Positions 1 through 64,000 of a stretch of 64,000 nt of DNA are shown here, one piece after another; positions within the stretch are counted from its first letter, which is position 1, and the number at the start of each line of letters is the position of its first letter. The stretch comes from Hydrogenophaga sp. SL48 (GTDB taxonomy: Bacteria; Pseudomonadota; Gammaproteobacteria; Burkholderiales; Burkholderiaceae_C): NCBI RefSeq assembly GCF_021729865.1, contig NZ_CP063400.1, forward strand, positions 4,154,001 to 4,218,000, given 5' to 3'. The notes below the pieces were generated by a model. It did no database searches and was not told the DNA's origin. It saw nothing but the letters and a program-made list of their open reading frames with translations. The position numbers and the translations under genes were made by a program.

Positions 1-1896
1 GGGCAGGCGGAAGTTCGTCAGCGCGCGCTGCACCAGCGCGCGGCAGGCCTCGCCGCTGCTCAGGCGTTCGCCCATGTACAGGTGCAGCACGGTGCCGCCG
101 GTGTACTTGCGCTGCAGCGGGGCCTGGCGCTCCAGCGCCTCGAACGGGTCGTCGGTGAAGCCCACGGGCAGCTGCGACGAGTTGGTGTAGTAGGGCTGCT
201 CGGGCGTGCCGGCCTGCAGGATGGCGGGCCAGCGCTTGCGGTCTTCGCGGGCGAAGCGGTAGGTGGTGCCCTCCGCGGGCGTGGCCTCCAGGTTGTACAG
301 GTGGCCGGTCTCCTCCTGGAAGGCCACGATGCGTTCGCGCACGTGGTCCAGGAAGCGCAGCGCGAAGGCGTGGCCGTCGTCGGTGGTGATGTCGTGCGCG
401 TCGCCGGTGAAGTTGCGCACCATCTCGTTGATGCCGTTCACGCCCAGGGTGCTGAAGTGGTTGCGCAGGGTGCCGAGGTAGCGCTTGGTGTACGGGAACA
501 GGCCCTGGTCCATCAGCCGCTGGATCAGCTTGCGCTTGGTCTCCAGGCTCTGTTGGCCCAACACCAGCAGGCGGTCGAGCGCGGCCAGCAGGCCGGCCTC
601 GTCGCCCGCGTGCAGATGCCCCAGGCGCGCGCAGTTCACCGTGACCACGCCCAGGCTGCCGGTCTGCTCGGCGCTGCCGAACAGGCCGTTGCCGCGCTTG
701 AGCAGCTCGCGCAGATCAAGCTGCAGCCGGCAGCACATGGAGCGCACCATGTTCGGCTGCAGCTCGGAGTTGATGAAGTTCTGGAAGTACGGCAGGCCGT
801 ACTTGGCCGTCATGTCGAACAGGCGCCGCGCGTTCTCGCTCTCCCAGGGGAAATCGGGCGTGATGTTGTAGGTGGGGATGGGGAAGGTGAAGACCCGCCC
901 CTTGGCGTCGCCCTCGGTCATCACCTCGATGTAGGCGCGGTTGATCAGGTCCATCTCGGCCTGCAGATCGCCGTAGCAGAACGGCATTTCCTGCCCGGCG
1001 ATCACCGGCACCTGTTCGCGCAGGTCGTCGGGGCAGACCCAGTCGAAGGTGAGGTTGGTGAAGGGCGTCTGCGTGCCCCAGCGCGAGGGCACGTTGAGGT
1101 TGTAGATCAGCTCCTGGATGCACTGGCGCACGGCCGCGTACTCCATGCCGTCCTGGCGCACATAGGGCGCCATGTAGGTGTCGAACGACGAGAAGGCCTG
1201 CGCGCCGGCCCACTCGTTCTGCAGCGTGCCCAGGAAGTTCACGATCTGCCCCACGGCCGAGGACATGTGTTTCGGCGGCCCCGACTCCACCTTGCCCGGC
1301 ACGCCGTTGAGGCCTTCGTTGAGCAGGGTGCGCAGCGACCAGCCCGCGCAGTAGCCGCTGAGCATGTCGAGGTCGTGGATGTGGAGGTCGCCCTCGCGGT
1401 GCGCCTGCCCGATCTCGGGCGTGTAGACGTGCGAGAGCCAGTAGTTGGCCGTGACCTTGCCGGCCACGTTCAGGATCAGCCCGCCCAGCGAATAGCCCTG
1501 GTTGGCGTTGGCGTTCACGCGCCAGTCGGCGCGCGTGAGGTACTCGTTGATCGACGATTCCACATCCACCAGCGTCTGCTGGTCGGCGCGCAGCGTGGCG
1601 TGCTGCTCGCGGTAGACGATGTAGGCGCGCGCGGTCTGGAGGTGGTTGGCCGCGATCAGCGTCTGTTCGACCACGTCCTGGATCGGCTCGATGCCGGGCG
1701 GCGCACCCTTGAAGCGGTGGATCAGCACCTTGACCACCTGGGCACACAACAGCGCGGCCTCGGCGCCGTCGAACTCGCCGCTGGCCTGGCCGGCCCGCGC
1801 CAGCGCGGACCGGATCTTGTCGGCATCGAAGGCCTCGCGCAGGCCCGAACGCTTGATCACCTCCCTTGGAAGACTGACCACCATCGCATCTTTCAT
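1..1896 (-). CDS. nrdD: Anaerobic ribonucleoside-triphosphate reductase NrdD (3' end beyond window)
   Basis: This is the oxygen-sensitive class III reductase, which makes dNTPs from NTPs using a glycyl radical. About 632 residues are visible. An ATP-cone (VIKRSGLREAFDADKIR) is at the N-terminus, followed by the catalytic region with NANQGYSLGGLILN, DLHIHDLDMLSGYCAGWS and PIPTYNITPDFPW. The C-terminal glycyl-radical loop and any nrdG lie off the left edge. The start is the ATG at 1894-1896, with AGGAGG eight bases upstream; a second in-frame ATG four codons later is less well placed. The upstream region carries two NrdR-like boxes and FNR-like sites, so anaerobic induction and dNTP-dependent repression are expected. 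The family call is firm. Confidence 0.96.
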   Translation of the reverse strand, partial: MKDAMVVSLPREVIKRSGLREAFDADKIRSALARAGQASGEFDGAEAALLCAQVVKVLIHRFKGAPPGIEPIQDVVEQTLIAANHLQTARAYIVYREQHATLRADQQTLVDVESSINEYLTRADWRVNANANQGYSLGGLILNVAGKVTANYWLSHVYTPEIGQAHREGDLHIHDLDMLSGYCAGWSLRTLLNEGLNGVPGKVESGPPKHMSSAVGQIVNFLGTLQNEWAGAQAFSSFDTYMAPYVRQDGMEYAAVRQCIQELIYNLNVPSRWGTQTPFTNLTFDWVCPDDLREQVPVIAGQEMPFCYGDLQAEMDLINRAYIEVMTEGDAKGRVFTFPIPTYNITPDFPWESENARRLFDMTAKYGLPYFQNFINSELQPNMVRSMCCRLQLDLRELLKRGNGLFGSAEQTGSLGVVTVNCARLGHLHAGDEAGLLAALDRLLVLGQQSLETKRKLIQRLMDQGLFPYTKRYLGTLRNHFSTLGVNGINEMVRNFTGDAHDITTDDGHAFALRFLDHVRERIVAFQEETGHLYNLEATPAEGTTYRFAREDRKRWPAILQAGTPEQPYYTNSSQLPVGFTDDPFEALERQAPLQRKYTGGTVLHLYMGERLSSGEACRALVQRALTNFRLP

Positions 1897-1919
1897 AGCT
1901 CTCGCCTCCTGGATCAAAA

Positions 1920-1967
1920 ACACTACCTATGGTGTTCAAGATACCCGCCAGACACCATAGATAGTTT
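1920..1967 (-). promoter_or_regulatory. Paired NrdR boxes in the nrdD promoter
   Basis: Two 16-base sites match the NrdR consensus acaCwAtATaTwGtgt at 13 of 16 positions each: 1920-1935 (acactacctatggtgt) and 1952-1967 (acaccatagatagttt). They are separated by 16 bases, so their centres lie 32 bases (three helical turns) apart, the usual NrdR arrangement. A -10-like TATCTT lies between them on the minus strand at 1938-1943. NrdR is an ATP/dATP-sensing repressor of nrd genes. Site identity is by consensus only. Confidence 0.82.
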
Positions 1968-1979
1968 GATTTGACGCAA
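1966..1979 (-). promoter_or_regulatory. FNR/ANR-like site at about -41.5 of nrdD
   Basis: The minus strand reads TTGCG-TCAA-ATCAA, 8 of 10 matches to the FNR consensus TTGAT-N4-ATCAA. With the -10-like TATCTT at 1938-1943 and a start near 1931, its centre falls at -41.5, the class II activator position. This fits anaerobic activation of nrdD. The transcription start is inferred, not measured. Confidence 0.6.
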
Positions 1980-2021
1980 GGTCGACGCAGCTTCCAACGC
2001 GGTTTCAGGCCTTTCACCGGC

Positions 2022-2035
2022 TTGATCTGCGTCAA
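2022..2035. promoter_or_regulatory. Second FNR/DNR-like site between nrdD and the acyl-CoA dehydrogenase gene
   Basis: The sequence TTGAT-CTGC-GTCAA matches 9 of 10 positions of the CRP/FNR-family consensus and is the better of the two sites here. It lies about 97 bases upstream of the inferred nrdD start and 60 bases before the divergent acyl-CoA dehydrogenase start codon, so it could serve either gene. Confidence 0.6.
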
Positions 2036-2094
2036 CCGGGTGCGGCTGTCACGCGCGTTCTGACAGGACCGCGCCGAGCCTGAAGAATCCCGGC

Positions 2095-3390
2095 ATGGAC
2101 TTCGATCACAGCCCCCGGGCGCAGGCGCTCCAGCAGCAGCTGGAGACCTTCATGCAGACCTACCTGCTGCCGCACAACGCGGCCTGGCACCAGGCGGTGC
2201 AGCAGGGGGACTACCCGCCACCCTTCCTCGAAGACCTGAAGACCCTGGCGCGCGAGGAAGGGCTGTGGAACCTGTTCCTGCCCGGGCTGCGCGAAGACGA
2301 GCCCGGCACCCGGCTGGGCAACCTCGACTACGCGCCGCTGGCCGAGGCCATGGGCCAACTGCACTGGGCGGCCGAGGTGTTCAACTGCAGCGCGCCCGAC
2401 ACCGGCAACATGGAGCTGCTGCACCGCTTCGCCACATCCGCGCAGCGCACGCAGTGGCTCACGCCGCTGCTCCATGGAACGATCCGCTCCGCCTTCGCCA
2501 TGTCCGAACCCGACGTGGCCTCGTCGGACCCGACCAACCTGCAGACCACGGTGCGGCGCGAGGGCGACGACCTCGTGCTCAACGGCCGCAAGTGGTTCAT
2601 CACCGGCGTGGCGCACCCGGGCTGCCGGCTGTTGATCGTGATGGCGCGCAACGCGCCCGACGACAGCGCCGCGGCCGAGACCCGGCACCACCAGCACAGC
2701 ATGGTGCTGGTGCCGCTGGACACGCCGGGCGTGGACGTGGTGCGCAACATCAGCGTGGTGCACCACCACGCGCCCGAGGGGCATGGCGAGATCGTGTTCC
2801 GCCAGGTGCGCGTGCCGGCCGACCACCTGCTCGGCGGCTGGGGCGAAGGTTTTGCGATGGCGCAGGCGCGGCTGGGGCCGGGCCGCGTGCACCACTGCAT
2901 GCGCACCATCGGCCAGTGCGAGCTGGCGCTGGCGCTCGCCACCGAACGCGCGCTGGAGCGCCGGACCTTCGGCAAATACCTGGCCGACTACGCCAACGTG
3001 CAGGAGTGGATCGCGCTGTCGCGCATCGAGATCGACCAGGCGCGCCTGCTGGTGCTGCGCTGCGCCTGGCTGCTCGACCACCCGGAGCGCACCGAGCCCG
3101 CGGCCTTGCGCGCGCAGGTGGCCGCGATCAAGGTGGTGGCCGCAGGCCTGCAGACCCGCGTGGTGGACCGCGCCATGCAGATCTTCGGTGCCATGGGCCT
3201 CTCGCCCGACACGCCGCTGGCGCAGTTCTGGACCTGGGGCCGCGCCCTGCACCTGCTCGACGGACCCGACGAGGTGCACCTGCGCAGCGTGGCCCGGCAC
3301 GAGCTGGAGCGGGCGCGTGAACGCATGGGGTCGTCTTCCGCCTACTTCACCACGCCCGAGCAGATGCGCACGCCACCGCGCCTGAACTGA
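2095..3390 (+). CDS. Acyl-CoA dehydrogenase, ACAD10/11-like
   Basis: A 431-residue FAD enzyme of the acyl-CoA dehydrogenase superfamily, expected to oxidise acyl-CoA to 2-enoyl-CoA in the cytoplasm. The signature AFAMSEPDVASSDPTN, the flavin-binding NGRKWFITG and the late RTFGKYLADYANVQ and QIFGAMGLSPDTPLAQFW blocks place it in the ACAD10/11-like branch. Length is usual for the family. The ATG at 2095 is the first start after a non-coding stretch holding FNR-like sites and is divergent from nrdD. The acyl chain used cannot be read from sequence. Confidence 0.9.
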   Translation: MDFDHSPRAQALQQQLETFMQTYLLPHNAAWHQAVQQGDYPPPFLEDLKTLAREEGLWNLFLPGLREDEPGTRLGNLDYAPLAEAMGQLHWAAEVFNCSAPDTGNMELLHRFATSAQRTQWLTPLLHGTIRSAFAMSEPDVASSDPTNLQTTVRREGDDLVLNGRKWFITGVAHPGCRLLIVMARNAPDDSAAAETRHHQHSMVLVPLDTPGVDVVRNISVVHHHAPEGHGEIVFRQVRVPADHLLGGWGEGFAMAQARLGPGRVHHCMRTIGQCELALALATERALERRTFGKYLADYANVQEWIALSRIEIDQARLLVLRCAWLLDHPERTEPAALRAQVAAIKVVAAGLQTRVVDRAMQIFGAMGLSPDTPLAQFWTWGRALHLLDGPDEVHLRSVARHELERARERMGSSSAYFTTPEQMRTPPRLN

Positions 3391-3430
3391 GGCCACGTTC
3401 TACAACCGCGTGGGTCGCGCGCTCATACGT

Positions 3431-3511
3431 CCAGGGCACCGCCGGGCCGGCTTTGCCGGACGGCCAGTGCCGCCCCCTTGAGGGGGGCGCGCGAAGCGCG
3501 GCGGGGGTGTT
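3431..3511 (-). repeat. 3'-UTR hairpin repeat, copy 1
   Basis: GC-rich element starting just after the stop codon of the minus-strand gene ending at 3517. It has CCCCCGCCGCG followed by a CCCCCC-TCAA-GGGGG-type hairpin, then a GGCACTGGCC block and an AAAGCCGG hairpin. Related copies in the same orientation to their gene follow at least nine other stop codons in this window. Confidence 0.75.
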
Positions 3512-3516
3512 CCAGT

Positions 3517-4284
3517 TCAGCGGTCCACCTGGCCCGGCAGCGAGAGGTCGCCCGACGCCACCTTGAACACCTTCGCCACGCACAGCAGCGGCGTGTGCAG
3601 GCTGGCGTTCACCCGCAGTGCGGCGGTCACGCCGTCGAACTTCAGGGCCTGCAGCGCCGACACGTTGTCGAAGGGCACGCGCACGTTCACGCTGTCGCGC
3701 TCGAACGAGGGGCTCCAGCCGGGGCTGTCGATCAGCAGCGGCAGGCCGGGCCAGGTCTTGGGCAGGCGCGGCCGGCTGCCCTCGGGGATGTCGACCACCT
3801 TCAGCGACCCTTGGCCACAGGCCTCGTCGGGCCGCAGCACCACCCAGTGCGAGTGCCACACGCCGCCGTCGTTCTTCAGGTGGCCGTCGCCGTTTTCGTC
3901 GAACAGCGGCGTGTCGTCGAAGTCGGGGTGGGCGGTGACGGCGAAGGCCAGGATGCCGGCCTGGGGCTCGAAGCCCACCTCGGCCGGGTCCAGGCTGGTG
4001 GGCCAGACGTAGGAGAACACCCGGCTGCCGGCCAGCTGGCCGGACTTCGTCGGCCGCGTGCGCCCGGCCTTGCCCGAGACCTGCATGTGGAACACCAGGG
4101 CGTTGTCCTCGGTGCTGATGCGGGTGTGCACCACATCGAACGGCGCGTGCACCGCCTTGGCCGGCGCGGTCGCGATGCCCCCGGTGTGGGCGCGGCCCCC
4201 ATCGGCCAGGGCAGGCCCGGCCAACGCCAGAGAAGCCACCAGCCAGGTGGCGCGCAGCGGGGAGGAAAGGGAGATGGAACGCAT
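3517..4284 (-). CDS. Hypothetical secreted protein
   Basis: A 255-residue protein that I cannot assign to a named family. The N-terminus (MRSISLSSPLRATWLVASLALAGPALA) reads as a Sec signal peptide with an AxA cleavage site near residue 26, so the mature protein is probably periplasmic. An acidic segment DENGDGHLKNDG near residues 130-140 resembles a calcium-binding EF-hand loop, though no paired hand is seen. Two cysteines in the mature part could form a disulfide. AGGAG six bases upstream supports the ATG at 4284. The gene is divergent from an AraC-type regulator that may control it. Confidence 0.7.
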   Translation of the reverse strand: MRSISLSSPLRATWLVASLALAGPALADGGRAHTGGIATAPAKAVHAPFDVVHTRISTEDNALVFHMQVSGKAGRTRPTKSGQLAGSRVFSYVWPTSLDPAEVGFEPQAGILAFAVTAHPDFDDTPLFDENGDGHLKNDGGVWHSHWVVLRPDEACGQGSLKVVDIPEGSRPRLPKTWPGLPLLIDSPGWSPSFERDSVNVRVPFDNVSALQALKFDGVTAALRVNASLHTPLLCVAKVFKVASGDLSLPGQVDR

Positions 4285-4386
4285 GGAAAACTCCTGGAGT
4301 GGGGCTGGGAACAGGCCGCCGGCCGGCGGTCCCGTGGCACCCAGTGTCGTTCCGCCTTCTGTTCAAATGGGATCATTTCGTACACG

Positions 4387-5289
4387 ATGGATACCCATTC
4401 GTTCAGCCACCCCATGACCACGACACCCCCACCCGTCGACCGACTCTCTGGCCTGCTGGAGCGTTTTCCCGTGCGCGCCCAGCTGTCGTTCACCGGCACG
4501 CTCTGCGGTGTGCAGAGCTTCACCCCCGCGCCCGGCACGGGCTACCTGCACGTGCTGCGCCGGGGCACGCTCAAGGTCACACACCCGGCCCGGCAAGGGG
4601 TGCCGCGGCGCCTGCAGATCAGCGAACCCTCGCTGCTGTTCTACCCGCGCGCCATCACCCACCACTTCCACAACCCGCCGGTCGAGGGCAGCGACTTCAC
4701 CTGCGCGCAGCTGCGGTTCGACGGCGGCCAGGCGCACCCGCTGGTGCGCACCCTGCCCGGCGTGCTCGTCCTGCCGCTGCACCAGGTGGACGGGCTGGCG
4801 GCCGCGCTGGATCTGCTGTTCGCCGAGACCGACCGGGTGCGCTGCGGGCACCGCCTGCTGGCCGACCGGCTGTTTGAAGTGGTGCTGATCCAGGCCCTGC
4901 GATGGCTGCTTGACCACCCGCGCGAGGCCGGGGTGCCGCCCGGGCTGGTCACGGGCCTGTCGGACCCCCGGCTGGCGCGCGCGCTCGTGGCCCTGCACGA
5001 CGCGCCCGGCGCGCCCTGGAGCGTCGAGCAACTGGCCGCGGTGGCGGGCATGTCGCGCACCAGCTTCGCCCAGCGGTTTCGGGACCTGGTCGGCCAGACG
5101 CCGGCGGGCTACCTGACCGACTGGCGCATCGGCCTGGCGCAGGCGGGGCTGTTGCAGGGCGCGTCCATCAAGCAGCTGGCCAGCGACCTGGGCTACGCCA
5201 ACCCGTCGGCCCTGAGCCGTGCGTTTGCCGCCCGGTCCGGGCACTCGCCGCGCGACTGGCTCAAGGGGTCTGTGCCCTCGGCGCGCTGA
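4387..5289 (+). CDS. AraC family transcriptional regulator
   Basis: About 300 residues. The first two thirds form a cupin-like ligand domain (LSFTGTLCGVQSFTPAPGTG, LHVLRRGTLKV, LLFYPRAITHHFHNPP). The last 100 residues are the double helix-turn-helix of AraC proteins (WSVEQLAAVAGMSRTSFAQRF, then LASDLGYANPSALSRAF). The effector is unknown. An in-frame ATG at 4414 is an alternative start. It is divergent from the secreted hypothetical gene at 3517-4284, 102 bases away, the usual layout for a local regulator and its target. Confidence 0.87.
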   Translation: MDTHSFSHPMTTTPPPVDRLSGLLERFPVRAQLSFTGTLCGVQSFTPAPGTGYLHVLRRGTLKVTHPARQGVPRRLQISEPSLLFYPRAITHHFHNPPVEGSDFTCAQLRFDGGQAHPLVRTLPGVLVLPLHQVDGLAAALDLLFAETDRVRCGHRLLADRLFEVVLIQALRWLLDHPREAGVPPGLVTGLSDPRLARALVALHDAPGAPWSVEQLAAVAGMSRTSFAQRFRDLVGQTPAGYLTDWRIGLAQAGLLQGASIKQLASDLGYANPSALSRAFAARSGHSPRDWLKGSVPSAR

Positions 5290-5335
5290 CCCGAGGCGCG
5301 GCCGGCCCCCGGGGCGCTGCGGGACCTCAGGCCAC

Positions 5336-6361
5336 TCAGGCCGCCACCGCTTCGCGCATCGCCGCCGCCGCGATGTCCAGCGAGCGCAGGCGCAGCGCAG
5401 GGTCGAACACGTCGCTCACCAGCATGAACTCGTCGGCCTGCGTGGCCTCGGCGAGCCGCTGCAGGCCGGCGCGCACCGTGTCGGGCCCGCCCACCACCGC
5501 GCAGGCCAGGAAGTCGGCGATGCCGGCGCGGGCCTGCGGGTCCAGTCCCGCCAGGAAACCCGCCACCGGCGCCGGCAGCTGGCCGCGCTGGCCGGTGAGG
5601 ATGCCGAGCACGCGCTGGTAGGTGCTGCTGGCCAGGAAATCGGCTTCCTCGTCGGTGGGCGCGGCGATCAGCGGCACGCCGACGATGGCGTAGGGCTTGT
5701 CGAGCACGGCGGACGGCTTGAAGTTGTGGCGGTACAGGTCCAGCGCCTGCAGCAGGTAACGCGGCGCAAAGTGCGAGGCGAAGGCGTAGGGCAGGCCGCG
5801 CTCGGCCGCGAGCTGGGCCGAGAACAGGCTCGATCCCAGCAGCCAGATCGGCACGTGCGTGCCGGCGCCCGGCATGGCGATCAGCTTCTGGCCCGGCACC
5901 GCATCGCCCAGCAAACGCTGCAGCTCCATCACGTCGCGCGGAAAGTCCTCTTCGGTCTCGCGCCGGTCGCGGCGCAGTGCGCGCATGGTCATGGGGTCGG
6001 TGCCGGGCGCCCGGCCCAGACCGAGGTCGATGCGGCCGGGGTAGAGCTCGGCCAGCGTGCCGAAGGCCTCGGCCACCACCAGCGGCGCGTGGTTGGGCAG
6101 CATGACGCCGCCCGAGCCCACGCGGATGTGCTGCGTGGCGCCGGCCACGTGGCCCACCAGCACGGCCGTGGCCGAACTGGCGATGCCGCTCATGTTGTGG
6201 TGCTCGGCCAGCCAGTAACGCGTGAAGCCCAGGGCCTCCGCGTGCTGTGCGGTGCGCAGGGCGATGGCCAGCGCATCGGCCACCGTGCCGCCTTCGCGCA
6301 CGGCCACGAGATCGAGCAGGGAGAGGCGGATGTCTTGCAGGGGCTTGGGCATGGGATTCAT
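5336..6361 (-). CDS. LLM class flavin-dependent oxidoreductase (MsnO8 type)
   Basis: A 341-residue member of the luciferase-like monooxygenase family, which uses reduced FMN to oxygenate small substrates. Family blocks are present: [40 protein letters not shown], and [16 protein letters not shown]. The substrate is not predictable. Starts at 6370, 6361 and 6352 are all possible and none has a strong ribosome-binding site; 6361 is chosen as a compromise. The gene converges on the AraC gene and stands alone. Confidence 0.86.
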
Positions 6362-6526
6362 GGACCGCATTGTCAGATGCTTTGCATCCCGCCGGCCGGT
6401 GAGCCCACGAAAGACCCCTGTCCCCCTCCCCTGGCGAGCCGCCTCCACCCACCGGATCAGCGTGCCTTGATGGCACCACCGGAGCGCCAACGCAGGGGAA
6501 ACGCGGTCAACGCGCCGCCATCCGGC

Positions 6527-6829
6527 TCACCCGGCGGGCGGGAGCACCCGCAGGGTGAGCGCTTCGAGAGCCTGCACGATGAGGCGCTCGGGTCGGTCGC
6601 AGGTGTGGCTTTCACCCGCATCCAGCACGGTGTCCCGCGGGTCGCGGTCATGGGTGATCCAGGCCCGCCCGGCGATGCACTCGATGCGGCAGCCCAGTGG
6701 CCGCGTGATGCATTGCAGGGCCCCCCTGGGCAGCACCCAGGTGTCGGCGGCGGGGCGCGCGCTGGCGGCCGGGTGCGGCCGGCGCGACAGGCGCAGGGTG
6801 GAAGGCAGGGACAGCGGTACGGTGTGCAT
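6527..6829 (-). CDS. DUF2917 domain-containing protein
   Basis: A 100-residue protein with the DUF2917 pattern: a short beta-rich domain with GRAWITHDRDPRDTVLDAGE followed by a basic strand ending LIVQALEALTLRVLP. The family is common in Burkholderiales and has no known biochemical role. It lies 45 bases after the TPR protein gene and probably forms the end of a three-gene unit that starts with the sterol desaturase-like gene. Confidence 0.8.
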   Translation of the reverse strand: MHTVPLSLPSTLRLSRRPHPAASARPAADTWVLPRGALQCITRPLGCRIECIAGRAWITHDRDPRDTVLDAGESHTCDRPERLIVQALEALTLRVLPPAG

Positions 6830-6874
6830 GGCTCAAGGCCGGCGGGGCCGGCGAAAGGTGGGAAGGAACGGGAT

Positions 6875-8179
6875 TCAGGCGGTCAGCGCCTCGCGCCGCG
6901 CGGGCAGGCGCTGCCGGGCCAGGGCCAGGCGCTCCTGCTCCAGCGCGCGCGCCAGGGCTTTCTGGCCGCTGCGCTGGGCCGCCGCGATCAGCGTGAGGTC
7001 GATCAGGTCGCGCTGCGCATGGCTGCCACCGAAACGGTGCGACTGGCTGCGCACCGGGCGCAGCAGGGCCACCGCACGCGCCCAGTCCTGCTGCCCGAAG
7101 GCGACGCAGGCCTGCGTGACCGCCGAGCCGACCTCGCGCGTGAAGGCCGCGTTGTCGCCCTCGCTGGCCATCGCAATGCGCTGGGCCTGCAGCAGCGTCT
7201 GCAGCAGGTCTTCGCGTCCGGCGGCCACGAAGGCCATGGCCGCGTGCCAGTCGCTGAAGGCGTAGTGGCCGTCGCCCGCGAAGGGCGCCCAGCGCTCGGC
7301 CAGGCGCTCCCAGCGCGCGCCCACGTCCGCCCCCTGCAGGTCCAGCCGCCACAACAAGGCGCTCGCGTCCACCAGCTCCACATGGACCTCGGGGCGGTGG
7401 CCGTGGATCGGCCCGTCGTACAGCGCCAGCACCTCGGGCAGATCGCCCTGCGCGAGGTGGTGCAGCGCGAGGTGCCACCAGTTGTGCACGGCCAGGAAGT
7501 TGTCGGTCTGCCAGCCTTCGTTGCCCCGCATCCACTCGATGCCCTCGTCGCGCCGGCCCTGCATCTCCAGCACGTGGGCCACCGCGTGCTGCGCCCAGGC
7601 GTCGCGGGGCTGCAGGTCCACGGCCTGGCGCCCCAGGCGTTCGGCGCGGGCGTAGTCGCCGGTTTCTTCGAGCCCGAAGGCCTGCATGCCCAGCACCGCG
7701 TGCCAGCCGGGCAGGGTGGCGGACCACGCGGGCAGGGCGCGCGCGATGCGGTCGCGCAGCATGCGCGAGTCGCCCACGAAGAAGTCGAGCTGCTGGCCGG
7801 CCTGCAGGGCCAGCGCGTCCAGCGGGTGGTGCGCGCTCAGGTCTTCCAGCGTGAGCGCGGCGGCGCGCCACTGGCCGTCGCACAGCTGCGCGATGGCCCG
7901 CAGGTGCCAGGCCTCGCGTTCGTTGTGCGGCAACTCGCGCGCGGCCGCCAGGGCCTCGCGGGCGGGCGCCACGGCTGCCGCTTCCGAGGACAGCAGGAAA
8001 AGCCAGGCGCGCAGCACCTGGGCCATCACCAGGTCGGGGGCTTCGGCCAGCGCCGCTTCGGCGGTGGCCAGGGGGTTGTCGGCAAAACAGCGGAACTGAT
8101 GCAGGGCCTGCTCCAGCAGGTCGTGGGCGTGGGCGTTGCCGCCCGAGAGGGTGTGGCCGACGGTGTCTTTCGTGGTCAT
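6875..8179 (-). CDS. Tetratricopeptide repeat protein, TTC38-like
   Basis: A 434-residue helical repeat protein with no signal peptide, so cytoplasmic. The order of blocks (ALQAGQQLDFFVGDSRMLRD, LGMQAFGLEETGDYARAE, DAWAQHAVAHVLEMQGR, NWWHLALHHLAQGD) is that of the TTC38-like family, whose function is unknown. TPR helices pack into a scaffold for protein partners. It sits between the sterol desaturase-like gene and the DUF2917 gene on the same strand with short gaps, suggesting co-transcription. Confidence 0.85.
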   Translation of the reverse strand: MTTKDTVGHTLSGGNAHAHDLLEQALHQFRCFADNPLATAEAALAEAPDLVMAQVLRAWLFLLSSEAAAVAPAREALAAARELPHNEREAWHLRAIAQLCDGQWRAAALTLEDLSAHHPLDALALQAGQQLDFFVGDSRMLRDRIARALPAWSATLPGWHAVLGMQAFGLEETGDYARAERLGRQAVDLQPRDAWAQHAVAHVLEMQGRRDEGIEWMRGNEGWQTDNFLAVHNWWHLALHHLAQGDLPEVLALYDGPIHGHRPEVHVELVDASALLWRLDLQGADVGARWERLAERWAPFAGDGHYAFSDWHAAMAFVAAGREDLLQTLLQAQRIAMASEGDNAAFTREVGSAVTQACVAFGQQDWARAVALLRPVRSQSHRFGGSHAQRDLIDLTLIAAAQRSGQKALARALEQERLALARQRLPARREALTA

Positions 8180-8225
8180 GGGAATGCTCCAGGGTTGGGG
8201 TGAGGAAAAAAGGGAAGGAAGGGGA

Positions 8226-8960
8226 TCAGGGCCGGGCGCGCGACACGTCGCGGAACACCAGCATGTCGGGAATGCGCGCAGAGGCGCCGTCGTGGAAACC
8301 CAGTTCGGGCCAGGGCGCGTTCGCCGGTCCGTTGCGGAAGGTGCCGAACAGCAGGTCCCACAGCGGCAGGTCGGCGTAGTTGTGCGCGTGCACGCCGCGC
8401 TGGTGGTGGATGGCGTGGCTTTCGGGTCGCTGGATCAGGTAGCCCAGCCAGGTCGGTGTGCGCACACGGGTGTGCTGGAACACCGAGAGAAAGGTCAGCA
8501 GCGCCACCGCCCAGGCACCCGCTTCGGGGCTCAGGCCGAGCAGCGGAAACAGCACCAGGCTGGAAAGCGTGGTGAACAGCGCCGTGTCCAGCGGGTGCAG
8601 GTAGAAGGCACCCCAGGGGTCGAGCGATTCGGCGCTGTGGTGCATCTGGTGGCCCAGGCGCCAGAGGGTGTCGAAACGGTGCGCGCTGCGGTGGTACCCG
8701 TAGTGGAAGAGCTGGTACACCAGCACGCCCAGCGCCGCACCGCCGGCGGTGCCGAGGGCGACCCCGTCAAAGACGTGCAGGCCTCCGAAGAAGCGGCTCC
8801 AGAGGTGGCCGACGAACAGCGCCAGCCCGGTGTTGACCACGGTGATGGACAGGGCCCGCGAGCGCCAGCCGCGCACGCGACCAGCGTGGGCGTGGGTGAT
8901 GGCATCGAGCAGGAGGAAGGCGGGCAGCACCGCCAGGGTGAAGATCTCGGGCCAGGACAT
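8226..8960 (-). CDS. Sterol desaturase / fatty acid hydroxylase family membrane protein
   Basis: A 244-residue integral membrane di-iron enzyme. Histidine clusters that bind the metal pair are visible: HYGYHRSAHR, HQMHHSAE and HAIHHQRGVHAHN, set among hydrophobic helices. Members hydroxylate or desaturate lipid chains or sterols; the substrate here is unknown. The ATG at 8960 opens the probable three-gene minus-strand unit and is divergent from a GlxA-type regulator whose start is 118 bases away. Confidence 0.88.
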   Translation of the reverse strand: MSWPEIFTLAVLPAFLLLDAITHAHAGRVRGWRSRALSITVVNTGLALFVGHLWSRFFGGLHVFDGVALGTAGGAALGVLVYQLFHYGYHRSAHRFDTLWRLGHQMHHSAESLDPWGAFYLHPLDTALFTTLSSLVLFPLLGLSPEAGAWAVALLTFLSVFQHTRVRTPTWLGYLIQRPESHAIHHQRGVHAHNYADLPLWDLLFGTFRNGPANAPWPELGFHDGASARIPDMLVFRDVSRARP

Positions 8961-9077
8961 GGTGTTTCCAGTGAGGGGTTGAAAGGGGTTTGACGGTTCT
9001 AGAATCGGTCAGGCACTGTAGGCAGACGGACCGTTTTCACCTGCAGTCAAATCCGACAGCCACCCGACAAAACCGCC

Positions 9078-10127
9078 ATGTCCAACCCCGACGACGCCCC
9101 GGCGCTCGCCACCGTGGCCATCCTGGCGCTGCCCGAGGTGGCGGCCTCGATGCTGTTCGGCATGAGCGACATGTTCATGGGCGTGGGGCGCGACTGGCCG
9201 CTGGTGGTGGAGGACCGCCCGGGCCGCTCGTTGCTGCGGGTGCAGATCGTCTCGGCCGACGGCCAGCCCCTGACCATTGCCAACGGCGTGCACCTGGCGC
9301 CCGACAGCTCCATCGCCAACGCCCCTACCCCGCAGGTCATCTGCATCCCCGAGGTGTTCGTGGTGCCGAGCACCGACCTGCGCGGACGCTATGAGGCCGA
9401 AGCGGCCTGGCTGCGCGAAGCCCATGCCCGGGGCGCCATCATCGCGGCGGCCTGTTCGGGCGCGCTGCTGATGGCCGAAGCCGGCCTGCTCGAAGGCGAG
9501 GACGCCACCACCCACTGGGCCTATTGCGACGTGCTGGCGCAGCGCCACCCGGGGATCCGCCTGCACCGCCGGCGGGCGCTGGTGACCGCGGGCGAAGGCC
9601 AGCGCCTGGTGATGGCCGGTGGCGGCACCTCCTGGCAAGACCTCGCGCTGTACCTGATCGCCCGGCTGGTGGGTCTGGAGGCGGCGATGCAGATGGCGCG
9701 CCTGTACCTGATCGACTGGCACGGGAGTGGCCAGCAGCCGTTTGCGCGGCTCTCGGCGAGCCGGCAGTCGGACGACGCGGTCATCACGCGCTGCCAGCTC
9801 TGGGTCGCCGACCACTACGGCGAGCCCAGCCCGGTGGCGGCGATGACGCGGCTCTCGGGCCTGGCCGAACGCTCCTTCGTGCGCCGCTTCCAGCAGGCCA
9901 CGGGTTTATCACCGCTGCAGTACGTGCACCACGTGCGGCTCGAAGAGGCCAAACAGTTGCTGGAGGGCAGCGACGATTCGATCGAGGCCATCGCCGGCCA
10001 GGTGGGCTACGAAGACGCGGGCTATTTCGCGCGCCTGTTCAAGCGCGAGGTCAACCTCACACCGGCCCAGTACCGCAGGCGCTTCGCGGGCCTGCGTGAG
10101 GTGCTGCAGCAGGGCCGCACGGCCTGA
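9078..10127 (+). CDS. GlxA family transcriptional regulator (DJ-1/PfpI plus AraC HTH)
   Basis: A 349-residue protein. Residues about 10-190 form a DJ-1/PfpI-like sensor domain with the nucleophile-elbow-like AACSGALLMAEAGLL and ATTHWAYCD. The C-terminus is an AraC-type double helix-turn-helix (MTRLSGLAERSFVRRFQQAT, then IAGQVGYEDAGYFARLFKRE). Such proteins sense metabolites by the amidotransferase-like fold without catalysis. It is divergent from the sterol desaturase-like operon, which is its likely target. Its stop abuts the stop of the convergent VOC gene. Confidence 0.9.
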   Translation: MSNPDDAPALATVAILALPEVAASMLFGMSDMFMGVGRDWPLVVEDRPGRSLLRVQIVSADGQPLTIANGVHLAPDSSIANAPTPQVICIPEVFVVPSTDLRGRYEAEAAWLREAHARGAIIAAACSGALLMAEAGLLEGEDATTHWAYCDVLAQRHPGIRLHRRRALVTAGEGQRLVMAGGGTSWQDLALYLIARLVGLEAAMQMARLYLIDWHGSGQQPFARLSASRQSDDAVITRCQLWVADHYGEPSPVAAMTRLSGLAERSFVRRFQQATGLSPLQYVHHVRLEEAKQLLEGSDDSIEAIAGQVGYEDAGYFARLFKREVNLTPAQYRRRFAGLREVLQQGRTA

Positions 10128-10550
10128 TCACAGCTCAGGGGGCGCGCCATCGGGCGGCCCCTTGAGTTCCACCACATTGCCTTCGGGATCGGTGACGTAG
10201 AGCGAGGGACCTTCGCCCTCGGCGCCATAGCGCGAGGCCAGCTCGCCGGCCTCGACGCCGTGCGCCTGGAGCTGGGCGCGGATCTGTGCCTCGTCGAACG
10301 GCTCCACCCGGAAACAAAAATGGTCGAGGTTGCGCCCCTGCGCGCCCGGCGCCGCGCCGCCGGCGCGACCAAGCGGCCCGTCCACCGGCACCAGGTCGAG
10401 CAGTGAGCGCCCGGCACGCAACTGCACCAGCCCGATGCCGTCCTGGCGGCGCTCGATGCGACAGCCCAGCACATCGCAATAGAAACGCAGCATGGCATCG
10501 AGATTCACGACGCGCAGCACGAGGTGGTCGATTTCCCGGAGGTGGAACAT
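10128..10550 (-). CDS. VOC family protein (glyoxalase/dioxygenase fold)
   Basis: About 140 residues of the vicinal oxygen chelate fold, with two beta-alpha-beta modules: EIDHLVLRVVNLDAMLRFYCDVLGC and NLDHFCFRVEPFDEAQIRAQL, ending YVTDPEGNVVELKG. Likely metal ligands are His in the first strand, His in NLDHF and the final Glu. Activity could be glyoxalase I, dioxygenase or resistance-type binding and cannot be chosen from sequence. The start at 10550 fits the fold's first strand; an upstream extension lacks similarity. Confidence 0.85.
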   Translation of the reverse strand: MFHLREIDHLVLRVVNLDAMLRFYCDVLGCRIERRQDGIGLVQLRAGRSLLDLVPVDGPLGRAGGAAPGAQGRNLDHFCFRVEPFDEAQIRAQLQAHGVEAGELASRYGAEGEGPSLYVTDPEGNVVELKGPPDGAPPEL

Positions 10551-10682
10551 GGGCCAGGTTATACCGCCTGTCATCGCTTTCTGAAACACCCGCTGTGGGG
10601 TCACCGTCCGTCGGCGACCGACCGCGCGGACCGTGAAGCGTAGACTGGGCCACACCACCTACCCAACCCGCCACCCCCACCC

Positions 10683-11786
10683 ATGACCACCCTGTTTGAA
10701 CCCCTGCAAGTCGGCGCCCTGAGCCTGTCCAACCGCATCGTCATGGCCCCGCTCACGCGCAACCGCGCGCCCGACGCCATCCCCACGCCGCTGATGGCCG
10801 AGTACTACGCCCAGCGCGCCAGCGCCGGCCTGCTGATCACCGAGGCCACCGCCATCACCCAGCAGGGCCAGGGCTACGCCGACGTGCCCGGCCTGTACGG
10901 CACCGAACAGCTCGACGGCTGGAAGCGCGTGACGAAAGCCGTGCACGACGCGGGCGGCAAGATCGTCACCCAGCTCTGGCACGTCGGCCGCGTCTCGCAC
11001 ACCGACCTGCAGCCGCACTTCCAGAAACCGGTTGCCCCCTCGGCGATCCGCGCCCACACCAAGACCGTGCTGATCAGGGACGGCGTGCCCACCTTCGTCG
11101 ACACCTCCGAGCCGCGCGCGCTCGACGCCGAAGAGATTCCCGGCATCGTGCAGGACTACCGCCACGCCGCGCTCAACGCGATCTCAGCGGGTTTTGACGG
11201 CGTGGAGATCCATGCCGCCAACGGCTACCTGATCGACCAGTTCCTCAAGACCGGCAGCAACCAGCGCAAGGACGACTACGGTGGCAGCGTCACCAACCGC
11301 GCGCGCCTGCTGCTCGAAGTGGTGGCCGCCGTGACCGACGCCATCGGCGGCGCGCGCACCGGCATCCGGCTCTCGCCGGTGACCCCGGCCAACGACGTGG
11401 TGGACACCGACCCGCAGCCGCTGTTCGACCACGTGGTGCGCAAGCTCGCGCCCTACCAGCTGGCCTACGTGCACCTGATAGAAGGCGCCACGGGCGGCCC
11501 GCGCGAACTGCCGGACCGGCCGTTCGACTACGCGGGGCTCAAGGCCAGCTACCGCGCGGCCGGCGGCCAGGGCGCCTGGATGGTGAACAACGGCTACGAC
11601 CTGACGCTGGCCCAGCAGGCGCTGGCCGACGGCGCCGACCTCGTGGCCTTCGGCAAGACCTACATCGCCAACCCCGACCTGGTGGCCCGCCTGCGCGCGG
11701 GCGGCCCGTTCAACGCCCCCGACAAAGCCACGTTCTACGGTGGCGGCGAAAAGGGCTACACCGACTACCCGACGCTGGAAGGGTAA
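10683..11786 (+). CDS. Alkene reductase, Old Yellow Enzyme family (NemA-like)
   Basis: A 367-residue FMN-dependent NAD(P)H ene-reductase that reduces activated C=C bonds and often nitro compounds. The TIM barrel begins LFEPLQVGALSLSNRIVMAPLTRNRA. Substrate-binding and FMN motifs follow: TQLWHVGRVSH, VEIHAANGYLIDQFL, and near the end DLVAFGKTYIANPDLVARL. The length matches NemA and xenobiotic reductases. The start is 133 bases from the divergent VOC gene. It is followed directly by a copy of the 3'-UTR repeat. Confidence 0.92.
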   Translation: MTTLFEPLQVGALSLSNRIVMAPLTRNRAPDAIPTPLMAEYYAQRASAGLLITEATAITQQGQGYADVPGLYGTEQLDGWKRVTKAVHDAGGKIVTQLWHVGRVSHTDLQPHFQKPVAPSAIRAHTKTVLIRDGVPTFVDTSEPRALDAEEIPGIVQDYRHAALNAISAGFDGVEIHAANGYLIDQFLKTGSNQRKDDYGGSVTNRARLLLEVVAAVTDAIGGARTGIRLSPVTPANDVVDTDPQPLFDHVVRKLAPYQLAYVHLIEGATGGPRELPDRPFDYAGLKASYRAAGGQGAWMVNNGYDLTLAQQALADGADLVAFGKTYIANPDLVARLRAGGPFNAPDKATFYGGGEKGYTDYPTLEG

Positions 11787-11789
11787 AGG

Positions 11790-11868
11790 CCCCCACGCTC
11801 CGCCGCAGCGCGGGTCGCTGCCCCCCGAGGGGGCTGATCCGGCTTGGGGCGGCCCGGCGCCGGATCGC
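11790..11868 (+). repeat. 3'-UTR hairpin repeat, copy 2
   Basis: Begins four bases after the alkene reductase stop. It contains a CCCCCCGAGGGGG hairpin followed by a GATCCGGCTTGGGGCGGCCC block and an inverted GGCGCCGGATC. Nearly the same sequence follows the glutathione peroxidase gene at 29797, and a related one follows glcE at 35623. Confidence 0.8.
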
Positions 11869-11915
11869 TGGCCCCCATGCTCCACCGCGGCGCGCCGACC
11901 TATGATGCGCACACC

Positions 11916-12326
11916 ATGCCGTCTCCCGAATGGGTCGCCGCCCTCTACCCCTGGCTCCTCCCGCTGCACATCAACCTCGTGACGCTCAGCGTGTCGCTGT
12001 TCGCGGCACGGGGCATCGGCGTGCTGGCCGGGCAGGCCTGGCCGATGCAGGCCTGGGCGCGCGGCCTGAGCCCGGTGATCGACTCGCTGCTGCTGCTCGC
12101 GGGCGGATCGCTCTGGTGGCTGCGGCAGCTCAACCCCACGCAGGACCACTGGCTGCTCGCGAAACTGGTGCTGCTGATCGTCTACATCGTGCTTGGTACG
12201 CTCGCGCTCAAGCGGGCGCCGACGCGGATGGCCAAGGCCGGGTGTTTGTTCGCCGCGCTGGCCGTCGTGGGCTTCATGGCCAGCATCGCGGTGGCGCACC
12301 ATCCCCTGGGTCTGTTCGCGCCATGA
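11916..12326 (+). CDS. SirB2 family membrane protein
   Basis: A 136-residue protein with four predicted transmembrane helices (LHINLVTLSVSLFAARGIGV, SPVIDSLLLLAGGSLWWL, LLAKLVLLIVYIVLGTLAL, CLFAALAVVGFMASIAVAHH). The pattern HINLVTLSVSLF and KLVLLIVYIVLGTLALKR is that of SirB2, an inner-membrane family of unknown role. The ATG at 11916 gives the usual family length. It overlaps the next gene by four bases (ATGA), so the two are translationally coupled. Confidence 0.86.
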   Translation: MPSPEWVAALYPWLLPLHINLVTLSVSLFAARGIGVLAGQAWPMQAWARGLSPVIDSLLLLAGGSLWWLRQLNPTQDHWLLAKLVLLIVYIVLGTLALKRAPTRMAKAGCLFAALAVVGFMASIAVAHHPLGLFAP

Positions 12327-12724
12327 GCGAGGCGCCCACGCCCCACCGCTCGCGGCTGGTGCGCGGCCTGCTGTGGGTGGCGGGGTCGCTGGCGCTGGTG
12401 CTGGGCCTCATCGGCGTGGTGCTGCCAGGCCTGCCGACCACACCCTTCGTGCTGCTGGCCGCCGCCTGCTACGCCAAGGCCTCGCCGCGGCTGCACACCT
12501 GGCTGCTCAACCACCGCCTCACCGGCCCGATGCTGCGCGACTGGGAAAGCGACCGCAGCCTGACGCGCCGCAGCAAGGCCATCGCCGTCGGGTCGATGCT
12601 GCTGATGGTGAGTGTCTCGATCTGGCACTTTCAGGGGCGCCCAGTGGTGCAGCTGGTGCTGCTGGTCGCGGCCGCCATCGGTGCCGGGGTGGTGCTGCGC
12701 ATTCCCACACGCAAACCCAAATAA
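12323..12724 (+). CDS. YbaN family protein (DUF454)
   Basis: A 133-residue inner-membrane protein of the DUF454/YbaN family. Its signature is LGLIGVVLPGLPTTPFVLLAAACYAK followed by RLHTWLLNHRLTGPMLRDWE. Two N-terminal and two C-terminal hydrophobic segments are visible. The function is unknown. It overlaps SirB2 by four bases and converges on the LysR gene six bases downstream. Confidence 0.86.
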   Translation: MSEAPTPHRSRLVRGLLWVAGSLALVLGLIGVVLPGLPTTPFVLLAAACYAKASPRLHTWLLNHRLTGPMLRDWESDRSLTRRSKAIAVGSMLLMVSVSIWHFQGRPVVQLVLLVAAAIGAGVVLRIPTRKPK

Positions 12725-12730
12725 GCGCCC

Positions 12731-13657
12731 CTACGCGCGCGACGCCCTGCGCCGGCGCGGCGGGCCGGTCTGCATCTCGGCGCAGAGGTTGTAGAACTCC
12801 TGCGCCGCCGGCGCGAGCACGGTGGATCGCCGCTTGATCAGGCCCACCATGCGTTTGACCACCGGGTCCACCAGCGGCACGCTGACCAGCAGCGGGTGGT
12901 CCTTCGCCGGCATGGCCATCGAGGGCACCACCGCCACGCCCAGCCCGGCTTCCACCAGACCGATCATGGTGGTGCCGTGCCGCGTTTCGTACAGGCTCTG
13001 CGGCTGACCAACCATGCCGGCCAGGGCCTGGTCGAGCAGCAGGCGGTTGCCCGACACCTTGTCGGCCGCGATGTAGTCGTGCTGCGCGAGCTCGGCCCAG
13101 CGCACCTGGCGCTTCTTGGCCAGCGGGTGGTCGCGCCGGCAGGCCGCGACGAACTGCTCTTCCTTCAGCGGCTTGAACTCCACGTCGGCCTCCTGCGAGC
13201 CGACAAAATTGAGACCGAAATCGGCCTCGCCGCGCGCCACCGCCAGCAGCACCGCGTTGGCGCTCTCGTCGATGATCTTGATGCGAACGCGCGGGTAGCG
13301 CTCGTGGTAACGCGCGATCACACTGGAGAGAAAGTAGTTCACCGCCGAGGGCACGGCCGCGATGGTGACCTCGCCCATGCGCGTGGCCGCCACGCCGCGG
13401 ATGCCGAGCAGCGTGGTGTCCAGCGCATCGAGGATCTGGCGCAGCTGACGGTCGAAATCGCGCCCCACCACCGTCAGGCTGACGCGGCGCGTGCTGCGCT
13501 CCAGCAGCCGCACGCCCAGCGCCTGCTCCAGCTTGTCGATGCGCCGGCTGAAGGCGGGCTGCGAGATGTGCACCGACTCGGCGGCCTTGCGGAAATTGCC
13601 TAGTTCGGCCACGGCACGGAAGGCGAACAGGTCGTTGAGATCGAAGTGTGCGGACAT
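12731..13657 (-). CDS. LysR family transcriptional regulator
   Basis: A 308-residue LysR-type regulator. The N-terminal winged helix reads LNDLFAFRAVAELGNFRKAAESVHISQPAFSRRIDKLE. The rest is the periplasmic-binding-like effector domain (GEVTIAAVPSAVNYFLSSVIARYHERYP). It is divergent from the Bug and isomerase-Bug fusion genes and almost surely controls them in response to a carboxylate. A 25-base dyad with the T-N11-A form of LysR sites lies in the shared intergenic region. The ATG at 13657 gives the normal family N-terminus. Confidence 0.9.
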   Translation of the reverse strand: MSAHFDLNDLFAFRAVAELGNFRKAAESVHISQPAFSRRIDKLEQALGVRLLERSTRRVSLTVVGRDFDRQLRQILDALDTTLLGIRGVAATRMGEVTIAAVPSAVNYFLSSVIARYHERYPRVRIKIIDESANAVLLAVARGEADFGLNFVGSQEADVEFKPLKEEQFVAACRRDHPLAKKRQVRWAELAQHDYIAADKVSGNRLLLDQALAGMVGQPQSLYETRHGTTMIGLVEAGLGVAVVPSMAMPAKDHPLLVSVPLVDPVVKRMVGLIKRRSTVLAPAAQEFYNLCAEMQTGPPRRRRASRA

Positions 13658-13682
13658 GGAAGGGACCGGTCGGGGGCGTTTT

Positions 13683-13707
13683 GATTGATGCACATTGTGG
13701 ATCAATC
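13683..13707. promoter_or_regulatory. LysR-type operator dyad
   Basis: A perfect inverted repeat, GATTGAT-N11-ATCAATC, sits 26 bases upstream of the LysR start codon and 77 bases before the Bug gene start. The spacing fits the T-N11-A rule for LysR regulators. A second, imperfect dyad (ATTGT...ACAAT) overlaps it to the right and may be the activation half-site. Confidence 0.72.
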
Positions 13708-13783
13708 GATCCCAACAATGCAATTCACAGATGCCTTCGATCGCCGGATGATTCACCCACTTTCAACCGACAGGAGACAAACC

Positions 13784-14743
13784 ATGAACATCACACGGAC
13801 CGCGATCACCCTCGCCCTGACCGCCGCCTTCGCCCCCGCCGCCATGGCCTTCCCCACCAAGACCATCACCATCGTCGTGCCCACCGCCGCCGGTGGCGGC
13901 AACGACCTGATGGCGCGCACCATCGCGCAGAAGCTGGGCACGCTGCTGGGCCAGAGCGTGATCGTGGAGAACAAGGCCGGCGCCAACGGCGCGCTGGCCA
14001 GCGAGGCCGTGGCGCGCGCCGCGCCCGATGGCCACACGCTGATGCTGGGCTACATCGCCACCCACGCCATGAACCCCGCGCTGCAGAAGCTGCGCTACGA
14101 CCCGGTGACCGACTTCGAACCCGTGGGCCTGGTGGGCTACTCGGGCACGCTCCTGGTGGCGAACGGCGCCACGCCGGTGAAGGACGTGAAGGACCTCGTG
14201 GCCCAGCTCAAGGCCAAGCCCGAGCGTTACGTGTACGCCACCGCCGGCAACGGCACGGCGCCGCACTTCGCGGGCGAGCTGTTCAAGATGAACGCGGGCG
14301 TGGAGATGATCAGCGTGCCCTACAAGGGCGCGGCGCCGGCGGTGAACGACACCATCGGCGGCCAGACGCAGTTCATGTTCCCCAGCCTGTTCACCGCGCT
14401 GCCGCACGTCAAGGGCGGCAAGCTCAAGGCCCTGGCCATCGCCGGCCCCAAGCGCTCGCCGCTGCTGCCCGACGTGCCCACCATGAAGGAGGCCGGTGTG
14501 GACGGCGTCGAGGTGCAGCAGTGGTACGCGATCTTCGCGCCGGGCAAGACGCCCAAGGACGTGGTGACCAAGATCAACCAGGCGCTCAACACCGTGCTGA
14601 CCGACAAGGAGGTGGTCAAGCGCATGGAGGACCACGGCGCCGACGTGGAGACCAGCACGCCCGAGCAACTCGGCGGACTCGTCAGGAGCGAGCTGGCGAA
14701 GTGGAAGGCCGTGGTGGTGAAGGCCAAGCTGACGGCAGAGTGA
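13784..14743 (+). CDS. Bug family tripartite tricarboxylate transporter substrate-binding protein
   Basis: A 319-residue periplasmic binding protein. The signal peptide (MNITRTAITLALTAAFAPAAMA) ends at residue 22. The mature part starts FPTKTITIVVPTAAGGGNDLMART, which includes the ligand-binding loop typical of Bug proteins. Other family blocks are ENKAGANGALASE and ALQKLRYDPVTDFEPVGLVG. AGGAGA precedes the ATG at 13784. Bug proteins bind di- or tricarboxylates; no TctA/TctB membrane genes are nearby, which is common for this family. It is very similar to the C-terminal domain of the next gene, suggesting a tandem duplication. Confidence 0.93.
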   Translation: MNITRTAITLALTAAFAPAAMAFPTKTITIVVPTAAGGGNDLMARTIAQKLGTLLGQSVIVENKAGANGALASEAVARAAPDGHTLMLGYIATHAMNPALQKLRYDPVTDFEPVGLVGYSGTLLVANGATPVKDVKDLVAQLKAKPERYVYATAGNGTAPHFAGELFKMNAGVEMISVPYKGAAPAVNDTIGGQTQFMFPSLFTALPHVKGGKLKALAIAGPKRSPLLPDVPTMKEAGVDGVEVQQWYAIFAPGKTPKDVVTKINQALNTVLTDKEVVKRMEDHGADVETSTPEQLGGLVRSELAKWKAVVVKAKLTAE

Positions 14744-14751
14744 ACTGAATA

Positions 14752-14840
14752 CCCCCCGCGCCGCTTCGGATCCCCCCCCAAGGGGGGCGGCACTGGCCGT
14801 CTGCCCTGAGCTTGTCGAAGGGCCGCCCGGCGGTGCCCTG
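14752..14840 (+). repeat. 3'-UTR hairpin repeat, copy 3, with a nested REP-like element
   Basis: Starts nine bases after the Bug stop. It has CCCCCCGCGCCGCTTCGG, a CCCCCC-AA-GGGGGG hairpin and a GGCACTGGCCGTC block. Its central hairpin is replaced by a TGCCCTGAGCTTGTCGAAGG segment (14802-14823), a palindromic motif also found at 32423, 55519 and 58563. The end is CCCGGCGGTGCCCTGG, as in copy 1. Confidence 0.75.
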
Positions 14841-14888
14841 GCGAAAGCACGACCGGCTCTGCGCTCCACCCTCACCCTGCACCACGCC

Positions 14889-16925
14889 ATGTCCCTCTCC
14901 ATCCCCTGTGTCCTGATGCGCGCCGGCACCTCGCGCGGCCCCTTCTTCCTGCGCGACTGGCTGCCCGAGGGCGATGAGGCGCGCGACCAGGCGCTGATCG
15001 GCGCCATCGGAGCGTCGGACCCGCTGCAGCTCGACGGCCTGGGCGGCGGCAGCACGCTCAACAGCAAGGTCGCCATCGTCTCGCGCTCCACGGTGCCCGA
15101 CTGCGACCTGGACTACCTGTTCGCCCAGGTCGGCGTCGGTCACCGCTCGGTGGACACGCGGCCCAACTGCGGCAACATGCTCTCGGGCGTGGCGCCGTTC
15201 GCCATCGAGCAGGGGCTGATCACCGCGCAGGACGGCACCACCACGGTGCGCATCCACAACGTGAACACCGGCTCGCAGATCGAGGTCACGGTGTGCACGC
15301 CCGGCGGCAAGGTCAGCTACGAGGGCGACGCGCGCATCGACGGCGTGGCCGGCACGGCGGCGCCCATCCTGCTGAACTTCCTCGACGCCTGGGGCGCGGT
15401 CACCGGCCAGGTGTTCCCCACCGGCCAGCGCATCGACCTCATCGACGGGCTGGAGGTGACCTGCATCGACGCGGCCATGCCGCTGATGGTGCTGCGCGCC
15501 ATCGACCTCGGCCTCACGGGCCGCGAGAGGCCGGCCGAGCTGGACGCCAACACCGCCCTGCTCGCGCGCATCGAGGCGCTGCGGCTGGAGGCCGGCCGGC
15601 GCATGGGCCTGGGCGATGTGTCGGGCAGCGTGATCCCCAAGCCGGTGCTGGTGAGCGCGGGCGACACGCTGGACAGCATCACCTCGCGCTACTTCACGCC
15701 GCACAAGTGCCACGCTTCACACGCGGTCACCGGCGCCATCGGCGTGGCCACGGCCTTCGCCCTGCCCGGCACGGTGGCCAGCGGCATCGCGCGCCCGGCC
15801 GGACGCCATGCGCTGGTGGTGCTGCACCCGGCCGGCCAGATCGATGTGGCGGTGGACCTGGAGGGCGAGGGCGAGCGCATCGAGATCAAGAGCGCCGCGC
15901 TGGTGCGCACCGCGCGCAAGATCATGCAGGGCATGCTGCACCTGCCGGGCTACGTGTTCCCGCCCGCTGCGTCCGCCGAGGCCAGCACGACCACGCAGCA
16001 GACCCCAGCGGTGCGCAGCTTCCCGCAGCGCGAGCTGCACGTCATCGTGCCCACCAGCGCGGGCGGCGGCAACGACACCATGGCGCGCACGCTCACGCGC
16101 AAGCTCGGGCCGCTGCTGGGCCAGCCGCTGGTGGTGGACAACCGCGCGGGCGCCAACGGTAGCATCGCCAGCGAGTACGTGGCCGCCGCCGACGCCGACG
16201 GTCACACCCTGCTGTTCGGCTACATCGCCACGCACGGCATCAACCCCGCGCTGCAGAAGCTGCGCTACGACCCGGTGACCGACTTCTCGCCCATCGGTCT
16301 GATCGGCTATTCACCCACGCTGCTGGTGGTGCCGGCCGCCCTGCCGGTGAACAGCGTGGCGGAGCTGGTGCGCCTGCTGCGCGACGCGCCCACGCCGCTG
16401 GCCTACGCCTCGGCCGGCGAGGGCACGGTGCCGCATTTCGCGGCCGAGCTGTTCCAGCTGCAGACCGGCACGCGGCTCAAGCGCGTGGACTTCGCGGGCG
16501 CGGCGCCGGCGATTGCCGACGTGGCCAACGGCCTGGTGCAGCTCATGTTCCCCAGCCTGTTCACCGCGCAACCGTACCTGCGCAGCGGGCGACTGAAGGC
16601 CTTGGCGGTGGCCGGCAATGAGCGCCTGCCGGCCTGGCCCGAGGTGCCGACGCTGATGGAGGCGGGTGTGCCCGGTGTGTCGCTCACGCAGTGGTACGCG
16701 CTGTTCGCGCCGGCCAGGACGCCGCACGCGGTGACGCGCCAGCTGAACACCGCCCTCAACACGGTGTTGAAGGACCCGGACGTGGTGGCGCGCATGCAGG
16801 CCGATGGCGCACAGGTGCAGGCCTCGACCCCGGGTGAGCTGCACGACCTGCTGCTGGCGGAGGGTGAGCGCTGGCAATCGGTGGTGCGTCAGACGGGTTT
16901 GCGCTTGGACATGGTGGTGGAATAG
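14889..16925 (+). CDS. PrpF-family isomerase / 4-oxalomesaconate tautomerase fused to a Bug solute-binding domain
   Basis: A 678-residue two-domain protein. Residues 1-356 are a PrpF/GalD-type isomerase (CVLMRAGTSRGPFFL, DGLGGGSTLNSKVAIV, TRPNCGNMLSGVAPFAIE, HKCHASHAVTGAIGVATAF), a diaminopimelate-epimerase-like fold that moves double bonds in aconitate-type acids. A 24-residue Ala/Thr/Gln-rich linker follows. Residues 381-678 are a complete Bug domain (ELHVIVPTSAGGGNDTMART, ALQKLRYDPVTDFSPIGLIG) closely matching the separate Bug protein upstream. There is no N-terminal signal peptide, so the binding domain should stay in the cytoplasm. The frame is continuous with no stop. It may couple ligand binding to catalysis, or be a recent duplication fused by deletion. 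Confidence 0.88.
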   Translation: MSLSIPCVLMRAGTSRGPFFLRDWLPEGDEARDQALIGAIGASDPLQLDGLGGGSTLNSKVAIVSRSTVPDCDLDYLFAQVGVGHRSVDTRPNCGNMLSGVAPFAIEQGLITAQDGTTTVRIHNVNTGSQIEVTVCTPGGKVSYEGDARIDGVAGTAAPILLNFLDAWGAVTGQVFPTGQRIDLIDGLEVTCIDAAMPLMVLRAIDLGLTGRERPAELDANTALLARIEALRLEAGRRMGLGDVSGSVIPKPVLVSAGDTLDSITSRYFTPHKCHASHAVTGAIGVATAFALPGTVASGIARPAGRHALVVLHPAGQIDVAVDLEGEGERIEIKSAALVRTARKIMQGMLHLPGYVFPPAASAEASTTTQQTPAVRSFPQRELHVIVPTSAGGGNDTMARTLTRKLGPLLGQPLVVDNRAGANGSIASEYVAAADADGHTLLFGYIATHGINPALQKLRYDPVTDFSPIGLIGYSPTLLVVPAALPVNSVAELVRLLRDAPTPLAYASAGEGTVPHFAAELFQLQTGTRLKRVDFAGAAPAIADVANGLVQLMFPSLFTAQPYLRSGRLKALAVAGNERLPAWPEVPTLMEAGVPGVSLTQWYALFAPARTPHAVTRQLNTALNTVLKDPDVVARMQADGAQVQASTPGELHDLLLAEGERWQSVVRQTGLRLDMVVE

Positions 16926-16926
16926 G

Positions 16927-17010
16927 ACCCCCCTGCGCCGCCTGCGGCGTCACCCCCCAAGGGGGCGATGCGAGTGGCCCGGCGAAGCCGGTTCCACCGC
17001 ATCCTGGGTG
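16927..17010 (+). repeat. 3'-UTR hairpin repeat, copy 4
   Basis: Starts right after the stop of the fusion gene. It has a GCGCCGCCTGCGGCG hairpin, CCCCCC-AA-GGGGG, then a block ending in CCACCGCATCCTGGGT. The stretch 16961-17009 is identical over 49 bases to 42355-42403 behind the DUF2164 gene. Confidence 0.82.
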
Positions 17011-17330
17011 GGGCACTTCTCGCCGGAGCGCGCGCTGGCCCCCGGTCGTTCTGACCTTCGGCGCTCGGGCTGTTTGGGCAGGGGCAGGTGGTCCGACGTG
17101 ATGTTTGAGCGAACCCGCAGGCACGCCCTTCTGTCGTTGAGGACGATGGCGGTTCCCCCGGGCGCAGGCCCCATTCGCCGTTGCCACGGAGCTTGCGCGC
17201 TGCGACGGTGTTGACGCAGCAGCGGAGGCGCACCTGCCCATTCGACGGCGAGCGTGGCCCGGAGAACGGGGGTGCCGCCATCGGCCTGCGCGAGGTGCAG
17301 GCGTTCCCCTTCACACGTACGAGGTGTGAC
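17011..17330. other. Intergenic stretch without a convincing gene
   Basis: These 320 bases lie between the fusion gene and the convergent pgk. Short open frames exist on both strands, but none has a domain, a ribosome-binding site or a family I recognise. The GC-rich composition suggests decayed coding or dispersed-repeat sequence. Confidence 0.5.
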
Positions 17331-18527
17331 TCAACCGTTGGCGCGCCGCGCGAGCACCTCGAACGCCGGCAAGGTCTTGCCTTCCAGCACTTCGAGGAAG
17401 GCCCCACCGCCGGTGGAGATGTAGCCCACGTCCTTCTCGATGCCGTACTTGGCGATGGCGGCCAGCGTGTCGCCACCACCGGCGATGCTGAAAGCGCTCG
17501 ATTCGGCGATCGCCTGCGCGATCACCTTGGTGCCGTTCTCGAACGCCGCGAACTCGAACACGCCCACCGGGCCGTTCCAGACGATGGTCCCTGCCTTCTT
17601 CAGCTGCTCGGCCAACAGCTGCGCGGTCTGCGGGCCGATGTCCAGGATCAGGTCGTCGTCGGCCACGTCGGTCGCGGCTTTCACCGTGGCCACGGCGTCG
17701 GGGCTGAAGCTCTTGGCACAGACCACGTCGGTCGGGATCGGCACGGCCGCGCCGCGCGCTTTCATGGCTTCGATCACGGCCTTGGCTTCACCGACCAGGT
17801 CGGGCTCGGCCAGGCTCTTGCCGATCTTCAGACCGGCGGCGAGCATGAAGGTGTTGGCGATGCCGCCGCCGACGATCAGGCCGTCCACGTTCTTGGCCAG
17901 GGCCTGCAGGATGGTGAGCTTGGTGCTGACCTTGCTGCCAGCGACGATGGCGATCAGCGGGCGCTTCGGGTTGGCCAGGGCTTTGCCGATGGCGTCCATC
18001 TCGGCCGCCAGCAGCGGGCCGGCCGAGGCGATGGGCGCGGTCTCGGCGATGCCGTAGGTCGTGCCTTCGGCGCGGTGCGCGGTGCCGAAAGCGTCGTGCA
18101 CGAAGATGTCGCAGAGCTTGCCGAGCTTGGCGGCCAGCTCGGGTTTGTTCTTCTTCTCGCCCACGTTCAGGCGGCAGTTCTCCAGCATGACCACCTCACC
18201 GGGGGCGACCGAGAAGTCGCCATCGACCCAGTTGGCCACGACGCGGATGTGGCGGTTCATCAGCTGGCCCAGACGCGCAGCGACCGGCGCCAGCGAATCT
18301 TCGGGTTTGAACTCGCCCTCGGTGGGACGGCCGAGGTGGCTGGTCACCATGACGGCGGCCCCGGCGTCCAGCGCCATCTGGATGGCCGGGATGCTGGCGC
18401 GGATGCGCGTGTCTTCGGTGATGTTGCCGGCATCGTCCTGCGGCACGTTGAGGTCGGCGCGAATGAAGACGCGCTGGCCCTGGGCCTTGCCCTGGGCGCA
18501 GAGATCGGAGAAGCGGATGAATTGCAT
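17331..18527 (-). CDS. pgk: Phosphoglycerate kinase
   Basis: A 398-residue glycolytic enzyme that transfers phosphate from 1,3-bisphosphoglycerate to ADP in the cytoplasm. Signature stretches are [40 protein letters not shown] and the nucleotide-binding [12 protein letters not shown]. The C-terminal [19 protein letters not shown] is complete. Length matches bacterial Pgk. The gene stands alone here, without gap or fba. The start at 18527 gives the usual N-terminus. Confidence 0.98.
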
Positions 18528-18639
18528 GATGAGGCCTCAGCCGGTCAGCGGAACCGCCGGCGCGTTGGATGCGGTGCCACATTGGCACCGGGGCAAATTG
18601 TAGGCACTGCGCCGCCCCGCCCCCCACCGCGACACGGCC

Positions 18640-18804
18640 TCACAGCCCGGTCATCACGAAGTCGGCCTTGCCCACGCCGCACTCCGGGCAGCGCCAGTCG
18701 CCCGGCACGTCGGCCCAGCGCGTGCCCGGCGCGATGCCGTGATCGGGCAGACCGGCGGCTTCGTCGTAGACCCAGCCGCACACCACACACATCCAGACGG
18801 TCAT
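18640..18804 (-). CDS. Rubredoxin
   Basis: A 54-residue protein beginning MTVWMCVVCGWVYDEAAG and ending with the second metal knuckle CPECGVGKADFV. The two CxxCG motifs, 30-odd residues apart, bind a single iron. The size is standard for rubredoxin, a soluble one-electron carrier. The gene lies 33 bases after the cytochrome b gene on the same strand and may be the last gene of that operon, which would link it to the SHP/DHC electron chain. Alternatively it is a stand-alone gene upstream of pgk. Confidence 0.95.
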   Translation of the reverse strand: MTVWMCVVCGWVYDEAAGLPDHGIAPGTRWADVPGDWRCPECGVGKADFVMTGL

Positions 18805-18837
18805 GGCGTCACCCGCTTTCTGTCATGAGGATGTTGA

Positions 18838-19584
18838 TCAATCGTCATCACCGTCCCCCGACGACACCTGACTCCAGGCGCTGGTGGGCACCAGCCCCCG
18901 GGGCGATTGTTGCCATTCCCAGGCGCCGTAGGCCAGCACGGCCATCAGGAGCAGGGCAGCCAGCCAGCCCCGGTTGTGCGGCACCAGGTTCGGACCCGGC
19001 CCGTCGACCCGGCCGGTCAGCATGGGCGCCGCCTGGTTCTTTCGGCGCAGCACGCTCAAGGCCAAGATCAGCGCCAGGTGCGCCAGCACCACGAACAGCA
19101 TCGCCTCGCCGAAGAACTCGTGCAGCTCGCCCAGCGTGTCGTCGCCGGGAAACACGCCCCACTCGTTGAAGGTCGCGTAGCCGCTCAGCGTCAGGGGCAA
19201 CACCAGCACCAGCAGGGCCACCACCGCCAGCGCCATCAGCAGGTTCTGGCCCTGGCGCCAGTGGATCGCGGCGAGCGACGGCGCGGTGCGCAGCGACCGG
19301 AGCCACGCGGGTGCGCTGCCCAGCTTGCGCCAGAGCAGGCCCAGGCCGGCCTGGCGCGGACCGAAGAGGCCGTAGAGCACGCGGAAGACCAGCAGGCCCG
19401 CCATCGTGTAGCCCAGGGTGACGTGCAGCATGCGCCAGCGCTCGCCGTCGGCCGTCAGGTAGGCGCCGACAAAGCTCAGCGCGAACAGCCAGTGGAACAT
19501 GCGCGTGGGCGCGTCGGTGACGCGGCGGCCCGGGGCGGCAGCGGGTGCCGTGGCGGCGGTGGAGAGGGTGGGAGCAACGTTCAT
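18838..19584 (-). CDS. Cytochrome b561-type membrane protein of the SHP/DHC cluster
   Basis: A 248-residue integral membrane diheme cytochrome b (Ni/Fe-hydrogenase b-subunit-like). Candidate heme histidines sit in the helices TRMFHWLFALSFVGAYLT, RMLHVTLGYTMAGLLVFRVLYG, and GELHEFFGEAMLFVVLAHLALI. It probably moves electrons between the quinone pool and the periplasmic c-type cytochromes encoded just upstream. The stretch ends with an acidic tail GDGDDD. The 15-base gap to the diheme cytochrome gene indicates one operon. Confidence 0.9.
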   Translation of the reverse strand: MNVAPTLSTAATAPAAAPGRRVTDAPTRMFHWLFALSFVGAYLTADGERWRMLHVTLGYTMAGLLVFRVLYGLFGPRQAGLGLLWRKLGSAPAWLRSLRTAPSLAAIHWRQGQNLLMALAVVALLVLVLPLTLSGYATFNEWGVFPGDDTLGELHEFFGEAMLFVVLAHLALILALSVLRRKNQAAPMLTGRVDGPGPNLVPHNRGWLAALLLMAVLAYGAWEWQQSPRGLVPTSAWSQVSSGDGDDD

Positions 19585-19599
19585 GGTGGTGGTCCCCGC

Positions 19600-20118
19600 T
19601 CAGTCGTTCCAGGGCCAGCGCCGGCCCAGGCTCACGCCGGCCGGCAGCCGGATGTGGTCGTCGTCGAAGTCGCCGCGGTCGGCGCCCGTGTGGCAGGCGC
19701 CGCAGTTGGCGGCGCTCTTGATGCTGGCGTGTTTCCAGACCGCGGACGGGATCTCGTCGTGCTTGCGCTCGAACCAGGCCGAGCGGGTGAGCCGGTCCTG
19801 CGGCGGCGCTTCGTTCACCCGCTTGTAGGTGCCGGCGTGGGTCTGCAGCCAGGTGCTGAGCTGCTTGACCGTCGCGTCGTCGAGCGAGGCGTCGGTGCCG
19901 TAGTGTTTGTCCAGACCGGTCATGATGCGCTGCCACGAGCGTGCGGGCAGCAGGCCCGGCGCGTAAGCGGTGTGGCAGGCGGCGCACTCGGCGGTGTAGG
20001 CCTTGGGCATGTCGCTGGGCATCATGCGGCCGCCGTCGGCCTGGGCGGCGCCCAGGGCCGTCAGGCACAGCAGACCGGCCAGGCCGGGACGGATCAGGCG
20101 GTTCGACAAGGTGTTCAT
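19600..20118 (-). CDS. Diheme cytochrome c (DHC type)
   Basis: A 172-residue periplasmic protein. The signal peptide ends after GLLCLTALGAAQA. Two heme-binding CxxCH motifs are present: ECAACHTAYAPGLLP near the N-terminus and NCGACHTGADRGDFD near the C-terminus, the arrangement of the dihaem cytochrome c family. DHC proteins are partners of the oxygen-binding heme protein SHP, whose gene lies 20 bases upstream. GGAG precedes the ATG at 20118. Confidence 0.91.
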   Translation of the reverse strand: MNTLSNRLIRPGLAGLLCLTALGAAQADGGRMMPSDMPKAYTAECAACHTAYAPGLLPARSWQRIMTGLDKHYGTDASLDDATVKQLSTWLQTHAGTYKRVNEAPPQDRLTRSAWFERKHDEIPSAVWKHASIKSAANCGACHTGADRGDFDDDHIRLPAGVSLGRRWPWND

Positions 20119-20138
20119 GGCGGGCTCCGGTGGGGTCT

Positions 20139-20546
20139 TCACTTCAAGCTGTTCAGGTAGGCCAGCACGTCGGCCTTTTCGACCGCGCTGCATTCGCGGC
20201 TGAGCACGTCGTTGCAGTTGCGCTTGAACCACTTGTCCACCTTGGCGCTGTCGGTGAAGGCCTTGGCGTTGAAGGCCGGCGCCAGCGGGGCGATCACCTT
20301 GCCGGTGTTGGCGTGTTTGCCCTGGGTGGTGGGCGGTGTGCCGTGGCAGGAGGCACACGACCACTCACCACCGTGCTGGGCGTTGAAGAAGGTCTGGCCC
20401 CGGGTGGCGTTGCCGGGGGCACCGGCCTGCGCGCTCCAGTGCTGCAGCTGGGCGGTGGGCGTGGTCTCGGCCGCCTGGGCGGCGATGGAAAACACACTGA
20501 TCAGAAGACCGGCGGCGAAGAGGGAGACGGAGCGGGCGGTGGTCAT
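20139..20546 (-). CDS. SHP-type cytochrome c (DUF1924)
   Basis: A 135-residue periplasmic monoheme cytochrome with signal peptide (cleavage near SIAAQAAE) and one SCASCHG heme site. The layout (RGQTFFNAQHGGEWSCASCHGTPP, then APAFNAKAFTDSAKVDKWFKRNCNDVL) is that of DUF1924/SHP, named after the Rhodobacter sphaeroides heme protein. SHP binds oxygen or NO through an Asn ligand; the RNCNDV segment may supply it. It is the first gene of the SHP-DHC-cytochrome b unit and is divergent from PepSY and a two-component system. Confidence 0.88.
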   Translation of the reverse strand: MTTARSVSLFAAGLLISVFSIAAQAAETTPTAQLQHWSAQAGAPGNATRGQTFFNAQHGGEWSCASCHGTPPTTQGKHANTGKVIAPLAPAFNAKAFTDSAKVDKWFKRNCNDVLSRECSAVEKADVLAYLNSLK

Positions 20547-20714
20547 GGCGGGTTCGATGAGAAGAAGGAAGGAAGCGGACGGAAGAAGGGACGGCAGGTG
20601 GGTGGACGTGGGCGGTGTCGCAGGACATGGACCGCATTTTTGGAAGTGCCGCTTGAACCCCGCCTGAAGCCCGCGTTCATCGGCCATTCATCGGCGTTGC
20701 TCCACAATGCCGCC

Positions 20715-21080
20715 ATGACCCGCTCCGACCCACCCCGCTCCAGCGCCCTCCTGCGCAGCACCCTGGCCGTGCTGCTGGGCGGGCTGCTCACCGCGGCCCA
20801 GGCAAGCGATCACGGCGATCACGAGCGCGCCCGTGAAGCGGTCCAGAGCGGGCAGGTGTTGCCCCTGCGCACGGTGCTGGAACGGCTGGAGCGCGAGCAC
20901 CCCGGCGAGGTGCTGGAGGTCGAACTCGAACGCGAGCACGACCGGTGGGTCTACGAGGTCAAGCTGCTGCAGCGCCAGGGCCAGCTGGTCAAGCTGAAGG
21001 TGGATGCGCAGACGGCCGCCGTGATCCGCAGCAGGACACGCGCCGGCAGCGAACCCGCGCGCCACGCGCCCGCGCACTGA
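20715..21080 (+). CDS. PepSY domain-containing periplasmic protein
   Basis: A 121-residue protein with a signal peptide (cleavage near LTAAQASD) and a single PepSY domain: LPLRTVLERLEREHPGEVLEVELEREHDRWVYEVKLL. PepSY proteins often sit beside two-component sensors and may damp or tune them. It lies 19 bases before the response regulator gene and is probably its operon leader. The divergent gene encodes the SHP cytochrome. Confidence 0.88.
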   Translation: MTRSDPPRSSALLRSTLAVLLGGLLTAAQASDHGDHERAREAVQSGQVLPLRTVLERLEREHPGEVLEVELEREHDRWVYEVKLLQRQGQLVKLKVDAQTAAVIRSRTRAGSEPARHAPAH

Positions 21081-21099
21081 ACCGGCCCGGAAAGACGGC

Positions 21100-21753
<654 letters not shown>

Positions 21754-21755
21754 AG

Positions 21756-21849
21756 CCCTCCCCCGTCGCTTGCTCGCTTCGCGTAGCCGCATCCCCCCTC
21801 AAGGGGGCCACACCGGCACCCCGGCAAAGCCGGTTGTGCGGTGTGCCAC
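21756..21849 (+). repeat. 3'-UTR hairpin repeat, copy 5
   Basis: Begins just after the response regulator stop. It contains CGCTTGCTCGCTTCGCG, a CCCCCC-TCAA-GGGGG-type hairpin, then GGCAAAGCCGG and a GTGCGGTGTGCC end. Unusually it separates a response regulator gene from its kinase, where most such pairs overlap. Confidence 0.7.
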
Positions 21850-21886
21850 GGTGGGATCGGGCGCGATCGACCGGGAAGACCAGGTA

Positions 21887-23276
21887 GTGACACCACTCGG
21901 CCGCTGGGCCGCTTCCCTGCGCTTTCGCCTGCTGGCCGCCACGCTGGTGGCCCTGGTGCTGGCGCTGGTGCTGGCGGGCGTGCTGCTCGGCAGCCTGTTC
22001 CGCGAACACGTGACGCGCCAGTTCGAGGCGGTGCTGACGCAGCAGCTCGACCAGCTCACGGCCCGCCTGGATGTCGACGCCACCGGGCAACCCGTGATCG
22101 ACACCGGCCGGCTGTCGGACCCGCGCTGGCAGAAACCGTACTCGGGCCTGTACTGGCAGCTCGACCGCGTGGTCCCCGGCGGCGAGACGCGCCGCGGCGA
22201 ACTGCGCTCACGCTCCCTGTGGGACACCGTGTTGACCCTGCCCGACGACGCCCTGGCCGACGGTGCGCTGCACCGGCATGAGGGCCAGGGTCCGCAGGAC
22301 GCGCCGCTGATGCTGGTGGAGCGCACCGTGCGCACCGCCGAACCACCCGGCGCCGCCTGGCGCCTGATCGTGGCGGCCGACGTGACGGAGAACGCGGCCG
22401 CCGTGAGCCGGTTCACCGGCGTGCTGGCCGCCTCGCTGGCCGCGCTGGGCGCCCTGCTGATCATGGCGGCCCTGGCGCAGGTGGGCGTGGGCCTGTCCCC
22501 GTTGCGGGCGCTCGGGGGCGCGCTGGCGGACGTGCGGGAAGGCCGCTCGCAGCGCCTGCAGGGTCGCTTCCCCGCCGAGCTGCAGCCGCTGATCGACGAC
22601 TTCAACGGCGTGCTGGACCGCAACGCCGAGGTCGTGGAGCGGGCGCGCACCCAGGCGGGCAACCTGGCCCACGCGCTGAAAACGCCGCTGGCCGTCATGG
22701 ACCAGGCGGCCCAGTCCGCCGGCGCCGGTGCGCCCGCGCTGGCGCCGCTGGTTCAGGAACAGGTGGCGCGCGCTCGCCGCCACATCGACTGGCACCTGGC
22801 GCGCGCGCGCGGCCGCCGCCCACCGGCTGCCGGGACAGCGCACCGCCGTGGCGCCGGTGATCGAGGCGCTGCTGCGCGTGATGTCGCGGGTGCACGCCGA
22901 CCGCGGGTTGCGGCTGGAGCGCGGCGACATCCCGCCCGCATGGGCCTTTGCGGGCGAAGAACAGGACCTGCAGGAGATGCTCGGCAACGTGCTGGACAAC
23001 GCCTGCCTCTGGGCCCGGAGCACCGTGAGGGTGGACGTGCGGGGCGACGCCGGGCCGCTGCTCATCATGGTGGCGGACGACGGCCCGGGCATTGCGGCCG
23101 AACAGCGGCAGGCGGTGCTGACGCGCGGCGTGCGGCTGGACGAAGCCACCCCCGGCAGCGGGCTGGGCCTGGCCATCGTGGCCGATCTGGTGGCGATGTA
23201 CGGCGGCACCATGGCGCTGGACACCGCCGCGCTGGGCGGCCTGCAGGTGACGCTCAGTCTGCCGGCTTCGCCATGA
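21887..23276 (+). pseudogene. Sensor histidine kinase, frameshifted in a GC dinucleotide run
   Basis: The partner kinase of the preceding regulator. The first part has a transmembrane helix (LRFRLLAATLVALVLALVLA), a periplasmic domain, a second helix and the H-box GNLAHALKTPLAVMDQA. The rest, with NVLDNACLWA, VADDGPGIAAEQ and PGSGLGLAIVADL, is in another frame. The break is in the alternating GC tract at 22799-22811: 13 bases stand where 15 would keep the frame and give HLARARAAAAH, the expected family sequence. One lost GC unit explains it. This is either a real slippage mutation or a sequencing error. The GTG at 21887 is the chosen start. The 3' end overlaps the convergent eptA by 23 bases. 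Confidence 0.82.
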
Positions 23277-24978
23277 CCAGGTTTTGCGCGCTGCACGGCG
23301 CCAGCAGGTCCAGCGCGCCCTGACGCACCTGGGTCGAGATGTCCATCACACCGAGCACGGTGTGGAAGAGGTGGTCGTGCGAGACCGGCAGCGCCGAGCG
23401 GGCGCGCAGGCAGTCGGTGCGCACGCCGGTGCGCTGCTGCAGGCCGGGCGACAGCCAGGTCACCATGGGCACGTGGATCTGCTCTTTCGGCGCGAACGCG
23501 AAGGGCACACCGTGCAGGTACAGGCCGTTTTCCCCCAGCGACTCGCCGTGGTCCGACACATAGATCAGGCCGGTGTCGTAGCTGCCGTTGGTGGACTGGG
23601 TCTGCAGCCAGCTCAGGGTGCGGTCCAGGAAGTGGTCGGTGTAGGCGATGGTGTTGTCGTAGGCGTTGACCAGCTGGTCCGGCGGACAGGCCGCCAGCGT
23701 CTTGCTCACGCACTCGGGCATGAAGGGCTTGTGCTGGGCGGGCGCGCGCTTGTGGTACGTCGGCCCGTGGCTGCCGATCTGGTGCATCACCAGCACCACG
23801 CCGCGCGCGCGGCGCTGCGGGTCGAGGGCGGCGATGCGCTGGTCCAGCCGCCACAGCATGACCTCGTCGAAGCACTCGCCGGCCTCGCACAGGTTGGGCT
23901 CCGGCGGGTCGTTGGCGGGCGCGTGCGGCACGCGGTCGCAGACGCCCTTGCACCCCGACTGGTTGTCCAGCCAGAGCACCGCCAGCCCGGCGCGCTGCAG
24001 CACGTCCAGCAGGGACTCCTGGGTGGCCGGCGCGTCGCCCCCTTCCTTGCGGGTCAAGGGGGAGAACATGCAGGGCAGGGACACCTCGGTGGAGGTGCCG
24101 CAGGGGCTGACGTCGCTGTAGTTGACCAGGTCGCCCTGCGCCTGCCAGCGTGCGAGGGCGGGCGTGGTGGGCCGGGCGTAACCGTTCAATCCCCAGTTCT
24201 TCGCGCGCGCGGTTTCGCCCACCACGAGCACCAGCAAGGGCGGACGGGCCTGGGCCGTGTAGCTCGCGCCGAGCCGGGCGTCGGCGCCCACCGGCTGGAG
24301 CACACGCCCCATCGCCGTCGCCTCGCGGGTGGCGAGCCGGCCGGCGGCGTACACGCTGTTGAGCGGGTTGACCATGTAGCGCAGGTCCTTGTTGTTGCGC
24401 ATGAGCGAGGCCAGGCCCTGGTAACCGATGAACGCGGAGGACATCACCAGGCCCAGCGCCAGCGCCAGGCCCAGCGCGTTGCGTCCGGTCTGCGGCACCC
24501 AGCCGCGGATCGCCAGCGGCCGGTGCCACAGCCACCACAGCACCGGGCCGCCCAGCAGCAGCAGGGTGAACAGCAGGGACCACGACAGCAGCTCGCCGAC
24601 CTCCCGGGCGTTGGTGTTGACCACGTTGGTCAGCATCGTGGCGTCGATCACCACCCCGTACTGCCACATGAAATAGCTGTTGAACACCGCGGCCAGGACC
24701 AGCGCCGTCGCCACGGGCCTCAGCACGCGCGGCCAGGACAGCAGCGACAGCAGCGCCGCGATCACGCCCGTGATCAGCACACCGAGACTCACCACCAGTT
24801 CCACGCGATGCGCCAGCGAGTCGCCCAGCGACAGGACGCGGTGCCACAGGGGCAGGTTGCCGGGCCCGGCGAGCCAGAGGGCCAGTCCCCAGACGGTGGT
24901 GCGCATCGAGCGCGGGGCGGCGGCAGGGACAGGACGCTCGGCGGAACCGGCCGCAGCGGCGGAGATCGACATGTTCAT
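23254..24978 (-). CDS. eptA: Phosphoethanolamine-lipid A transferase
   Basis: About 574 residues, an inner-membrane enzyme that adds phosphoethanolamine to lipid A and lowers polymyxin binding. Five hydrophobic helices fill the N-terminal 200 residues. The periplasmic alkaline-phosphatase-like domain shows LLVLVVGETARAKNWGLNGY, the nucleophile Thr in SPCGTSTEVSLPCMFS, and zinc ligands in LIYVSDHGESLGENGLYLHG. Paired cysteines typical of EptA/MCR are present. It follows the PmrB-like kinase gene by 66 bases, and a PmrA-like box overlaps that kinase's stop. Several starts are possible; 24978 is the first ATG. Confidence 0.93.
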   Translation of the reverse strand: MNMSISAAAAGSAERPVPAAAPRSMRTTVWGLALWLAGPGNLPLWHRVLSLGDSLAHRVELVVSLGVLITGVIAALLSLLSWPRVLRPVATALVLAAVFNSYFMWQYGVVIDATMLTNVVNTNAREVGELLSWSLLFTLLLLGGPVLWWLWHRPLAIRGWVPQTGRNALGLALALGLVMSSAFIGYQGLASLMRNNKDLRYMVNPLNSVYAAGRLATREATAMGRVLQPVGADARLGASYTAQARPPLLVLVVGETARAKNWGLNGYARPTTPALARWQAQGDLVNYSDVSPCGTSTEVSLPCMFSPLTRKEGGDAPATQESLLDVLQRAGLAVLWLDNQSGCKGVCDRVPHAPANDPPEPNLCEAGECFDEVMLWRLDQRIAALDPQRRARGVVLVMHQIGSHGPTYHKRAPAQHKPFMPECVSKTLAACPPDQLVNAYDNTIAYTDHFLDRTLSWLQTQSTNGSYDTGLIYVSDHGESLGENGLYLHGVPFAFAPKEQIHVPMVTWLSPGLQQRTGVRTDCLRARSALPVSHDHLFHTVLGVMDISTQVRQGALDLLAPCSAQNLVMAKPAD

Positions 24979-25032
24979 CAGGCGAATGGATGGCGCCAAG
25001 ACACCCTGGCCGCCGGAGCTTGAGCGGGGCAC

Positions 25033-25049
25033 CTTATTTCCGCCTTAAG
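25033..25049 (-). promoter_or_regulatory. PmrA-like box upstream of eptA
   Basis: On the minus strand CTTAAG-GCGGA-AATAAG gives one perfect and one 4-of-6 half-site of the PmrA/BasR direct repeat (CTTAAG-N5-CTTAAG). It overlaps the stop codon of the kinase gene and lies 55 bases before the eptA start, so it could drive eptA separately. Confidence 0.55.
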
Positions 25050-26442
25050 TGGAGGTGGTCCGGGGCCCGGACCCGCTCACCGGTCGCGGCCAGCGCAGCG
25101 TGAAGCGCGTGGTCATCGGCGGCTCGCCGCCGTCCCGCTCCAGCCGGGCGCCCATCTGCTCGGCAATGCGTTCGACCAGGCGCAGGCCCAGCCCCAGGCC
25201 GGTGCCGGCCTGGGCGGCCGATCCCGGCGCGTCGGCCCGCTGCCCATCGTCACAGACCGACACCCCCAGCCCGTCGCTGCCTTCCCACACCACCACCGCC
25301 ACCTGGGTGCCCGGGGGGGTGTGGCGCAGCGCGTTCTCGATCAGGTTGCGCAGGGCGAGCTCCAGCAGCATGGGCTGCACCTGCACCCGCACGGGCGTGT
25401 CGGGCTCGACGAGGGAGAGGTCGTGCTGGTGCTCGTGGGCCAGCTGGGCATGGGACGAGATCAGGCGCACCGCCACCTCGCCCAGCTCGGTCCACTGGGG
25501 CGCCTCTGCGGCGTGGGCACCGGCGCTGTCGCTGGCGCGCTGGGCGCGGGCGAGGTCGAGCAGCTGGGTCAGGATGCGGCCCGCGCGCAAGGCCTCCTGC
25601 TCCAGCCGCTGCAGGCGCTCCGCCGAGGGCTCGGCCTGCGCCGCGCGCGCCTGCAGCGTGATCACGGCCAGCGGCGTGCGCAGCTCGTGGGCCACGTCGG
25701 ACGCGAACTGCCGCTCGCGCTGGGCCTGGCTCTGCAGCGTGTCCACCATGGTGTTGATGGCCGACACGGTGCTGGAGAACTCGCTGAACCGGTGTTGCGT
25801 GTCCAGCCGCTGACCCGCAAACCCGTCGAGCGCCGCCACCTCGTCCGACAACTGGTCCAGCGGGCGCAGGCCGTGCCGGATCGTCCACCACAGCACCAGC
25901 GCCACCAGCGGCAACAACAGGATCGCCGGTTCGGCGATGTGTTCGGCGATGTCCTGGGCGAGACCGTAGCGCTGTTTCATGTCGATCAGCGCGGCCACGC
26001 GGCGCTCGTGGCCGAGGTGGGCAAAGGTCTCGACGTAGGCGCGCCAGTCGTGCGCGGTGCCCTGCGCGTCCCTGAACACCAGCGACACCAGGCCCTGGGC
26101 GGGGATCGCCTTCAAATCCAGCCCCCCGGCCAGCCGGTGGCTGTCGGTCACGAGGCGGCCGTCTTCCCACACGATCACGGCCGCGTCCTGCGCGTACTCG
26201 TGCGTGTGGTCCTTGACCACGGGCAGGTTGTTCAGCCCGGTGCCGAAGGTGAACGGCGCCGCCGTCAGCCAGAGCTGGGCCACGGCGATCAGGTGGCCGT
26301 CGGTGAACTTGCGGGTTTCGCGCAGGCTGGTGCTCCAGGCCACGGCCACCAGCACCAGCCAGACCACCAGCTGCGCGCCCAGGGTCCAGGTCAGCAGGTG
26401 GCGCCAGAGGGTGCGCCGGGTCTCGGTGGCCTGCGGCTTCAC
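25045..26442 (-). CDS. Sensor histidine kinase, PmrB/QseC-like
   Basis: A 465-residue membrane kinase. Helix 1 (HLLTWTLGAQLVVWLVLVAVAW) and helix 2 (EPAILLLPLVALVLWWTI) flank a 150-residue periplasmic sensor. Then come the HAMP-like linker, the H-box FASDVAHELRTPLAVI, an N-box (ALRNLIENALRHTPPG) and GTGLGLGLRLVERIAEQMG. The start overlaps the response regulator stop by four bases. With eptA just downstream it is most likely the PmrB-type sensor of envelope stress, cationic peptides or metal, though the signal is inferred from context. Confidence 0.91.
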   Translation of the reverse strand: MKPQATETRRTLWRHLLTWTLGAQLVVWLVLVAVAWSTSLRETRKFTDGHLIAVAQLWLTAAPFTFGTGLNNLPVVKDHTHEYAQDAAVIVWEDGRLVTDSHRLAGGLDLKAIPAQGLVSLVFRDAQGTAHDWRAYVETFAHLGHERRVAALIDMKQRYGLAQDIAEHIAEPAILLLPLVALVLWWTIRHGLRPLDQLSDEVAALDGFAGQRLDTQHRFSEFSSTVSAINTMVDTLQSQAQRERQFASDVAHELRTPLAVITLQARAAQAEPSAERLQRLEQEALRAGRILTQLLDLARAQRASDSAGAHAAEAPQWTELGEVAVRLISSHAQLAHEHQHDLSLVEPDTPVRVQVQPMLLELALRNLIENALRHTPPGTQVAVVVWEGSDGLGVSVCDDGQRADAPGSAAQAGTGLGLGLRLVERIAEQMGARLERDGGEPPMTTRFTLRWPRPVSGSGPRTTST

Positions 26443-27158
26443 GCGCGCCCCGGGTCGCCTGGCACCGGCTCTTGCGGGACGAAATAGCCCACCCCGCGCA
26501 CGGTCTTGATCAGCGACTCCCCGAGCTTGCGGCGCAGGTGGTGCACGTGCACCTCGATCGCGTTGCTCTCCAGCGCGTCGCCGAAGCCGTACAGCGCCGA
26601 CTCCAGCCGCGACTTGGACAGCACCTGCGGACGGGCCTGCAGCAGCGTCAGCAGCAGCGCGAACTCCTTGGCCCCCAGTGGCACCGGCAGGCCGGCGCGC
26701 TCGACCGAATGGGTCGCCGGGTCGAGCACCAGGTCGCCGTGTTCGATCACGGGCTTGCTGCGCCCGCTGGCACGCCGCAGCATGGCGCGCAGCCGGGCCA
26801 GCATTTCGTTGGGGTCAAAAGGTTTGACGATGTAGTCGTCGGCGCCGCTGTCCAGGCCACTGATGCGGTCGCTCACGCCATCGCGGGCGGTCATGATCAG
26901 CACCGGCATGTCGCGGCGGGGCAGCAGGTCGGGCTGGGAAGCCCGGTCGGCATGCCCCCGCAGGCGGGCCAGCAGGTCCAGCCCGTCGCCGTCGGGCAGC
27001 CCCAGGTCCAGCAGCATCACGTCGAAGGGCTCGACCCGCAGCGCGGTCCAGGCGGAGTGGACGCTGGCGCACACGTCCACCGCGTAGCCGGCCTGGCGCA
27101 GCGACTGGCTCAGGCCGCTGGCAATGCCGGGATCGTCTTCCACCACAAGTGCACGCAT
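26439..27158 (-). CDS. Response regulator, OmpR family, PmrA-like
   Basis: A 239-residue regulator with receiver (VVEDDPGIASGL, phospho-Asp in FDVMLLDLGLPDGDGLD, LIMTARDG, DYIVKPFDP) and winged helix ending VHVHHLRRKLGESLIKTVRGVGYFV. The receiver carries a slightly longer loop (RGHADRASQPDLLPRRD) than usual. It is the first gene of a regulator-kinase-eptA unit and is divergent from a PAP2 phosphatase gene. A CTTAAG-N5-CTTAAA box lies in the shared 84-base region. Confidence 0.92.
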   Translation of the reverse strand: MRALVVEDDPGIASGLSQSLRQAGYAVDVCASVHSAWTALRVEPFDVMLLDLGLPDGDGLDLLARLRGHADRASQPDLLPRRDMPVLIMTARDGVSDRISGLDSGADDYIVKPFDPNEMLARLRAMLRRASGRSKPVIEHGDLVLDPATHSVERAGLPVPLGAKEFALLLTLLQARPQVLSKSRLESALYGFGDALESNAIEVHVHHLRRKLGESLIKTVRGVGYFVPQEPVPGDPGRA

Positions 27159-27211
27159 GTCAGGGTCGGGCGCAGAGCGCGTAGGTCAATGCCCGGATTA
27201 TCTCGTCCCCC

Positions 27212-27228
27212 CTTAAGGTTCTCTTAAA
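27212..27228. promoter_or_regulatory. PmrA-like box between the regulator and PAP2 genes
   Basis: CTTAAG-GTTCT-CTTAAA is a direct repeat with five-base spacing, 11 of 12 matches to the PmrA/BasR half-site pattern. It lies 54 bases upstream of the regulator start and 15 bases before the PAP2 start, so it could control both autoregulation and PAP2 expression. Confidence 0.7.
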
Positions 27229-27242
27229 GTCACCCTTCGAAC

Positions 27243-28004
27243 ATGCGCGCAATGCCCACCCCATTGCGCCCCGCTGCCCCGCACACGCCCGTGTCCCACC
27301 GCCTGCCCTGGGTCTGGCTGGGCGGACTCGTGCTGCTCACCCTGGCGTGGGACGCCCTGGGCCTGGACCTGCCGCTGATGCAGCAGATCGGCACCCCGCA
27401 GGGCTTTGCGCTGCGCGCCGACACCCTGCTCGAAGGGGTGATGCACGACGGGCTCCGCCAGTCGGCGCTGGGGTTCTACCTCGCCCTGTGGGGCTGGGCG
27501 CTGGTGCCCGACGCGCGGCTGCCGGCGCGCTGGCGGGAGCGGCACCCGCCCCGGCGCGAGCGCCTCACGGTCGTGCTGCTGGTCGCCACGGCACTGGCCG
27601 CCGTGAACCTGGTGAAGTACCACAGCCTCACCAGCTGCCCCTGGGACCTGACGCTCTTCGGGGGACCGGCCCGGTACGTGTCGCACTGGTCGTTCGGTGC
27701 GGTCGATGGCGGCAGCGGACGGTGTTTCCCGGGCGGGCACGTCTCCAGCGCTTTTGCCCTGTTGCCCCTGTGCCTGCCTTGGCTGGCCCCGCCGGCGGGC
27801 TGCCGTGGGCGCGACGTGGCGACGGGCCAGCGCTGGCTGGGCGGCATCCTGTTCATGGGGGCGGTGGCCGGCGCCACCCAGACGGTGCGGGGCGCCCACT
27901 TCCCCAGCCACACGCTCTGGACGCTGGTGCTCTGCGGCGGCGTCGCGCTGACGGGCTGGGGGCTGGCGCAGCCCTGGCTGCGCGCCGTGACCGAACGGAC
28001 ATAG
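27243..28004 (+). CDS. PAP2 family phosphatase, probably acting on lipid A or lipid carriers
   Basis: A 253-residue membrane phosphatase. The three PAP2 motifs are present: NLVKYHSLTSCPWDL (a variant of motif 1), GRCFPGGHVSSAFAL with the catalytic His, and GATQTVRGAHFPSHTLW. Six hydrophobic helices surround them. PAP2 enzymes of this type dephosphorylate or transfer phosphate on lipid A, undecaprenyl diphosphate or phosphatidylglycerol phosphate. Its place opposite a PmrAB-eptA unit with a shared PmrA-like box points to lipid A modification. The start ATG at 27243 could also be 27252. Confidence 0.87.
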   Translation: MRAMPTPLRPAAPHTPVSHRLPWVWLGGLVLLTLAWDALGLDLPLMQQIGTPQGFALRADTLLEGVMHDGLRQSALGFYLALWGWALVPDARLPARWRERHPPRRERLTVVLLVATALAAVNLVKYHSLTSCPWDLTLFGGPARYVSHWSFGAVDGGSGRCFPGGHVSSAFALLPLCLPWLAPPAGCRGRDVATGQRWLGGILFMGAVAGATQTVRGAHFPSHTLWTLVLCGGVALTGWGLAQPWLRAVTERT

Positions 28005-28034
28005 GCCCTCGGCCACCGCTTCTCGGCGGCGGGC

Positions 28035-29135
28035 TCAGAACCCGAGGTTGGTTTTCGCGAAACCGTCCAGGACCACCAGGCGGTGCTGGGCCAGCACCCT
28101 GTAGAACTCGGCCTCGCCCACGGAGCGCGACAGGTAGGCGTCACAGCCCGCCAGGCCCGCCTTGATGCGGTCCATGCTGCCGGCGGTGGGCGCGAACACC
28201 ATCACGACCGGTGGCTGACCGTTCGGCAGCTTGCGCTGTTTGGCGCTGCGGCAGACCGAATACGCGTCAGGATCGCCCTTGAGACGGTCGATCGCCACCA
28301 GGCGGTACGGGTGGGACTTGAGCAAGGTCAGCGCCTGCGCCGCCTCGCGCGACCAGTCGATGTTGAGCCCGTAGCGTTTGAAGCGTTTGTGCAGGATGCG
28401 CCCCTCGACCAGGCTTTCCGCCACCAGCAGCACGTCGCCCCGCGGGGCTTCCGCGACCGGTGGCTTGGGCGCCCGTGTGGCAACGCCCGACCGGGAGGCC
28501 GGCGCACGCGAGGGCACCACCGTCCGGGGGGGCGTGGGCATCACGTCCAGCGCGCCGAAGTCGGTGATGCCGACCACCCCCGGGCGCTCGTGCCGTGGCA
28601 TCTCGGCCTCGCGCCGCGACGCTGCCGGGGCGGGCGGGCGGGCGGGCGCGGCGGTGGACCGCGTCATGGGCCGCGTGGCCGGGAACTCGGATTGGGGTGA
28701 ACGGGCGCGTTGGCGGGGCGCCGTCGCCAGCGGCACCTGCGCGCTGAGGCCGGGCTCGGTGACCGCGAAGGCCCGATCGGCCCCGCGCTGGGGCGCGACC
28801 GGGGGCGTGTGAACGGACGCCGGGCGCCGCACGCCCATCAGCCCGTCCAGCGCGGCCAGCACACCCACGAGCTTGACCGGCTTGCGCTGCAGCGGCCAGC
28901 CGGTGCCCCCATCGTTCTGCCCGATCAGCATCACCTTGCCCGGCAGCTCGGCGTAGCGGACCAGGTGAAGCGCCTGGGCGTTGTCGGCGTTGACGATCAG
29001 CAACTGAGCGTCCATGACCTCGTCTTGCACGATGTAGGCGGGAGGACGGCGCGATGCCAAACGGAAGAACGACTCGAACGTCGCCGATTCCTTCTCCGCA
29101 AAACCGACCAGTGCCACCGAATAAACGCCTGCCAT
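28035..29135 (-). CDS. Protein with two degenerate receiver-like domains
   Basis: A 366-residue protein with no signal peptide. Residues 1-105 (VYSVALVGFAEKESATFESFF, DAQLLIVNADNAQ, GKVMLIGQND) and residues 235-366 (GDVLLVAESLVEGRILHKRF, YRLVAIDRLKGDPDA, PPVVMVFAPTAG, CDAYLSRSVGEAEFYRVL) look like CheY-type folds. The second domain keeps an Asp at the phosphoacceptor strand, but Arg stands near where the invariant Lys should be. A 120-residue Pro/Arg/Ala-rich linker joins them. The protein may be a phosphorylation-independent scaffold. It is monocistronic. Confidence 0.6.
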   Translation of the reverse strand: MAGVYSVALVGFAEKESATFESFFRLASRRPPAYIVQDEVMDAQLLIVNADNAQALHLVRYAELPGKVMLIGQNDGGTGWPLQRKPVKLVGVLAALDGLMGVRRPASVHTPPVAPQRGADRAFAVTEPGLSAQVPLATAPRQRARSPQSEFPATRPMTRSTAAPARPPAPAASRREAEMPRHERPGVVGITDFGALDVMPTPPRTVVPSRAPASRSGVATRAPKPPVAEAPRGDVLLVAESLVEGRILHKRFKRYGLNIDWSREAAQALTLLKSHPYRLVAIDRLKGDPDAYSVCRSAKQRKLPNGQPPVVMVFAPTAGSMDRIKAGLAGCDAYLSRSVGEAEFYRVLAQHRLVVLDGFAKTNLGF

Positions 29136-29309
29136 TCACCCTCCGAGTGCATACAAAGGAACTCATTCCCGATCGATTGAGTATGCCCGTTCTGATGAAA
29201 ATGGCCGCTGTCCGGGGGCACGCGGAGCACGGCACCGTGACGCAGTTCCCCTTTTGTGATCACAGGCAACCGCGATCTGCGATAGTGACTTTCCGACCCA
29301 GGAGCCCCC

Positions 29310-29795
29310 ATGCCCAGCATCTACGACTTCACCGCCCAGTCCATCGAAGGCGCCCCCGTCGCCCTGGAGCAGTTCCGGGGCCACCCGTTGCTGATCGTCA
29401 ACACGGCGAGCGCCTGTGGGTTCACGCCGCAGTTCGGCGGTCTGGAGCGGCTGCACCAGACCTACGGCGCGCGCGGGTTGGTGGTGCTGGGTTTCCCGTG
29501 CAACCAGTTTGGCGGCCAGGACCCGGGCAGCGACGGTGAGATTGCCACGTTCTGCCAGCGCAATTTCGGCGTGACCTTTCCGATGATGAGCAAGATCGAC
29601 GTCAACGGTGCCGACGCCCACCCGCTCTACCAGTGGCTCGCGGCCGAGGCGCCGGGCCTGCTCGGCAGCAAGGCCATCAAGTGGAACTTCACCAAGTTCC
29701 TGGTCGGGAAAGATGGCACGGTGCTCAAGCGCTATGCCCCACAGGACGCCCCCGAGAAGCTGGCCAAGGACATCGAGGCGGCTCTGAAGGCGTGA
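29310..29795 (+). CDS. Glutathione peroxidase (thiol peroxidase type)
   Basis: A 161-residue cytoplasmic peroxidase that reduces hydroperoxides with glutathione or thioredoxin. The peroxidatic Cys36 is in VNTASACGFTPQ. The other tetrad residues are in GFPCNQFGGQDPGSD and IKWNFTKFLV. A second Cys in the GFPCNQF and CQRNFGV segments could act as the resolving Cys. The length is normal for BtuE-type enzymes. AGGAG lies about eight bases before the ATG. A 3'-UTR repeat follows immediately. Confidence 0.94.
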   Translation: MPSIYDFTAQSIEGAPVALEQFRGHPLLIVNTASACGFTPQFGGLERLHQTYGARGLVVLGFPCNQFGGQDPGSDGEIATFCQRNFGVTFPMMSKIDVNGADAHPLYQWLAAEAPGLLGSKAIKWNFTKFLVGKDGTVLKRYAPQDAPEKLAKDIEAALKA

Positions 29796-29796
29796 A

Positions 29797-29880
29797 CGCC
29801 CCCACACGCTGCCGCTGCGCGGGTCGTTGCCCCCCGAGGGGGCTGATCCGGCTTGGGGCGGCCCGGCGCCGGATCGCGGC
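29797..29880 (+). repeat. 3'-UTR hairpin repeat, copy 6
   Basis: Starts two bases after the glutathione peroxidase stop. From the CCCCCCGAGGGGG hairpin to GGCGCCGGATCGC it is essentially identical to copy 2 behind the alkene reductase, although the flanking genes are unrelated. Confidence 0.82.
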
Positions 29881-29904
29881 CCCACAACCCCAACGCTGCG
29901 CCGC

Positions 29905-30588
29905 TCAGCAATCCGCTTCGACCTGCCGCAGCAGGTCGGCGAGCGTCTTGCCGGGTTCGTCGACAAAGCGCAGGTCCAGCGCCTTCAGCGCCTCGATGCG
30001 GTCCACGCGGAAGCTGCGGAAGTCCTGCCGGCGCTCGCACCAGGCCGCCAGCGTCCAGACCTTGCCCCAGAAAAAGCAGCCCAGCGGCCGCACCGTGCGG
30101 GTGCTGCGCTGTTCGCTGGCGTCGCGGTATTCGATCTCCAGCACCGTGCGGCGCTGGGAGGCCTCGCGCAGCCGCTGCAGCAAACCGCCCACCCCCGGCG
30201 GCAGCCCCACGGGCGGCACGAGCATGGGCATGCGGTCCACCTCGGTGCGCATGGCGGCGGGCAGCACCGACAGCACGCGCGACATGGCGTCACCCGCGGC
30301 CCGCGCCAGCGCCGGGTCCAGCCATTGCTGCGCGATGCGCGTGGCCACCGCGAGCGCGCGCGCTTCGTCGGCGGTGAACATGAGCGGCGGCAGGTCGAAT
30401 CCCTTGCCCAGCCGGTAGCCCACGCCGGCCTCGCCCTCGATGGGCACACCCTGCGCCTGCAGGTCGGCCACGTCGCGGTACACGGTGCGCGGCGAGACCT
30501 CCAGCCGCTGGGCGAGCCAGGCCGCCGTGGACAGGCGCCGGCCGCGGATCAGCTGCACCAGGGCAAAGAGCCGGTCGGCGCGGCGCAT
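29905..30588 (-). CDS. YafY family transcriptional regulator (HTH plus WYL)
   Basis: A 227-residue regulator. The N-terminal HTH_11 domain reads RRADRLFALVQLIRGRRLSTAAWLAQRLEVSPRTVYRDV. The C-terminal half has the WYL core (RTVRPLGCFFWGKVWTLAAWCERRQDFRSFRVDRI). WYL domains bind nucleotides or other ligands and often control stress or defence genes. Here the neighbour four bases downstream in the same direction of reading order is the DUF6151 gene, which it may regulate. Confidence 0.9.
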   Translation of the reverse strand: MRRADRLFALVQLIRGRRLSTAAWLAQRLEVSPRTVYRDVADLQAQGVPIEGEAGVGYRLGKGFDLPPLMFTADEARALAVATRIAQQWLDPALARAAGDAMSRVLSVLPAAMRTEVDRMPMLVPPVGLPPGVGGLLQRLREASQRRTVLEIEYRDASEQRSTRTVRPLGCFFWGKVWTLAAWCERRQDFRSFRVDRIEALKALDLRFVDEPGKTLADLLRQVEADC

Positions 30589-30592
30589 GGGG

Positions 30593-31198
30593 TCAGCCCA
30601 GGCCCGGCGTGGGCCGCAGGCGCGCGCGCGCCTCGGTCGAAAGCACCGTGGGCTCGGCCACCGGCGCGCCGGACGCGGTGAAAAACGGCGTGTCTTTGTA
30701 GCGCCCCGACAGGCGGCTGCCCGCCACCATCGCCAGGATGCGCAGCAACGAGCCGGCCATGCCGAAGGCCTGCGGCATGGGCTCGCCGATCGCGCTGTCG
30801 GTGTTGGCGCTCCCTCGCACCGGGCCGAACGCGGCCTCCACCGGCGCGGAGTCGAGGCACTGCACCAGCAGGCCGGTGAAAGGCATGTTGCGGCTGGTCA
30901 TGGTGTTGCCCACCGGGGTGCGGCAACACGCGGCGTACCAGCGCAACATGCCCTTGCTGGACAGGCGCATCACCGCCAGGTGCGACGCGCCCTGCGTGAT
31001 CTGGATGCGGTGCGGCGCGAGTTGAATCACGTCCGAACCGCCCTGCGCGTCGAGCACCTGGTGGGCCGGCCCCAGGAACCGCGCAAAGGCCTGACAGTCC
31101 TGGCAGTAACACAGCATGCGGTTGCTGCGGCCGTTCAATGCGACGTGGCCTCGCAGCGCGCCGCATCGGCAGCGCAGGGGATGGACGGCAGGGGACAT
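30593..31198 (-). CDS. DUF6151 family protein (GFA-like, cysteine motifs)
   Basis: A 201-residue protein of unknown function. It begins with CRCGALRGHV and MLCYCQDCQAFARFLG, a pattern reminiscent of the zinc-binding GFA domain, and continues RWYAACCRTPVGNTM. These cysteines probably bind zinc. The second half has no recognised motif. Its stop lies four bases before the start of the YafY regulator, suggesting a two-gene unit. Confidence 0.78.
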   Translation of the reverse strand: MSPAVHPLRCRCGALRGHVALNGRSNRMLCYCQDCQAFARFLGPAHQVLDAQGGSDVIQLAPHRIQITQGASHLAVMRLSSKGMLRWYAACCRTPVGNTMTSRNMPFTGLLVQCLDSAPVEAAFGPVRGSANTDSAIGEPMPQAFGMAGSLLRILAMVAGSRLSGRYKDTPFFTASGAPVAEPTVLSTEARARLRPTPGLG

Positions 31199-31245
31199 GG
31201 TGACTCCGGGGGGGGCGGGTGGCGCTTATTGTGCGGTCGCCTCAG

Positions 31246-31408
31246 AGGCTGAGAGTTTTTCGGGCGTGTCCGAGCAACGCCCCAAAACGTGCCCGATCAA
31301 GGCGCAAAGCACAGCCATAGCTGGCTATGGCGCGCGTTTGCAGAGACTAGCGGGTGCGTTTTGGGGTGGTGAGCGGGCACGAGCGAAAGACTCACAGCCT
31401 CTCAGCCT
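31246..31408. repeat. Long imperfect inverted repeat with central hairpin
   Basis: A 163-base element. Outer arms AGGCTGAGAG (31246-31255) and CTCTCAGCCT (31399-31408) are perfect. Inner arms CCCCAAAACG (31280-31289) and CGTTTTGGGG (31357-31366) are perfect. The centre is GCCATAG-CTGG-CTATGGC (31314-31331). The right arm includes the last codons and stop of the EVE-domain gene. It could be a MITE-like element, a structured RNA or a bidirectional terminator between two minus-strand genes. Confidence 0.75.
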
Positions 31409-31868
31409 GCACCAGGCCCGGGGACGCCAGATCCGCGCGCATGGCCCGCGCGATCCGGCGCATGTCGTCCGAAGACACCTCGAACAGGCCGAAGCGGAGC
31501 TTGTGGCCCCAGCGCTGCCGGTCCTCGACGAAGTCGAGTCCGTCGAGCAGCGGCGCGATGGGCGCGGGCTGCGCGCTCACGTAGCGCACATCACGGCGGT
31601 GTGGCACGAAGCCGCCGCCCATGTCGACCGCGTAGGGCTCGCCCGCCTGCACCACACCGAGGCTCACGAAACGCTGCAGCCGGTCTTTGCCGCCCATGGT
31701 CCGGGCGGGTGCGTAGCAGGCCACCACGTCGCCGGCACGCAGGCGTTTGAGCGGCGCGCTTTTGCCGTGGCAGACCTGCATGAAGCCCACGGGGGTGTGG
31801 TCGCGCCCGCGCAGCGCGTGTTCGGCGCTGGCGACCGCGATCCAGTGGCGGGACATGGTGGGGATCAT
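31392..31868 (-). CDS. EVE domain-containing protein (UPF0310)
   Basis: A 158-residue single-domain protein: HWIAVASAEHALRGRDHTPVGFMQVCHGK, AGDVVACYAPARTMGG, then PHRRDVRYVS and RFGLFEVSSDDMRRIARAM. EVE domains share the PUA-like fold and bind modified bases in RNA or DNA. The role of the stand-alone form is not known. An in-frame ATG at 31856 is an alternative start. It is 6 bases downstream of the VOC gene on the same strand. Confidence 0.85.
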   Translation of the reverse strand: MIPTMSRHWIAVASAEHALRGRDHTPVGFMQVCHGKSAPLKRLRAGDVVACYAPARTMGGKDRLQRFVSLGVVQAGEPYAVDMGGGFVPHRRDVRYVSAQPAPIAPLLDGLDFVEDRQRWGHKLRFGLFEVSSDDMRRIARAMRADLASPGLVQAERL

Positions 31869-31874
31869 GGGGCT

Positions 31875-32252
31875 TCAGGCCAGCGCGTGAAGACCGACGC
31901 GGTTGCCTTCGCTGTCGATGATGTGGGCGAAGCAGCCCATGCCCTCGGGCAGGGTCACCTTGGGCAAGGCCACGCGGCCACCTGCGGCGGGGACGCGCGC
32001 CAGCCAGGCGTCGAGCGAGGACCCGGCGTTCAGGTAGACCAGCGTACCGTCCGCCGAAGGCTGGAAGCGTGGGTTCTTGAGCAGGGCGCCTTTCACATCG
32101 TCTTCGCCATCGACCTCAAACACACCGAGCTCCTCGCCCGGCCCGCCAAAGGCTTCGCGGCGCAGCGAGCGGCCGGTGAGCGCGGCATAAAAACCAAGGG
32201 CCCGGTCCATGTCGGCAACGGGAATTTCAAACCAGTTCAGGGCGTGTGCCAT
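31875..32252 (-). CDS. VOC family protein
   Basis: A 125-residue glyoxalase-fold protein: NWFEIPVADMDRALGFYAALTGRSL at the start, VYLNAGSSLDAWLARVPAAGGRV in the middle and HIIDSEGNRVGLHAL at the end. Typical metal ligands are only partly kept, so it may be a binding or non-glyoxalase member. It starts a probable two-gene unit with the EVE gene. A perfect 24-base dyad lies 50 bases upstream. Confidence 0.85.
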   Translation of the reverse strand: MAHALNWFEIPVADMDRALGFYAALTGRSLRREAFGGPGEELGVFEVDGEDDVKGALLKNPRFQPSADGTLVYLNAGSSLDAWLARVPAAGGRVALPKVTLPEGMGCFAHIIDSEGNRVGLHALA

Positions 32253-32301
32253 GTGTCTCTCCAGGGGGTTGATGGAACAGGCTGCGGATTCTGCGGACCC
32301 C

Positions 32302-32325
32302 CTGCTGACAGCGCTGTGTCAGCAG
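32302..32325. promoter_or_regulatory. Palindrome upstream of the VOC-EVE genes
   Basis: CTGCTGACA-GCGCTG-TGTCAGCAG is a perfect nine-base dyad 50 bases before the VOC start codon. The centre ACAGCGCTGT is itself a palindrome. Its position suggests an operator for an unknown dimeric repressor. Confidence 0.45.
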
Positions 32326-32399
32326 CCTGTCACACCCTTTCCCGACGTCATGTCAGCTATCCACGGCGCCGGAGCGCCACCCGCGACGCATGAAACAAC

Positions 32400-32588
32400 G
32401 CCACCCAGAGGCACCGCCGGGCCGCCCTTCGACAAGCTCAGGACGGACGGCCAGTGCCGCCCCCTTGAGAGGGGCTGAGGACCGCGGCTCCAAGCCGGCC
32501 CGCGCAGGCTTGGACGGGACGAAGAGGCATCGGCTCCGACGATGCCGCGGCCTGCAAGGCACGCGAAGCGGCGCAGGGGGTGCTTCTC
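32400..32588 (-). repeat. 3'-UTR hairpin repeat, copy 7, split by an insertion and carrying a REP-like segment
   Basis: Read from the lrgB stop on the minus strand, the element starts CACCCCCTGCGCCGCTTCG, is broken by about 75 bases, then resumes CCCCTCTCAAGGGGGCGGC and GGCACTGGCCGTC. The centre (32423-32443) is the GCTTGTCGAAGGGC motif, as in copy 3. It ends GGCCCGGCGGTGCC. No gene is seen in 32326-32589. Confidence 0.68.
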
Positions 32589-32589
32589 G

Positions 32590-33348
32590 CTAGATCCAGC
32601 GCAGCAACCAACCCGCCACCACGGGCAGCGCCACCGCACTGAACAGCGCCGTGAGCCCCATCGCGAGGCCGGCGAAGGCGCCCATTTCCTCGCTCACCAG
32701 GAACGCGCGCGCGGTGCCGATGCCATGCGCGGCCGTGCCGAGCGCGAAGCCGCGCACCGTCGGGTCGGTGATGCGAAGCGCGTCAAACAGGTGGCGCGCG
32801 CTCGCCGCGCCGAGGATGCCGGTGCACACCACGAGCACGGCGGTGAGCGTGGGCAGGCCACCGATCTTTTCGGCAATGCCCATGGCCACGGGCGCCGTGA
32901 CCGACTTGGGCGCGAGCGAAGCGATGGTGGCCTTGGACGCGCCGAGCGCCCAGCCCACGCCGATGGCCGTGACGGTGGCCGCCAGCGTGCCCACCACCAG
33001 CGCGGCGGCCATGGGAAACCAGAGGCGTTTGAGCCGCGCGAGCTGTTCGAACAGCGGCACCGACAGCGCCACCGTGGCCGGCCCGAGCAGGAAGTGCACG
33101 AACTGCGCGCCCTCGAAGTAGGTGGCGTAGGGCGTGCCCGTGGCCCAGAGCAGCACACCGAGCACGATCACCGACAGGGCCACCGGATTGGCCAGCGGAT
33201 GGAAGCCGCTGCGCCGGTAGGTCACGAACGCGCCGTGGTAGACCAGCAGCGTGACCGTGAGGCCGAGCAACGGCGACGCAGAGAGGTAGACCCAGACATC
33301 GGCCAGGCGGCCAACGGCCACGCCAGCGAGGGGCAGGCCTTCGTTCAT
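32590..33348 (-). CDS. lrgB: LrgB family protein (murein hydrolase export regulator)
   Basis: A 252-residue inner-membrane protein with about six to seven helices. Family landmarks are YRRSGFHPLANPVALSVIV, FVHFLLGPATVALSVPLFEQ, LAPKSVTAPVAMGIAEKIGG and GTAAHGIGTARAFLVSEE. LrgB/CidB works with LrgA/CidA; roles in murein hydrolase control and in export of small metabolites have been proposed. The start overlaps the lrgA stop by four bases. Confidence 0.93.
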   Translation of the reverse strand: MNEGLPLAGVAVGRLADVWVYLSASPLLGLTVTLLVYHGAFVTYRRSGFHPLANPVALSVIVLGVLLWATGTPYATYFEGAQFVHFLLGPATVALSVPLFEQLARLKRLWFPMAAALVVGTLAATVTAIGVGWALGASKATIASLAPKSVTAPVAMGIAEKIGGLPTLTAVLVVCTGILGAASARHLFDALRITDPTVRGFALGTAAHGIGTARAFLVSEEMGAFAGLAMGLTALFSAVALPVVAGWLLRWI

Positions 33349-33710
33349 GCCGGGTCGTGATCAGCGGGCGGCGCCGCGCGCTTCATCAGCCACGCCATGG
33401 TGAGCGCCGCGCTGGCCAGGCCCACCAGCGTGCTGGCCACCAGCGCCACGCCGATGGCCAGGGCCTCGTCGCCCAGGCGCTGCAGGTGCAGCATCACGCC
33501 CACGCCGGCGGGCACGAAGAGCAGCGAGAGGTGTTGCAGCAGGGTCTGCGCCGTGGGCTTGATGGCGCCGAGCAGCGAAGGCCGCATCACCAGCGTCAGC
33601 AGCAGCAAGGCCATGCCCACCACCGGGCCCGGCACCGGCGCGGCCAGCGCGCGCACCAGCGCTTCGCCGATCAGCTGGAACACGAGCAGGGTGGCGAGCG
33701 CGGGGATCAT
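33345..33710 (-). CDS. lrgA: CidA/LrgA family protein
   Basis: A 121-residue holin-like membrane protein with four helices. It reads ATLLVFQLIGEALVRALAAPVPGPVVGMALLLL, then LLQHLSLLFVPAGVGVMLHL, the conserved CidA/LrgA core. It forms the first half of the lrgAB pair and overlaps lrgB by four bases. It follows the DUF3597 gene after seven bases, so the three may be co-transcribed. Confidence 0.92.
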   Translation of the reverse strand: MIPALATLLVFQLIGEALVRALAAPVPGPVVGMALLLLTLVMRPSLLGAIKPTAQTLLQHLSLLFVPAGVGVMLHLQRLGDEALAIGVALVASTLVGLASAALTMAWLMKRAAPPADHDPA

Positions 33711-33717
33711 CCGCCGA

Positions 33718-34131
33718 TCAGAGCAGCTCTTCCGGGATGTTGCCGCCGTTGGCCGCGATGTGGGCCAGCACGTTTTTGTGCAGCCACATGTTCATCTGGG
33801 CGGAGTCGGCCATCTTGTCGTCGGGGCAGTACAGCTCCTTGGCCAGTTCCTTGCGCGCGGCGAGGCTGCTGTCCAGGCCCAGCAGCTTGAGCAGGTCGAC
33901 GATGGAGGTCTTCCAGTTGAGCTTCTCCGGGTGGTTGGCGGCCTTCTCCGTCAGCAGGGCGACCACGTCCACCATGGTGATGGAATTGACCACCGGCTCG
34001 GCCGGGGCGGCCGCCACCGGGGCGGGTGCTGCGGCGGGCGCCGGTGCAGCCGCAGGGGGTGGTGTGATGACGGGCGCAGCAGCGGCCTCTTTCATACCCA
34101 ACTTTTCCAGGATGTTGCTGAAGAAACCCAT
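33718..34131 (-). CDS. DUF3597 domain-containing protein
   Basis: A 137-residue protein. The N-terminus MGFFSNILEKLGM is an amphipathic helix, then comes an Ala/Pro-rich linker and the DUF3597 domain (ITMVDVVALLTEKAANHPEKLNWKTSIVDLLKLLGLDSSLAARKELAKEL...). The C-terminal domain is helical and its role is unknown; a LysM-like or peptidoglycan-related function has been suggested for relatives. GGAG seven bases upstream supports the ATG at 34131. Confidence 0.88.
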   Translation of the reverse strand: MGFFSNILEKLGMKEAAAAPVITPPPAAAPAPAAAPAPVAAAPAEPVVNSITMVDVVALLTEKAANHPEKLNWKTSIVDLLKLLGLDSSLAARKELAKELYCPDDKMADSAQMNMWLHKNVLAHIAANGGNIPEELL

Positions 34132-34295
34132 GTCAAATCTCCAATGGCGTCGTGAACACAAAGCACGGCGCCAGACGCTGATGGTACCGCGGCCCCAGCT
34201 TATCGCTGTCCGGCGACAACAGCGTTACTTATTTGTATCGCCGCGGCGGCCCGGTGCCAGCCAGGCCGGCGCCCGTGCGGAAATGCCCACCGGTG

Positions 34296-35525
34296 TCAGC
34301 TCAACGCCTCATCCAGCAGCTCCACCCAGTGCCGCACCGGCGTGGCCGTGCCGCTCTGCAGGTGGGTGATGCAGCCGATGTTGGCGCTGGTGATCACGTC
34401 GGGTTTCAGCTCGCTCAGGTGGCCGAGCTTGCGGTCGCGCAGCTGGTACGACAGCCCGGGGTTGAGCACCGAATAGGTGCCGGCCGAGCCACAACACAGG
34501 TGCGCCTCGTTCTTCGCCACCATCACCGTGAAACCCATGGCCGACAGGTGCTGCTCCACGCCGCCCCTGAGCTGCTGGCCGTGCTGCAACGTGCAGGGCG
34601 GGTGAAAGCCGATGACCTTTTTCGCATCGGGCTGCTTCGTCAGCAGGGGTTTCAGCACCGGCACCAGTTCGGGCAGCAGCTCGCTCAGGTCGCGGGTCAG
34701 CAGGCTCACCCGTGCGGCCTTGTGCGCGTGGGTCGGGTCGTCGGCCAGGATGTGGCCGTACTCCCTCACGGTCACCCCACAGCCGGACGCGTTCATCACG
34801 ATCGCCTCCACACCCTGCTCCAGCAGCGGCCACCAGGCGTCGATGTTGGCGCGCATCTGCGCCATGCCGCCGTCCTGGTCGTTCAGGTGGAACTTCACCG
34901 CACCACAACAGCCGGCCTCGGGCGCGATCACGGTCTGGATGCCGGCGGCGTCGAGCACGCGCGCGGTGGCGAAGTTGATGTTGGGCATCATCGCCGGCTG
35001 CACACAGCCCGCGAGCATCAGCACCTTGCGCGCGTGGGTCCGCGTGGGCCAGGTGCCGGCGTTTTGCTTCGCCGGCACCTTGTTTTTCAGCGAGGCCGGC
35101 AGCAGCCCGCGCACCAGCTGGCCCAACTTCATCGCGGGGCCGAAGGCCGGCGAGGTCAGGCCCTCTTTCAGCAGCCAGCGCACCGCCGTTTCGCCCGCCG
35201 GGCGCGGCACTTTTTCGTCCACGATCTTGCGGCCGATGTCGATCAGATGGCCGTAGTCCACGCCACTGGGGCAGGTGCTTTCGCAGTTGCGGCAGGTGAG
35301 GCAGCGGTCCAGGTGCAGCTGCGTCTTGCGCGTGGGCTCTGCCCCTTCGAGCACCTGCTTCATGAGGTAGATGCGGCCGCGCGGCCCGTCCAGTTCGTCG
35401 CCGAGCAACTGGTAGGTCGGGCAGGTGGCGGTGCAGAAACCGCAGTGCACGCACTTGCGCAGGATGGCCTCGGCGGCCTGGCCGTCGAGGGTGTTCTTGT
35501 ATTCGGGGGCGAGCTGGGTTTGCAT
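34296..35525 (-). CDS. glcF: Glycolate oxidase iron-sulfur subunit GlcF
   Basis: A 409-residue subunit of glycolate dehydrogenase, which oxidises glycolate to glyoxylate and passes electrons to the respiratory chain. Two [4Fe-4S] clusters are bound by CVHCGFCTATCPTYQ and CLTCRNCESTCPSG. Two CCG domains follow (EAGCCGAVKFHLND and AHLCCGSAGTYSV). The ATG at 35525 gives the usual MQTQLAPEYKNT start. It is separated from glcE by a repeat of about 80 bases. A partner glcD is not found within this window. Confidence 0.95.
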   Translation of the reverse strand: MQTQLAPEYKNTLDGQAAEAILRKCVHCGFCTATCPTYQLLGDELDGPRGRIYLMKQVLEGAEPTRKTQLHLDRCLTCRNCESTCPSGVDYGHLIDIGRKIVDEKVPRPAGETAVRWLLKEGLTSPAFGPAMKLGQLVRGLLPASLKNKVPAKQNAGTWPTRTHARKVLMLAGCVQPAMMPNINFATARVLDAAGIQTVIAPEAGCCGAVKFHLNDQDGGMAQMRANIDAWWPLLEQGVEAIVMNASGCGVTVREYGHILADDPTHAHKAARVSLLTRDLSELLPELVPVLKPLLTKQPDAKKVIGFHPPCTLQHGQQLRGGVEQHLSAMGFTVMVAKNEAHLCCGSAGTYSVLNPGLSYQLRDRKLGHLSELKPDVITSANIGCITHLQSGTATPVRHWVELLDEALS

Positions 35526-35546
35526 GTGGTTCAGACGATTGAAACC

Positions 35547-35623
35547 TGGCGCCGGGCCGCCCCAAGCCGGGTTTGCACCCCCTGGGGGGGCAGCGACCCG
35601 CGCAGCGGCGGAGCATGGGGGCT
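35547..35623 (-). repeat. 3'-UTR hairpin repeat, copy 8
   Basis: Follows the glcE stop on the minus strand, inside the glcE-glcF unit. It has GCCGCTGCGCGGGTCGCTG, a CCCCCCC-A-GGGGG hairpin, CCGGCTTGGGGCGGCCC and GGCGCC, matching copies 2 and 6. Since it lies within an operon it is unlikely to be a complete terminator. Confidence 0.78.
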
Positions 35624-36744
35624 CATGTTCTGCCGGGGTTGAAGATGCCTGCCGGGTCGAACTCGGCACGCAGGCGTTGGGTGATGGTGTCGATCACGGC
35701 GGACTGGCGGTCGAAGCGCGGCACGCCGGGCGCACCGTCGGCGCTGGCGCGGAACAGCGTGGCGTGGCCGTTCACTGCTGCGGTGGCGCTGCGGATCTCG
35801 GCGGCGGCAGAGGCCGGCGCCCAGAGCCAGCGCTGCGCGCCCTGCCATTCGATGAGCTGCGCGTAAGGCAGCGGCAACACCGGCGCGGTCTGCGGCACCG
35901 AGAGGCGCCAAAGGCAGCGGTCCGCCGCCGGCGCATTGAAGAACGGCAGGCGCTGGTCGCGGCAGGCGGCCCAGTCGGGTCCGGCCTGGGCGTTGTCCAT
36001 GCGGGCGCCGCCGGCTTCGCGGCCCAGGCGTTCGCAGGCCGATTCCACCGCCGCCACCGCGCCGCGCAGGCGCAGGAACAGCAGCTCGGGCGCATCGGGC
36101 GCGGTGTCGTCTTTCACCCAGCACGAGGCATTGATCGGGAGCGGCTGGCCGCCCCAGCGGTGCAGCTGCTCCAGCGCGTCGTGCTGGTTCAGGGAGAACA
36201 CCAGCGTGGCTTCGGCCGGTGCCACCGGCAGCACCTTGAGGCTGATGTCGGTGATGACGCCGAGCGTGCCCATGGCGCCGGCCATGGCCCGGCTCACATC
36301 GTAGCCCGCCACGTTCTTCATGACCTGGCCGCCGAAGGTGAGCCACTCACCCTTGCCGTTGATGAACTGCAGGCCGAGCACGTAGTCGCGCACACCGCCC
36401 GCCGTGGCCCGCGCGGGGCCGGCCAGCCCGGCCGCGACCACGCCGCCGATGGTGGACGCGGCGCCGAAGCGCGGGGGTTCGAACGGCAGGCACTGGCCCT
36501 GTTCGGCCAGGGTCGCTTCCAGCTCGGCCAATGGCGTGCCGGCGCGCACGGTGACCACCAGCTCGCTGGGCTCGTGGCTGACGATGCCCGCCCAGTCGCG
36601 GGTGGAGAGTGCCTCACCGGTCACGGGCTCGCCGTAGAAGGCCTTGGTGTCACCTCCGGTGATGCGCAGCGGTTGGCGCGCGGCCGTCGCGGCGTGCACC
36701 TGGTCGATCAGCTGGCGAGGGGAGTCGGTGGGGCTGGAGCTCAT
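35623..36744 (-). CDS. glcE: Glycolate oxidase FAD-binding subunit GlcE
   Basis: A 373-residue PCMH-type FAD subunit. It shows PLRITGGDTKAFYG, the FAD pyrophosphate loop PPRFGAASTIGGVVAAGLAGP, DYVLGLQFINGKGEWLTFGG and KNVAGYDVSRAMAGAMGTLGVI. GlcD, GlcE and GlcF together form glycolate dehydrogenase at the membrane. The ATG at 36744 is preferred over 36753. It is the first glc gene here, with no glcD next to it. Confidence 0.94.
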   Translation of the reverse strand: MSSSPTDSPRQLIDQVHAATAARQPLRITGGDTKAFYGEPVTGEALSTRDWAGIVSHEPSELVVTVRAGTPLAELEATLAEQGQCLPFEPPRFGAASTIGGVVAAGLAGPARATAGGVRDYVLGLQFINGKGEWLTFGGQVMKNVAGYDVSRAMAGAMGTLGVITDISLKVLPVAPAEATLVFSLNQHDALEQLHRWGGQPLPINASCWVKDDTAPDAPELLFLRLRGAVAAVESACERLGREAGGARMDNAQAGPDWAACRDQRLPFFNAPAADRCLWRLSVPQTAPVLPLPYAQLIEWQGAQRWLWAPASAAAEIRSATAAVNGHATLFRASADGAPGVPRFDRQSAVIDTITQRLRAEFDPAGIFNPGRT

Positions 36745-36829
36745 GGCCGCCATGGTAGCGGCGGCATCGTTCAAGGCCTTTGAATTTTTTGCACGGCCTG
36801 GTGCAATCGCGGCCGTCCGGTGCGGCGGC

Positions 36830-37072
36830 TCAGCGCGTGTGCCCCAGGCACGCGCCGGCGTTGGGCCGGCCCTTGCACTCCCGTTTCAACCGTTTGCTGC
36901 GGGCTTCGGGGCTTTCGGAGGACGGTGCATCGATGAAGCTGACCTTGCTGGGTGGGCGCTGGGCACCCGACCTGGGCGCGGCCGCAGCAGCCAGCTGCGC
37001 GGCGCCAAGTCCCAGGGTGCAGGCCAGGCCGGCGAGCCAGACGACGGATGCACGGGTGCGTTGAGGGGACAT
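36830..37072 (-). CDS. Small secreted hypothetical protein
   Basis: An 80-residue protein with a signal peptide (VVWLAGLACTLGLGAAQLAAAA). The short mature part ends in a basic stretch with two cysteines, RLKRECKGRPNAGACLGHTR, which could form one disulfide. I recognise no named family. AGGAGG seven bases before the ATG at 37072 is one of the strongest ribosome-binding sites in the window, which supports a real gene. Confidence 0.68.
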   Translation of the reverse strand: MSPQRTRASVVWLAGLACTLGLGAAQLAAAAAPRSGAQRPPSKVSFIDAPSSESPEARSKRLKRECKGRPNAGACLGHTR

Positions 37073-37094
37073 GGTCAAGCCTCCTGCCGAGCCG

Positions 37095-37150
37095 CCTCAA
37101 AGGAGGCTTGTGCCCCCTCGGGGGGCAGTGAGAACACGAAGTGTCGAACG
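37095..37150 (-). repeat. Possible divergent copy of the 3'-UTR hairpin repeat
   Basis: On the minus strand a CCCCCACG start, a short TCGACACTTCG stem and a CCCCCCGAGGGGG hairpin resemble copies 2 and 6, but the right half is missing. It lies between the glnK-amtB terminator and the small secreted gene. Confidence 0.45.
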
Positions 37151-37238
37151 TGGGGGTGCATGGCGTGCTCCTGAATGTGATGTGGGTTCAGCCCCGCATG
37201 CTGGCCAACGGCCTCCCCTTTGTCTGTGACCCATTCAC

Positions 37239-37274
37239 CAAAAAAAACCCGCAGGCCTTGCGGCGTGCGGGTTT
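37239..37274 (-). terminator. Rho-independent terminator of glnK-amtB
   Basis: On the minus strand AACCCGCA (37266-37273) and TGCGGGTT (37246-37253) form an eight-base stem with a 12-base loop, followed by a run of T (plus-strand A run at 37239-37247). It lies about 90 bases after the amtB stop. Confidence 0.88.
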
Positions 37275-37361
37275 GAACATCCAAAGGAGACACTCGAAAA
37301 ACGCGGCGCGGGATCGTTCCTTGCGGTCAGGTCGGCGCGCCGCCGGGGGACACTCTTTCGA

Positions 37362-38822
37362 TCAGCGGTTGTAGGCGGTTTCGCCGTGCGAGCTGATGTC
37401 CAGACCTTCGCGTTCCTGCTCTTCGGTCACACGCAGGCCCAGGGTCAGGTCGACGATCTTGTAGGCCACGTAGGCCACGACGGCAGACCACACCATGGTG
37501 ATCAACACGCCTTCGGCCTGGATCAGCAGCTGGCCGCCGATGGAGTAGTCGTCACCCTTGACGCCACCCAGCGAGCCCGCGGAGAACACACCGGTCAGCA
37601 GGGCACCGACGATGCCGCCGACACCGTGCACGCCGAACACGTCGAGCGAATCGTCCGCACCCAGCATCTTCTTGAGACCAGAGACGCCCCACAGGCAGAG
37701 GAAGCCGGCGATCAGGCCGATGATGATGGCGCCCATGGGGCCCACCGTGCCGCAAGCCGGGGTGATCGCCACCAGGCCGGCCACCGCGCCAGAAGCTGCG
37801 CCCAGCATCGAGGCCTTGCCCTTGCCCAGCGCTTCACCCACACACCAGGCCAGCACGGCAGCGGCGGTGGCCAACAGGGTGTTGATGAAGGCGAGCGTGG
37901 TGCCGCCGTTGGCTTCCAGGTTGGAGCCGGCGTTGAAACCGAACCAGCCCACCCACAGCAGCGAGGCACCGACCATGGTCAGCGTCAGGCTGTGAGGCGC
38001 CATCGATTCCTTGCCGTAGCCGATGCGCTTGCCCAGCACATAGGCACCGACCAGACCGGCCATGGCGGCGTTGATGTGCACCACGGTGCCACCAGCGAAG
38101 TCCAGCGCACCCTTGTCGAACAGGTAACCGCCGCCGCCCCAGACCATGTGAGCGATGGGCAGGTAGCTGAAGGTGAACCAGATGGCGCAGAACAGCAGCA
38201 CGGAACCGAACTTGATGCGCTCGGCGAAGGAGCCGACGATCAGCGCGCAGGTGATGCCCGCGAAGGTGCACTGGAAGGCGATGAAGATGTACTCGGGAAT
38301 CATCACGCCCTTGGTGAAGGTCGCCGACAACGAGTCGACCGTCACGCCTTTGAGGAACACCTTGTCGAAGTTGCCGTAGATCAGCCCTTCACCGCCGAAG
38401 GCCACGCTGTACCCGTAGACGGCCCACAGCACGGAAATCAGCGAGAAGACGACCATCACCTGCATCAGCACCGACAGCATGTTCTTGCTGCGGACCAGAC
38501 CGCCGTAGAACAGGGCCAGGCCAGGGATCACCATCATGATGACCAGGACGGTGGAGATCATCATCCAGGTGACATCACCTTTGTCGACCGTTTCCTTCAC
38601 GACCTCTTCCGCCGGAGCGGCTTCAGCGGCAGCGGGGGCTGCTGCATCGGCAGCGGGCGCCGCCGGGGCGTCAGCAGCGGGTGCCGCTGCGGGGGCGGCA
38701 TCGGCCGCCGGGGCCGCTGCCGCGGGGGCGTCAGCGGCGGGGGCAGCGGTCTGGGCGACGGCGTTCAGGCCGCCAAAGGCCAGGCCCATGCCCAGCAGCA
38801 AGGTAGCGAGTAGCTTTTTCAT
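37362..38822 (-). CDS. amtB: Ammonium transporter AmtB
   Basis: A 486-residue channel for ammonium in the inner membrane. A signal peptide (MKKLLATLLLGMGLAFGGLNAVAQ) is followed by about 50 residues of Ala/Pro/Asp repeats such as APAADAPAA, then 11 helices starting DVTWMMISTVLVIMMVIPGLALFYGG. Pore residues are visible in AFQCTFAGITCALIVGSFAER, PIAHMVWGGGGYL and FGVHGVGGIVGALLTG. The Ala-rich periplasmic tail is longer than in E. coli AmtB. It is 30 bases after glnK, the PII protein that closes AmtB. A strong terminator follows. Confidence 0.96.
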   Translation of the reverse strand: MKKLLATLLLGMGLAFGGLNAVAQTAAPAADAPAAAAPAADAAPAAAPAADAPAAPAADAAAPAAAEAAPAEEVVKETVDKGDVTWMMISTVLVIMMVIPGLALFYGGLVRSKNMLSVLMQVMVVFSLISVLWAVYGYSVAFGGEGLIYGNFDKVFLKGVTVDSLSATFTKGVMIPEYIFIAFQCTFAGITCALIVGSFAERIKFGSVLLFCAIWFTFSYLPIAHMVWGGGGYLFDKGALDFAGGTVVHINAAMAGLVGAYVLGKRIGYGKESMAPHSLTLTMVGASLLWVGWFGFNAGSNLEANGGTTLAFINTLLATAAAVLAWCVGEALGKGKASMLGAASGAVAGLVAITPACGTVGPMGAIIIGLIAGFLCLWGVSGLKKMLGADDSLDVFGVHGVGGIVGALLTGVFSAGSLGGVKGDDYSIGGQLLIQAEGVLITMVWSAVVAYVAYKIVDLTLGLRVTEEQEREGLDISSHGETAYNR

Positions 38823-38852
38823 GTTCGAGCTCTTTCGTGTGCGGGGTGGGGA

Positions 38853-39197
<345 letters not shown>

Positions 39198-39274
39198 TTA
39201 CCTCTTCTAGATCAGGGGAGATGTCCGGGCCAACCGGCTGACACCACGGGTTGATGCAATCGCTTACAGGGCTT

Positions 39275-39290
39275 AGCAGGGACCGTGCCA
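39275..39290 (-). promoter_or_regulatory. Sigma-54 promoter of glnK-amtB
   Basis: The minus strand reads TGGCACGGTCCCTGCT, matching the -24/-12 consensus TGGCACG-N4-TTGCW at all but one core base. The GG and GC doublets have the required spacing. Transcription would start near 39264, about 70 bases before the glnK ATG. Confidence 0.8.
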
Positions 39291-39414
39291 AGTCGTGCGA
39301 CGGCACTGTCGCGAAAACGCCGGTTTTCCCCCGGGCGGGGGCTGGCTGGTGGCCCGGCCTGTGACATCATGAAAACGTGCACGCGGCCTGCGGCGATCGC
39401 CTCGCCGGGCCTTC

Positions 39415-39429
39415 GCACCAAACAAGTGC
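39415..39429. promoter_or_regulatory. NtrC-like enhancer site
   Basis: GCAC-N7-GTGC lies about 150 bases upstream of the predicted glnK transcription start, a normal distance for an NtrC enhancer. The match is short, so confidence is limited. Confidence 0.45.
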
Positions 39430-39496
39430 AACCGGGAACCCTGTGCTTCCCGAGCCACCGCCAGAAGGCATGCACCGAAACAGGGAGAAACCAACA

Positions 39497-41053
39497 ATGA
39501 GTCTGTCTTTGGTGCACAGCCGTGCGCTGCTGGGCCTGGAAGCACGGCCGGTGCAGGTGGAAGTCCACCTCGCCAACGGCCTGCCCAGCTTCACGCTGGT
39601 GGGCCTGGCCGACACGGAAGTGAAAGAAGCGCGCGAACGCGTGCGTTCGGCCATCGCCAACGCCGGGCTCGAATTCCCCAGCAACAAGCGCATCACCGTC
39701 AACCTGGCCCCGGCCGACCTGCCCAAGGACTCGGGCCGTTTCGACCTGCCCATCGCGCTCGGCATCCTGGCGGCCAACGGGCAGATCAACGCCGCGCGGC
39801 TGGCTGGCTGGGAGTTCGCCGGCGAGTTGTCGCTGGGCGGTGAGTTGCGCCCGGTGCGCGGCGCGCTGGCCATGAGCCTGGCGCTGCACCGCGACGCGGG
39901 CGATGCCGCCGCGCAGTCCAGGTTGGTGCTGCCGCCCGGCAGCGCCGAAGAAGCGGCGCTGGTGCCGCAGGCGCAGGTCTACCGGGCGCGGCACCTGCTG
40001 GATGTGGTGTCGCGGTTCCTGCCCAACGGCGCGGCGGGCGCCGGCGAGGTGCCGCCCGACGACGGCGGGTGGGCGCGACTGGCGCCGACGTCCATCGGCC
40101 AGGCCCCGAGTTACGCCGACCTCGCCGACGTGAAAGGCCAGGCCGCCGCCAAGCGCGCGCTGGAGATCGCCGCCGCCGGTGGCCACAGCGTCCTGATGAT
40201 GGGCCCGCCCGGCTCGGGCAAAAGCATGCTGGCGCAGCGCTTCGCCGGCCTGTTGCCGCCCATGGCGGCCAACGAGGCGCTGGAGTCGGCCGCCGTGGCC
40301 TCGCTGGCCGGGCGCTTCTGCCTGGAACGCTGGGGCCAGCGGCCCACCTGCGCGCCGCACCACACCGCCAGCGCGGTGGCCCTGGTGGGCGGCGGTTCAC
40401 CGCCGCGGCCGGGCGAGATCTCGCTCGCGCACCACGGCGTGCTCTTTCTGGACGAACTCCCGGAATTTCCCCGCGCCGCGCTGGAGGCGCTGCGCGAGCC
40501 GCTGGAGAGTGGCCACATCCGCATCTCGCGCGCGGCCATGCAGAGCGAGTTCCCGGCGCGCTTCCAGCTCATCGCCGCCATGAACCCCTGCCCCTGTGGT
40601 TTTCTCGGTCACCCCACCCGGGCCTGCCGCGACACGCCCGACCAGATCGCGCGCTACCAGAGCAAGCTCAGCGGCCCGCTGCTTGACCGCATCGACCTGC
40701 ACGTGGAGGTGCCGGCGCTGCCCCCGAACGACCTGCTGCACGGCGTCGCCGGTGAGCCGAGCGATGCGGTGCGCGAGCGTGTGGTGGCCGCGCGCGAACG
40801 CGCGATCACACGACAAGGCGAGGCCAACCAGGCCCTGGCCGGGCAGGCGCTCGACCAGCACGTGCACGCCGACCCGGCCGCGCTGAAGTTCCTCAACACC
40901 GCCGCCGCGCGGTTGGGCTGGAGCGCCCGCAGCACGCACCGCGCGCTGCGCGTGGCCCGCACCATCGCGGACCTGGCGGGGACCGATGAGGTGGGCGTGG
41001 GGCACGTGGCCGAGGCGGTGCAGTACCGGCGGGCGCTGCGACAGGCGGGTTGA
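39497..41053 (+). CDS. comM: YifB/ComM family AAA+ helicase (Mg chelatase-like)
   Basis: A 518-residue hexameric ATPase. ComM drives branch migration during natural transformation. It starts SLSLVHSRALLGLEARPVQVEV and has Walker A MMGPPGSGKSMLAQRF, Walker B VLFLDELPEFPR, and a sensor region ARFQLIAAMNPCPCGF. The C-terminal helix set (SARSTHRALRVARTIADLAG) is complete. GGGAG precedes the ATG at 39497. It is divergent from glnK and has no other competence genes nearby. Confidence 0.95.
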   Translation: MSLSLVHSRALLGLEARPVQVEVHLANGLPSFTLVGLADTEVKEARERVRSAIANAGLEFPSNKRITVNLAPADLPKDSGRFDLPIALGILAANGQINAARLAGWEFAGELSLGGELRPVRGALAMSLALHRDAGDAAAQSRLVLPPGSAEEAALVPQAQVYRARHLLDVVSRFLPNGAAGAGEVPPDDGGWARLAPTSIGQAPSYADLADVKGQAAAKRALEIAAAGGHSVLMMGPPGSGKSMLAQRFAGLLPPMAANEALESAAVASLAGRFCLERWGQRPTCAPHHTASAVALVGGGSPPRPGEISLAHHGVLFLDELPEFPRAALEALREPLESGHIRISRAAMQSEFPARFQLIAAMNPCPCGFLGHPTRACRDTPDQIARYQSKLSGPLLDRIDLHVEVPALPPNDLLHGVAGEPSDAVRERVVAARERAITRQGEANQALAGQALDQHVHADPAALKFLNTAAARLGWSARSTHRALRVARTIADLAGTDEVGVGHVAEAVQYRRALRQAG

Positions 41054-41088
41054 CGCGCCGGGCACCATCGGCCCGGGCGCGCCACGTG

Positions 41089-41916
41089 TCAGTTCGACTG
41101 CTGGCGGCGCGCCTCGTCCATCTGGCGGAAGCGCACGCAGACAGGATCGCTGGCGAACGAAGGTTTGCCGCATTCGCGTATCCGGCAGAAATCGCGCGCG
41201 AGGAAATTGCCGCTGCCCGCGCAGACCTGGTCCACCGTCGCACCGGTGGATGCCGGCGCGGCAGCCGGCGCAGCCGCAGCTGCAGCCACTGGGGCGGGGG
41301 CGGGGGTGGGAGCGGGGGCAGGAGCGACCCCGGCATGCGTCGATTCCGCTGTCACCGGCCGCGGCAGATGAGGCGCTTCAGCGCGGCGTCGGGCGTCCTC
41401 GGCCCGTTGCAACTCCCTGACGAGCTTGGCGCGCTGCTGATCCAGCTCCAGCTGGTGCGCGCGGTCCCGCTGGGCCACCTCTTCAACCGACTCGAGCAGG
41501 CGCTCGGTGGCCGACACCGCGGCCGGGCTCGGCGCTGGCGCCACCGTTTCGCTCGCCACCGGGGCCGGTGATGCCGCCACGGGCAGCACGTCCGCCAGCA
41601 AGGGCTGGGTCGCGGTGGGCGTCAGGGCTGGCGGCACCTGGGGCGCCACCGTGGCAGGCGAACGCCCCAGCAGCCACCAGCCCGCCAGGGCAGCGGCGAG
41701 CACCAGCGCGGCCAGCCCGCCGGCCTTCAGGGCGCCACCACGTACCGGCGCCTCATGGCCCGCCATGAGGGGGGCCGCTGACGCGGCACGGCGCCGCCGG
41801 GAACGCCGGGCGGGCTCAGGCGTTTCGGCAGCTCGGTCCAGCGCGGCCGCGCAGCCCAGACAGAACCGGGCCTTGTCCCGGTTCTCGACGCCACACGACG
41901 GACACACGACAGCCAT
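41089..41916 (-). CDS. Zinc-ribbon membrane protein of unknown function
   Basis: A 275-residue protein. The N-terminus is a double zinc knuckle (CPSCGVENRDKARFCLGC). After a basic stretch comes one transmembrane helix (LAALVLAAALAGWWLLG), then a long Ala/Pro-rich region and a coiled coil (RDRAHQLELDQQRAKLVRELQRAEDARRRAE). The C-terminus holds conserved-looking cysteines (CAGSGNFLARDFCRIRECG...DPVCVRF). The topology suggests a cytoplasmic zinc ribbon and a periplasmic Cys-rich tail. Similar proteins occur in Comamonadaceae without assigned role. Confidence 0.68.
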   Translation of the reverse strand: MAVVCPSCGVENRDKARFCLGCAAALDRAAETPEPARRSRRRRAASAAPLMAGHEAPVRGGALKAGGLAALVLAAALAGWWLLGRSPATVAPQVPPALTPTATQPLLADVLPVAASPAPVASETVAPAPSPAAVSATERLLESVEEVAQRDRAHQLELDQQRAKLVRELQRAEDARRRAEAPHLPRPVTAESTHAGVAPAPAPTPAPAPVAAAAAAPAAAPASTGATVDQVCAGSGNFLARDFCRIRECGKPSFASDPVCVRFRQMDEARRQQSN

Positions 41917-42064
41917 GAATAACCTGTAGACAGTGATGGGGAAACAATTTTTAGCACATCGGCCGGGGCGAACGGCCCAAGGCGCCCGGTCCCGATCCAC
42001 ACCCGTCTGCCGATCGCCACATCCTCTGCGGGATACTGACGACCCCCACCAACACAGCGCGACC

Positions 42065-42325
42065 ATGCCCATCGAACTCCCCAAAGAAGCCCGCCAGCAG
42101 GCCATCACCTCCATCGAACGCTACTTCCGCGAGCACATGGACGAGCCCATCGGCAACGTGGCCGCGGGCGGTTTGCTGAATTTTTTCCTGCAGGAAATCG
42201 GCCCGAGCGTCTACAACCGGGCCGTGACCGACGCGCAGGAGCGGTTGCAGGCGCGGGTGATGGAGCTGGACATCGACGTGCACGAAAGCGAGTTTGGTTA
42301 CTGGAAAACAGCCAAAAGGAAATGA
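42065..42325 (+). CDS. DUF2164 domain-containing protein
   Basis: An 86-residue protein matching DUF2164: IELPKEARQQAITSIERYFREHMDEPIGNVAAGGLLNFFLQEIGP and a final VHESEFGYW. It is small, soluble and of unknown role. The family occurs widely in Proteobacteria. A 3'-UTR repeat starts right after the stop and separates it from the mutarotase gene. Confidence 0.86.
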   Translation: MPIELPKEARQQAITSIERYFREHMDEPIGNVAAGGLLNFFLQEIGPSVYNRAVTDAQERLQARVMELDIDVHESEFGYWKTAKRK

Positions 42326-42403
42326 CCCCCCGCAGCGCTTCGCGCTACCCCCCAGGGGGCGATGCGAGTGGCCCGGCGAAGCCGGTTCCACCGCATCCTG
42401 GGT
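42326..42403 (+). repeat. 3'-UTR hairpin repeat, copy 9
   Basis: Starts at the DUF2164 stop. It has a GCAGCGCTTCGCGC stem, CCCCCC-A-GGGGG, then a block identical to copy 4 over 49 bases (42355-42403 against 16961-17009). Such identity 25 kb apart implies recent copying or gene conversion. Confidence 0.82.
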
Positions 42404-42461
42404 TGGGGCATTTCGTTCCGGCACCCTTTGAGCGATGACATGCCAACGCAGCGGAGATCCC

Positions 42462-43376
42462 ATGACACTCGAAGACCTGAACGCCGAACACGCCATCGCC
42501 GACCAGCTGCGCTTCGTCGCCGGCCCGGGCGGTCTGCCGTTGGTCCAGGTGCGCAACGCCCACGCCGAGGCGGTGGTGTCGCTGCATGGCGCTCAGGTGC
42601 TTTCGTTCCGGCCGGTGGGCGCGGGCGCCGATGTGCTGTTCGTGAGCGAGCGGGCGCACTTTCAGGCGGGCAAGGCCATCCGGGGCGGCGTGCCGGTCTG
42701 CTGGCCCTGGTTCGGCGCCGACCCGCAGGGGCTGGGCCGGCCGTCGCACGGCATTGCGCGCACCCGGTTGTGGTCGGTCCGGGGCACGGCGTCCACGCCC
42801 GAGGGTGAAACAGAGATCACGCTGGGCCTGGTGGACACGCCCGAGACGATGGCGATCTGGCCGCACGCCTTCCACCTCGCGATGGAAATCACCGTGGGCG
42901 CCACGCTGCGGCTGGCGTTGACCACGCGCAACACGGGCGAAGCGCCGTTCACCATCACACAGGCGCTGCACAGCTACTTCACGGTGGGCGACATCGCGAT
43001 GACCACCGTGACCGGGCTGGACGGCTGCCACTACACCGACAAGGCGGCGGGCGGCGCGGTGAAACAGCAGGCGGGCGCGGTGGCGTTTGCCGCCGAGGTG
43101 GACCGCATCTACACCGGCGCGCCGGCCGAGCTGGCGTTGGTGGACGGCGCCCTGCAACGCTCAGTGCACATCCACGCCGAAGGCAGCCGCACCGCCGTGG
43201 TGTGGAACCCCTGGGCCACCCTCGCGGCCGGCATGGCCGACCTGCAGGACGACGAATACCGGCGCTTCGTCTGCATGGAGACCGCCAACGCGGGCGACGA
43301 GGTGGTCACGGTGCCGCCCGGCGGCGAGCACCGGCTGGTGGCAGAGTTCGGGCTCAGCCCCAGAGCGAAACGCTGA
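42462..43376 (+). CDS. D-hexose-6-phosphate mutarotase (YeaD-like)
   Basis: A 304-residue beta-sandwich enzyme of the aldose 1-epimerase family that equilibrates alpha and beta glucose-6-phosphate. Typical blocks are VVSLHGAQVLSFRPVG, IRGGVPVCWPWFG, HGIARTRLWSV and ITQALHSYFTVGDI. The Arg/His/Glu pattern for phosphate binding and catalysis fits YeaD. GGAG seven bases upstream supports the ATG at 42462. It converges on metH three bases downstream. Confidence 0.91.
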   Translation: MTLEDLNAEHAIADQLRFVAGPGGLPLVQVRNAHAEAVVSLHGAQVLSFRPVGAGADVLFVSERAHFQAGKAIRGGVPVCWPWFGADPQGLGRPSHGIARTRLWSVRGTASTPEGETEITLGLVDTPETMAIWPHAFHLAMEITVGATLRLALTTRNTGEAPFTITQALHSYFTVGDIAMTTVTGLDGCHYTDKAAGGAVKQQAGAVAFAAEVDRIYTGAPAELALVDGALQRSVHIHAEGSRTAVVWNPWATLAAGMADLQDDEYRRFVCMETANAGDEVVTVPPGGEHRLVAEFGLSPRAKR

Positions 43377-43379
43377 TGG

Positions 43380-46220
<2,841 letters not shown>

Positions 46221-46223
46221 GAG

Positions 46224-46370
46224 GCTCACCAGGGTTGCGGGCAAAAACTGGTGAGCGCCGTTGCAGGTCTGTGCGACCGGCCGGGACCGTGTGGCCCCGA
46301 CGTCTCAAGCCTGACACCGGGTGCGGGCATCTGGTCGATGCCCCCGGCGCTGCAGCGCTCCTTGAGAGGG
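46224..46370 (-). promoter_or_regulatory. S-adenosylhomocysteine (SAH) riboswitch of metH
   Basis: The minus strand has the SAH aptamer landmarks in order: GGAGCGCTGCAGC, CAGGCTTGAGA and GCAACGGCGCTCACC. P1 pairs GAGCGC (46355-46360) with GCGCTC (46253-46258). The pseudoknot pairs CTCAAG (46361-46366) with CTTGAG (46304-46309); CUCAAG/CUUGAG varies from the common CCGAG/CUCGG while keeping pairing. The 3' aptamer strand also pairs over nine bases (46248-46256 with 46224-46232) with the metH ribosome-binding region. SAH binding should free that site and switch translation on. Confidence 0.9.
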
Positions 46371-46431
46371 GGTGATTTTATGCCAACGCCCCCGGCGCGG
46401 GGGTTCGACCGAACGCCGCATCAGCGGCGGT

Positions 46432-47580
46432 TCAGCGGCTGAGCAGGTCGATGTACGCCTGATAGCTGAAGCTGCGGTTCTTCTTCTGCCCGGTGACCTC
46501 GGTCACGATCCCCAGTTCCTGCAGCAGTTTGACAGCCGCGCTGGCGGTGGGAAACGTGGTGTTCAACGCCGCCCGGACCCGCTCCACACTGAAGCGCGGC
46601 ATGGTCGGCAGCAACTCAAACAGCCGGTAGCTGGCCGGGCCTGCCTTGGCGTGTTGCAGCAAACGCCGGCGGTCGGCCGCCACCAGGGTGGCCAGCGCCA
46701 CGATGTCTTTCTCCGCCTCGGCCGCAGCCACCTCGACGCCTTCCAAAAAGAAGCCGACCCAGCCCTCCCAGTCGCCCTCGGTGCGCACGTCGGACAGGTG
46801 CCGGTAGTAGGCACTCTGGTGCCGCTTCAGGTAACCGCTCAGGTAGAGCAAAGGCTCGGGCAGCAGGCCCCAATGCTCCAGCAGGGCCGCGATCAGCAGC
46901 CGCCCCATGCGCCCATTGCCGTCCAGAAACGGGTGGATGGTTTCGAACTGCTGGTGCACCAGCGCCACCTTGACCAGAGGCGGCAAGCCGCCCGCGGGCG
47001 CATGGATGAAACGCTCCAGATCGGCCAGCAACACCGGCACCCGGTCTGCCGGCGGCGGCACGAACACCGCGTTGCCCGGGCGCGTGCCACCGATCCAGTT
47101 TTGTGAGCGGCGCAGTTCGCCCGGTTGCTTGCCGGTGCCACGCACGCCGTTGAGCAACAGGCGGTGCGCATCGCACAGCAGGCGCACGCTGATCGGCAGG
47201 CCCGACGCGTCGCGCAGGTTGTCCTGCACCAGCCGGAAGGCCTGCAGGTAGTTGGTGACCTCCTCCACGTCGTCGGTGTTGCTCACCACCAGCCCGGCCT
47301 CGTCGTCAAACAGGTCGGTCAGCGTGGCCTGCGTGCCTTCGATCTGCGAGGTCATCAAGGCCTCCTTGCGGATGGCGCTGTAAAGCAGCCAGTCCACCGA
47401 AGGCACCAGCCCCGCCACAGCCGACAGGCGCGCCAGCGCCATCTGCGCCGCGCGGTTGCGCTCAACCCAGGCCGATTCCGCCAGAACCGGAGCCGAGGGT
47501 GGCAAGGCGTGAGGCACAAACGCTTTGACCGGCTCCCCGAGGGTGGTCTGGGTGATGTAGGTGCCGGTGACGCGCTTCAT
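46432..47580 (-). CDS. Fic family protein with C-terminal winged helix
   Basis: A 382-residue protein that probably transfers AMP (or another nucleotide moiety) to target hydroxyls. The catalytic motif HPFLDGNGRMGR is at 216-227. The motif TSQIEGT near residue 80 fits the inhibitory helix of class II Fic proteins, with Glu81 blocking ATP. The last 60 residues (RVRAALNTTFPTASAAVKLLQELGIVTEV) look like a winged helix that could bind DNA. GAGG eight bases before the ATG at 47580 supports the start. The promoter holds two near-identical dyads, so autoregulation is plausible. Confidence 0.92.
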   Translation of the reverse strand: MKRVTGTYITQTTLGEPVKAFVPHALPPSAPVLAESAWVERNRAAQMALARLSAVAGLVPSVDWLLYSAIRKEALMTSQIEGTQATLTDLFDDEAGLVVSNTDDVEEVTNYLQAFRLVQDNLRDASGLPISVRLLCDAHRLLLNGVRGTGKQPGELRRSQNWIGGTRPGNAVFVPPPADRVPVLLADLERFIHAPAGGLPPLVKVALVHQQFETIHPFLDGNGRMGRLLIAALLEHWGLLPEPLLYLSGYLKRHQSAYYRHLSDVRTEGDWEGWVGFFLEGVEVAAAEAEKDIVALATLVAADRRRLLQHAKAGPASYRLFELLPTMPRFSVERVRAALNTTFPTASAAVKLLQELGIVTEVTGQKKNRSFSYQAYIDLLSR

Positions 47581-47609
47581 GTGCAAGTCCTCTTTTGAAC
47601 ACGGCCTTG

Positions 47610-47657
47610 ATATTAAAGAATGCTTTCATTTGAGACAAGCGTTTTAAAGAACGCTTT
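47610..47657 (-). promoter_or_regulatory. Fic promoter with two operator dyads
   Basis: On the minus strand TTGTCT (47633-47638) and TAATAT (47610-47615) are separated by 17 bases, a good sigma-70 promoter. Two dyads, AAAGAATGCTTT (47615-47626) between the hexamers and AAAGAACGCTTT (47646-47657) upstream, have centres 31 bases apart. A repressor bound to both would block the promoter. Confidence 0.68.
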
Positions 47658-47748
47658 ACAACAGACACCCCTGCAGACCAGCACTCGGCAATCAAACGTC
47701 CGCCGATTGGCAGGATGCGTCTGGTGCGATGCTTGCTAACCCACCTGC

Positions 47749-49338
47749 ATGGCCCCCCACCGCACCGACCCCGACGCCCCCGGCACCGACTGGCACGCCC
47801 AGGAGCTGCTGCTGATGCGCGAGGTGATGAAGCTGGTGGGCCGCAGCCTGGCGCCGGCGTTTGTGTTGCGCGAGATGCTGCACCTGATGAGCGAGCTGCT
47901 GGGCCTGAACCGGGGCCGCATGGTGCTGGCCGACGAAGCCCTGCCCGGCCAGGAGCGCACCGCCTCGATCCGCCACGCCTACGGCCTCACCGCCGAAGAA
48001 GCGGCGCGCGGTGTGTTCCGCTGGGGCGAGGGCATCACCGGCCGGGTGCTGGCCAGCGGGCTGCCCGCCATCGTGCAAGACGTGGACGCCGAGCCGCTGT
48101 TTCTCTTTCGCACTGTGGCGCGCGCCCAGCTGCCGCCGCAGACCGTGGCCTTCATTGCGCTGCCCATTGAGGTGAACGGCGCGAGCATCGGCGTGCTCGC
48201 CTGCCACCGCATCCGCAGCCGCCAGCGGCACCTCAACGACGACCTCGCGCTGCTGCGCATCCTCGCCACGCTGGCCGGCCAGCTGCTGCAGCTGGAGCAG
48301 CTGGTGGCCGAGCAGCGGCGCCAGCTCGAAGCGCGCAACGAGGTGCTGGCCCGCGCGCTCGACACCCACACCGCGCGCTACGGGCTCATCGGCCGCTCGC
48401 CCGCGCTGCTGCAAGCGCTGGGCGAGCTGGAGCGGGTGTCGCAGTCGCAGGCCACGGTGCTGCTGCTCGGCGAATCAGGCACCGGCAAGGAGCTGTTTGC
48501 GCGCGCGGTGCACCTGGCCAGCGGCCGGCGCGACCAGCCCTTCATCAAGGTCAACTGCTCGGCGATTCCCGACACGCTGTTTGAATCCGAGCTGTTTGGC
48601 TACGAGCGCGGCGCCTTCACCGGCGCGAGCACGGCGCGCGCGGGCTGGTTTGAGCAGGCCCACCGCGGCACGATTTTTCTGGACGAGATCGGCGAGCTGC
48701 CGCTGGCCATGCAGAGCAAGCTGCTGCGCACCCTGCAGGAAGGCACGCTGGTGCGCCTGGGCGGCACGCGCGAGATCCGCATCGACGTGCGGCTGGTCGC
48801 GGCCACCAACCGCGACCTCGCGCGCGAGGTGCAGGCCGGGCGCTTCCGGCAGGACTTGTATTACCGCCTCAACGTGATCCCGATCCGCCTGCCCAGCCTG
48901 CGCGAGCGGCGCGAAGACGTGCGCGCGCTGGCCCTGCATTTCGTGAGCCGCGCCAACCAGGCGCACCAGCGCAACGTCAACCTCGCGCCCGACGCGCTGG
49001 CGCGGCTGGAGGCGCACGACTGGCCCGGCAACATCCGCGAGCTGGGCAACCTGATCGAGCGCCTGGTGCTGCTGGCCGACCACACGTTGGTGACGGCCGC
49101 GGCGCTGGAGCGCTTCATGCCCGAGGCCTGGGCACCGCAGACCGCCGCCGAACCGCCGCACGGCCAGCCCCTGCCGGCCGGCCACGTGCGCGACTACCTG
49201 AGCGGCCGCTCACACAGCCCGCAGGCGCTGCAAGACGCCCTGCTGCGCCACCACGGCAGCCAGACCCTGGCGGCGCAAAGCCTGGGGCTCACGCTGCGGC
49301 AGTTTGGCTACCGGCTGCGCAAGGCCGGGTTGCGGTGA
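47749..49338 (+). CDS. Sigma-54-dependent transcriptional activator, NifA-like (GAF-AAA-Fis)
   Basis: A 529-residue enhancer-binding protein. Residues 20-190 are a GAF sensor domain ([44 protein letters not shown]). The AAA+ domain has [18 protein letters not shown], the sigma-54 loop [13 protein letters not shown], Walker [12 protein letters not shown], and [16 protein letters not shown]. The C-terminus is a Fis-type helix-turn-helix ([22 protein letters not shown]). It probably activates the sulfurtransferase operon at 53846 by way of the dyad at 53660, with an island now lying between them. The ligand is unknown. Confidence 0.93.
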
Positions 49339-49427
49339 AGGCAAGGGTTGAAGGGATGGACTGAAAACCGGCGCCACCGATGTGTGACAGCATCAGCGCC
49401 ATTGACCAAGACTTGCGAGAAGCCACC

Positions 49428-49646
49428 ATGAAAACCATCGACGAAATGCTGAACCTGGCCTTGCTGACCCCCGACGAGCACCAGCAGATCAGCAGTTGGA
49501 TCGCGCAGGCCGACACGCCCGACGAGATTTTGAAGATGCCGCCCTTGCTGTGGAGGGCGGTTGAACGGGCCAGCGCGGTCATGGGGATTGACGAAGACCT
49601 GATGCGCCCGCCTGCGCTGGATGATGGTGGTCTGGTTTGCGGATAG
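49428..49646 (+). CDS. Small hypothetical protein
   Basis: A 72-residue, acidic, mostly helical protein: MKTIDEMLNLALLTPDEHQQ at the start and WRAVERASAVMGIDEDLM near the end. No known family. It lies 89 bases after the sigma-54 activator in the same direction and keeps the GC-rich codon use of the host, so it is the last core gene before the AT-rich island. Confidence 0.55.
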   Translation: MKTIDEMLNLALLTPDEHQQISSWIAQADTPDEILKMPPLLWRAVERASAVMGIDEDLMRPPALDDGGLVCG

Positions 49647-49774
49647 ACAACGGACTGGAGAGGCAGCGCGCGGATTCACAAACCAAGACTGCTATGGCGA
49701 GCATGTCGCTCATCGGCTAGGAGCGGACGGACGTCAGATGGGAGGAGCCATTCGCCGCGAGGGTAACCGGCATG

Positions 49775-50452
49775 CTATGCAGTATTCCTCTTCTCGTCGC
49801 TTGCCTGAGCTATCGCTGCGGTCATCCTCTCCCGAACCTGCTTCTTTACCTCCACCGGCACTTGCCTCTCAGCTTGTTCCTCCGGAGACATGGCCTTCAG
49901 CGTCTCAATGTGAATCTTGGCGAGAATGCAAGAGACGGAAGCGGTGTATTTACCCCTAGGCCTCGCATCTTTCTCTTGCCAGACGTGAACAAGATTCGAG
50001 CACCGATCACGAATTGACTGATTATCAAAGTCAATGTTTTCCGCGTGATGTGCGAAGTCGTTGCGTATGGAACGTATCGTGTCCAAGTCCTTCCTTTCAG
50101 ATGGAGCGATCTTCCCTAAGTAGTAGGCCATCTTGATCTTGGCCGAGAATGTGCTGAGTGGCCCCTGCGATTCGAACAGGTCTTCCTTGGCCTTCTTGTT
50201 CTCAACGAAGCAGCGCCGTAACAAGTTCTCAAGGCAAACGTCGAGATATGCGGCCGCGAAAAGCGCGCAGCCTCGATCGGACTCCTGTGTGAGCGCCCGT
50301 CGGAACTCTAAGAACTCCAGGAACAGTTTCTTACCGAGTGCTTCGCGATCAGCGGAAATGCCTAAAGCGTGACCGGTTTTATCGTCCGCGTGCAAACCTG
50401 AGTTGGGCTGCGCCGCGGATTTAGAGGCTTTTGATGTGCACATTGCCTTCAT
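49775..50452 (-). CDS. MltR family protein
   Basis: A 225-residue helical protein matching the MltR (mannitol operon repressor) family: EFLEFRRALTQESDRGCALFAAAYLDVCLENLLRR, then GPLSTFSAKIKMAYYLGKI and DLDTIRSIRNDFAHHAENIDF. MltR proteins outside mannitol operons are common on islands and have unknown partners. It has no DNA-binding motif that I can see and no mannitol genes near. It lies 18 bases after the nuclease-like gene, so both may be one unit. Confidence 0.82.
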   Translation of the reverse strand: MKAMCTSKASKSAAQPNSGLHADDKTGHALGISADREALGKKLFLEFLEFRRALTQESDRGCALFAAAYLDVCLENLLRRCFVENKKAKEDLFESQGPLSTFSAKIKMAYYLGKIAPSERKDLDTIRSIRNDFAHHAENIDFDNQSIRDRCSNLVHVWQEKDARPRGKYTASVSCILAKIHIETLKAMSPEEQAERQVPVEVKKQVRERMTAAIAQASDEKRNTA

Positions 50453-50470
50453 TTTTTAGAGTCTTGTGCT

Positions 50471-51352
50471 TCATGCGTCAGATCGCGCGTCACCAGCATG
50501 TGCGATTACCCATTGCAGTCCGGTGATATCTCGTGCTGCGGACATTTTAATGTAAGCCTTAAGCAGAGGCGTATCTGCACCAAGGTCTTGCAATCCGAAT
50601 TGCCTGAGTAGCGTGCGGAAGGGCCTTGCCAACGGTGATCGAAGCAGAACCTCTTCAATATCATTAGCTAGACTGGTAACAGCTGATCGAATATCCAACT
50701 CTGGACGATGGAGGCTTTTCAGAGCTTCGTCAAATCTAAATGGGTCAAGTCGGACAGGATCACTACACGCCCAAGAGTGAGCGCCGGGTTCAACAAAGGT
50801 GTTGCGCTTGTGACCGGCAAGTTCGTGGGAGGGACGAAAATTGGTTCTCGAAATCAGTTGATTGCCTACATATAAGTCAACCAACTCCCCAACATCTTGT
50901 ACTGCCGGGGCGGCGTATACGATGAGAACCTGATTCGAGAATTTCGTGTGCAAGTGTTCAAGGAGCTTTTGTTGCTCCGGATATATGTCGTAACGAAAGT
51001 AGGGCTCATTCCAGTGAGGCCACTCTTCTGCACTGGGTTTGACCATGTACTCCGAACGTTTGTACTGAAATAGGATATTTCCTTGAATATCCGGAATATT
51101 TGATATCTCCCGCCCGAGATGCAACTCCATTTCTTCGGCAATCTCCCGGTAAGACATACCTTTAAAGGGCATACGGAACCAATACGGGTGGCCAAGCCGT
51201 CGGAACAACCAACGGGACTTGCTCATGACTATTGCATCTGCGCCAATGGACCCCTCCTGTACCTGACCCGGCGGGAAGTAAAAATTACCTCGTCGGGCGA
51301 GCTCGGTGTTGAAGTACCCTTCAAATGTTTTTTCTTCGTATTGAATGCGCAT
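50471..51352 (-). CDS. Hypothetical protein, possible PD-(D/E)XK nuclease fold
   Basis: A 293-residue protein I cannot match to a named family. The N-terminal 100 residues contain EGSIGAD (Glu33, Asp39) and, after about 55 residues, ILFQYKR (Gln96, Lys98). The order E...GAD...QxK resembles the active site of PD-(D/E)XK nucleases. The rest is mixed alpha/beta with no clear motif. An upstream ATG at 51496 would extend the protein through the attC-like hairpin and into the kinase gene; the ATG at 51352 is preferred. No good ribosome-binding site is seen for either. Confidence 0.6.
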   Translation of the reverse strand: MRIQYEEKTFEGYFNTELARRGNFYFPPGQVQEGSIGADAIVMSKSRWLFRRLGHPYWFRMPFKGMSYREIAEEMELHLGREISNIPDIQGNILFQYKRSEYMVKPSAEEWPHWNEPYFRYDIYPEQQKLLEHLHTKFSNQVLIVYAAPAVQDVGELVDLYVGNQLISRTNFRPSHELAGHKRNTFVEPGAHSWACSDPVRLDPFRFDEALKSLHRPELDIRSAVTSLANDIEEVLLRSPLARPFRTLLRQFGLQDLGADTPLLKAYIKMSAARDITGLQWVIAHAGDARSDA

Positions 51353-51376
51353 CTGCTGCAGAGGATGATGTGTGAT

Positions 51377-51443
51377 TCCTAACGCCCAAGCTAACCGGCA
51401 AAAATGCGAAGCATTTTTGCCAGCGCTGAACCGCCAGTTAAGC
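51377..51443 (-). other. Integron attC-like recombination site
   Basis: Read on the minus strand, it starts with GCTTAAC (fits RYYYAAC), then TGGCG and GTTCAGC, a perfect 11-base hairpin with a three-base loop (arms 51397-51407 and 51411-51421), then GGTTAGCTTGGGC and GTTAGGA (6 of 7 to GTTRRRY). Box order and spacing match known attC sites, and the 67-base length is within range. It follows the kinase stop by 25 bases, as in a gene cassette. Confidence 0.72.
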
Positions 51444-51467
51444 GCCTTGCGCTTGATGTGGGTATAT

Positions 51468-52922
51468 TCATTCGCTTGAGTCTCTTCGGCTTGCATTCTT
51501 GCGAATGTAATCCCTGAATTCGTCTTCGGTCATTTTGTTGTGCCGCGCATCGTAAGTGCGAGGGTCCGCGTTGTATGCAGAGCGAGTGCTGAAGAAGACG
51601 AAGCATCCCTTGATATATCTAGATATGGGGCGCGCTGTTGCAGGCAGCGGCTCATCGCTGTATTCATTGCAATTCCAATGATGGTAAGGAATGTACGTGC
51701 CAGGCTTTAATTCTGTCAACTCCTCGCGGACTCCCTCCTGATCCAATGCCCCTTTTATTCCAGTTGGCTCGATAGGGGCTACTTCTAGCCGAAAGTAATT
51801 CCAACTCGCTGCCGTGCCGAAGGACTCGTATGTGAGTTTTTTGGGTTTAAGGATTTCTGCAGTCATTTCGCCTACATGGAGCTCAATCATTTCTTCTTCA
51901 AAGGCACGTGATACACCTGTTATCGTATTTCCGCCACCTGTAGGATAAAACATATGATTCAGCGCCCGTACCTTTGCAACCTCAGATAGAACCGAACATA
52001 TCGCGTCGATTTGCGTCCAAGTTGATTGAGATGGAGCACCAAGTGGGAATAGCTTCTGTTGGAGTTCGGTCCACTCAATCAGATTTCTCTTGTGGAAATC
52101 GCTTACGATATTCAGCCATTCTTCAATGCGTTTTGCAACGTGAGATATTCTTGGGCGGCGCAACGGATCTGTGTCAGTGCATTCAACCAGTAGTTGATCT
52201 AGCGTAGTTGTGTAAACCCCCTTCAGGTACTTGTTTAGCGAGAGGGATGAGTCCGGATTGTATTGGCCATCGAATCCGAGGTCTTCCTTGGTAAATGCAA
52301 TCCAGAGGGACTTGGCAAATGAATAAACATCCGCCATCTCTCCATTCGCTTCTGAGGCGTGCCGCCTCATTTCTGGAGCCATTGTGAATTTGGCACCTAC
52401 ATCACGTTTGGGTGGAGTAATGGGCTGCCTGTTAGGGTATTTAACAAGACCAAAATCGGAAAGGCACAATTGATCGTTGTAGTACAGAAAGTTTGCGGGC
52501 TTTATATCTCTGTGAGATATGCCCTTGCTGTGCAATTGGCCCAGAGTGGATGCAAGAGCAATGAAGTCCCGGGCTATTTCCTCAGCGGAGCGTCCGATTC
52601 TGTATTCCTTGAAAGGTTGTGCTACAGGCATTGCATACCATGGAGTCGATTCCCCTTTTTCTTTTGGTGTGTGCTTTTCAATGAGCGGCACAATTCCATT
52701 TAAAGTACCGAGTTTGCTTAACGCGTCAATTTCAGCTGTGAAGCGTGTATATGACTCTGTGGTTACTGTCTTAAGGAGTTTTATTGCGTGAGGTGCATGT
52801 TTTGGGTTGCGCGCTAGCCAAACATCCCCGTTTCCGCCGCCCCCGAGATATTCTTCCAGCGTCCAATCTCCGAACTTATCCCCGCGCTTATAGCCGTTGC
52901 TTTGCTTTGATTTTTTGGTCAT
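51468..52922 (-). CDS. Hanks-type serine/threonine protein kinase
   Basis: A 484-residue soluble kinase. All core motifs are present: glycine loop GGGGNGDV (27-34), Lys48 in HAIKLLK, Glu64, HRDIKPAN (137-144, catalytic Asp139), DFG (156-158) and MAPE (181-184). The kinase domain ends near residue 290. The last 190 residues are an unknown domain with EEEMIELHVGEMTAEILKP. There is no transmembrane helix or PASTA repeat. AT-rich codon use sets it apart from the host genes. The attC-like site right after the stop suggests it is or was a gene cassette. It may be a defence kinase. Confidence 0.88.
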   Translation of the reverse strand: MTKKSKQSNGYKRGDKFGDWTLEEYLGGGGNGDVWLARNPKHAPHAIKLLKTVTTESYTRFTAEIDALSKLGTLNGIVPLIEKHTPKEKGESTPWYAMPVAQPFKEYRIGRSAEEIARDFIALASTLGQLHSKGISHRDIKPANFLYYNDQLCLSDFGLVKYPNRQPITPPKRDVGAKFTMAPEMRRHASEANGEMADVYSFAKSLWIAFTKEDLGFDGQYNPDSSLSLNKYLKGVYTTTLDQLLVECTDTDPLRRPRISHVAKRIEEWLNIVSDFHKRNLIEWTELQQKLFPLGAPSQSTWTQIDAICSVLSEVAKVRALNHMFYPTGGGNTITGVSRAFEEEMIELHVGEMTAEILKPKKLTYESFGTAASWNYFRLEVAPIEPTGIKGALDQEGVREELTELKPGTYIPYHHWNCNEYSDEPLPATARPISRYIKGCFVFFSTRSAYNADPRTYDARHNKMTEDEFRDYIRKNASRRDSSE

Positions 52923-52972
52923 CGCGAACAGTGAATAATTATTTAAGGAGCGTAACGTAGGCAGTGACTGGG

Positions 52973-53027
52973 CCACAACGGCGCACTCAACATTGAAGAA
53001 TGGCGACCGCGCTGGCCGCCGTTGTGG
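52973..53027. repeat. Inverted repeat upstream of the kinase gene
   Basis: CCACAACGGCG (52973-52983) and CGCCGTTGTGG (53017-53027) are perfect 11-base arms separated by 33 bases. They lie between the Cys/His-rich gene and the kinase gene on the minus strand and could be a terminator-like hairpin or a recombination site. Confidence 0.6.
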
Positions 53028-53084
53028 GTCCATTCGACGAACATGTTAAATGTGCACGCTCGACTTCCACGATCAAGAGACTGT

Positions 53085-53531
53085 CTATGCGCCATGTGGG
53101 ACAACCCAATCGAACAAGTCCTCAAAGTCCTCGAAACAAGTCGCGCAAATCCATCTGTATCCGTCTGGTGTTGCGTAACCTTCCTGAAGTGTTTCAGGTA
53201 TAGCCCCAACCATGAACTTTGCAGAGCAGAACTCGCAGTGATCGTGATCGTTCTCTTTTGACCCAGGCGTGTACTGCCGCCTCTCCAGGATTACCCCTTT
53301 GAGGTACCTCTCTTGGTTGGTCAGTCGCCAGTCGCTGGTCTCGCGCATAGTGCAATTTAACTTGTGATTTATCCCGAAAAATGCCGGATAACATTTTCGG
53401 CAGTCGTTAAACAAAGTTGCATGACACCTCCGAAAGTCTTTTGAAATCAATCCCGTAGCGCACTCATCTGGATGCATGAACAGGTCTAACGGAATCGAGA
53501 AAATCTGACCGATCATGGTTGCCGTCTGCAT
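53085..53531 (-). CDS. Cys/His-rich small protein (NDHDHCEFC type)
   Basis: A 148-residue protein rich in Cys and His. The C-terminal part reads ENDHDHCEFCSAKFM, then LQEGYATPDGYRWICATCFEDFEDLFDW, a probable zinc-binding domain that I associate with small hypothetical proteins on islands and integron cassettes. The first half has further cysteines (CATGLISKDFRRCHATLFNDCRKC) in a variable context. An in-frame ATG at 53516 is an alternative start. It is the first gene of the island's minus-strand set. Confidence 0.65.
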   Translation of the reverse strand: MQTATMIGQIFSIPLDLFMHPDECATGLISKDFRRCHATLFNDCRKCYPAFFGINHKLNCTMRETSDWRLTNQERYLKGVILERRQYTPGSKENDHDHCEFCSAKFMVGAIPETLQEGYATPDGYRWICATCFEDFEDLFDWVVPHGA

Positions 53532-53659
53532 CTCAGTCTAGCGGCGAGTTGCAAGCTTGAGCAACAGAGCTTGCCGCCGACCGCAATACCAATAGCGGCG
53601 ATCACGCAGCTTCGGGGTGAGCGGTTGTGGCGGATCGCAAAAGAGCGTCCATCAATGTG

Positions 53660-53685
53660 TTGACATTGTGTTAACCCAATGTCAA
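53660..53685. promoter_or_regulatory. Probable upstream activator sequence of the sulfurtransferase operon
   Basis: TTGACATTG-N8-CAATGTCAA is a perfect nine-base dyad about 125-150 bases upstream of the predicted transcription start. This is the normal distance for an enhancer-binding protein. The gene for a NifA-like activator lies on the other side of the island. Confidence 0.68.
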
Positions 53686-53782
53686 ACCCCAGCAGGCACA
53701 CCACCAGCTTCCGAGCGACCAAAGCCCCCATAACCCAACAAAATCAAAGGCTTACGAACATCAGCCTATCCGCCTGCCACCC

Positions 53783-53798
53783 TGGCACGACCGTTGCA
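53783..53798 (+). promoter_or_regulatory. Sigma-54 promoter of the sulfurtransferase operon
   Basis: TGGCACGACCGTTGCA matches the -24/-12 consensus TGGCACG-N4-TTGCW at every position. Transcription would start near 53808, leaving a leader of about 38 bases before the ATG at 53846. Confidence 0.88.
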
Positions 53799-53845
53799 AA
53801 AGAGCACCCAGGCCATCCTGCCTTTGCCCTTTTTCAGAGGTCCCC

Positions 53846-54745
53846 ATGAGCATTGAAGCCACCCTGATCGCTCCCGATCAACTCGCCACGCTGCAAGCCG
53901 CCGAACCGGTGGTGATCATCGACACGCGCGACGCCGACACCTTTGCCGCCGGCCACATTCCCGGCGCGGTGAACCTGCGCGAGGTGTTCACCTTTCTCGC
54001 CACCTCCACGCCCGAGGGCCTGCAGGCGCTCAAGGCCACCTTCGCCGACGCGCTGGGCAAGGCCGGCCTCTCGGGCGCCGAGACCGCCGTGTTTTACGAA
54101 GACGCGATGAACAGCGGCTACGGCCAGTCGTGCCGCGGCTACTACCTGCTCACCTGGCTGGGCTACCCCAAGATCAAGGTGCTCAACGGCGGCTTCAGCG
54201 CCTGGAAGGCCGCCGGCCTGCCGGTGTCGACCATCGCTGCCACGCCCGTGCCCGCCACCTTCCCCGAGTTGGCCATGAGCGACGTGATGCTGACGCAGGC
54301 CGATGTGCAGGCCGCGCTGGGCACCGACACGGTGTTGCTCGACGTGCGCGATGTGGACGAGTGGATCGGCGACAGCTCTTCGCCCTACGGCAAAGATTTC
54401 GCGCCGCGCAAGGGCCGCCTGCCGGGCGCCAAGTGGGTGGAGTGGTACCGCTTCATGAAGCCCTCGGCCCAGGGCCCGGTGTTCAAGACGCCGGACGAGG
54501 TGAAGGCCGAGTGCGCCACCGCCGGCATCGCGCCCGACGACACGGTCTACCTCTATTGCTTCAAGGGCGCGCGCGCGTCCAACACCTTCCTCGCGCTCAA
54601 GCAGGCCGGGTTCACCGACGTGCGCATGTACTTCGGCTCGTGGAACGAGTGGTCGCGCGACGAGAGCCTGCCGATCGAGACCGGTCTGCCCGTGGCCGTT
54701 TCCACCAAGTCGAGCAAGAAGCCCGAGCTCGCGCTGGCCGCCTGA
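53846..54745 (+). CDS. Sulfurtransferase (tandem rhodanese domains)
   Basis: A 299-residue cytoplasmic enzyme that moves sulfane sulfur from thiosulfate or 3-mercaptopyruvate to an acceptor such as cyanide or a thiol. Domain 1 (VVIIDTRDADTFAAGHIPGAVNL) is inactive. Domain 2 (TVLLDVRDVDEWIG) has the active loop YCFKGARAS with the catalytic Cys near residue 238. The loop CFKGAR is unlike the CGSGVTA of typical 3-mercaptopyruvate enzymes and the CRKGVT of thiosulfate ones. It is the first gene behind a sigma-54 promoter and is followed by OsmC. Confidence 0.91.
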   Translation: MSIEATLIAPDQLATLQAAEPVVIIDTRDADTFAAGHIPGAVNLREVFTFLATSTPEGLQALKATFADALGKAGLSGAETAVFYEDAMNSGYGQSCRGYYLLTWLGYPKIKVLNGGFSAWKAAGLPVSTIAATPVPATFPELAMSDVMLTQADVQAALGTDTVLLDVRDVDEWIGDSSSPYGKDFAPRKGRLPGAKWVEWYRFMKPSAQGPVFKTPDEVKAECATAGIAPDDTVYLYCFKGARASNTFLALKQAGFTDVRMYFGSWNEWSRDESLPIETGLPVAVSTKSSKKPELALAA

Positions 54746-54823
54746 ACCCGCCGCGCCGCCATGGCCCGCTTCCCTTCGATTCCCCTGTTGTCTGTCCGTC
54801 CACCGCACTCCCCGAAAACCCCC

Positions 54824-55393
54824 ATGTCATCCACCGATCTGCTCGAACCCACCGCCCCCGTGACCACCGTGAAGGCGTACCTGCGCCCCATCGACGGCAA
54901 GGGCCTCGCCGACTTCGCCGCTGGCGGCAAAGCCAACCCGGCCCGCCGCGGCACCAACAAGGTCCACACCGTGATGGAGGGGCAGTACCGCTCGCTGTCG
55001 CACGTGGGCGAGAAGCACGTGGTGGTGGTGGACGAGCCGCTGCACCTGTTTGGCGAAGACACGGCGCCCGCGCCGGGCGAGATCGTGCTCTCGGGCCTGG
55101 GCGGCTGCATCGCCGTGGGGGTGACGGCCGTGGCCACCTGGAAGGGCGTGAAGCTGAGCAAGCTGGAGGTCTTCCTCGAAGGCGACATCGGCAACCCGGC
55201 GGCCTGGGGCGCGGGCGGCGCGCTGGAGAAGACGCCGCTGGAGATGGGCTTCCAGGCGATCCGCGTGAAGGTGCTGGTGGAGGGCGACGCGAGCCGCGAG
55301 GTGCTTGACGAGATCGTGCAGCACGCGAATTTCTACTCGCCGGTGGCCAACACGATGCGCAACCCGATTCCGTTTGAGATCTCGATGGCTTGA
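54824..55393 (+). CDS. OsmC family protein
   Basis: A 189-residue OsmC/Ohr-type protein. It shows VMEGQYRSLSHVGEKHVVVVDEP, then APAPGEIVLSGLGGCIAVGVTAVATWKGVKLSKLEVFLEGDI. OsmC proteins reduce peroxides or persulfides with a pair of cysteines. The first Cys is in GLGGCIAVG; the second expected Cys is replaced (HANFYSPVANTM), so the usual peroxidase cycle may not work. It is the second gene of the sulfurtransferase operon. The ATG at 54824 gives the standard start. Confidence 0.88.
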   Translation: MSSTDLLEPTAPVTTVKAYLRPIDGKGLADFAAGGKANPARRGTNKVHTVMEGQYRSLSHVGEKHVVVVDEPLHLFGEDTAPAPGEIVLSGLGGCIAVGVTAVATWKGVKLSKLEVFLEGDIGNPAAWGAGGALEKTPLEMGFQAIRVKVLVEGDASREVLDEIVQHANFYSPVANTMRNPIPFEISMA

Positions 55394-55414
55394 AATTTTG
55401 AGCTCCCTCCTCCT

Positions 55415-55497
55415 CTGGGGGAGGGTGGGGGTGGGGGCACGCATGAAGCGGCGTTACCGGCGCGCGGGCCCCCATCCCTGCCTTCCCCCAGAGGGGA
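55415..55497. repeat. Large inverted repeat between the OsmC and flavoprotein genes
   Basis: Arms of about 26 bases, starting CCTCTGGGGGAGGG (55415) and ending CTTCCCCCAGAGG (55497), enclose about 27 bases. The type is related to the palindrome inside metH. It lies within an operon, so it may attenuate or stabilise the transcript. Confidence 0.65.
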
Positions 55498-55518
55498 AGG
55501 AGCGAACTCCCCCGTTCG

Positions 55519-55562
55519 CCCTGAGCCCTTCGACGGGCTCAGGACAGGCCCTGTCGAAGCGC
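55519..55562. repeat. REP-like element with TTCGAC...GTCGAA arms
   Basis: CGCCCTGAGCCCTTCGACGG and GGCTCAGGACAGGCCCTGTC show the motif TGAGC-N-TTCGAC and its complement. It is a variant of the palindrome seen at 14802, 32423 and 58563. Confidence 0.6.
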
Positions 55563-55585
55563 CACCCCACACCTTGGACCCGTCA

Positions 55586-56728
55586 ATGAACCCCGCCGAC
55601 CTGCCCCCCGAACTCGCCGCCCAACCCGCGGGCCTCATCGCCGCCGTGCGCGCCATCGCGCAGGGCCCGCTGGCCGAACAGGCCTACGCCATCGACCGCG
55701 GCGCCTACCCGGCCGACGTGATGAGGCAGCTGGCGGCAGCCGGCGCGATGAGCGCCCACCTGCCGCAGGCCGACGGCACGCCGGGCGACTACGGCCAGGC
55801 GATCCTGGCGATGGCCGAGGCGGCCAAGGTCTGCGGCGCCACCGGCTTCATGATGTGGTGCCAGTGCGTGGCCGGGCTCTACATGCAGGCCTCGGGCAAC
55901 CCGGCGCTGACGGGCGAGCGGCTGGCGCGCCACGTGGGCGGCGAGACGCTGGGCGGCACCGGCCTCTCGAACCCGATGAAGAGCTTTGCGCAGATCGAGG
56001 CCTTCCTGCTCAAGGCCACGCCGGTGGAAGGCGGCTACCTCGTCAACGGCACCCTGCCCTGGGTCAGCAACCTCGGGCCCGACCACTACTTTGGCGCGAT
56101 TGCGGCGGTGTTTGAAGGCGGCGCCGGCGCGGGCCGCGAGATGATGTTCATGCTGCGCTGCGACGCGCCGGGCGTGGCGCTCAAGGCCTGCCCCGAGTTC
56201 TCGGGCATGGAGGGCACGGGCACTTATAGCGTGCACTGCAAAGACCTGTTCGTGGGCCACGACGACATCGTGGCCGACCCGGCCAAGCCCTACATCGCGC
56301 GCATCCGTGGCGGCTTCGTGCTGCTCCAGTGCGGCATCGCGGCCGGCATCATCCAGGGCGCCATCGACAGCATGTGGGCGGTGGAGGGGCAGCTGGGCCA
56401 TGTGAACCAGTACCTGGAAGACCGGCCCGCCGAGCTGCAGGCCGAGTTTGACGCGCTGGTGGGCCGCATCATGAAACTGGCCGAGACACCCTTCGACACG
56501 TCCACCGACTACTTCATCGACGTGCTCGACGCGCGCGCCCACGGCGCCGAGCTCTGCCTGCGCGCCGCCAATTCCGCGCTCATGCACCAGGGCGCGCGCG
56601 GTTACCTGATGAGCAGCGAGGTGCAGCGCCGCGTGCGCGAGGCGCAGTTCGTCGCCATCGTCACACCGGCCATCAAACACCTGCGCAAAGAGATTGCGCG
56701 GCTGAGCGCCGAGGAGATGCCGGCATGA
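55586..56728 (+). CDS. Acyl-CoA dehydrogenase-like flavoprotein
   Basis: A 380-residue protein of the acyl-CoA dehydrogenase fold. It shows [46 protein letters not shown] and [28 protein letters not shown]. The usual catalytic Glu region is not evident, and the middle segment resembles group D flavin monooxygenases such as DszC and SfnB that act on organosulfur compounds. That reading is an inference. The stop overlaps the next start by four bases, so it is coupled to the rubredoxin reductase fusion. Confidence 0.82.
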
Positions 56729-58017
56729 GTTCCCTTTCCAATATCTACGGCGAGGTGCGCGACCTGCCGCGGGCCGCGATCATTCCGGCGGTCGCCGTCG
56801 GCGCGCCCTTCATGCAATACATCTGCGACGCCTGCGGCTACATCTACGACGAGGCCGTGGGCGACGCCGACAGCGGCCTGGCCGCCGGCACGCGCTTCGA
56901 CGATATTCCGGACGACTGGTACTGCCCTCTCTGCGGCGTGACCAAGAGCGACTTCACGTTGTACGAAGCGCCGAGCATCGAAGCGCTGCGCGCCCGCACC
57001 AGCAGCGCCGCCCCGGTGGCGAAACGCGGCGGCACGCCGGGCGTGGTCATCGTCGGCGGCGGCCGTGCCGGCTGGCAGATGGCCGAAGCGCTGCGCGCGC
57101 TCGACGCGGCCCTGCCCATCACCCTGGTGAGCGCCTGCGCGGCGGACGTGTACGACAAGCCGCTGCTCTCGGTGGCCATGGCGCGGCAGATGGACCCGGG
57201 CAAGCTGGTGAAAGAGACCGGCGCCGACGCGGCGAAGCGCCTGGGCGTGCGCCTGCTCGCCCACACCGACGCCGTGCGCATCTGCCCCGACACCCGCAGC
57301 CTGCGCACCACGCGCGGCACGCTGCGCTACGACCAACTCGTGCTGGCGCACGGCGCGCAGACCGCGCTGCCGCCGGCGCTGCCCGCCGCGCTGTGCTGGC
57401 GCATCAACCACCTGGGCGCGTACCGGAAGCTGCGCGCAGCCCTGGGCGATGCACCCAAAGACGTGGTGATCGTCGGCGCGGGCCTGATCGGCAGCGAGCT
57501 CGCCAACGACCTGGCGCTCGGCGGCCACCGCATCACCCTGCTCGACGTGATGGCCCAGCCGCTCGCGCGCTGGCCGGGCGAACAGGCGGGCAGGCCGCTG
57601 CTGGAGGCCTGGAAAGACCTGCCGATCCGCTTCTTGGGCGGCGTGCAGGTGGCCGGGGTGGAGCAACTGGGCGGGCACTTGCGCGTGACCACCACCTGCG
57701 GCCAGAAGTTCGTCGCCGACCAGGTGATCGCTGCCGCCGGGCTGGTGACGCCACCGCGCCTGGCGCAGAGCGCCGCGCTCGCCTGGAACCAAGGCATCGC
57801 GGTGGACGCGGCCACGCTGCAGACCAGCGACCCGCGCATCCACGCGCTGGGCGACTGCATCACCATCGCCGGCCAGGCCAGCCGCTACATCGAGCCGATC
57901 ACCCGGCAGGCGCGGGCCATTGCGGCCCACCTCTGCGGCCGCGAGCCGGCGCCCTTTGAGGCGAAGCCGGCGGTGGTGCGCGTGAAGACCACCTCGCACC
58001 CGATGACGCTGCACTGA
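56725..58017 (+). CDS. Rubredoxin fused to NAD(P)H-rubredoxin reductase-like FAD enzyme
   Basis: A 430-residue fusion. Residues 30-82 are a rubredoxin ([34 protein letters not shown]). Residues 105-430 are an FAD/NAD(P)H oxidoreductase ([63 protein letters not shown]). It should carry electrons from NADH through FAD to its own rubredoxin domain and on to an acceptor, most simply the flavoprotein encoded just before it. Overlap of four bases with that gene indicates coupled synthesis. Confidence 0.92.
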
Positions 58018-58188
58018 ATGGGTCTCGCTGGCGAAGAAGGCCGCAGCGCTGGCGATTTCCACTCTGCCGACAGAAGCGGCTGGGCGGACCGATAAAGACG
58101 GGTGGATTCCGTTGTCGGGATGACTTTTCATGCAAGGGAATTTGCTGCATTCTTGCGGGATCAATGTTTATCAGGATCAGCCCAGAAC

Positions 58189-58401
58189 ATGCCAGCCACA
58201 GTCAAACTCTCCAATAGGTTCCAGATCGCCATACCCAAGGCAATTCGCGTCGGGTTGCGTTGGGATGCGGGGCAAGAAGTCATGTTCATCCCAAGAGGCA
58301 AAGGAGTGCTCTTGATGCCGGTGCCACAGCTCGATGATCTGAGCGGTCTCGCCCAAGGCGCACGCCACGAAGGCCATCGCGACCGCCACGACCGCTACTG
58401 A
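58189..58401 (+). CDS. vapB: VapB/AbrB family antitoxin
   Basis: A 70-residue SpoVT/AbrB-type DNA-binding protein: TVKLSNRFQIAIPKAIRVGLRWDAGQEVMFIPRGKGVLLMP. The toxin-binding tail is QLDDLSGLAQGARHEGHRDRHDRY. The ATG at 58189 gives the normal N-terminus. Its vapC partner is reduced to a short remnant that starts within this gene's 3' end in another frame, so the system is decayed. Confidence 0.82.
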   Translation: MPATVKLSNRFQIAIPKAIRVGLRWDAGQEVMFIPRGKGVLLMPVPQLDDLSGLAQGARHEGHRDRHDRY

Positions 58402-58486
58402 TCTAGGCGCCGAGCTGCTGACCTGCGACGCGCATTTCAAAGGTCTGCCTGGCGTGGTGCTGTTTCCCAAGTCGGTTGCTCGTTGA
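58370..58486 (+). pseudogene. VapC (PIN domain toxin) remnant
   Basis: In the frame ending with the TGA at 58484-58486, the sequence reads DLGAELLTCDAHFKGLPGVV followed by LFPKSVAR, the C-terminal end of a PIN-domain toxin with its last acidic residue. The first 100 or so residues, which hold the other catalytic Asp and Glu, are missing. A deletion has joined the vapB tail to the vapC tail. Confidence 0.78.
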
Positions 58487-58562
58487 GGGTCGCGCGGCCG
58501 AGATGGACTGACAAGGTGCTGCTGGCCGACGGCTCATACCGCTTTGCCTTCAAAGCATAAAT

Positions 58563-58632
58563 TCCGTTCGGGCTGAGCCTGTCGAAGCCCTGCGCGGTGC
58601 AAGCACTTCGACAAGCTCAGTGCGAACGGTTT
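58563..58632. repeat. REP-like inverted repeat
   Basis: CCGTTCGGGCTGAGCCTGTC and CTTCGACAAGCTCAGTGCGA are arms of an imperfect 25-base inverted repeat. It lies between the decayed vapBC and a convergent gene. Parts of the same motif occur at 14802, 32423 and 55519. Confidence 0.75.
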
Positions 58633-58657
58633 CTATTGGATCGAACGCAAATCGGTA

Positions 58658-59125
58658 TCAAAGCCCCAGCTCGGTCAACCCGGGGTGATCGTCCGGCCGT
58701 CGCCCCAGCGGCCAGTGAAACAGCCGCTCGCTCTCATGGATCGGCCGGTCGTTGATGCTGGCGTGGCGCTGCTCCATGTAACCCAACCCGTTGAACTGCC
58801 AGTTCTCGTTGCCGTGCGAACGGAACCAGTGCCCTGAATCGTCGCGCCATTCGTAGACGAAGCGCACGGCGATGCGGTGGCTGTCAAAGGCCCAGAGCTC
58901 CTTGATGAGCCGGTAGTCGAGTTCCTTCGCCCACTTGCGCACCAGGAACGCGTGCACCTCGGCGCGGCCCACCGGGAACTCCGCGCGGTTGCGCCAGCGC
59001 GTGTCCTCGGTGTAGACCTTGACCACCCGGTCCGGGTCCCGTGAATTCCACGCATCCTCGGCCCCGCGCACCTTCTGCGCGGCGGTCTCGGCGGTGAAGG
59101 GCGGCAGCGGTGGGCGGGATTCCAT
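58658..59125 (-). CDS. Nuclear transport factor 2 family protein (DUF1348)
   Basis: A 155-residue SnoaL-like cone-fold protein: [53 protein letters not shown], and [21 protein letters not shown]. This matches DUF1348, whose role is unknown. The fold serves isomerases, dehydratases and ligand carriers. It is separated from cynS by a repeat element. Confidence 0.88.
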
Positions 59126-59189
59126 GGAAGCCTCAGCAAAGAAGAAACAAAGGGCGAAAGCGGCTGCGTCCCGCGCGCAGTGCGCGAAA

Positions 59190-59269
59190 CCCAGGGCGCC
59201 GCGGAACGGGCTTTGCCAGGCCGCCAGCGCCGCCCCCTGGGGGGTGACGCCGCAAGCGGCGCGGGGGGG
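59190..59269 (-). repeat. 3'-UTR hairpin repeat, copy 10
   Basis: Follows the cynS stop at once on the minus strand. It has GCGCCGCTTGCGGCG, CCCCCC-A-GGGGG, GGCGCTGGCGGCC and GGCAAAGCCCG, ending GCGCCCTGGG. The order of parts matches copies 1, 3 and 4. Confidence 0.75.
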
Positions 59270-59713
59270 TCAATACTGCTTGTAGGGGAGGAATTTCCCG
59301 GACATCACGATGTTGACTCGGTCGCCGTTCGGGTCGGCCTGGCGCTGCAGGTCCATCTTGAAATCGATGGCGCTCATGATGCCGTCGCCGAACTCTTCGT
59401 GGATCAGTTCCTTGAAGGTCGTGCCGTAGACGCTCACCAGTTCGTAGAAGCGGTAGATCAGCGGATCGGTCGGCACGCTGGTGGGCAACGAGCCCTTGTA
59501 GGGCACGACCATCAGCCACTTCTGCTCGTCGGCGGAGAGGCCGAAGATCTTGCCCAGCACCTTGGCCTGCGCGGGTGTGGCGGTCATCTGGCCCAGGCAC
59601 AGCGCCGTGGTCCATTCCTTGGACTGGCCCACCTTCTTGGACACGTCGGCCCAGCTCAGGCCTTTGCTGACTTTGGTGGAGATGATCTTTTCGGTGACGT
59701 CGAGTCGGCTCAT
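59270..59713 (-). CDS. cynS: Cyanase (cyanate hydratase)
   Basis: A 147-residue enzyme that converts cyanate and bicarbonate to ammonia and carbon dioxide through carbamate. The N-terminal helical domain starts SRLDVTEKIISTKVSKGLSW. The catalytic domain keeps Arg88, Glu91 and Ser114 (PLIYRFYELVSVYG and GIMSAIDFKM), the equivalents of the known active-site triad. AGAGG precedes the ATG at 59713. It is the last gene of a transporter operon and supplies ammonia to the cell. Confidence 0.97.
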   Translation of the reverse strand: MSRLDVTEKIISTKVSKGLSWADVSKKVGQSKEWTTALCLGQMTATPAQAKVLGKIFGLSADEQKWLMVVPYKGSLPTSVPTDPLIYRFYELVSVYGTTFKELIHEEFGDGIMSAIDFKMDLQRQADPNGDRVNIVMSGKFLPYKQY

Positions 59714-59751
59714 GGTGTTGCCTCTTGGTGGTGATGAAGTGGGAAATGTAA

Positions 59752-60546
59752 TCAATGGGCTTTGGCCCTGGATACGAGGAAATCGACTATGTGATTGCGC
59801 AAGTCGTAGTAACCGTCCAGGTGGTGCAGCTGCGCGCGCGTGCGGCTGCGTGGCAGCGGGTTGACCACCACTTCGGCCATGCCGCCGGGCCGGTAGCCCT
59901 GGTCGGTCTCCTGGCCGTTGGTCATGAGCAGGATGCGGTCGGCCAGCAGGATGGCTTCGTCCACGTCGTGGGTGATCATGAAAACGGTCTGGTGCGTCTC
60001 GCGCACGATGCCCATCAGCTCGTCCTGGATGGTGCCGCGCGTGAGCGCGTCCAGCGCGCCGAAGGGCTCGTCGAGCAGCAGCATCTTGGGCTGAATGGCG
60101 AACGCGCGCGCGATGCCCACGCGCTGCTTCATGCCACCCGAGAGCTGGCTCGGTTTCTTGTCGATGGCGGGCAGCAGGCCCACCAGCGCGACGAACTTTT
60201 CGACGTGTGCGCCGATCTGCGCCTTGCTCCAATCGGGCCAGCGCGACTTGACGGCAAAGGCAATGTTTTGCCGCACCGTGAGCCAGGGCATGAGCGCGTG
60301 GCTCTGGAACACCACGCCGCGCTCCAGGCTGGGGCCGGCGATCTCGCGGCCGTCCATGAAGCAGTGGCCGCTGGTGGCGGTGTCGAGCCCCGCGAGCACG
60401 TTGAGGATGGTGGTCTTGCCGCAGCCGCTGTGGCCGATGATGCAGACGAACTCGCCCTTGTCGAGGGTGAACGAGACGTCGGCGAACACCGGCTTGTCCG
60501 CCTGGTAGGCCTTGGCGAGCTGTTCGACTTTCAGGAAACCGGACAT
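59752..60546 (-). CDS. ABC transporter ATP-binding protein (nitrate/cyanate type)
   Basis: A 264-residue ATPase of the NrtD/TauB/CynD group. Walker A is IIGHSGCGKTTILNVL, the signature QLSGGMKQRVGIARAFA, Walker B MLLLDEPFGALD, and the H-loop MITHDVDEAIL. It powers uptake of cyanate or nitrate. The ATG at 60546 gives a standard start; an upstream ATG at 60621 would overlap the permease gene. It lies 38 bases before cynS. Confidence 0.92.
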   Translation of the reverse strand: MSGFLKVEQLAKAYQADKPVFADVSFTLDKGEFVCIIGHSGCGKTTILNVLAGLDTATSGHCFMDGREIAGPSLERGVVFQSHALMPWLTVRQNIAFAVKSRWPDWSKAQIGAHVEKFVALVGLLPAIDKKPSQLSGGMKQRVGIARAFAIQPKMLLLDEPFGALDALTRGTIQDELMGIVRETHQTVFMITHDVDEAILLADRILLMTNGQETDQGYRPGGMAEVVVNPLPRSRTRAQLHHLDGYYDLRNHIVDFLVSRAKAH

Positions 60547-60610
60547 CGGGGAAACCTTTTGAATGGGGGCGCTCAAAGGCGCAAGGGCTGCGCTTTCGCG
60601 CACGCTGGTG

Positions 60611-61474
60611 TCACTCCACATAGGTCACCGCCTTCTGCAGTTGCGCAAACATCAGGTCGAGCAACATGCCGACCACGCCGATCAGCAGCACGGCGAAGAT
60701 CACATTGGTGAGCGAGAGGTTGTTCCACTCGTTCCACACGAAGTAGCCCACGCCGGTGCCGCCCACCAGCATCTCGGCCGCAACGATCACCAGCCAGGCG
60801 ATACCCATGCTGATGCGCATGCCGGTGAGGATGGTGGGCGCCGCGGCCGGCAGGATCACCTGGAAGGCCTTGCGCAGCGGGTTGACCTCCAGCGTGCTGG
60901 CCACGTTGAGCCACTCGCGTTTGACGGCGGACACACCGAAGGCGGTGTTGATCAGCATGGGCCACACCGAACAGATGAAGATCACGAAGATGCCGCTGAC
61001 ATCCGAGTCCTTCAGCGTGTAGAGCGCCAGCGGCATCCAGGCCAGCGGGCTGATCGGCTTCAGGACCTGCACGAACGGGTCAAAGGCCTTGCGCATCAAC
61101 GGCGACATGCCGATGAGGAAACCCACGGGAATCGCCACCGCCATCGCCAGCAGGAAGCCCAGGCCGACGCGGCCCAGCGAGTGCGCGAGCTGGATGCCGA
61201 TGCCCTTGTCGTTCGGCCCTTTGTCGTAGAACGGGTCGGACAGGTGCGCCCAGCTCGCCTTGGCCACCTCGATGGGCGGCGGGAAGCCCGAGCTTTTTTC
61301 GGCACCGGGGTCCTTGCCCATCATCTTGGCGTACTCGATCTCTTCGGCCGTCATACCGGCCGACGAGCCGCCGATGGACGGCCCGGTGGTCGCGAGCTGC
61401 CAGATGCCGATGAAGCACACGAAGATCAGCAGCGAGACCACCGCCGCGCGCAGGTTGAGGCTGGCGGTTTTCAT
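60611..61474 (-). CDS. ABC transporter permease (nitrate/cyanate type)
   Basis: A 287-residue membrane protein with about six helices. The N-terminal helix is VVSLLIFVCFIGIWQLATTG; a soluble stretch follows with GMTAEEIEYAKMMGKDPG. The binding-protein-dependent permease core has KPISPLAWMPLALYTL and the EAA-like loop VNPLRKAFQVILPAAAPTILTGMRI. It matches NrtB/CynB proteins. It starts two bases after the binding-protein gene stop. Confidence 0.92.
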   Translation of the reverse strand: MKTASLNLRAAVVSLLIFVCFIGIWQLATTGPSIGGSSAGMTAEEIEYAKMMGKDPGAEKSSGFPPPIEVAKASWAHLSDPFYDKGPNDKGIGIQLAHSLGRVGLGFLLAMAVAIPVGFLIGMSPLMRKAFDPFVQVLKPISPLAWMPLALYTLKDSDVSGIFVIFICSVWPMLINTAFGVSAVKREWLNVASTLEVNPLRKAFQVILPAAAPTILTGMRISMGIAWLVIVAAEMLVGGTGVGYFVWNEWNNLSLTNVIFAVLLIGVVGMLLDLMFAQLQKAVTYVE

Positions 61475-61476
61475 GG

Positions 61477-62886
61477 TCAGGCAGCCTTTGAAATCGCAAA
61501 GCTCTTGAGGTAGGCGTCCGCCTTGGCCGGGTCGAACTCCTTGCCCATGATGGTGTGCTTGGTGTAGGTCGGGCCGGCCTTGAACTCCATGCCCAGGTCC
61601 TTCATGTGCTTGCGCGCGTCCGTGATCAGGAACACCTTTTCGGCCACGGCCTTGTAGTCCACCTCGCCCTTCACGTAGCCCCAGCGTTTCATCTGCGTGA
61701 GCATCCACACCGCCATGCTCTGCCACGGCATGGGGTCGAAGTCGGCGCGGTCGGGCACGTTCTGGATCTTGCCCAGGCCGTCGGCGAACTTGCCCGAGAG
61801 CACCTGGTTCAACACGGCCTCGGGCTGGTTCAGGTACTGGCTGGGCGCGATCACCTTGGCGATGAGTTCGCGGTTCTTGGGCTGGCGCGCCATCGCGGCG
61901 GCGTTGAGCACGGCGCGGTAGAGCGCGGCGAAGGTGTTGGGGTTCTTCTGGATGAACTCGGTGCTGGTGCCGAAGGCGCAGCAGGGGTGGCCGTTCCAGA
62001 GGTCTTTGGTGAGCACGTGGATGAAGCCGACTTCGTCAAACACCGCGCGCTGGTTGAACGGGTCCGGGCCGAGGAAACCGTCGATGTTGCCGGCGCGCAG
62101 GTTGGCCACCATCTCGGCCGGCGGGATCACGCGCAGCTGCACGTCGGTGTCGGGATTCAGGCCGGCCTCGGCCAGGTAGTAACGCAACAGGAAGTTGTGC
62201 ATCGAGTAGTCGAACGGAATGCCGAACTTGAAGCCCTTCCAGTTCTTCGGGTCGCGGTTGTCCTTGTGTTTGAGCGCGAGCGTGATGGCCTGGCCGTTGA
62301 TGTTCTGGATGGTGGCCACGTTCATGGGCGTGGCGTTGCTGCCCAGCCCCATGCTGATGGCCAGCGGCATGGGCGAGAGGAAGTGCGAGGCGTCGTATTC
62401 CTTGTTGATCATCTTGTCTCGCACCAGCGCCCAACCCGCGGTCTTGGTGACCGACACGTTGAGGCCCTGCTTGCTGTAGAAGCCCAGCGGGTGCGCCATG
62501 ATCAGCGGCGTGGCGCAGGTGATCGGGATGAAGCCGATCTTGAGGTCGGTCTTCTCCAGCGCGCCCTGCTTCTCTTGCGCCATGGCCTGCAGGCTCGCCA
62601 CCGGCAGCACGCTGGCGATGGCTGCCATGGCCGTGCCCTTGCCGACCGCGCGCAGGAAGCGGCGGCGCTCTTCGTCTTGCGGGAAGAGGGCCTTGACCAG
62701 CGTGGCCTCGATGAAGGCGTTGCTGTAGGCCTCGAACTCAGCAGTTTCGCTGCGCGCGCGCAGCTCGCGGGCCGCACCGTCGGCCACCGTTTCGGCGTGG
62801 TGATCGGCCGGGCTGTGGTCGCGGCCACAGCTGCACTTCATCATGAGCGGACGGTCGGCGTTGTAGGGATCGAAGTATTCGGACAT
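61477..62886 (-). CDS. CmpA/NrtA family ABC transporter substrate-binding protein (probable cyanate)
   Basis: A 469-residue binding protein. A twin-arginine-like RRRFLRAVGKGTAMAAIASVLPVASLQAMA sits about 80 residues in, so an N-terminal tail precedes the export signal. That tail holds a metal-site-like MKCSCGRDHSPADHH. The mature domain reads LKIGFIPITCATPLIMAHPLGFY, then GWALVRDKMINKEYDASHFLSPMPLAISMG. NrtA/CmpA proteins bind nitrate, bicarbonate or cyanate; next to cynS, cyanate is most likely. The ATG at 62886 is used. Confidence 0.9.
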   Translation of the reverse strand: MSEYFDPYNADRPLMMKCSCGRDHSPADHHAETVADGAARELRARSETAEFEAYSNAFIEATLVKALFPQDEERRRFLRAVGKGTAMAAIASVLPVASLQAMAQEKQGALEKTDLKIGFIPITCATPLIMAHPLGFYSKQGLNVSVTKTAGWALVRDKMINKEYDASHFLSPMPLAISMGLGSNATPMNVATIQNINGQAITLALKHKDNRDPKNWKGFKFGIPFDYSMHNFLLRYYLAEAGLNPDTDVQLRVIPPAEMVANLRAGNIDGFLGPDPFNQRAVFDEVGFIHVLTKDLWNGHPCCAFGTSTEFIQKNPNTFAALYRAVLNAAAMARQPKNRELIAKVIAPSQYLNQPEAVLNQVLSGKFADGLGKIQNVPDRADFDPMPWQSMAVWMLTQMKRWGYVKGEVDYKAVAEKVFLITDARKHMKDLGMEFKAGPTYTKHTIMGKEFDPAKADAYLKSFAISKAA

Positions 62887-62921
62887 GGCGCGCACCTATT
62901 GGTTGATGACGCGGTGGGCAT

Positions 62922-62937
62922 TGCAAGCGACGGGCCA
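62922..62937 (-). promoter_or_regulatory. Sigma-54 promoter of the cyanate operon
   Basis: The minus strand reads TGGCCCGTCGCTTGCA, matching TGGCACG-N4-TTGCW except for one base. The GG and GC doublets are correctly spaced. Transcription would start near 62910, about 25 bases before the ATG. Confidence 0.8.
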
Positions 62938-63002
62938 GACGCGGCGCCAACACGCCGTTTGGCGCGCAACGACCGCATTTCGCCGACGCCCCACCGATGC
63001 CG

Positions 63003-63020
63003 TGTAGGGCCAGCCCTACA
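63003..63020. promoter_or_regulatory. Palindrome upstream of the cyanate operon promoter
   Basis: TGTAGGGC-CA-GCCCTACA is a perfect eight-base dyad 66 bases upstream of the -24 element. It is a likely binding site for the activator or for the NarL-type regulator encoded next to it. It differs from the dyad of the sulfurtransferase operon, so another regulator is expected. Confidence 0.6.
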
Positions 63021-63043
63021 TTCCTGGCCGTTTCGGCGACCGC

Positions 63044-63718
63044 TCAGCCGCCAGGGCGGGTGCGCGCATGGCGCTCGGCGTACAGCGCGAGCTCCACATC
63101 GTTCTTGGTGCCGGTCTTTTCGAGGATGCGCGCACGGTAGGTGCTCACCGTGTTGGGCGCGAGCCCGAGCTGCGCACCAATTTCGCTCACGGTCCGGCCC
63201 TGCGTGAGCAGGCGGTAGACCTGGTGCTCGCGGTGCGACAGCGCTTCCGGCCCCGCCTGCGCGCCGCCCTGCCCCACCGCCGCGGCCAGCGCTTCGGCCG
63301 TGCTGGCCGTCAGGAACACGCCGCCCGCGGCCACCTTGCGCACCGCGGCCAGCATGTCGTCGGGGTCGGCGCTCTTGTTGAGGTAGCCGCTGGCGCCGAG
63401 CTTGATGCAGCGCACCGCGTACTGCTTCTCGGGGTAGGTGCTGAGCATCAGCACCGGCAGCTTCGGGTGCTCGCGCTTGATCTGCTGCAGCACGTCCAGC
63501 CCGTCGATGCCGGGCAGCGCGATGTCCAGCAGCACGAGGTCGAGGCCGGCACTGACTTGCAGCTGGGCCACCTGCGCCAGCACCTCGGGGCCGGTCTGCG
63601 CCTCGGCCACCACCCGCACGTCGGGCGCGTCGGCCAGGATCTGCTTGAGGCCTTCGCGCACGATGCGGTGGTCGTCACCGATCAGCACGCGCAGGGTTCC
63701 AGCGACCACGTCGTTCAT
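63044..63718 (-). CDS. Response regulator, NarL/FixJ family
   Basis: A 224-residue regulator. The receiver has LIGDDHRIVREGLKQIL, phospho-Asp in LDLVLLDIALPGIDGL, LMLSTYPEKQ, and GYLNKSADPDDM. The LuxR helix-turn-helix reads LSHREHQVYRLLTQGRTVSEIGAQLGLAPNTVSTYRARILEKTG. It overlaps its kinase gene by four bases. It sits just upstream of the cyanate operon on the same strand. Confidence 0.93.
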   Translation of the reverse strand: MNDVVAGTLRVLIGDDHRIVREGLKQILADAPDVRVVAEAQTGPEVLAQVAQLQVSAGLDLVLLDIALPGIDGLDVLQQIKREHPKLPVLMLSTYPEKQYAVRCIKLGASGYLNKSADPDDMLAAVRKVAAGGVFLTASTAEALAAAVGQGGAQAGPEALSHREHQVYRLLTQGRTVSEIGAQLGLAPNTVSTYRARILEKTGTKNDVELALYAERHARTRPGG

Positions 63719-64000
63719 GACGGCTCCTGTCCAGGCAGGTGCAGCTGCAACCGCATCTGCGTGCCCTCGCCGGGCGCGCTGGTGATGTCAATCTGGCCGC
63801 CAAAGTGCCGCGCCCGCTCGCGCATGCCCATCACCCCGTAAGCGTCGCCGGCCTCGAAGGCCTGCGCCGGCGCGCCCACGCCGTCGTCCTGCACCGTGAG
63901 CACCAGCCCGCCCGCGGCCACGGCGATCACCACCCGCAGGTGCCGGGCCTGCGCATGGCGGCCCACGTTGCTCAGCATCTCCTGGAAGATGCGGAACACC
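63715..64000 (-). CDS. Sensor histidine kinase, NarX-type (5' end beyond window)
   Basis: The last 95 residues of a HisKA_3-type kinase. The HATPase domain shows FRIFQEMLSNVGRHAQARHL (N-box), LTVQDDGVGAPAQAF and GVMGMRERARHFGGQIDI. The sensor and dimerisation parts lie off the right edge. The stop overlaps the regulator start by four bases, so the two form a coupled pair. Confidence 0.88.
   Translation of the reverse strand, partial: VFRIFQEMLSNVGRHAQARHLRVVIAVAAGGLVLTVQDDGVGAPAQAFEAGDAYGVMGMRERARHFGGQIDITSAPGEGTQMRLQLHLPGQEPS

Follow-up and report, generated by a model that had tools for sequence, protein, structure and literature searches.

A PrpF-family isomerase fused in frame to a Bug solute-binding domain in Hydrogenophaga and other Burkholderiales: a predicted aconitate isomerase with two types of junction

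Introduction

Whether a solute-binding protein can become a lasting part of a cytosolic enzyme, and which reaction such an enzyme would catalyze, are the questions raised by a single gene of Hydrogenophaga sp. SL48. Solute-binding proteins are described as extracytosolic in the available text of PMC9602780. In the window, by which we mean the whole 64,000-nucleotide stretch of DNA that was analysed, this gene joins a PrpF-family isomerase to a Bug/TctC binding-protein domain in one frame. No description of a PrpF-Bug fusion was found in the literature searched, which mostly did not include subscription papers and does not prove absence. What appears to be new here is the occurrence of two fusion types, one of which seems to have kept an embedded ribosome site and a signal-peptide-like stretch.

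Results

The fusion is a single open frame with two complete domains. From its ATG to its TAG, the gene reads as one frame with zero internal stops, PrpF first and TctC/Bug second (Table 1). PF04303 matched the product at 365 bits against a cut-off of 27, covering profile positions 3-371 of 371, and PF03401 matched at 197 bits over residues 399-671. The preliminary description had claimed an in-frame fusion and a complete Bug domain, and both claims stood: no stop interrupts the frame, both Pfam domains are present, and the PF03401 match is accompanied by a type II fold. Foldseek placed the Bug half on AdpC-type 5oei with a TM-score of 0.92 normalised by target, and also matched it to BugE, MatC, and TphC; for the PrpF half, the matches were YbhH, LigU, Mii, and PrpF, including 2pw0, in which PrpF holds bound trans-aconitate. 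The AlphaFold model of the fusion had a mean pLDDT of 82.3 and a pTM of 0.53, and it contained no confident fixed arrangement of the two domains; coupling between isomerase and Bug is therefore without structural support.

Table 1. Features of the fusion locus, in window coordinates
Feature	Coordinates	Strand	Details
LysR-type regulator, divergent	12731..13657	-	Conserved fusion neighbour in relatives (cluster c2: 32 ORFs, 41 stretches)
Shine-Dalgarno and start of separate Bug gene, AGGAGACAAACC-ATG	13772..13786	+	Similar motif embedded in relatives' class II fusions
Separate Bug gene, 319 aa, signal-peptide-like N-terminus (~residues 1-22)	13784..14743	+	Directly upstream of fusion
Fusion gene, PrpF-family isomerase + Bug/TctC domain	14889..16925	+	678 aa; ORF and Pfam
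PrpF-family isomerase domain, residues 4-353	14898..15947	+	PF04303; closest solved structures YbhH 6otv, LigU 6p3j
Lys60, invariant in 76 aligned fusions	15066..15068	+	LigU Lys66 by constant match offset only; 6p3h title names K66M
Cys94, invariant in 76 aligned fusions	15168..15170	+	LigU Cys100 by offset only; 6p3k title names C100S
Linker, ~residues 357-378, hydrophilic, low model confidence	15957..16022	+	Hydropathy, start-site scan; pLDDT <50 at 353-376
Bug/TctC type II binding-protein domain, complete, ~residues 382-672	16032..16904	+	PF03401; Foldseek
Ligand-pincer loop motif PTSAGGGND, residues 388-396	16050..16076	+	PT..GG.ND in relatives' Bug set

The junction carries no recognizable export signal. 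Signal peptides were judged throughout by hydropathy and reading by eye. At the window junction, none was present, the most hydrophobic 15-residue stretch reaching a mean Kyte-Doolittle value of only 0.76, and the scan of this region found no start codon with a Shine-Dalgarno site; a signal anchor within the linker was ruled out by the same hydropathy. No signal peptide was apparent by eye at the N-terminus of the fusion either. The absence of a signal peptide, noted earlier from the sequence, was thereby confirmed, and the Bug domain is therefore probably cytoplasmic, as had been proposed. Among 120 listed database proteins, the junction maximum was at most 1.27 in 116, the 4 without a recognized loop pattern being left out. 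In short, the Bug half would have the fold of a Bug protein and not its location.

The host genome consists of a single closed 5.43-Mb contig, in which one PrpF-family gene, the fusion, and dozens of Bug matches were found. The closed contig, the open state of the frame across many independent genomes, and the purifying selection on the Bug domain make an assembly error very unlikely, and a chance frame was likewise rejected. The search for the two-domain architecture in other bacteria, which had been proposed as a check, extended it well beyond one strain: in a search of 5.8 billion proteins, all 120 listed matches, query included, bear both Pfam domains, and of 399 genomes sampled from the family, at least 47 contain the fusion (45 from the first search plus G058 and the partial G104, locus L045). 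Carriers include Hydrogenophaga, Rhodoferax, Polaromonas, Variovorax, Pseudorhodoferax, Ramlibacter, and Limnohabitans, and further Cupriavidus, Piscinibacter, Ideonella, Roseateles, Sphaerotilus, Rhizobacter, and Massilia. Judged by this distribution, the PrpF-Bug fusion is an old and conserved architecture of the Burkholderiales.

Two classes of junction were distinguished among the 47 genomes, with G116, which shows no signal peptide by eye, left unclassed. Class I (17 genomes, including that of the window) lacks a signal peptide, and its Bug domain is 56-61% identical to the window's separate Bug, the value for the window's own fused domain being 55%. Class II (29 genomes) has a Bug domain 69-82% identical to the same separate Bug; here the PrpF part has no stop and continues in frame through a GGAGAC Shine-Dalgarno sequence, a start codon (ATG in 26 genomes, GTG in 3), and a signal-peptide-like stretch into Bug, as in the Piscinibacter junction L161, cccGAAGGAGACAAACCCATGAAGCGA. 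For comparison, the window's separate Bug gene opens with AGGAGACAAACCATG, and in the unfused relative L039 a similar ribosome site lies after a TAA stop. The split was the same by Bug identity alone or by identity combined with hydropathy for class I, and the hydropathy maxima separate the two classes (lowest class II value 1.43, highest class I value 0.87). No class I genome (0/17) has an export signal or an internal Shine-Dalgarno sequence with a start codon by hydropathy and start-site scan, and under a slightly wider pattern, 4 of 68 loci showed a Shine-Dalgarno sequence and start, each without a signal peptide. The glycine codon at the class II ribosome site is GGA in 29/29 genomes, whereas in the rest of these frames GGA accounts for 72 of 1973 glycine codons, which argues that the site is constrained as a ribosome site. 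The class II Bug domain is thus most likely also made on its own from the embedded start.

The occurrence of a second, separate Bug follows the same division. One of this type was listed for 15 of the 17 class I and none of the 29 class II genomes, the class II count resting on two scored candidates per genome and matches listed down to about 256 bits; the sole listed second match of class II, in G336, is 42% identical. Beside class I fusions, 47/47 non-redundant separate Bugs have an N-terminus resembling a signal peptide (the pattern failed to pick up 3 others), and 16 of 17 separate Bugs beside unfused PrpF genes pass the same limit.

Rooted trees were built for each domain, as had also been suggested, with support given as bootstrap/SH-aLRT, near-identical rows removed, and class I thinned at random; both nest class I inside class II. 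In the Bug tree, a single clade (100/96) unites the 25/25 class I rows used and lies within a class II clade to which a few separate Bugs also belong. In the PrpF tree, most unfused genes branch first, followed by a class II grade, and the 18/18 class I rows used form a clade (100/99). No PrpF row without Bug lies inside this clade, among genomes chosen for the fusion and with losses under-sampled. Three class III rows (L146, L150, and L153) lack a signal peptide; in the PrpF tree, they stand beside class I together with two class II rows, and in the Bug tree, L153 adjoins class I while L146 and L150 group with the class II row L166. Because class III is placed differently in the two trees, there may have been more than one loss of the signal peptide. 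L039, L041, and L042 may represent reversions to separate genes, a local frame break being the alternative for L041.

The trees do not bear out the earlier proposal that the fusion arose by duplication of the neighbouring Bug gene. The window's separate Bug sits among class II Bugs, apart from the class I clade, so that the fused domain and its neighbour are not sisters, and a recent local duplication was ruled out; most class I genomes in the Bug tree have other, earlier-branching separate Bugs. The three living states, separate genes, class II, and class I, instead form a series whose order the trees support. Both trees, together with the separate Bugs that accompany class I, point to the loss of the stop codon before that of the signal peptide. 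The fusion most likely first arose by stop-codon loss with the signal peptide retained: separate genes would have lost the intervening stop while keeping the embedded ribosome site and signal peptide (class II), and the signal peptide would have been lost later (class I), in genomes with a second, secreted Bug.

The Bug half retains the marks of a conserved binding domain. The family pincer motif is given as P-F-X-A-G-G-X-X-D in the available text of PMC5812351; the window loop keeps the P, A, G, G, and D of this motif and has Thr in place of Phe. Within this Bug clade, fused and separate proteins alike have this Thr, and Phe occurs in 11 of 13 other Bugs. Every class I (25), class II (14), and class III (3) row of the Bug set contains PT..GG.ND, and the loop reads PT[SRA][AS]GGGND in 25/25 class I rows. 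Median dN/dS was 0.088 for PrpF (74 pairs), 0.12 for the fused Bug (74 pairs), and 0.133 for the separate Bug (48 pairs), the pairs being near relatives and non-independent; by these estimates, both fusion domains are under purifying selection. In the in-group columns, the only ones counted, 59 positions reach at least 95% conservation among 47 class I rows and likewise among 51 rows of separate or class II Bugs.

The PrpF half belongs, by its matches, to the PrpF superfamily and to its YbhH-like branch. Its Lys60 and Cys94 correspond to LigU residues through the offset of the match (residue 4 to 10); L149 was left out of the alignment. The equivalog model for the 2-methylaconitate isomerase PrpF, TIGR02334, scored 194.8, far below its cut-off of 440.55, and that function was ruled out.

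Gene context, in stretches that vary in length and in some cases stop at a contig end, suggested aconitate. A lyase of the 3-carboxymuconate cycloisomerase/adenylosuccinate-lyase type lies beside 61 of 93 fused loci; it resembles trans-aconitate decarboxylase, being of the fungal enzyme's family, and is predicted to act as a decarboxylase. At 59 of 93 loci, the fusion is accompanied by one or more of three further genes, for a MaoC-type hydratase, a type III CoA-transferase, and a RipC-like lyase, the best model for the last being the itaconate-degradation RipC, with a score below cut-off. TcuA or TcuB adjoins 23 of 93 fused and 10 of 18 unfused loci, with representatives above the model cut-offs. 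Genome-wide, the decarboxylase-like lyase was found at 69% identity or more in 40/47 fused and 1/18 unfused genomes; at E 1e-80, 4/18 unfused genomes had a match (three at 38-49%), and 7/47 fused genomes had none. Fisher's test of fused against unfused genomes gave 2.9e-9, or 3.3e-6 with the 4/18 count, kinship being ignored.

In the window strain, no decarboxylase gene was found, the best hit of the protein search reaching 43 bits, and a DNA search of its genome for the trans-aconitate decarboxylase cluster yielded, besides matches to Bug genes, only some fragments about 60 bases long, so the cluster was rejected for this genome on both searches. No genes of a trans-aconitate or tricarballylate pathway were found beside the window fusion; TcuA and TcuB are present away from the locus. 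With the lyase missing and TcuA/TcuB elsewhere, trans-aconitate would therefore enter central metabolism through cis-aconitate.

Discussion

Because the relatives of the fusion adjoin TcuA/TcuB (tricarballylate dehydrogenase) or a decarboxylase-type lyase with itaconate-type breakdown genes, we consider aconitate the likely substrate and the enzyme probably an isomerase of cis- and trans-aconitate, a function predicted from gene context. The available text of two papers offers precedents: in Ustilago, the PrpF protein Adi1 and the CMLE-like Tad1 convert cis-aconitate to trans-aconitate and then to itaconate (PMC4720413), and TarA and TbrA of Bacillus are PrpF-family bacterial aconitate isomerases (PMC11495376). 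Set beside these by description, the fusion shares with TarA, TbrA, and Adi1 its family, with tarRAB an adjacent LysR-type regulator (PMC11495376), and, as the context of its relatives suggests, with Adi1 a partnership with a CMLE-like decarboxylase (PMC4720413). It differs in its Bug domain, since the available text of both papers mentions no binding-protein domain, and the tar transporter, TarB, is an MFS protein in that text. The nearest solved structure, E. coli YbhH (6otv; 392 bits, 55% identity), likewise has a LysR neighbour, and a hydratase gene, ybhJ, lies downstream; YbhH differs in standing alone, beside an anion permease, with no Bug in the stretch examined. We take YbhJ to be aconitase-like.

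The principal competing assignment for the enzyme, which we regard as unlikely, is 4-oxalomesaconate tautomerase (GalD/LigU/PmdU) of protocatechuate 4,5-cleavage, with the Bug domain binding a pathway intermediate. The fusion passes the model for this tautomerase, NF033377, at 493.5 against a cut-off of 440; the window genome, with its one PrpF gene found, has a complete-looking protocatechuate 4,5-cleavage operon (LigA/LigB/LigI/LigK/LigJ/LigC-like) without a tautomerase of its own, so a second activity of the fusion enzyme in that path is possible; and among 65 genomes that have a member of either kind, fused or unfused, 54 contain a LigA match. Resemblance to LigU and GalD extends to the fold, 45-46% identity, and both catalytic positions by offset. 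Yet the model does not discriminate, since it scores E. coli YbhH equally high (514.9 bits) and a Rhizobium relative also lies above its cut-off. Furthermore, the fusion clade and its unfused sisters stand beside protocatechuate 4,5-cleavage genes in 0/111 non-redundant loci, whereas another PrpF clade of the same bacterial family (100/100; 44-51% identical) adjoins at least some of these genes in 15/15 loci, fetched from 23 listed matches of 46-51% identity; LigA or LigB is present in 12 of them, and the other 3 have just LigK and LigJ. The PrpF proteins beside these genes are thus a separate clade, in a tree that does not include LigU itself. Finally, 7/47 fused genomes (G226, G096, G066, G077, G053, G387, and G104) have no LigA match, and for 5 of them completeness is 90% or higher and contamination 5% or lower. 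The original label, PrpF/GalD-type, consequently holds for the family; the PrpF model falls far short, the GalD model is passed without discriminating, and context favours an aconitate isomerase. The label "4-oxalomesaconate tautomerase" given to this clade in databases is probably incorrect.

For the Bug half, the fold and the pincer loop, apart from its Phe, are those of BugD, BugE, AdpC, MatC, and TphC, with TM-scores of about 0.8-0.9 of target for the complete type II fold; compared with known Bug/TctC proteins, the fused one lacks an export signal, is joined to a cytosolic enzyme, and has Thr for Phe. A passenger domain, left behind by stop-codon loss, functionless in the cytosol and merely harmless, would be in keeping with the series of states that suggests a read-through origin, with the modest identity of the class I Bug to the window's separate Bug, and with the lack of a confident domain arrangement. 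We nevertheless think this improbable: the fused Bug has a median dN/dS similar to that of the separate Bug, it shares the 59 conserved positions with separate and class II rows, its full-length fold is predicted, and the class I clade, within its 18 sampled rows, contains no member that has shed the domain. That the chain is cleaved, or its Bug part exported without a signal peptide to yield two proteins, seems highly improbable; the internal start and signal-peptide-like stretch of class II relatives would fit such a division, but class I has neither hydrophobic signal stretch nor Shine-Dalgarno sequence and start in 17/17 genomes, and the few sites added by the wider pattern lack a signal peptide.

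We therefore lean, with moderate confidence, toward a cytosolic YbhH-like aconitate isomerase that carries a formerly secreted Bug protein as a permanent C-terminal domain, which would bind the same carboxylate and serve as a capture or sensing module. In this arrangement, a flexible linker would connect the soluble enzyme with a carboxylate-binding module that has lost its means of export, and this module could supply substrate locally, hold trans-aconitate, or take part in regulation. Trans-aconitate is reportedly an inhibitor of aconitase. The weakest step is that the tethered Bug would bind the same tri- or dicarboxylate in the cytosol. The caution of the preliminary description in treating the combined function as inference was well placed. 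A more tentative and rather doubtful extension is that class II genes yield two proteins, a full-length fusion and a secreted Bug, with the isomerase tethered at the inner-membrane export site, and that the class I Bug then became an intracellular ligand-sensing or ligand-holding domain.

These findings describe a receptor of secreted type that is now a conserved and apparently cytosolic domain of a metabolic enzyme. They further suggest that the name 4-oxalomesaconate tautomerase is wrongly applied to a large group of proteins, and that bacteria may possess a pathway that leads from tricarballylate or aconitate, via trans-aconitate, into itaconate-type breakdown, the available text of the literature covering only the fungal synthesis. 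Extant genomes retain an apparent intermediate, in which a ribosome site and a signal peptide lie inside an open frame, and the origin of a fusion protein is therefore directly testable. If the reading of class II and class I given above is true, the path from a secreted receptor to an enzyme module would be documented in living members of the Burkholderiales.

Origin of the separate Bug gene and the surroundings of the fusion gene

The separate Bug protein of Hydrogenophaga, encoded upstream of the PrpF-Bug fusion gene, clustered with class II Bugs from other genera, those whose fusions keep an embedded ribosome site and a signal-peptide-like stretch in frame. The separate Bugs found in most of the other class I genomes fell outside this cluster. 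This grouping suggests that the Hydrogenophaga gene was transferred or replaced. A single promoter-like site was found between the LysR gene and this Bug gene, where 0.1 would be expected from shuffles of the 4 kb region. The spacer from the upstream Bug gene to the fusion gene comprises 145 bases in the window versus 1 base in L167, the stretch of a relative, and inspection by eye of window positions 14869-14888 revealed no clear Shine-Dalgarno site ahead of the fusion-gene ATG. Also by eye, similar C- and G-rich repeat-like stretches were seen on both sides of the fusion gene. In three relatives placed within or close to the class II grade (L039, L041, and L042), PrpF and Bug occupy separate frames, representing either true reversions or sequence errors.

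Features of the window and of related loci
Feature	Location	Remarks
Promoter-like site	window 13724-13752	
Separate Bug gene	window 13784-14743 (+)	
Repeat-like stretches	window 14746-14840 and 16926-16990	
CMLE-like lyase, MaoC hydratase, type III CoA-transferase, and citrate-lyase-like enzyme genes	L061:7500-12750	also in L072, L167, and other relatives
Protocatechuate 4,5-cleavage operon (LigC, LigB, LigA, LigI, LigK, LigJ-like)	L187:2869-8047	own genome at 2.70 Mb; LigA by profile, other names from reading of sequences
ybhD-ybhH-ybhI-ybhJ	L170:3858-10000 (E. coli)	LysR regulator, nearest solved PrpF relative, anion permease, hydratase

Metabolic context in relatives

The protocatechuate operon of the window strain contains no tautomerase gene. 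By the same logic as for the fusion clade, E. coli YbhH may be an aconitate isomerase instead of the annotated 4-oxalomesaconate tautomerase. The lyase and CoA-transferase gene set of the relatives, of which DctA, Bug, and PrpF genes are often part, looks like a bacterial breakdown counterpart of the fungal path from trans-aconitate to itaconate.
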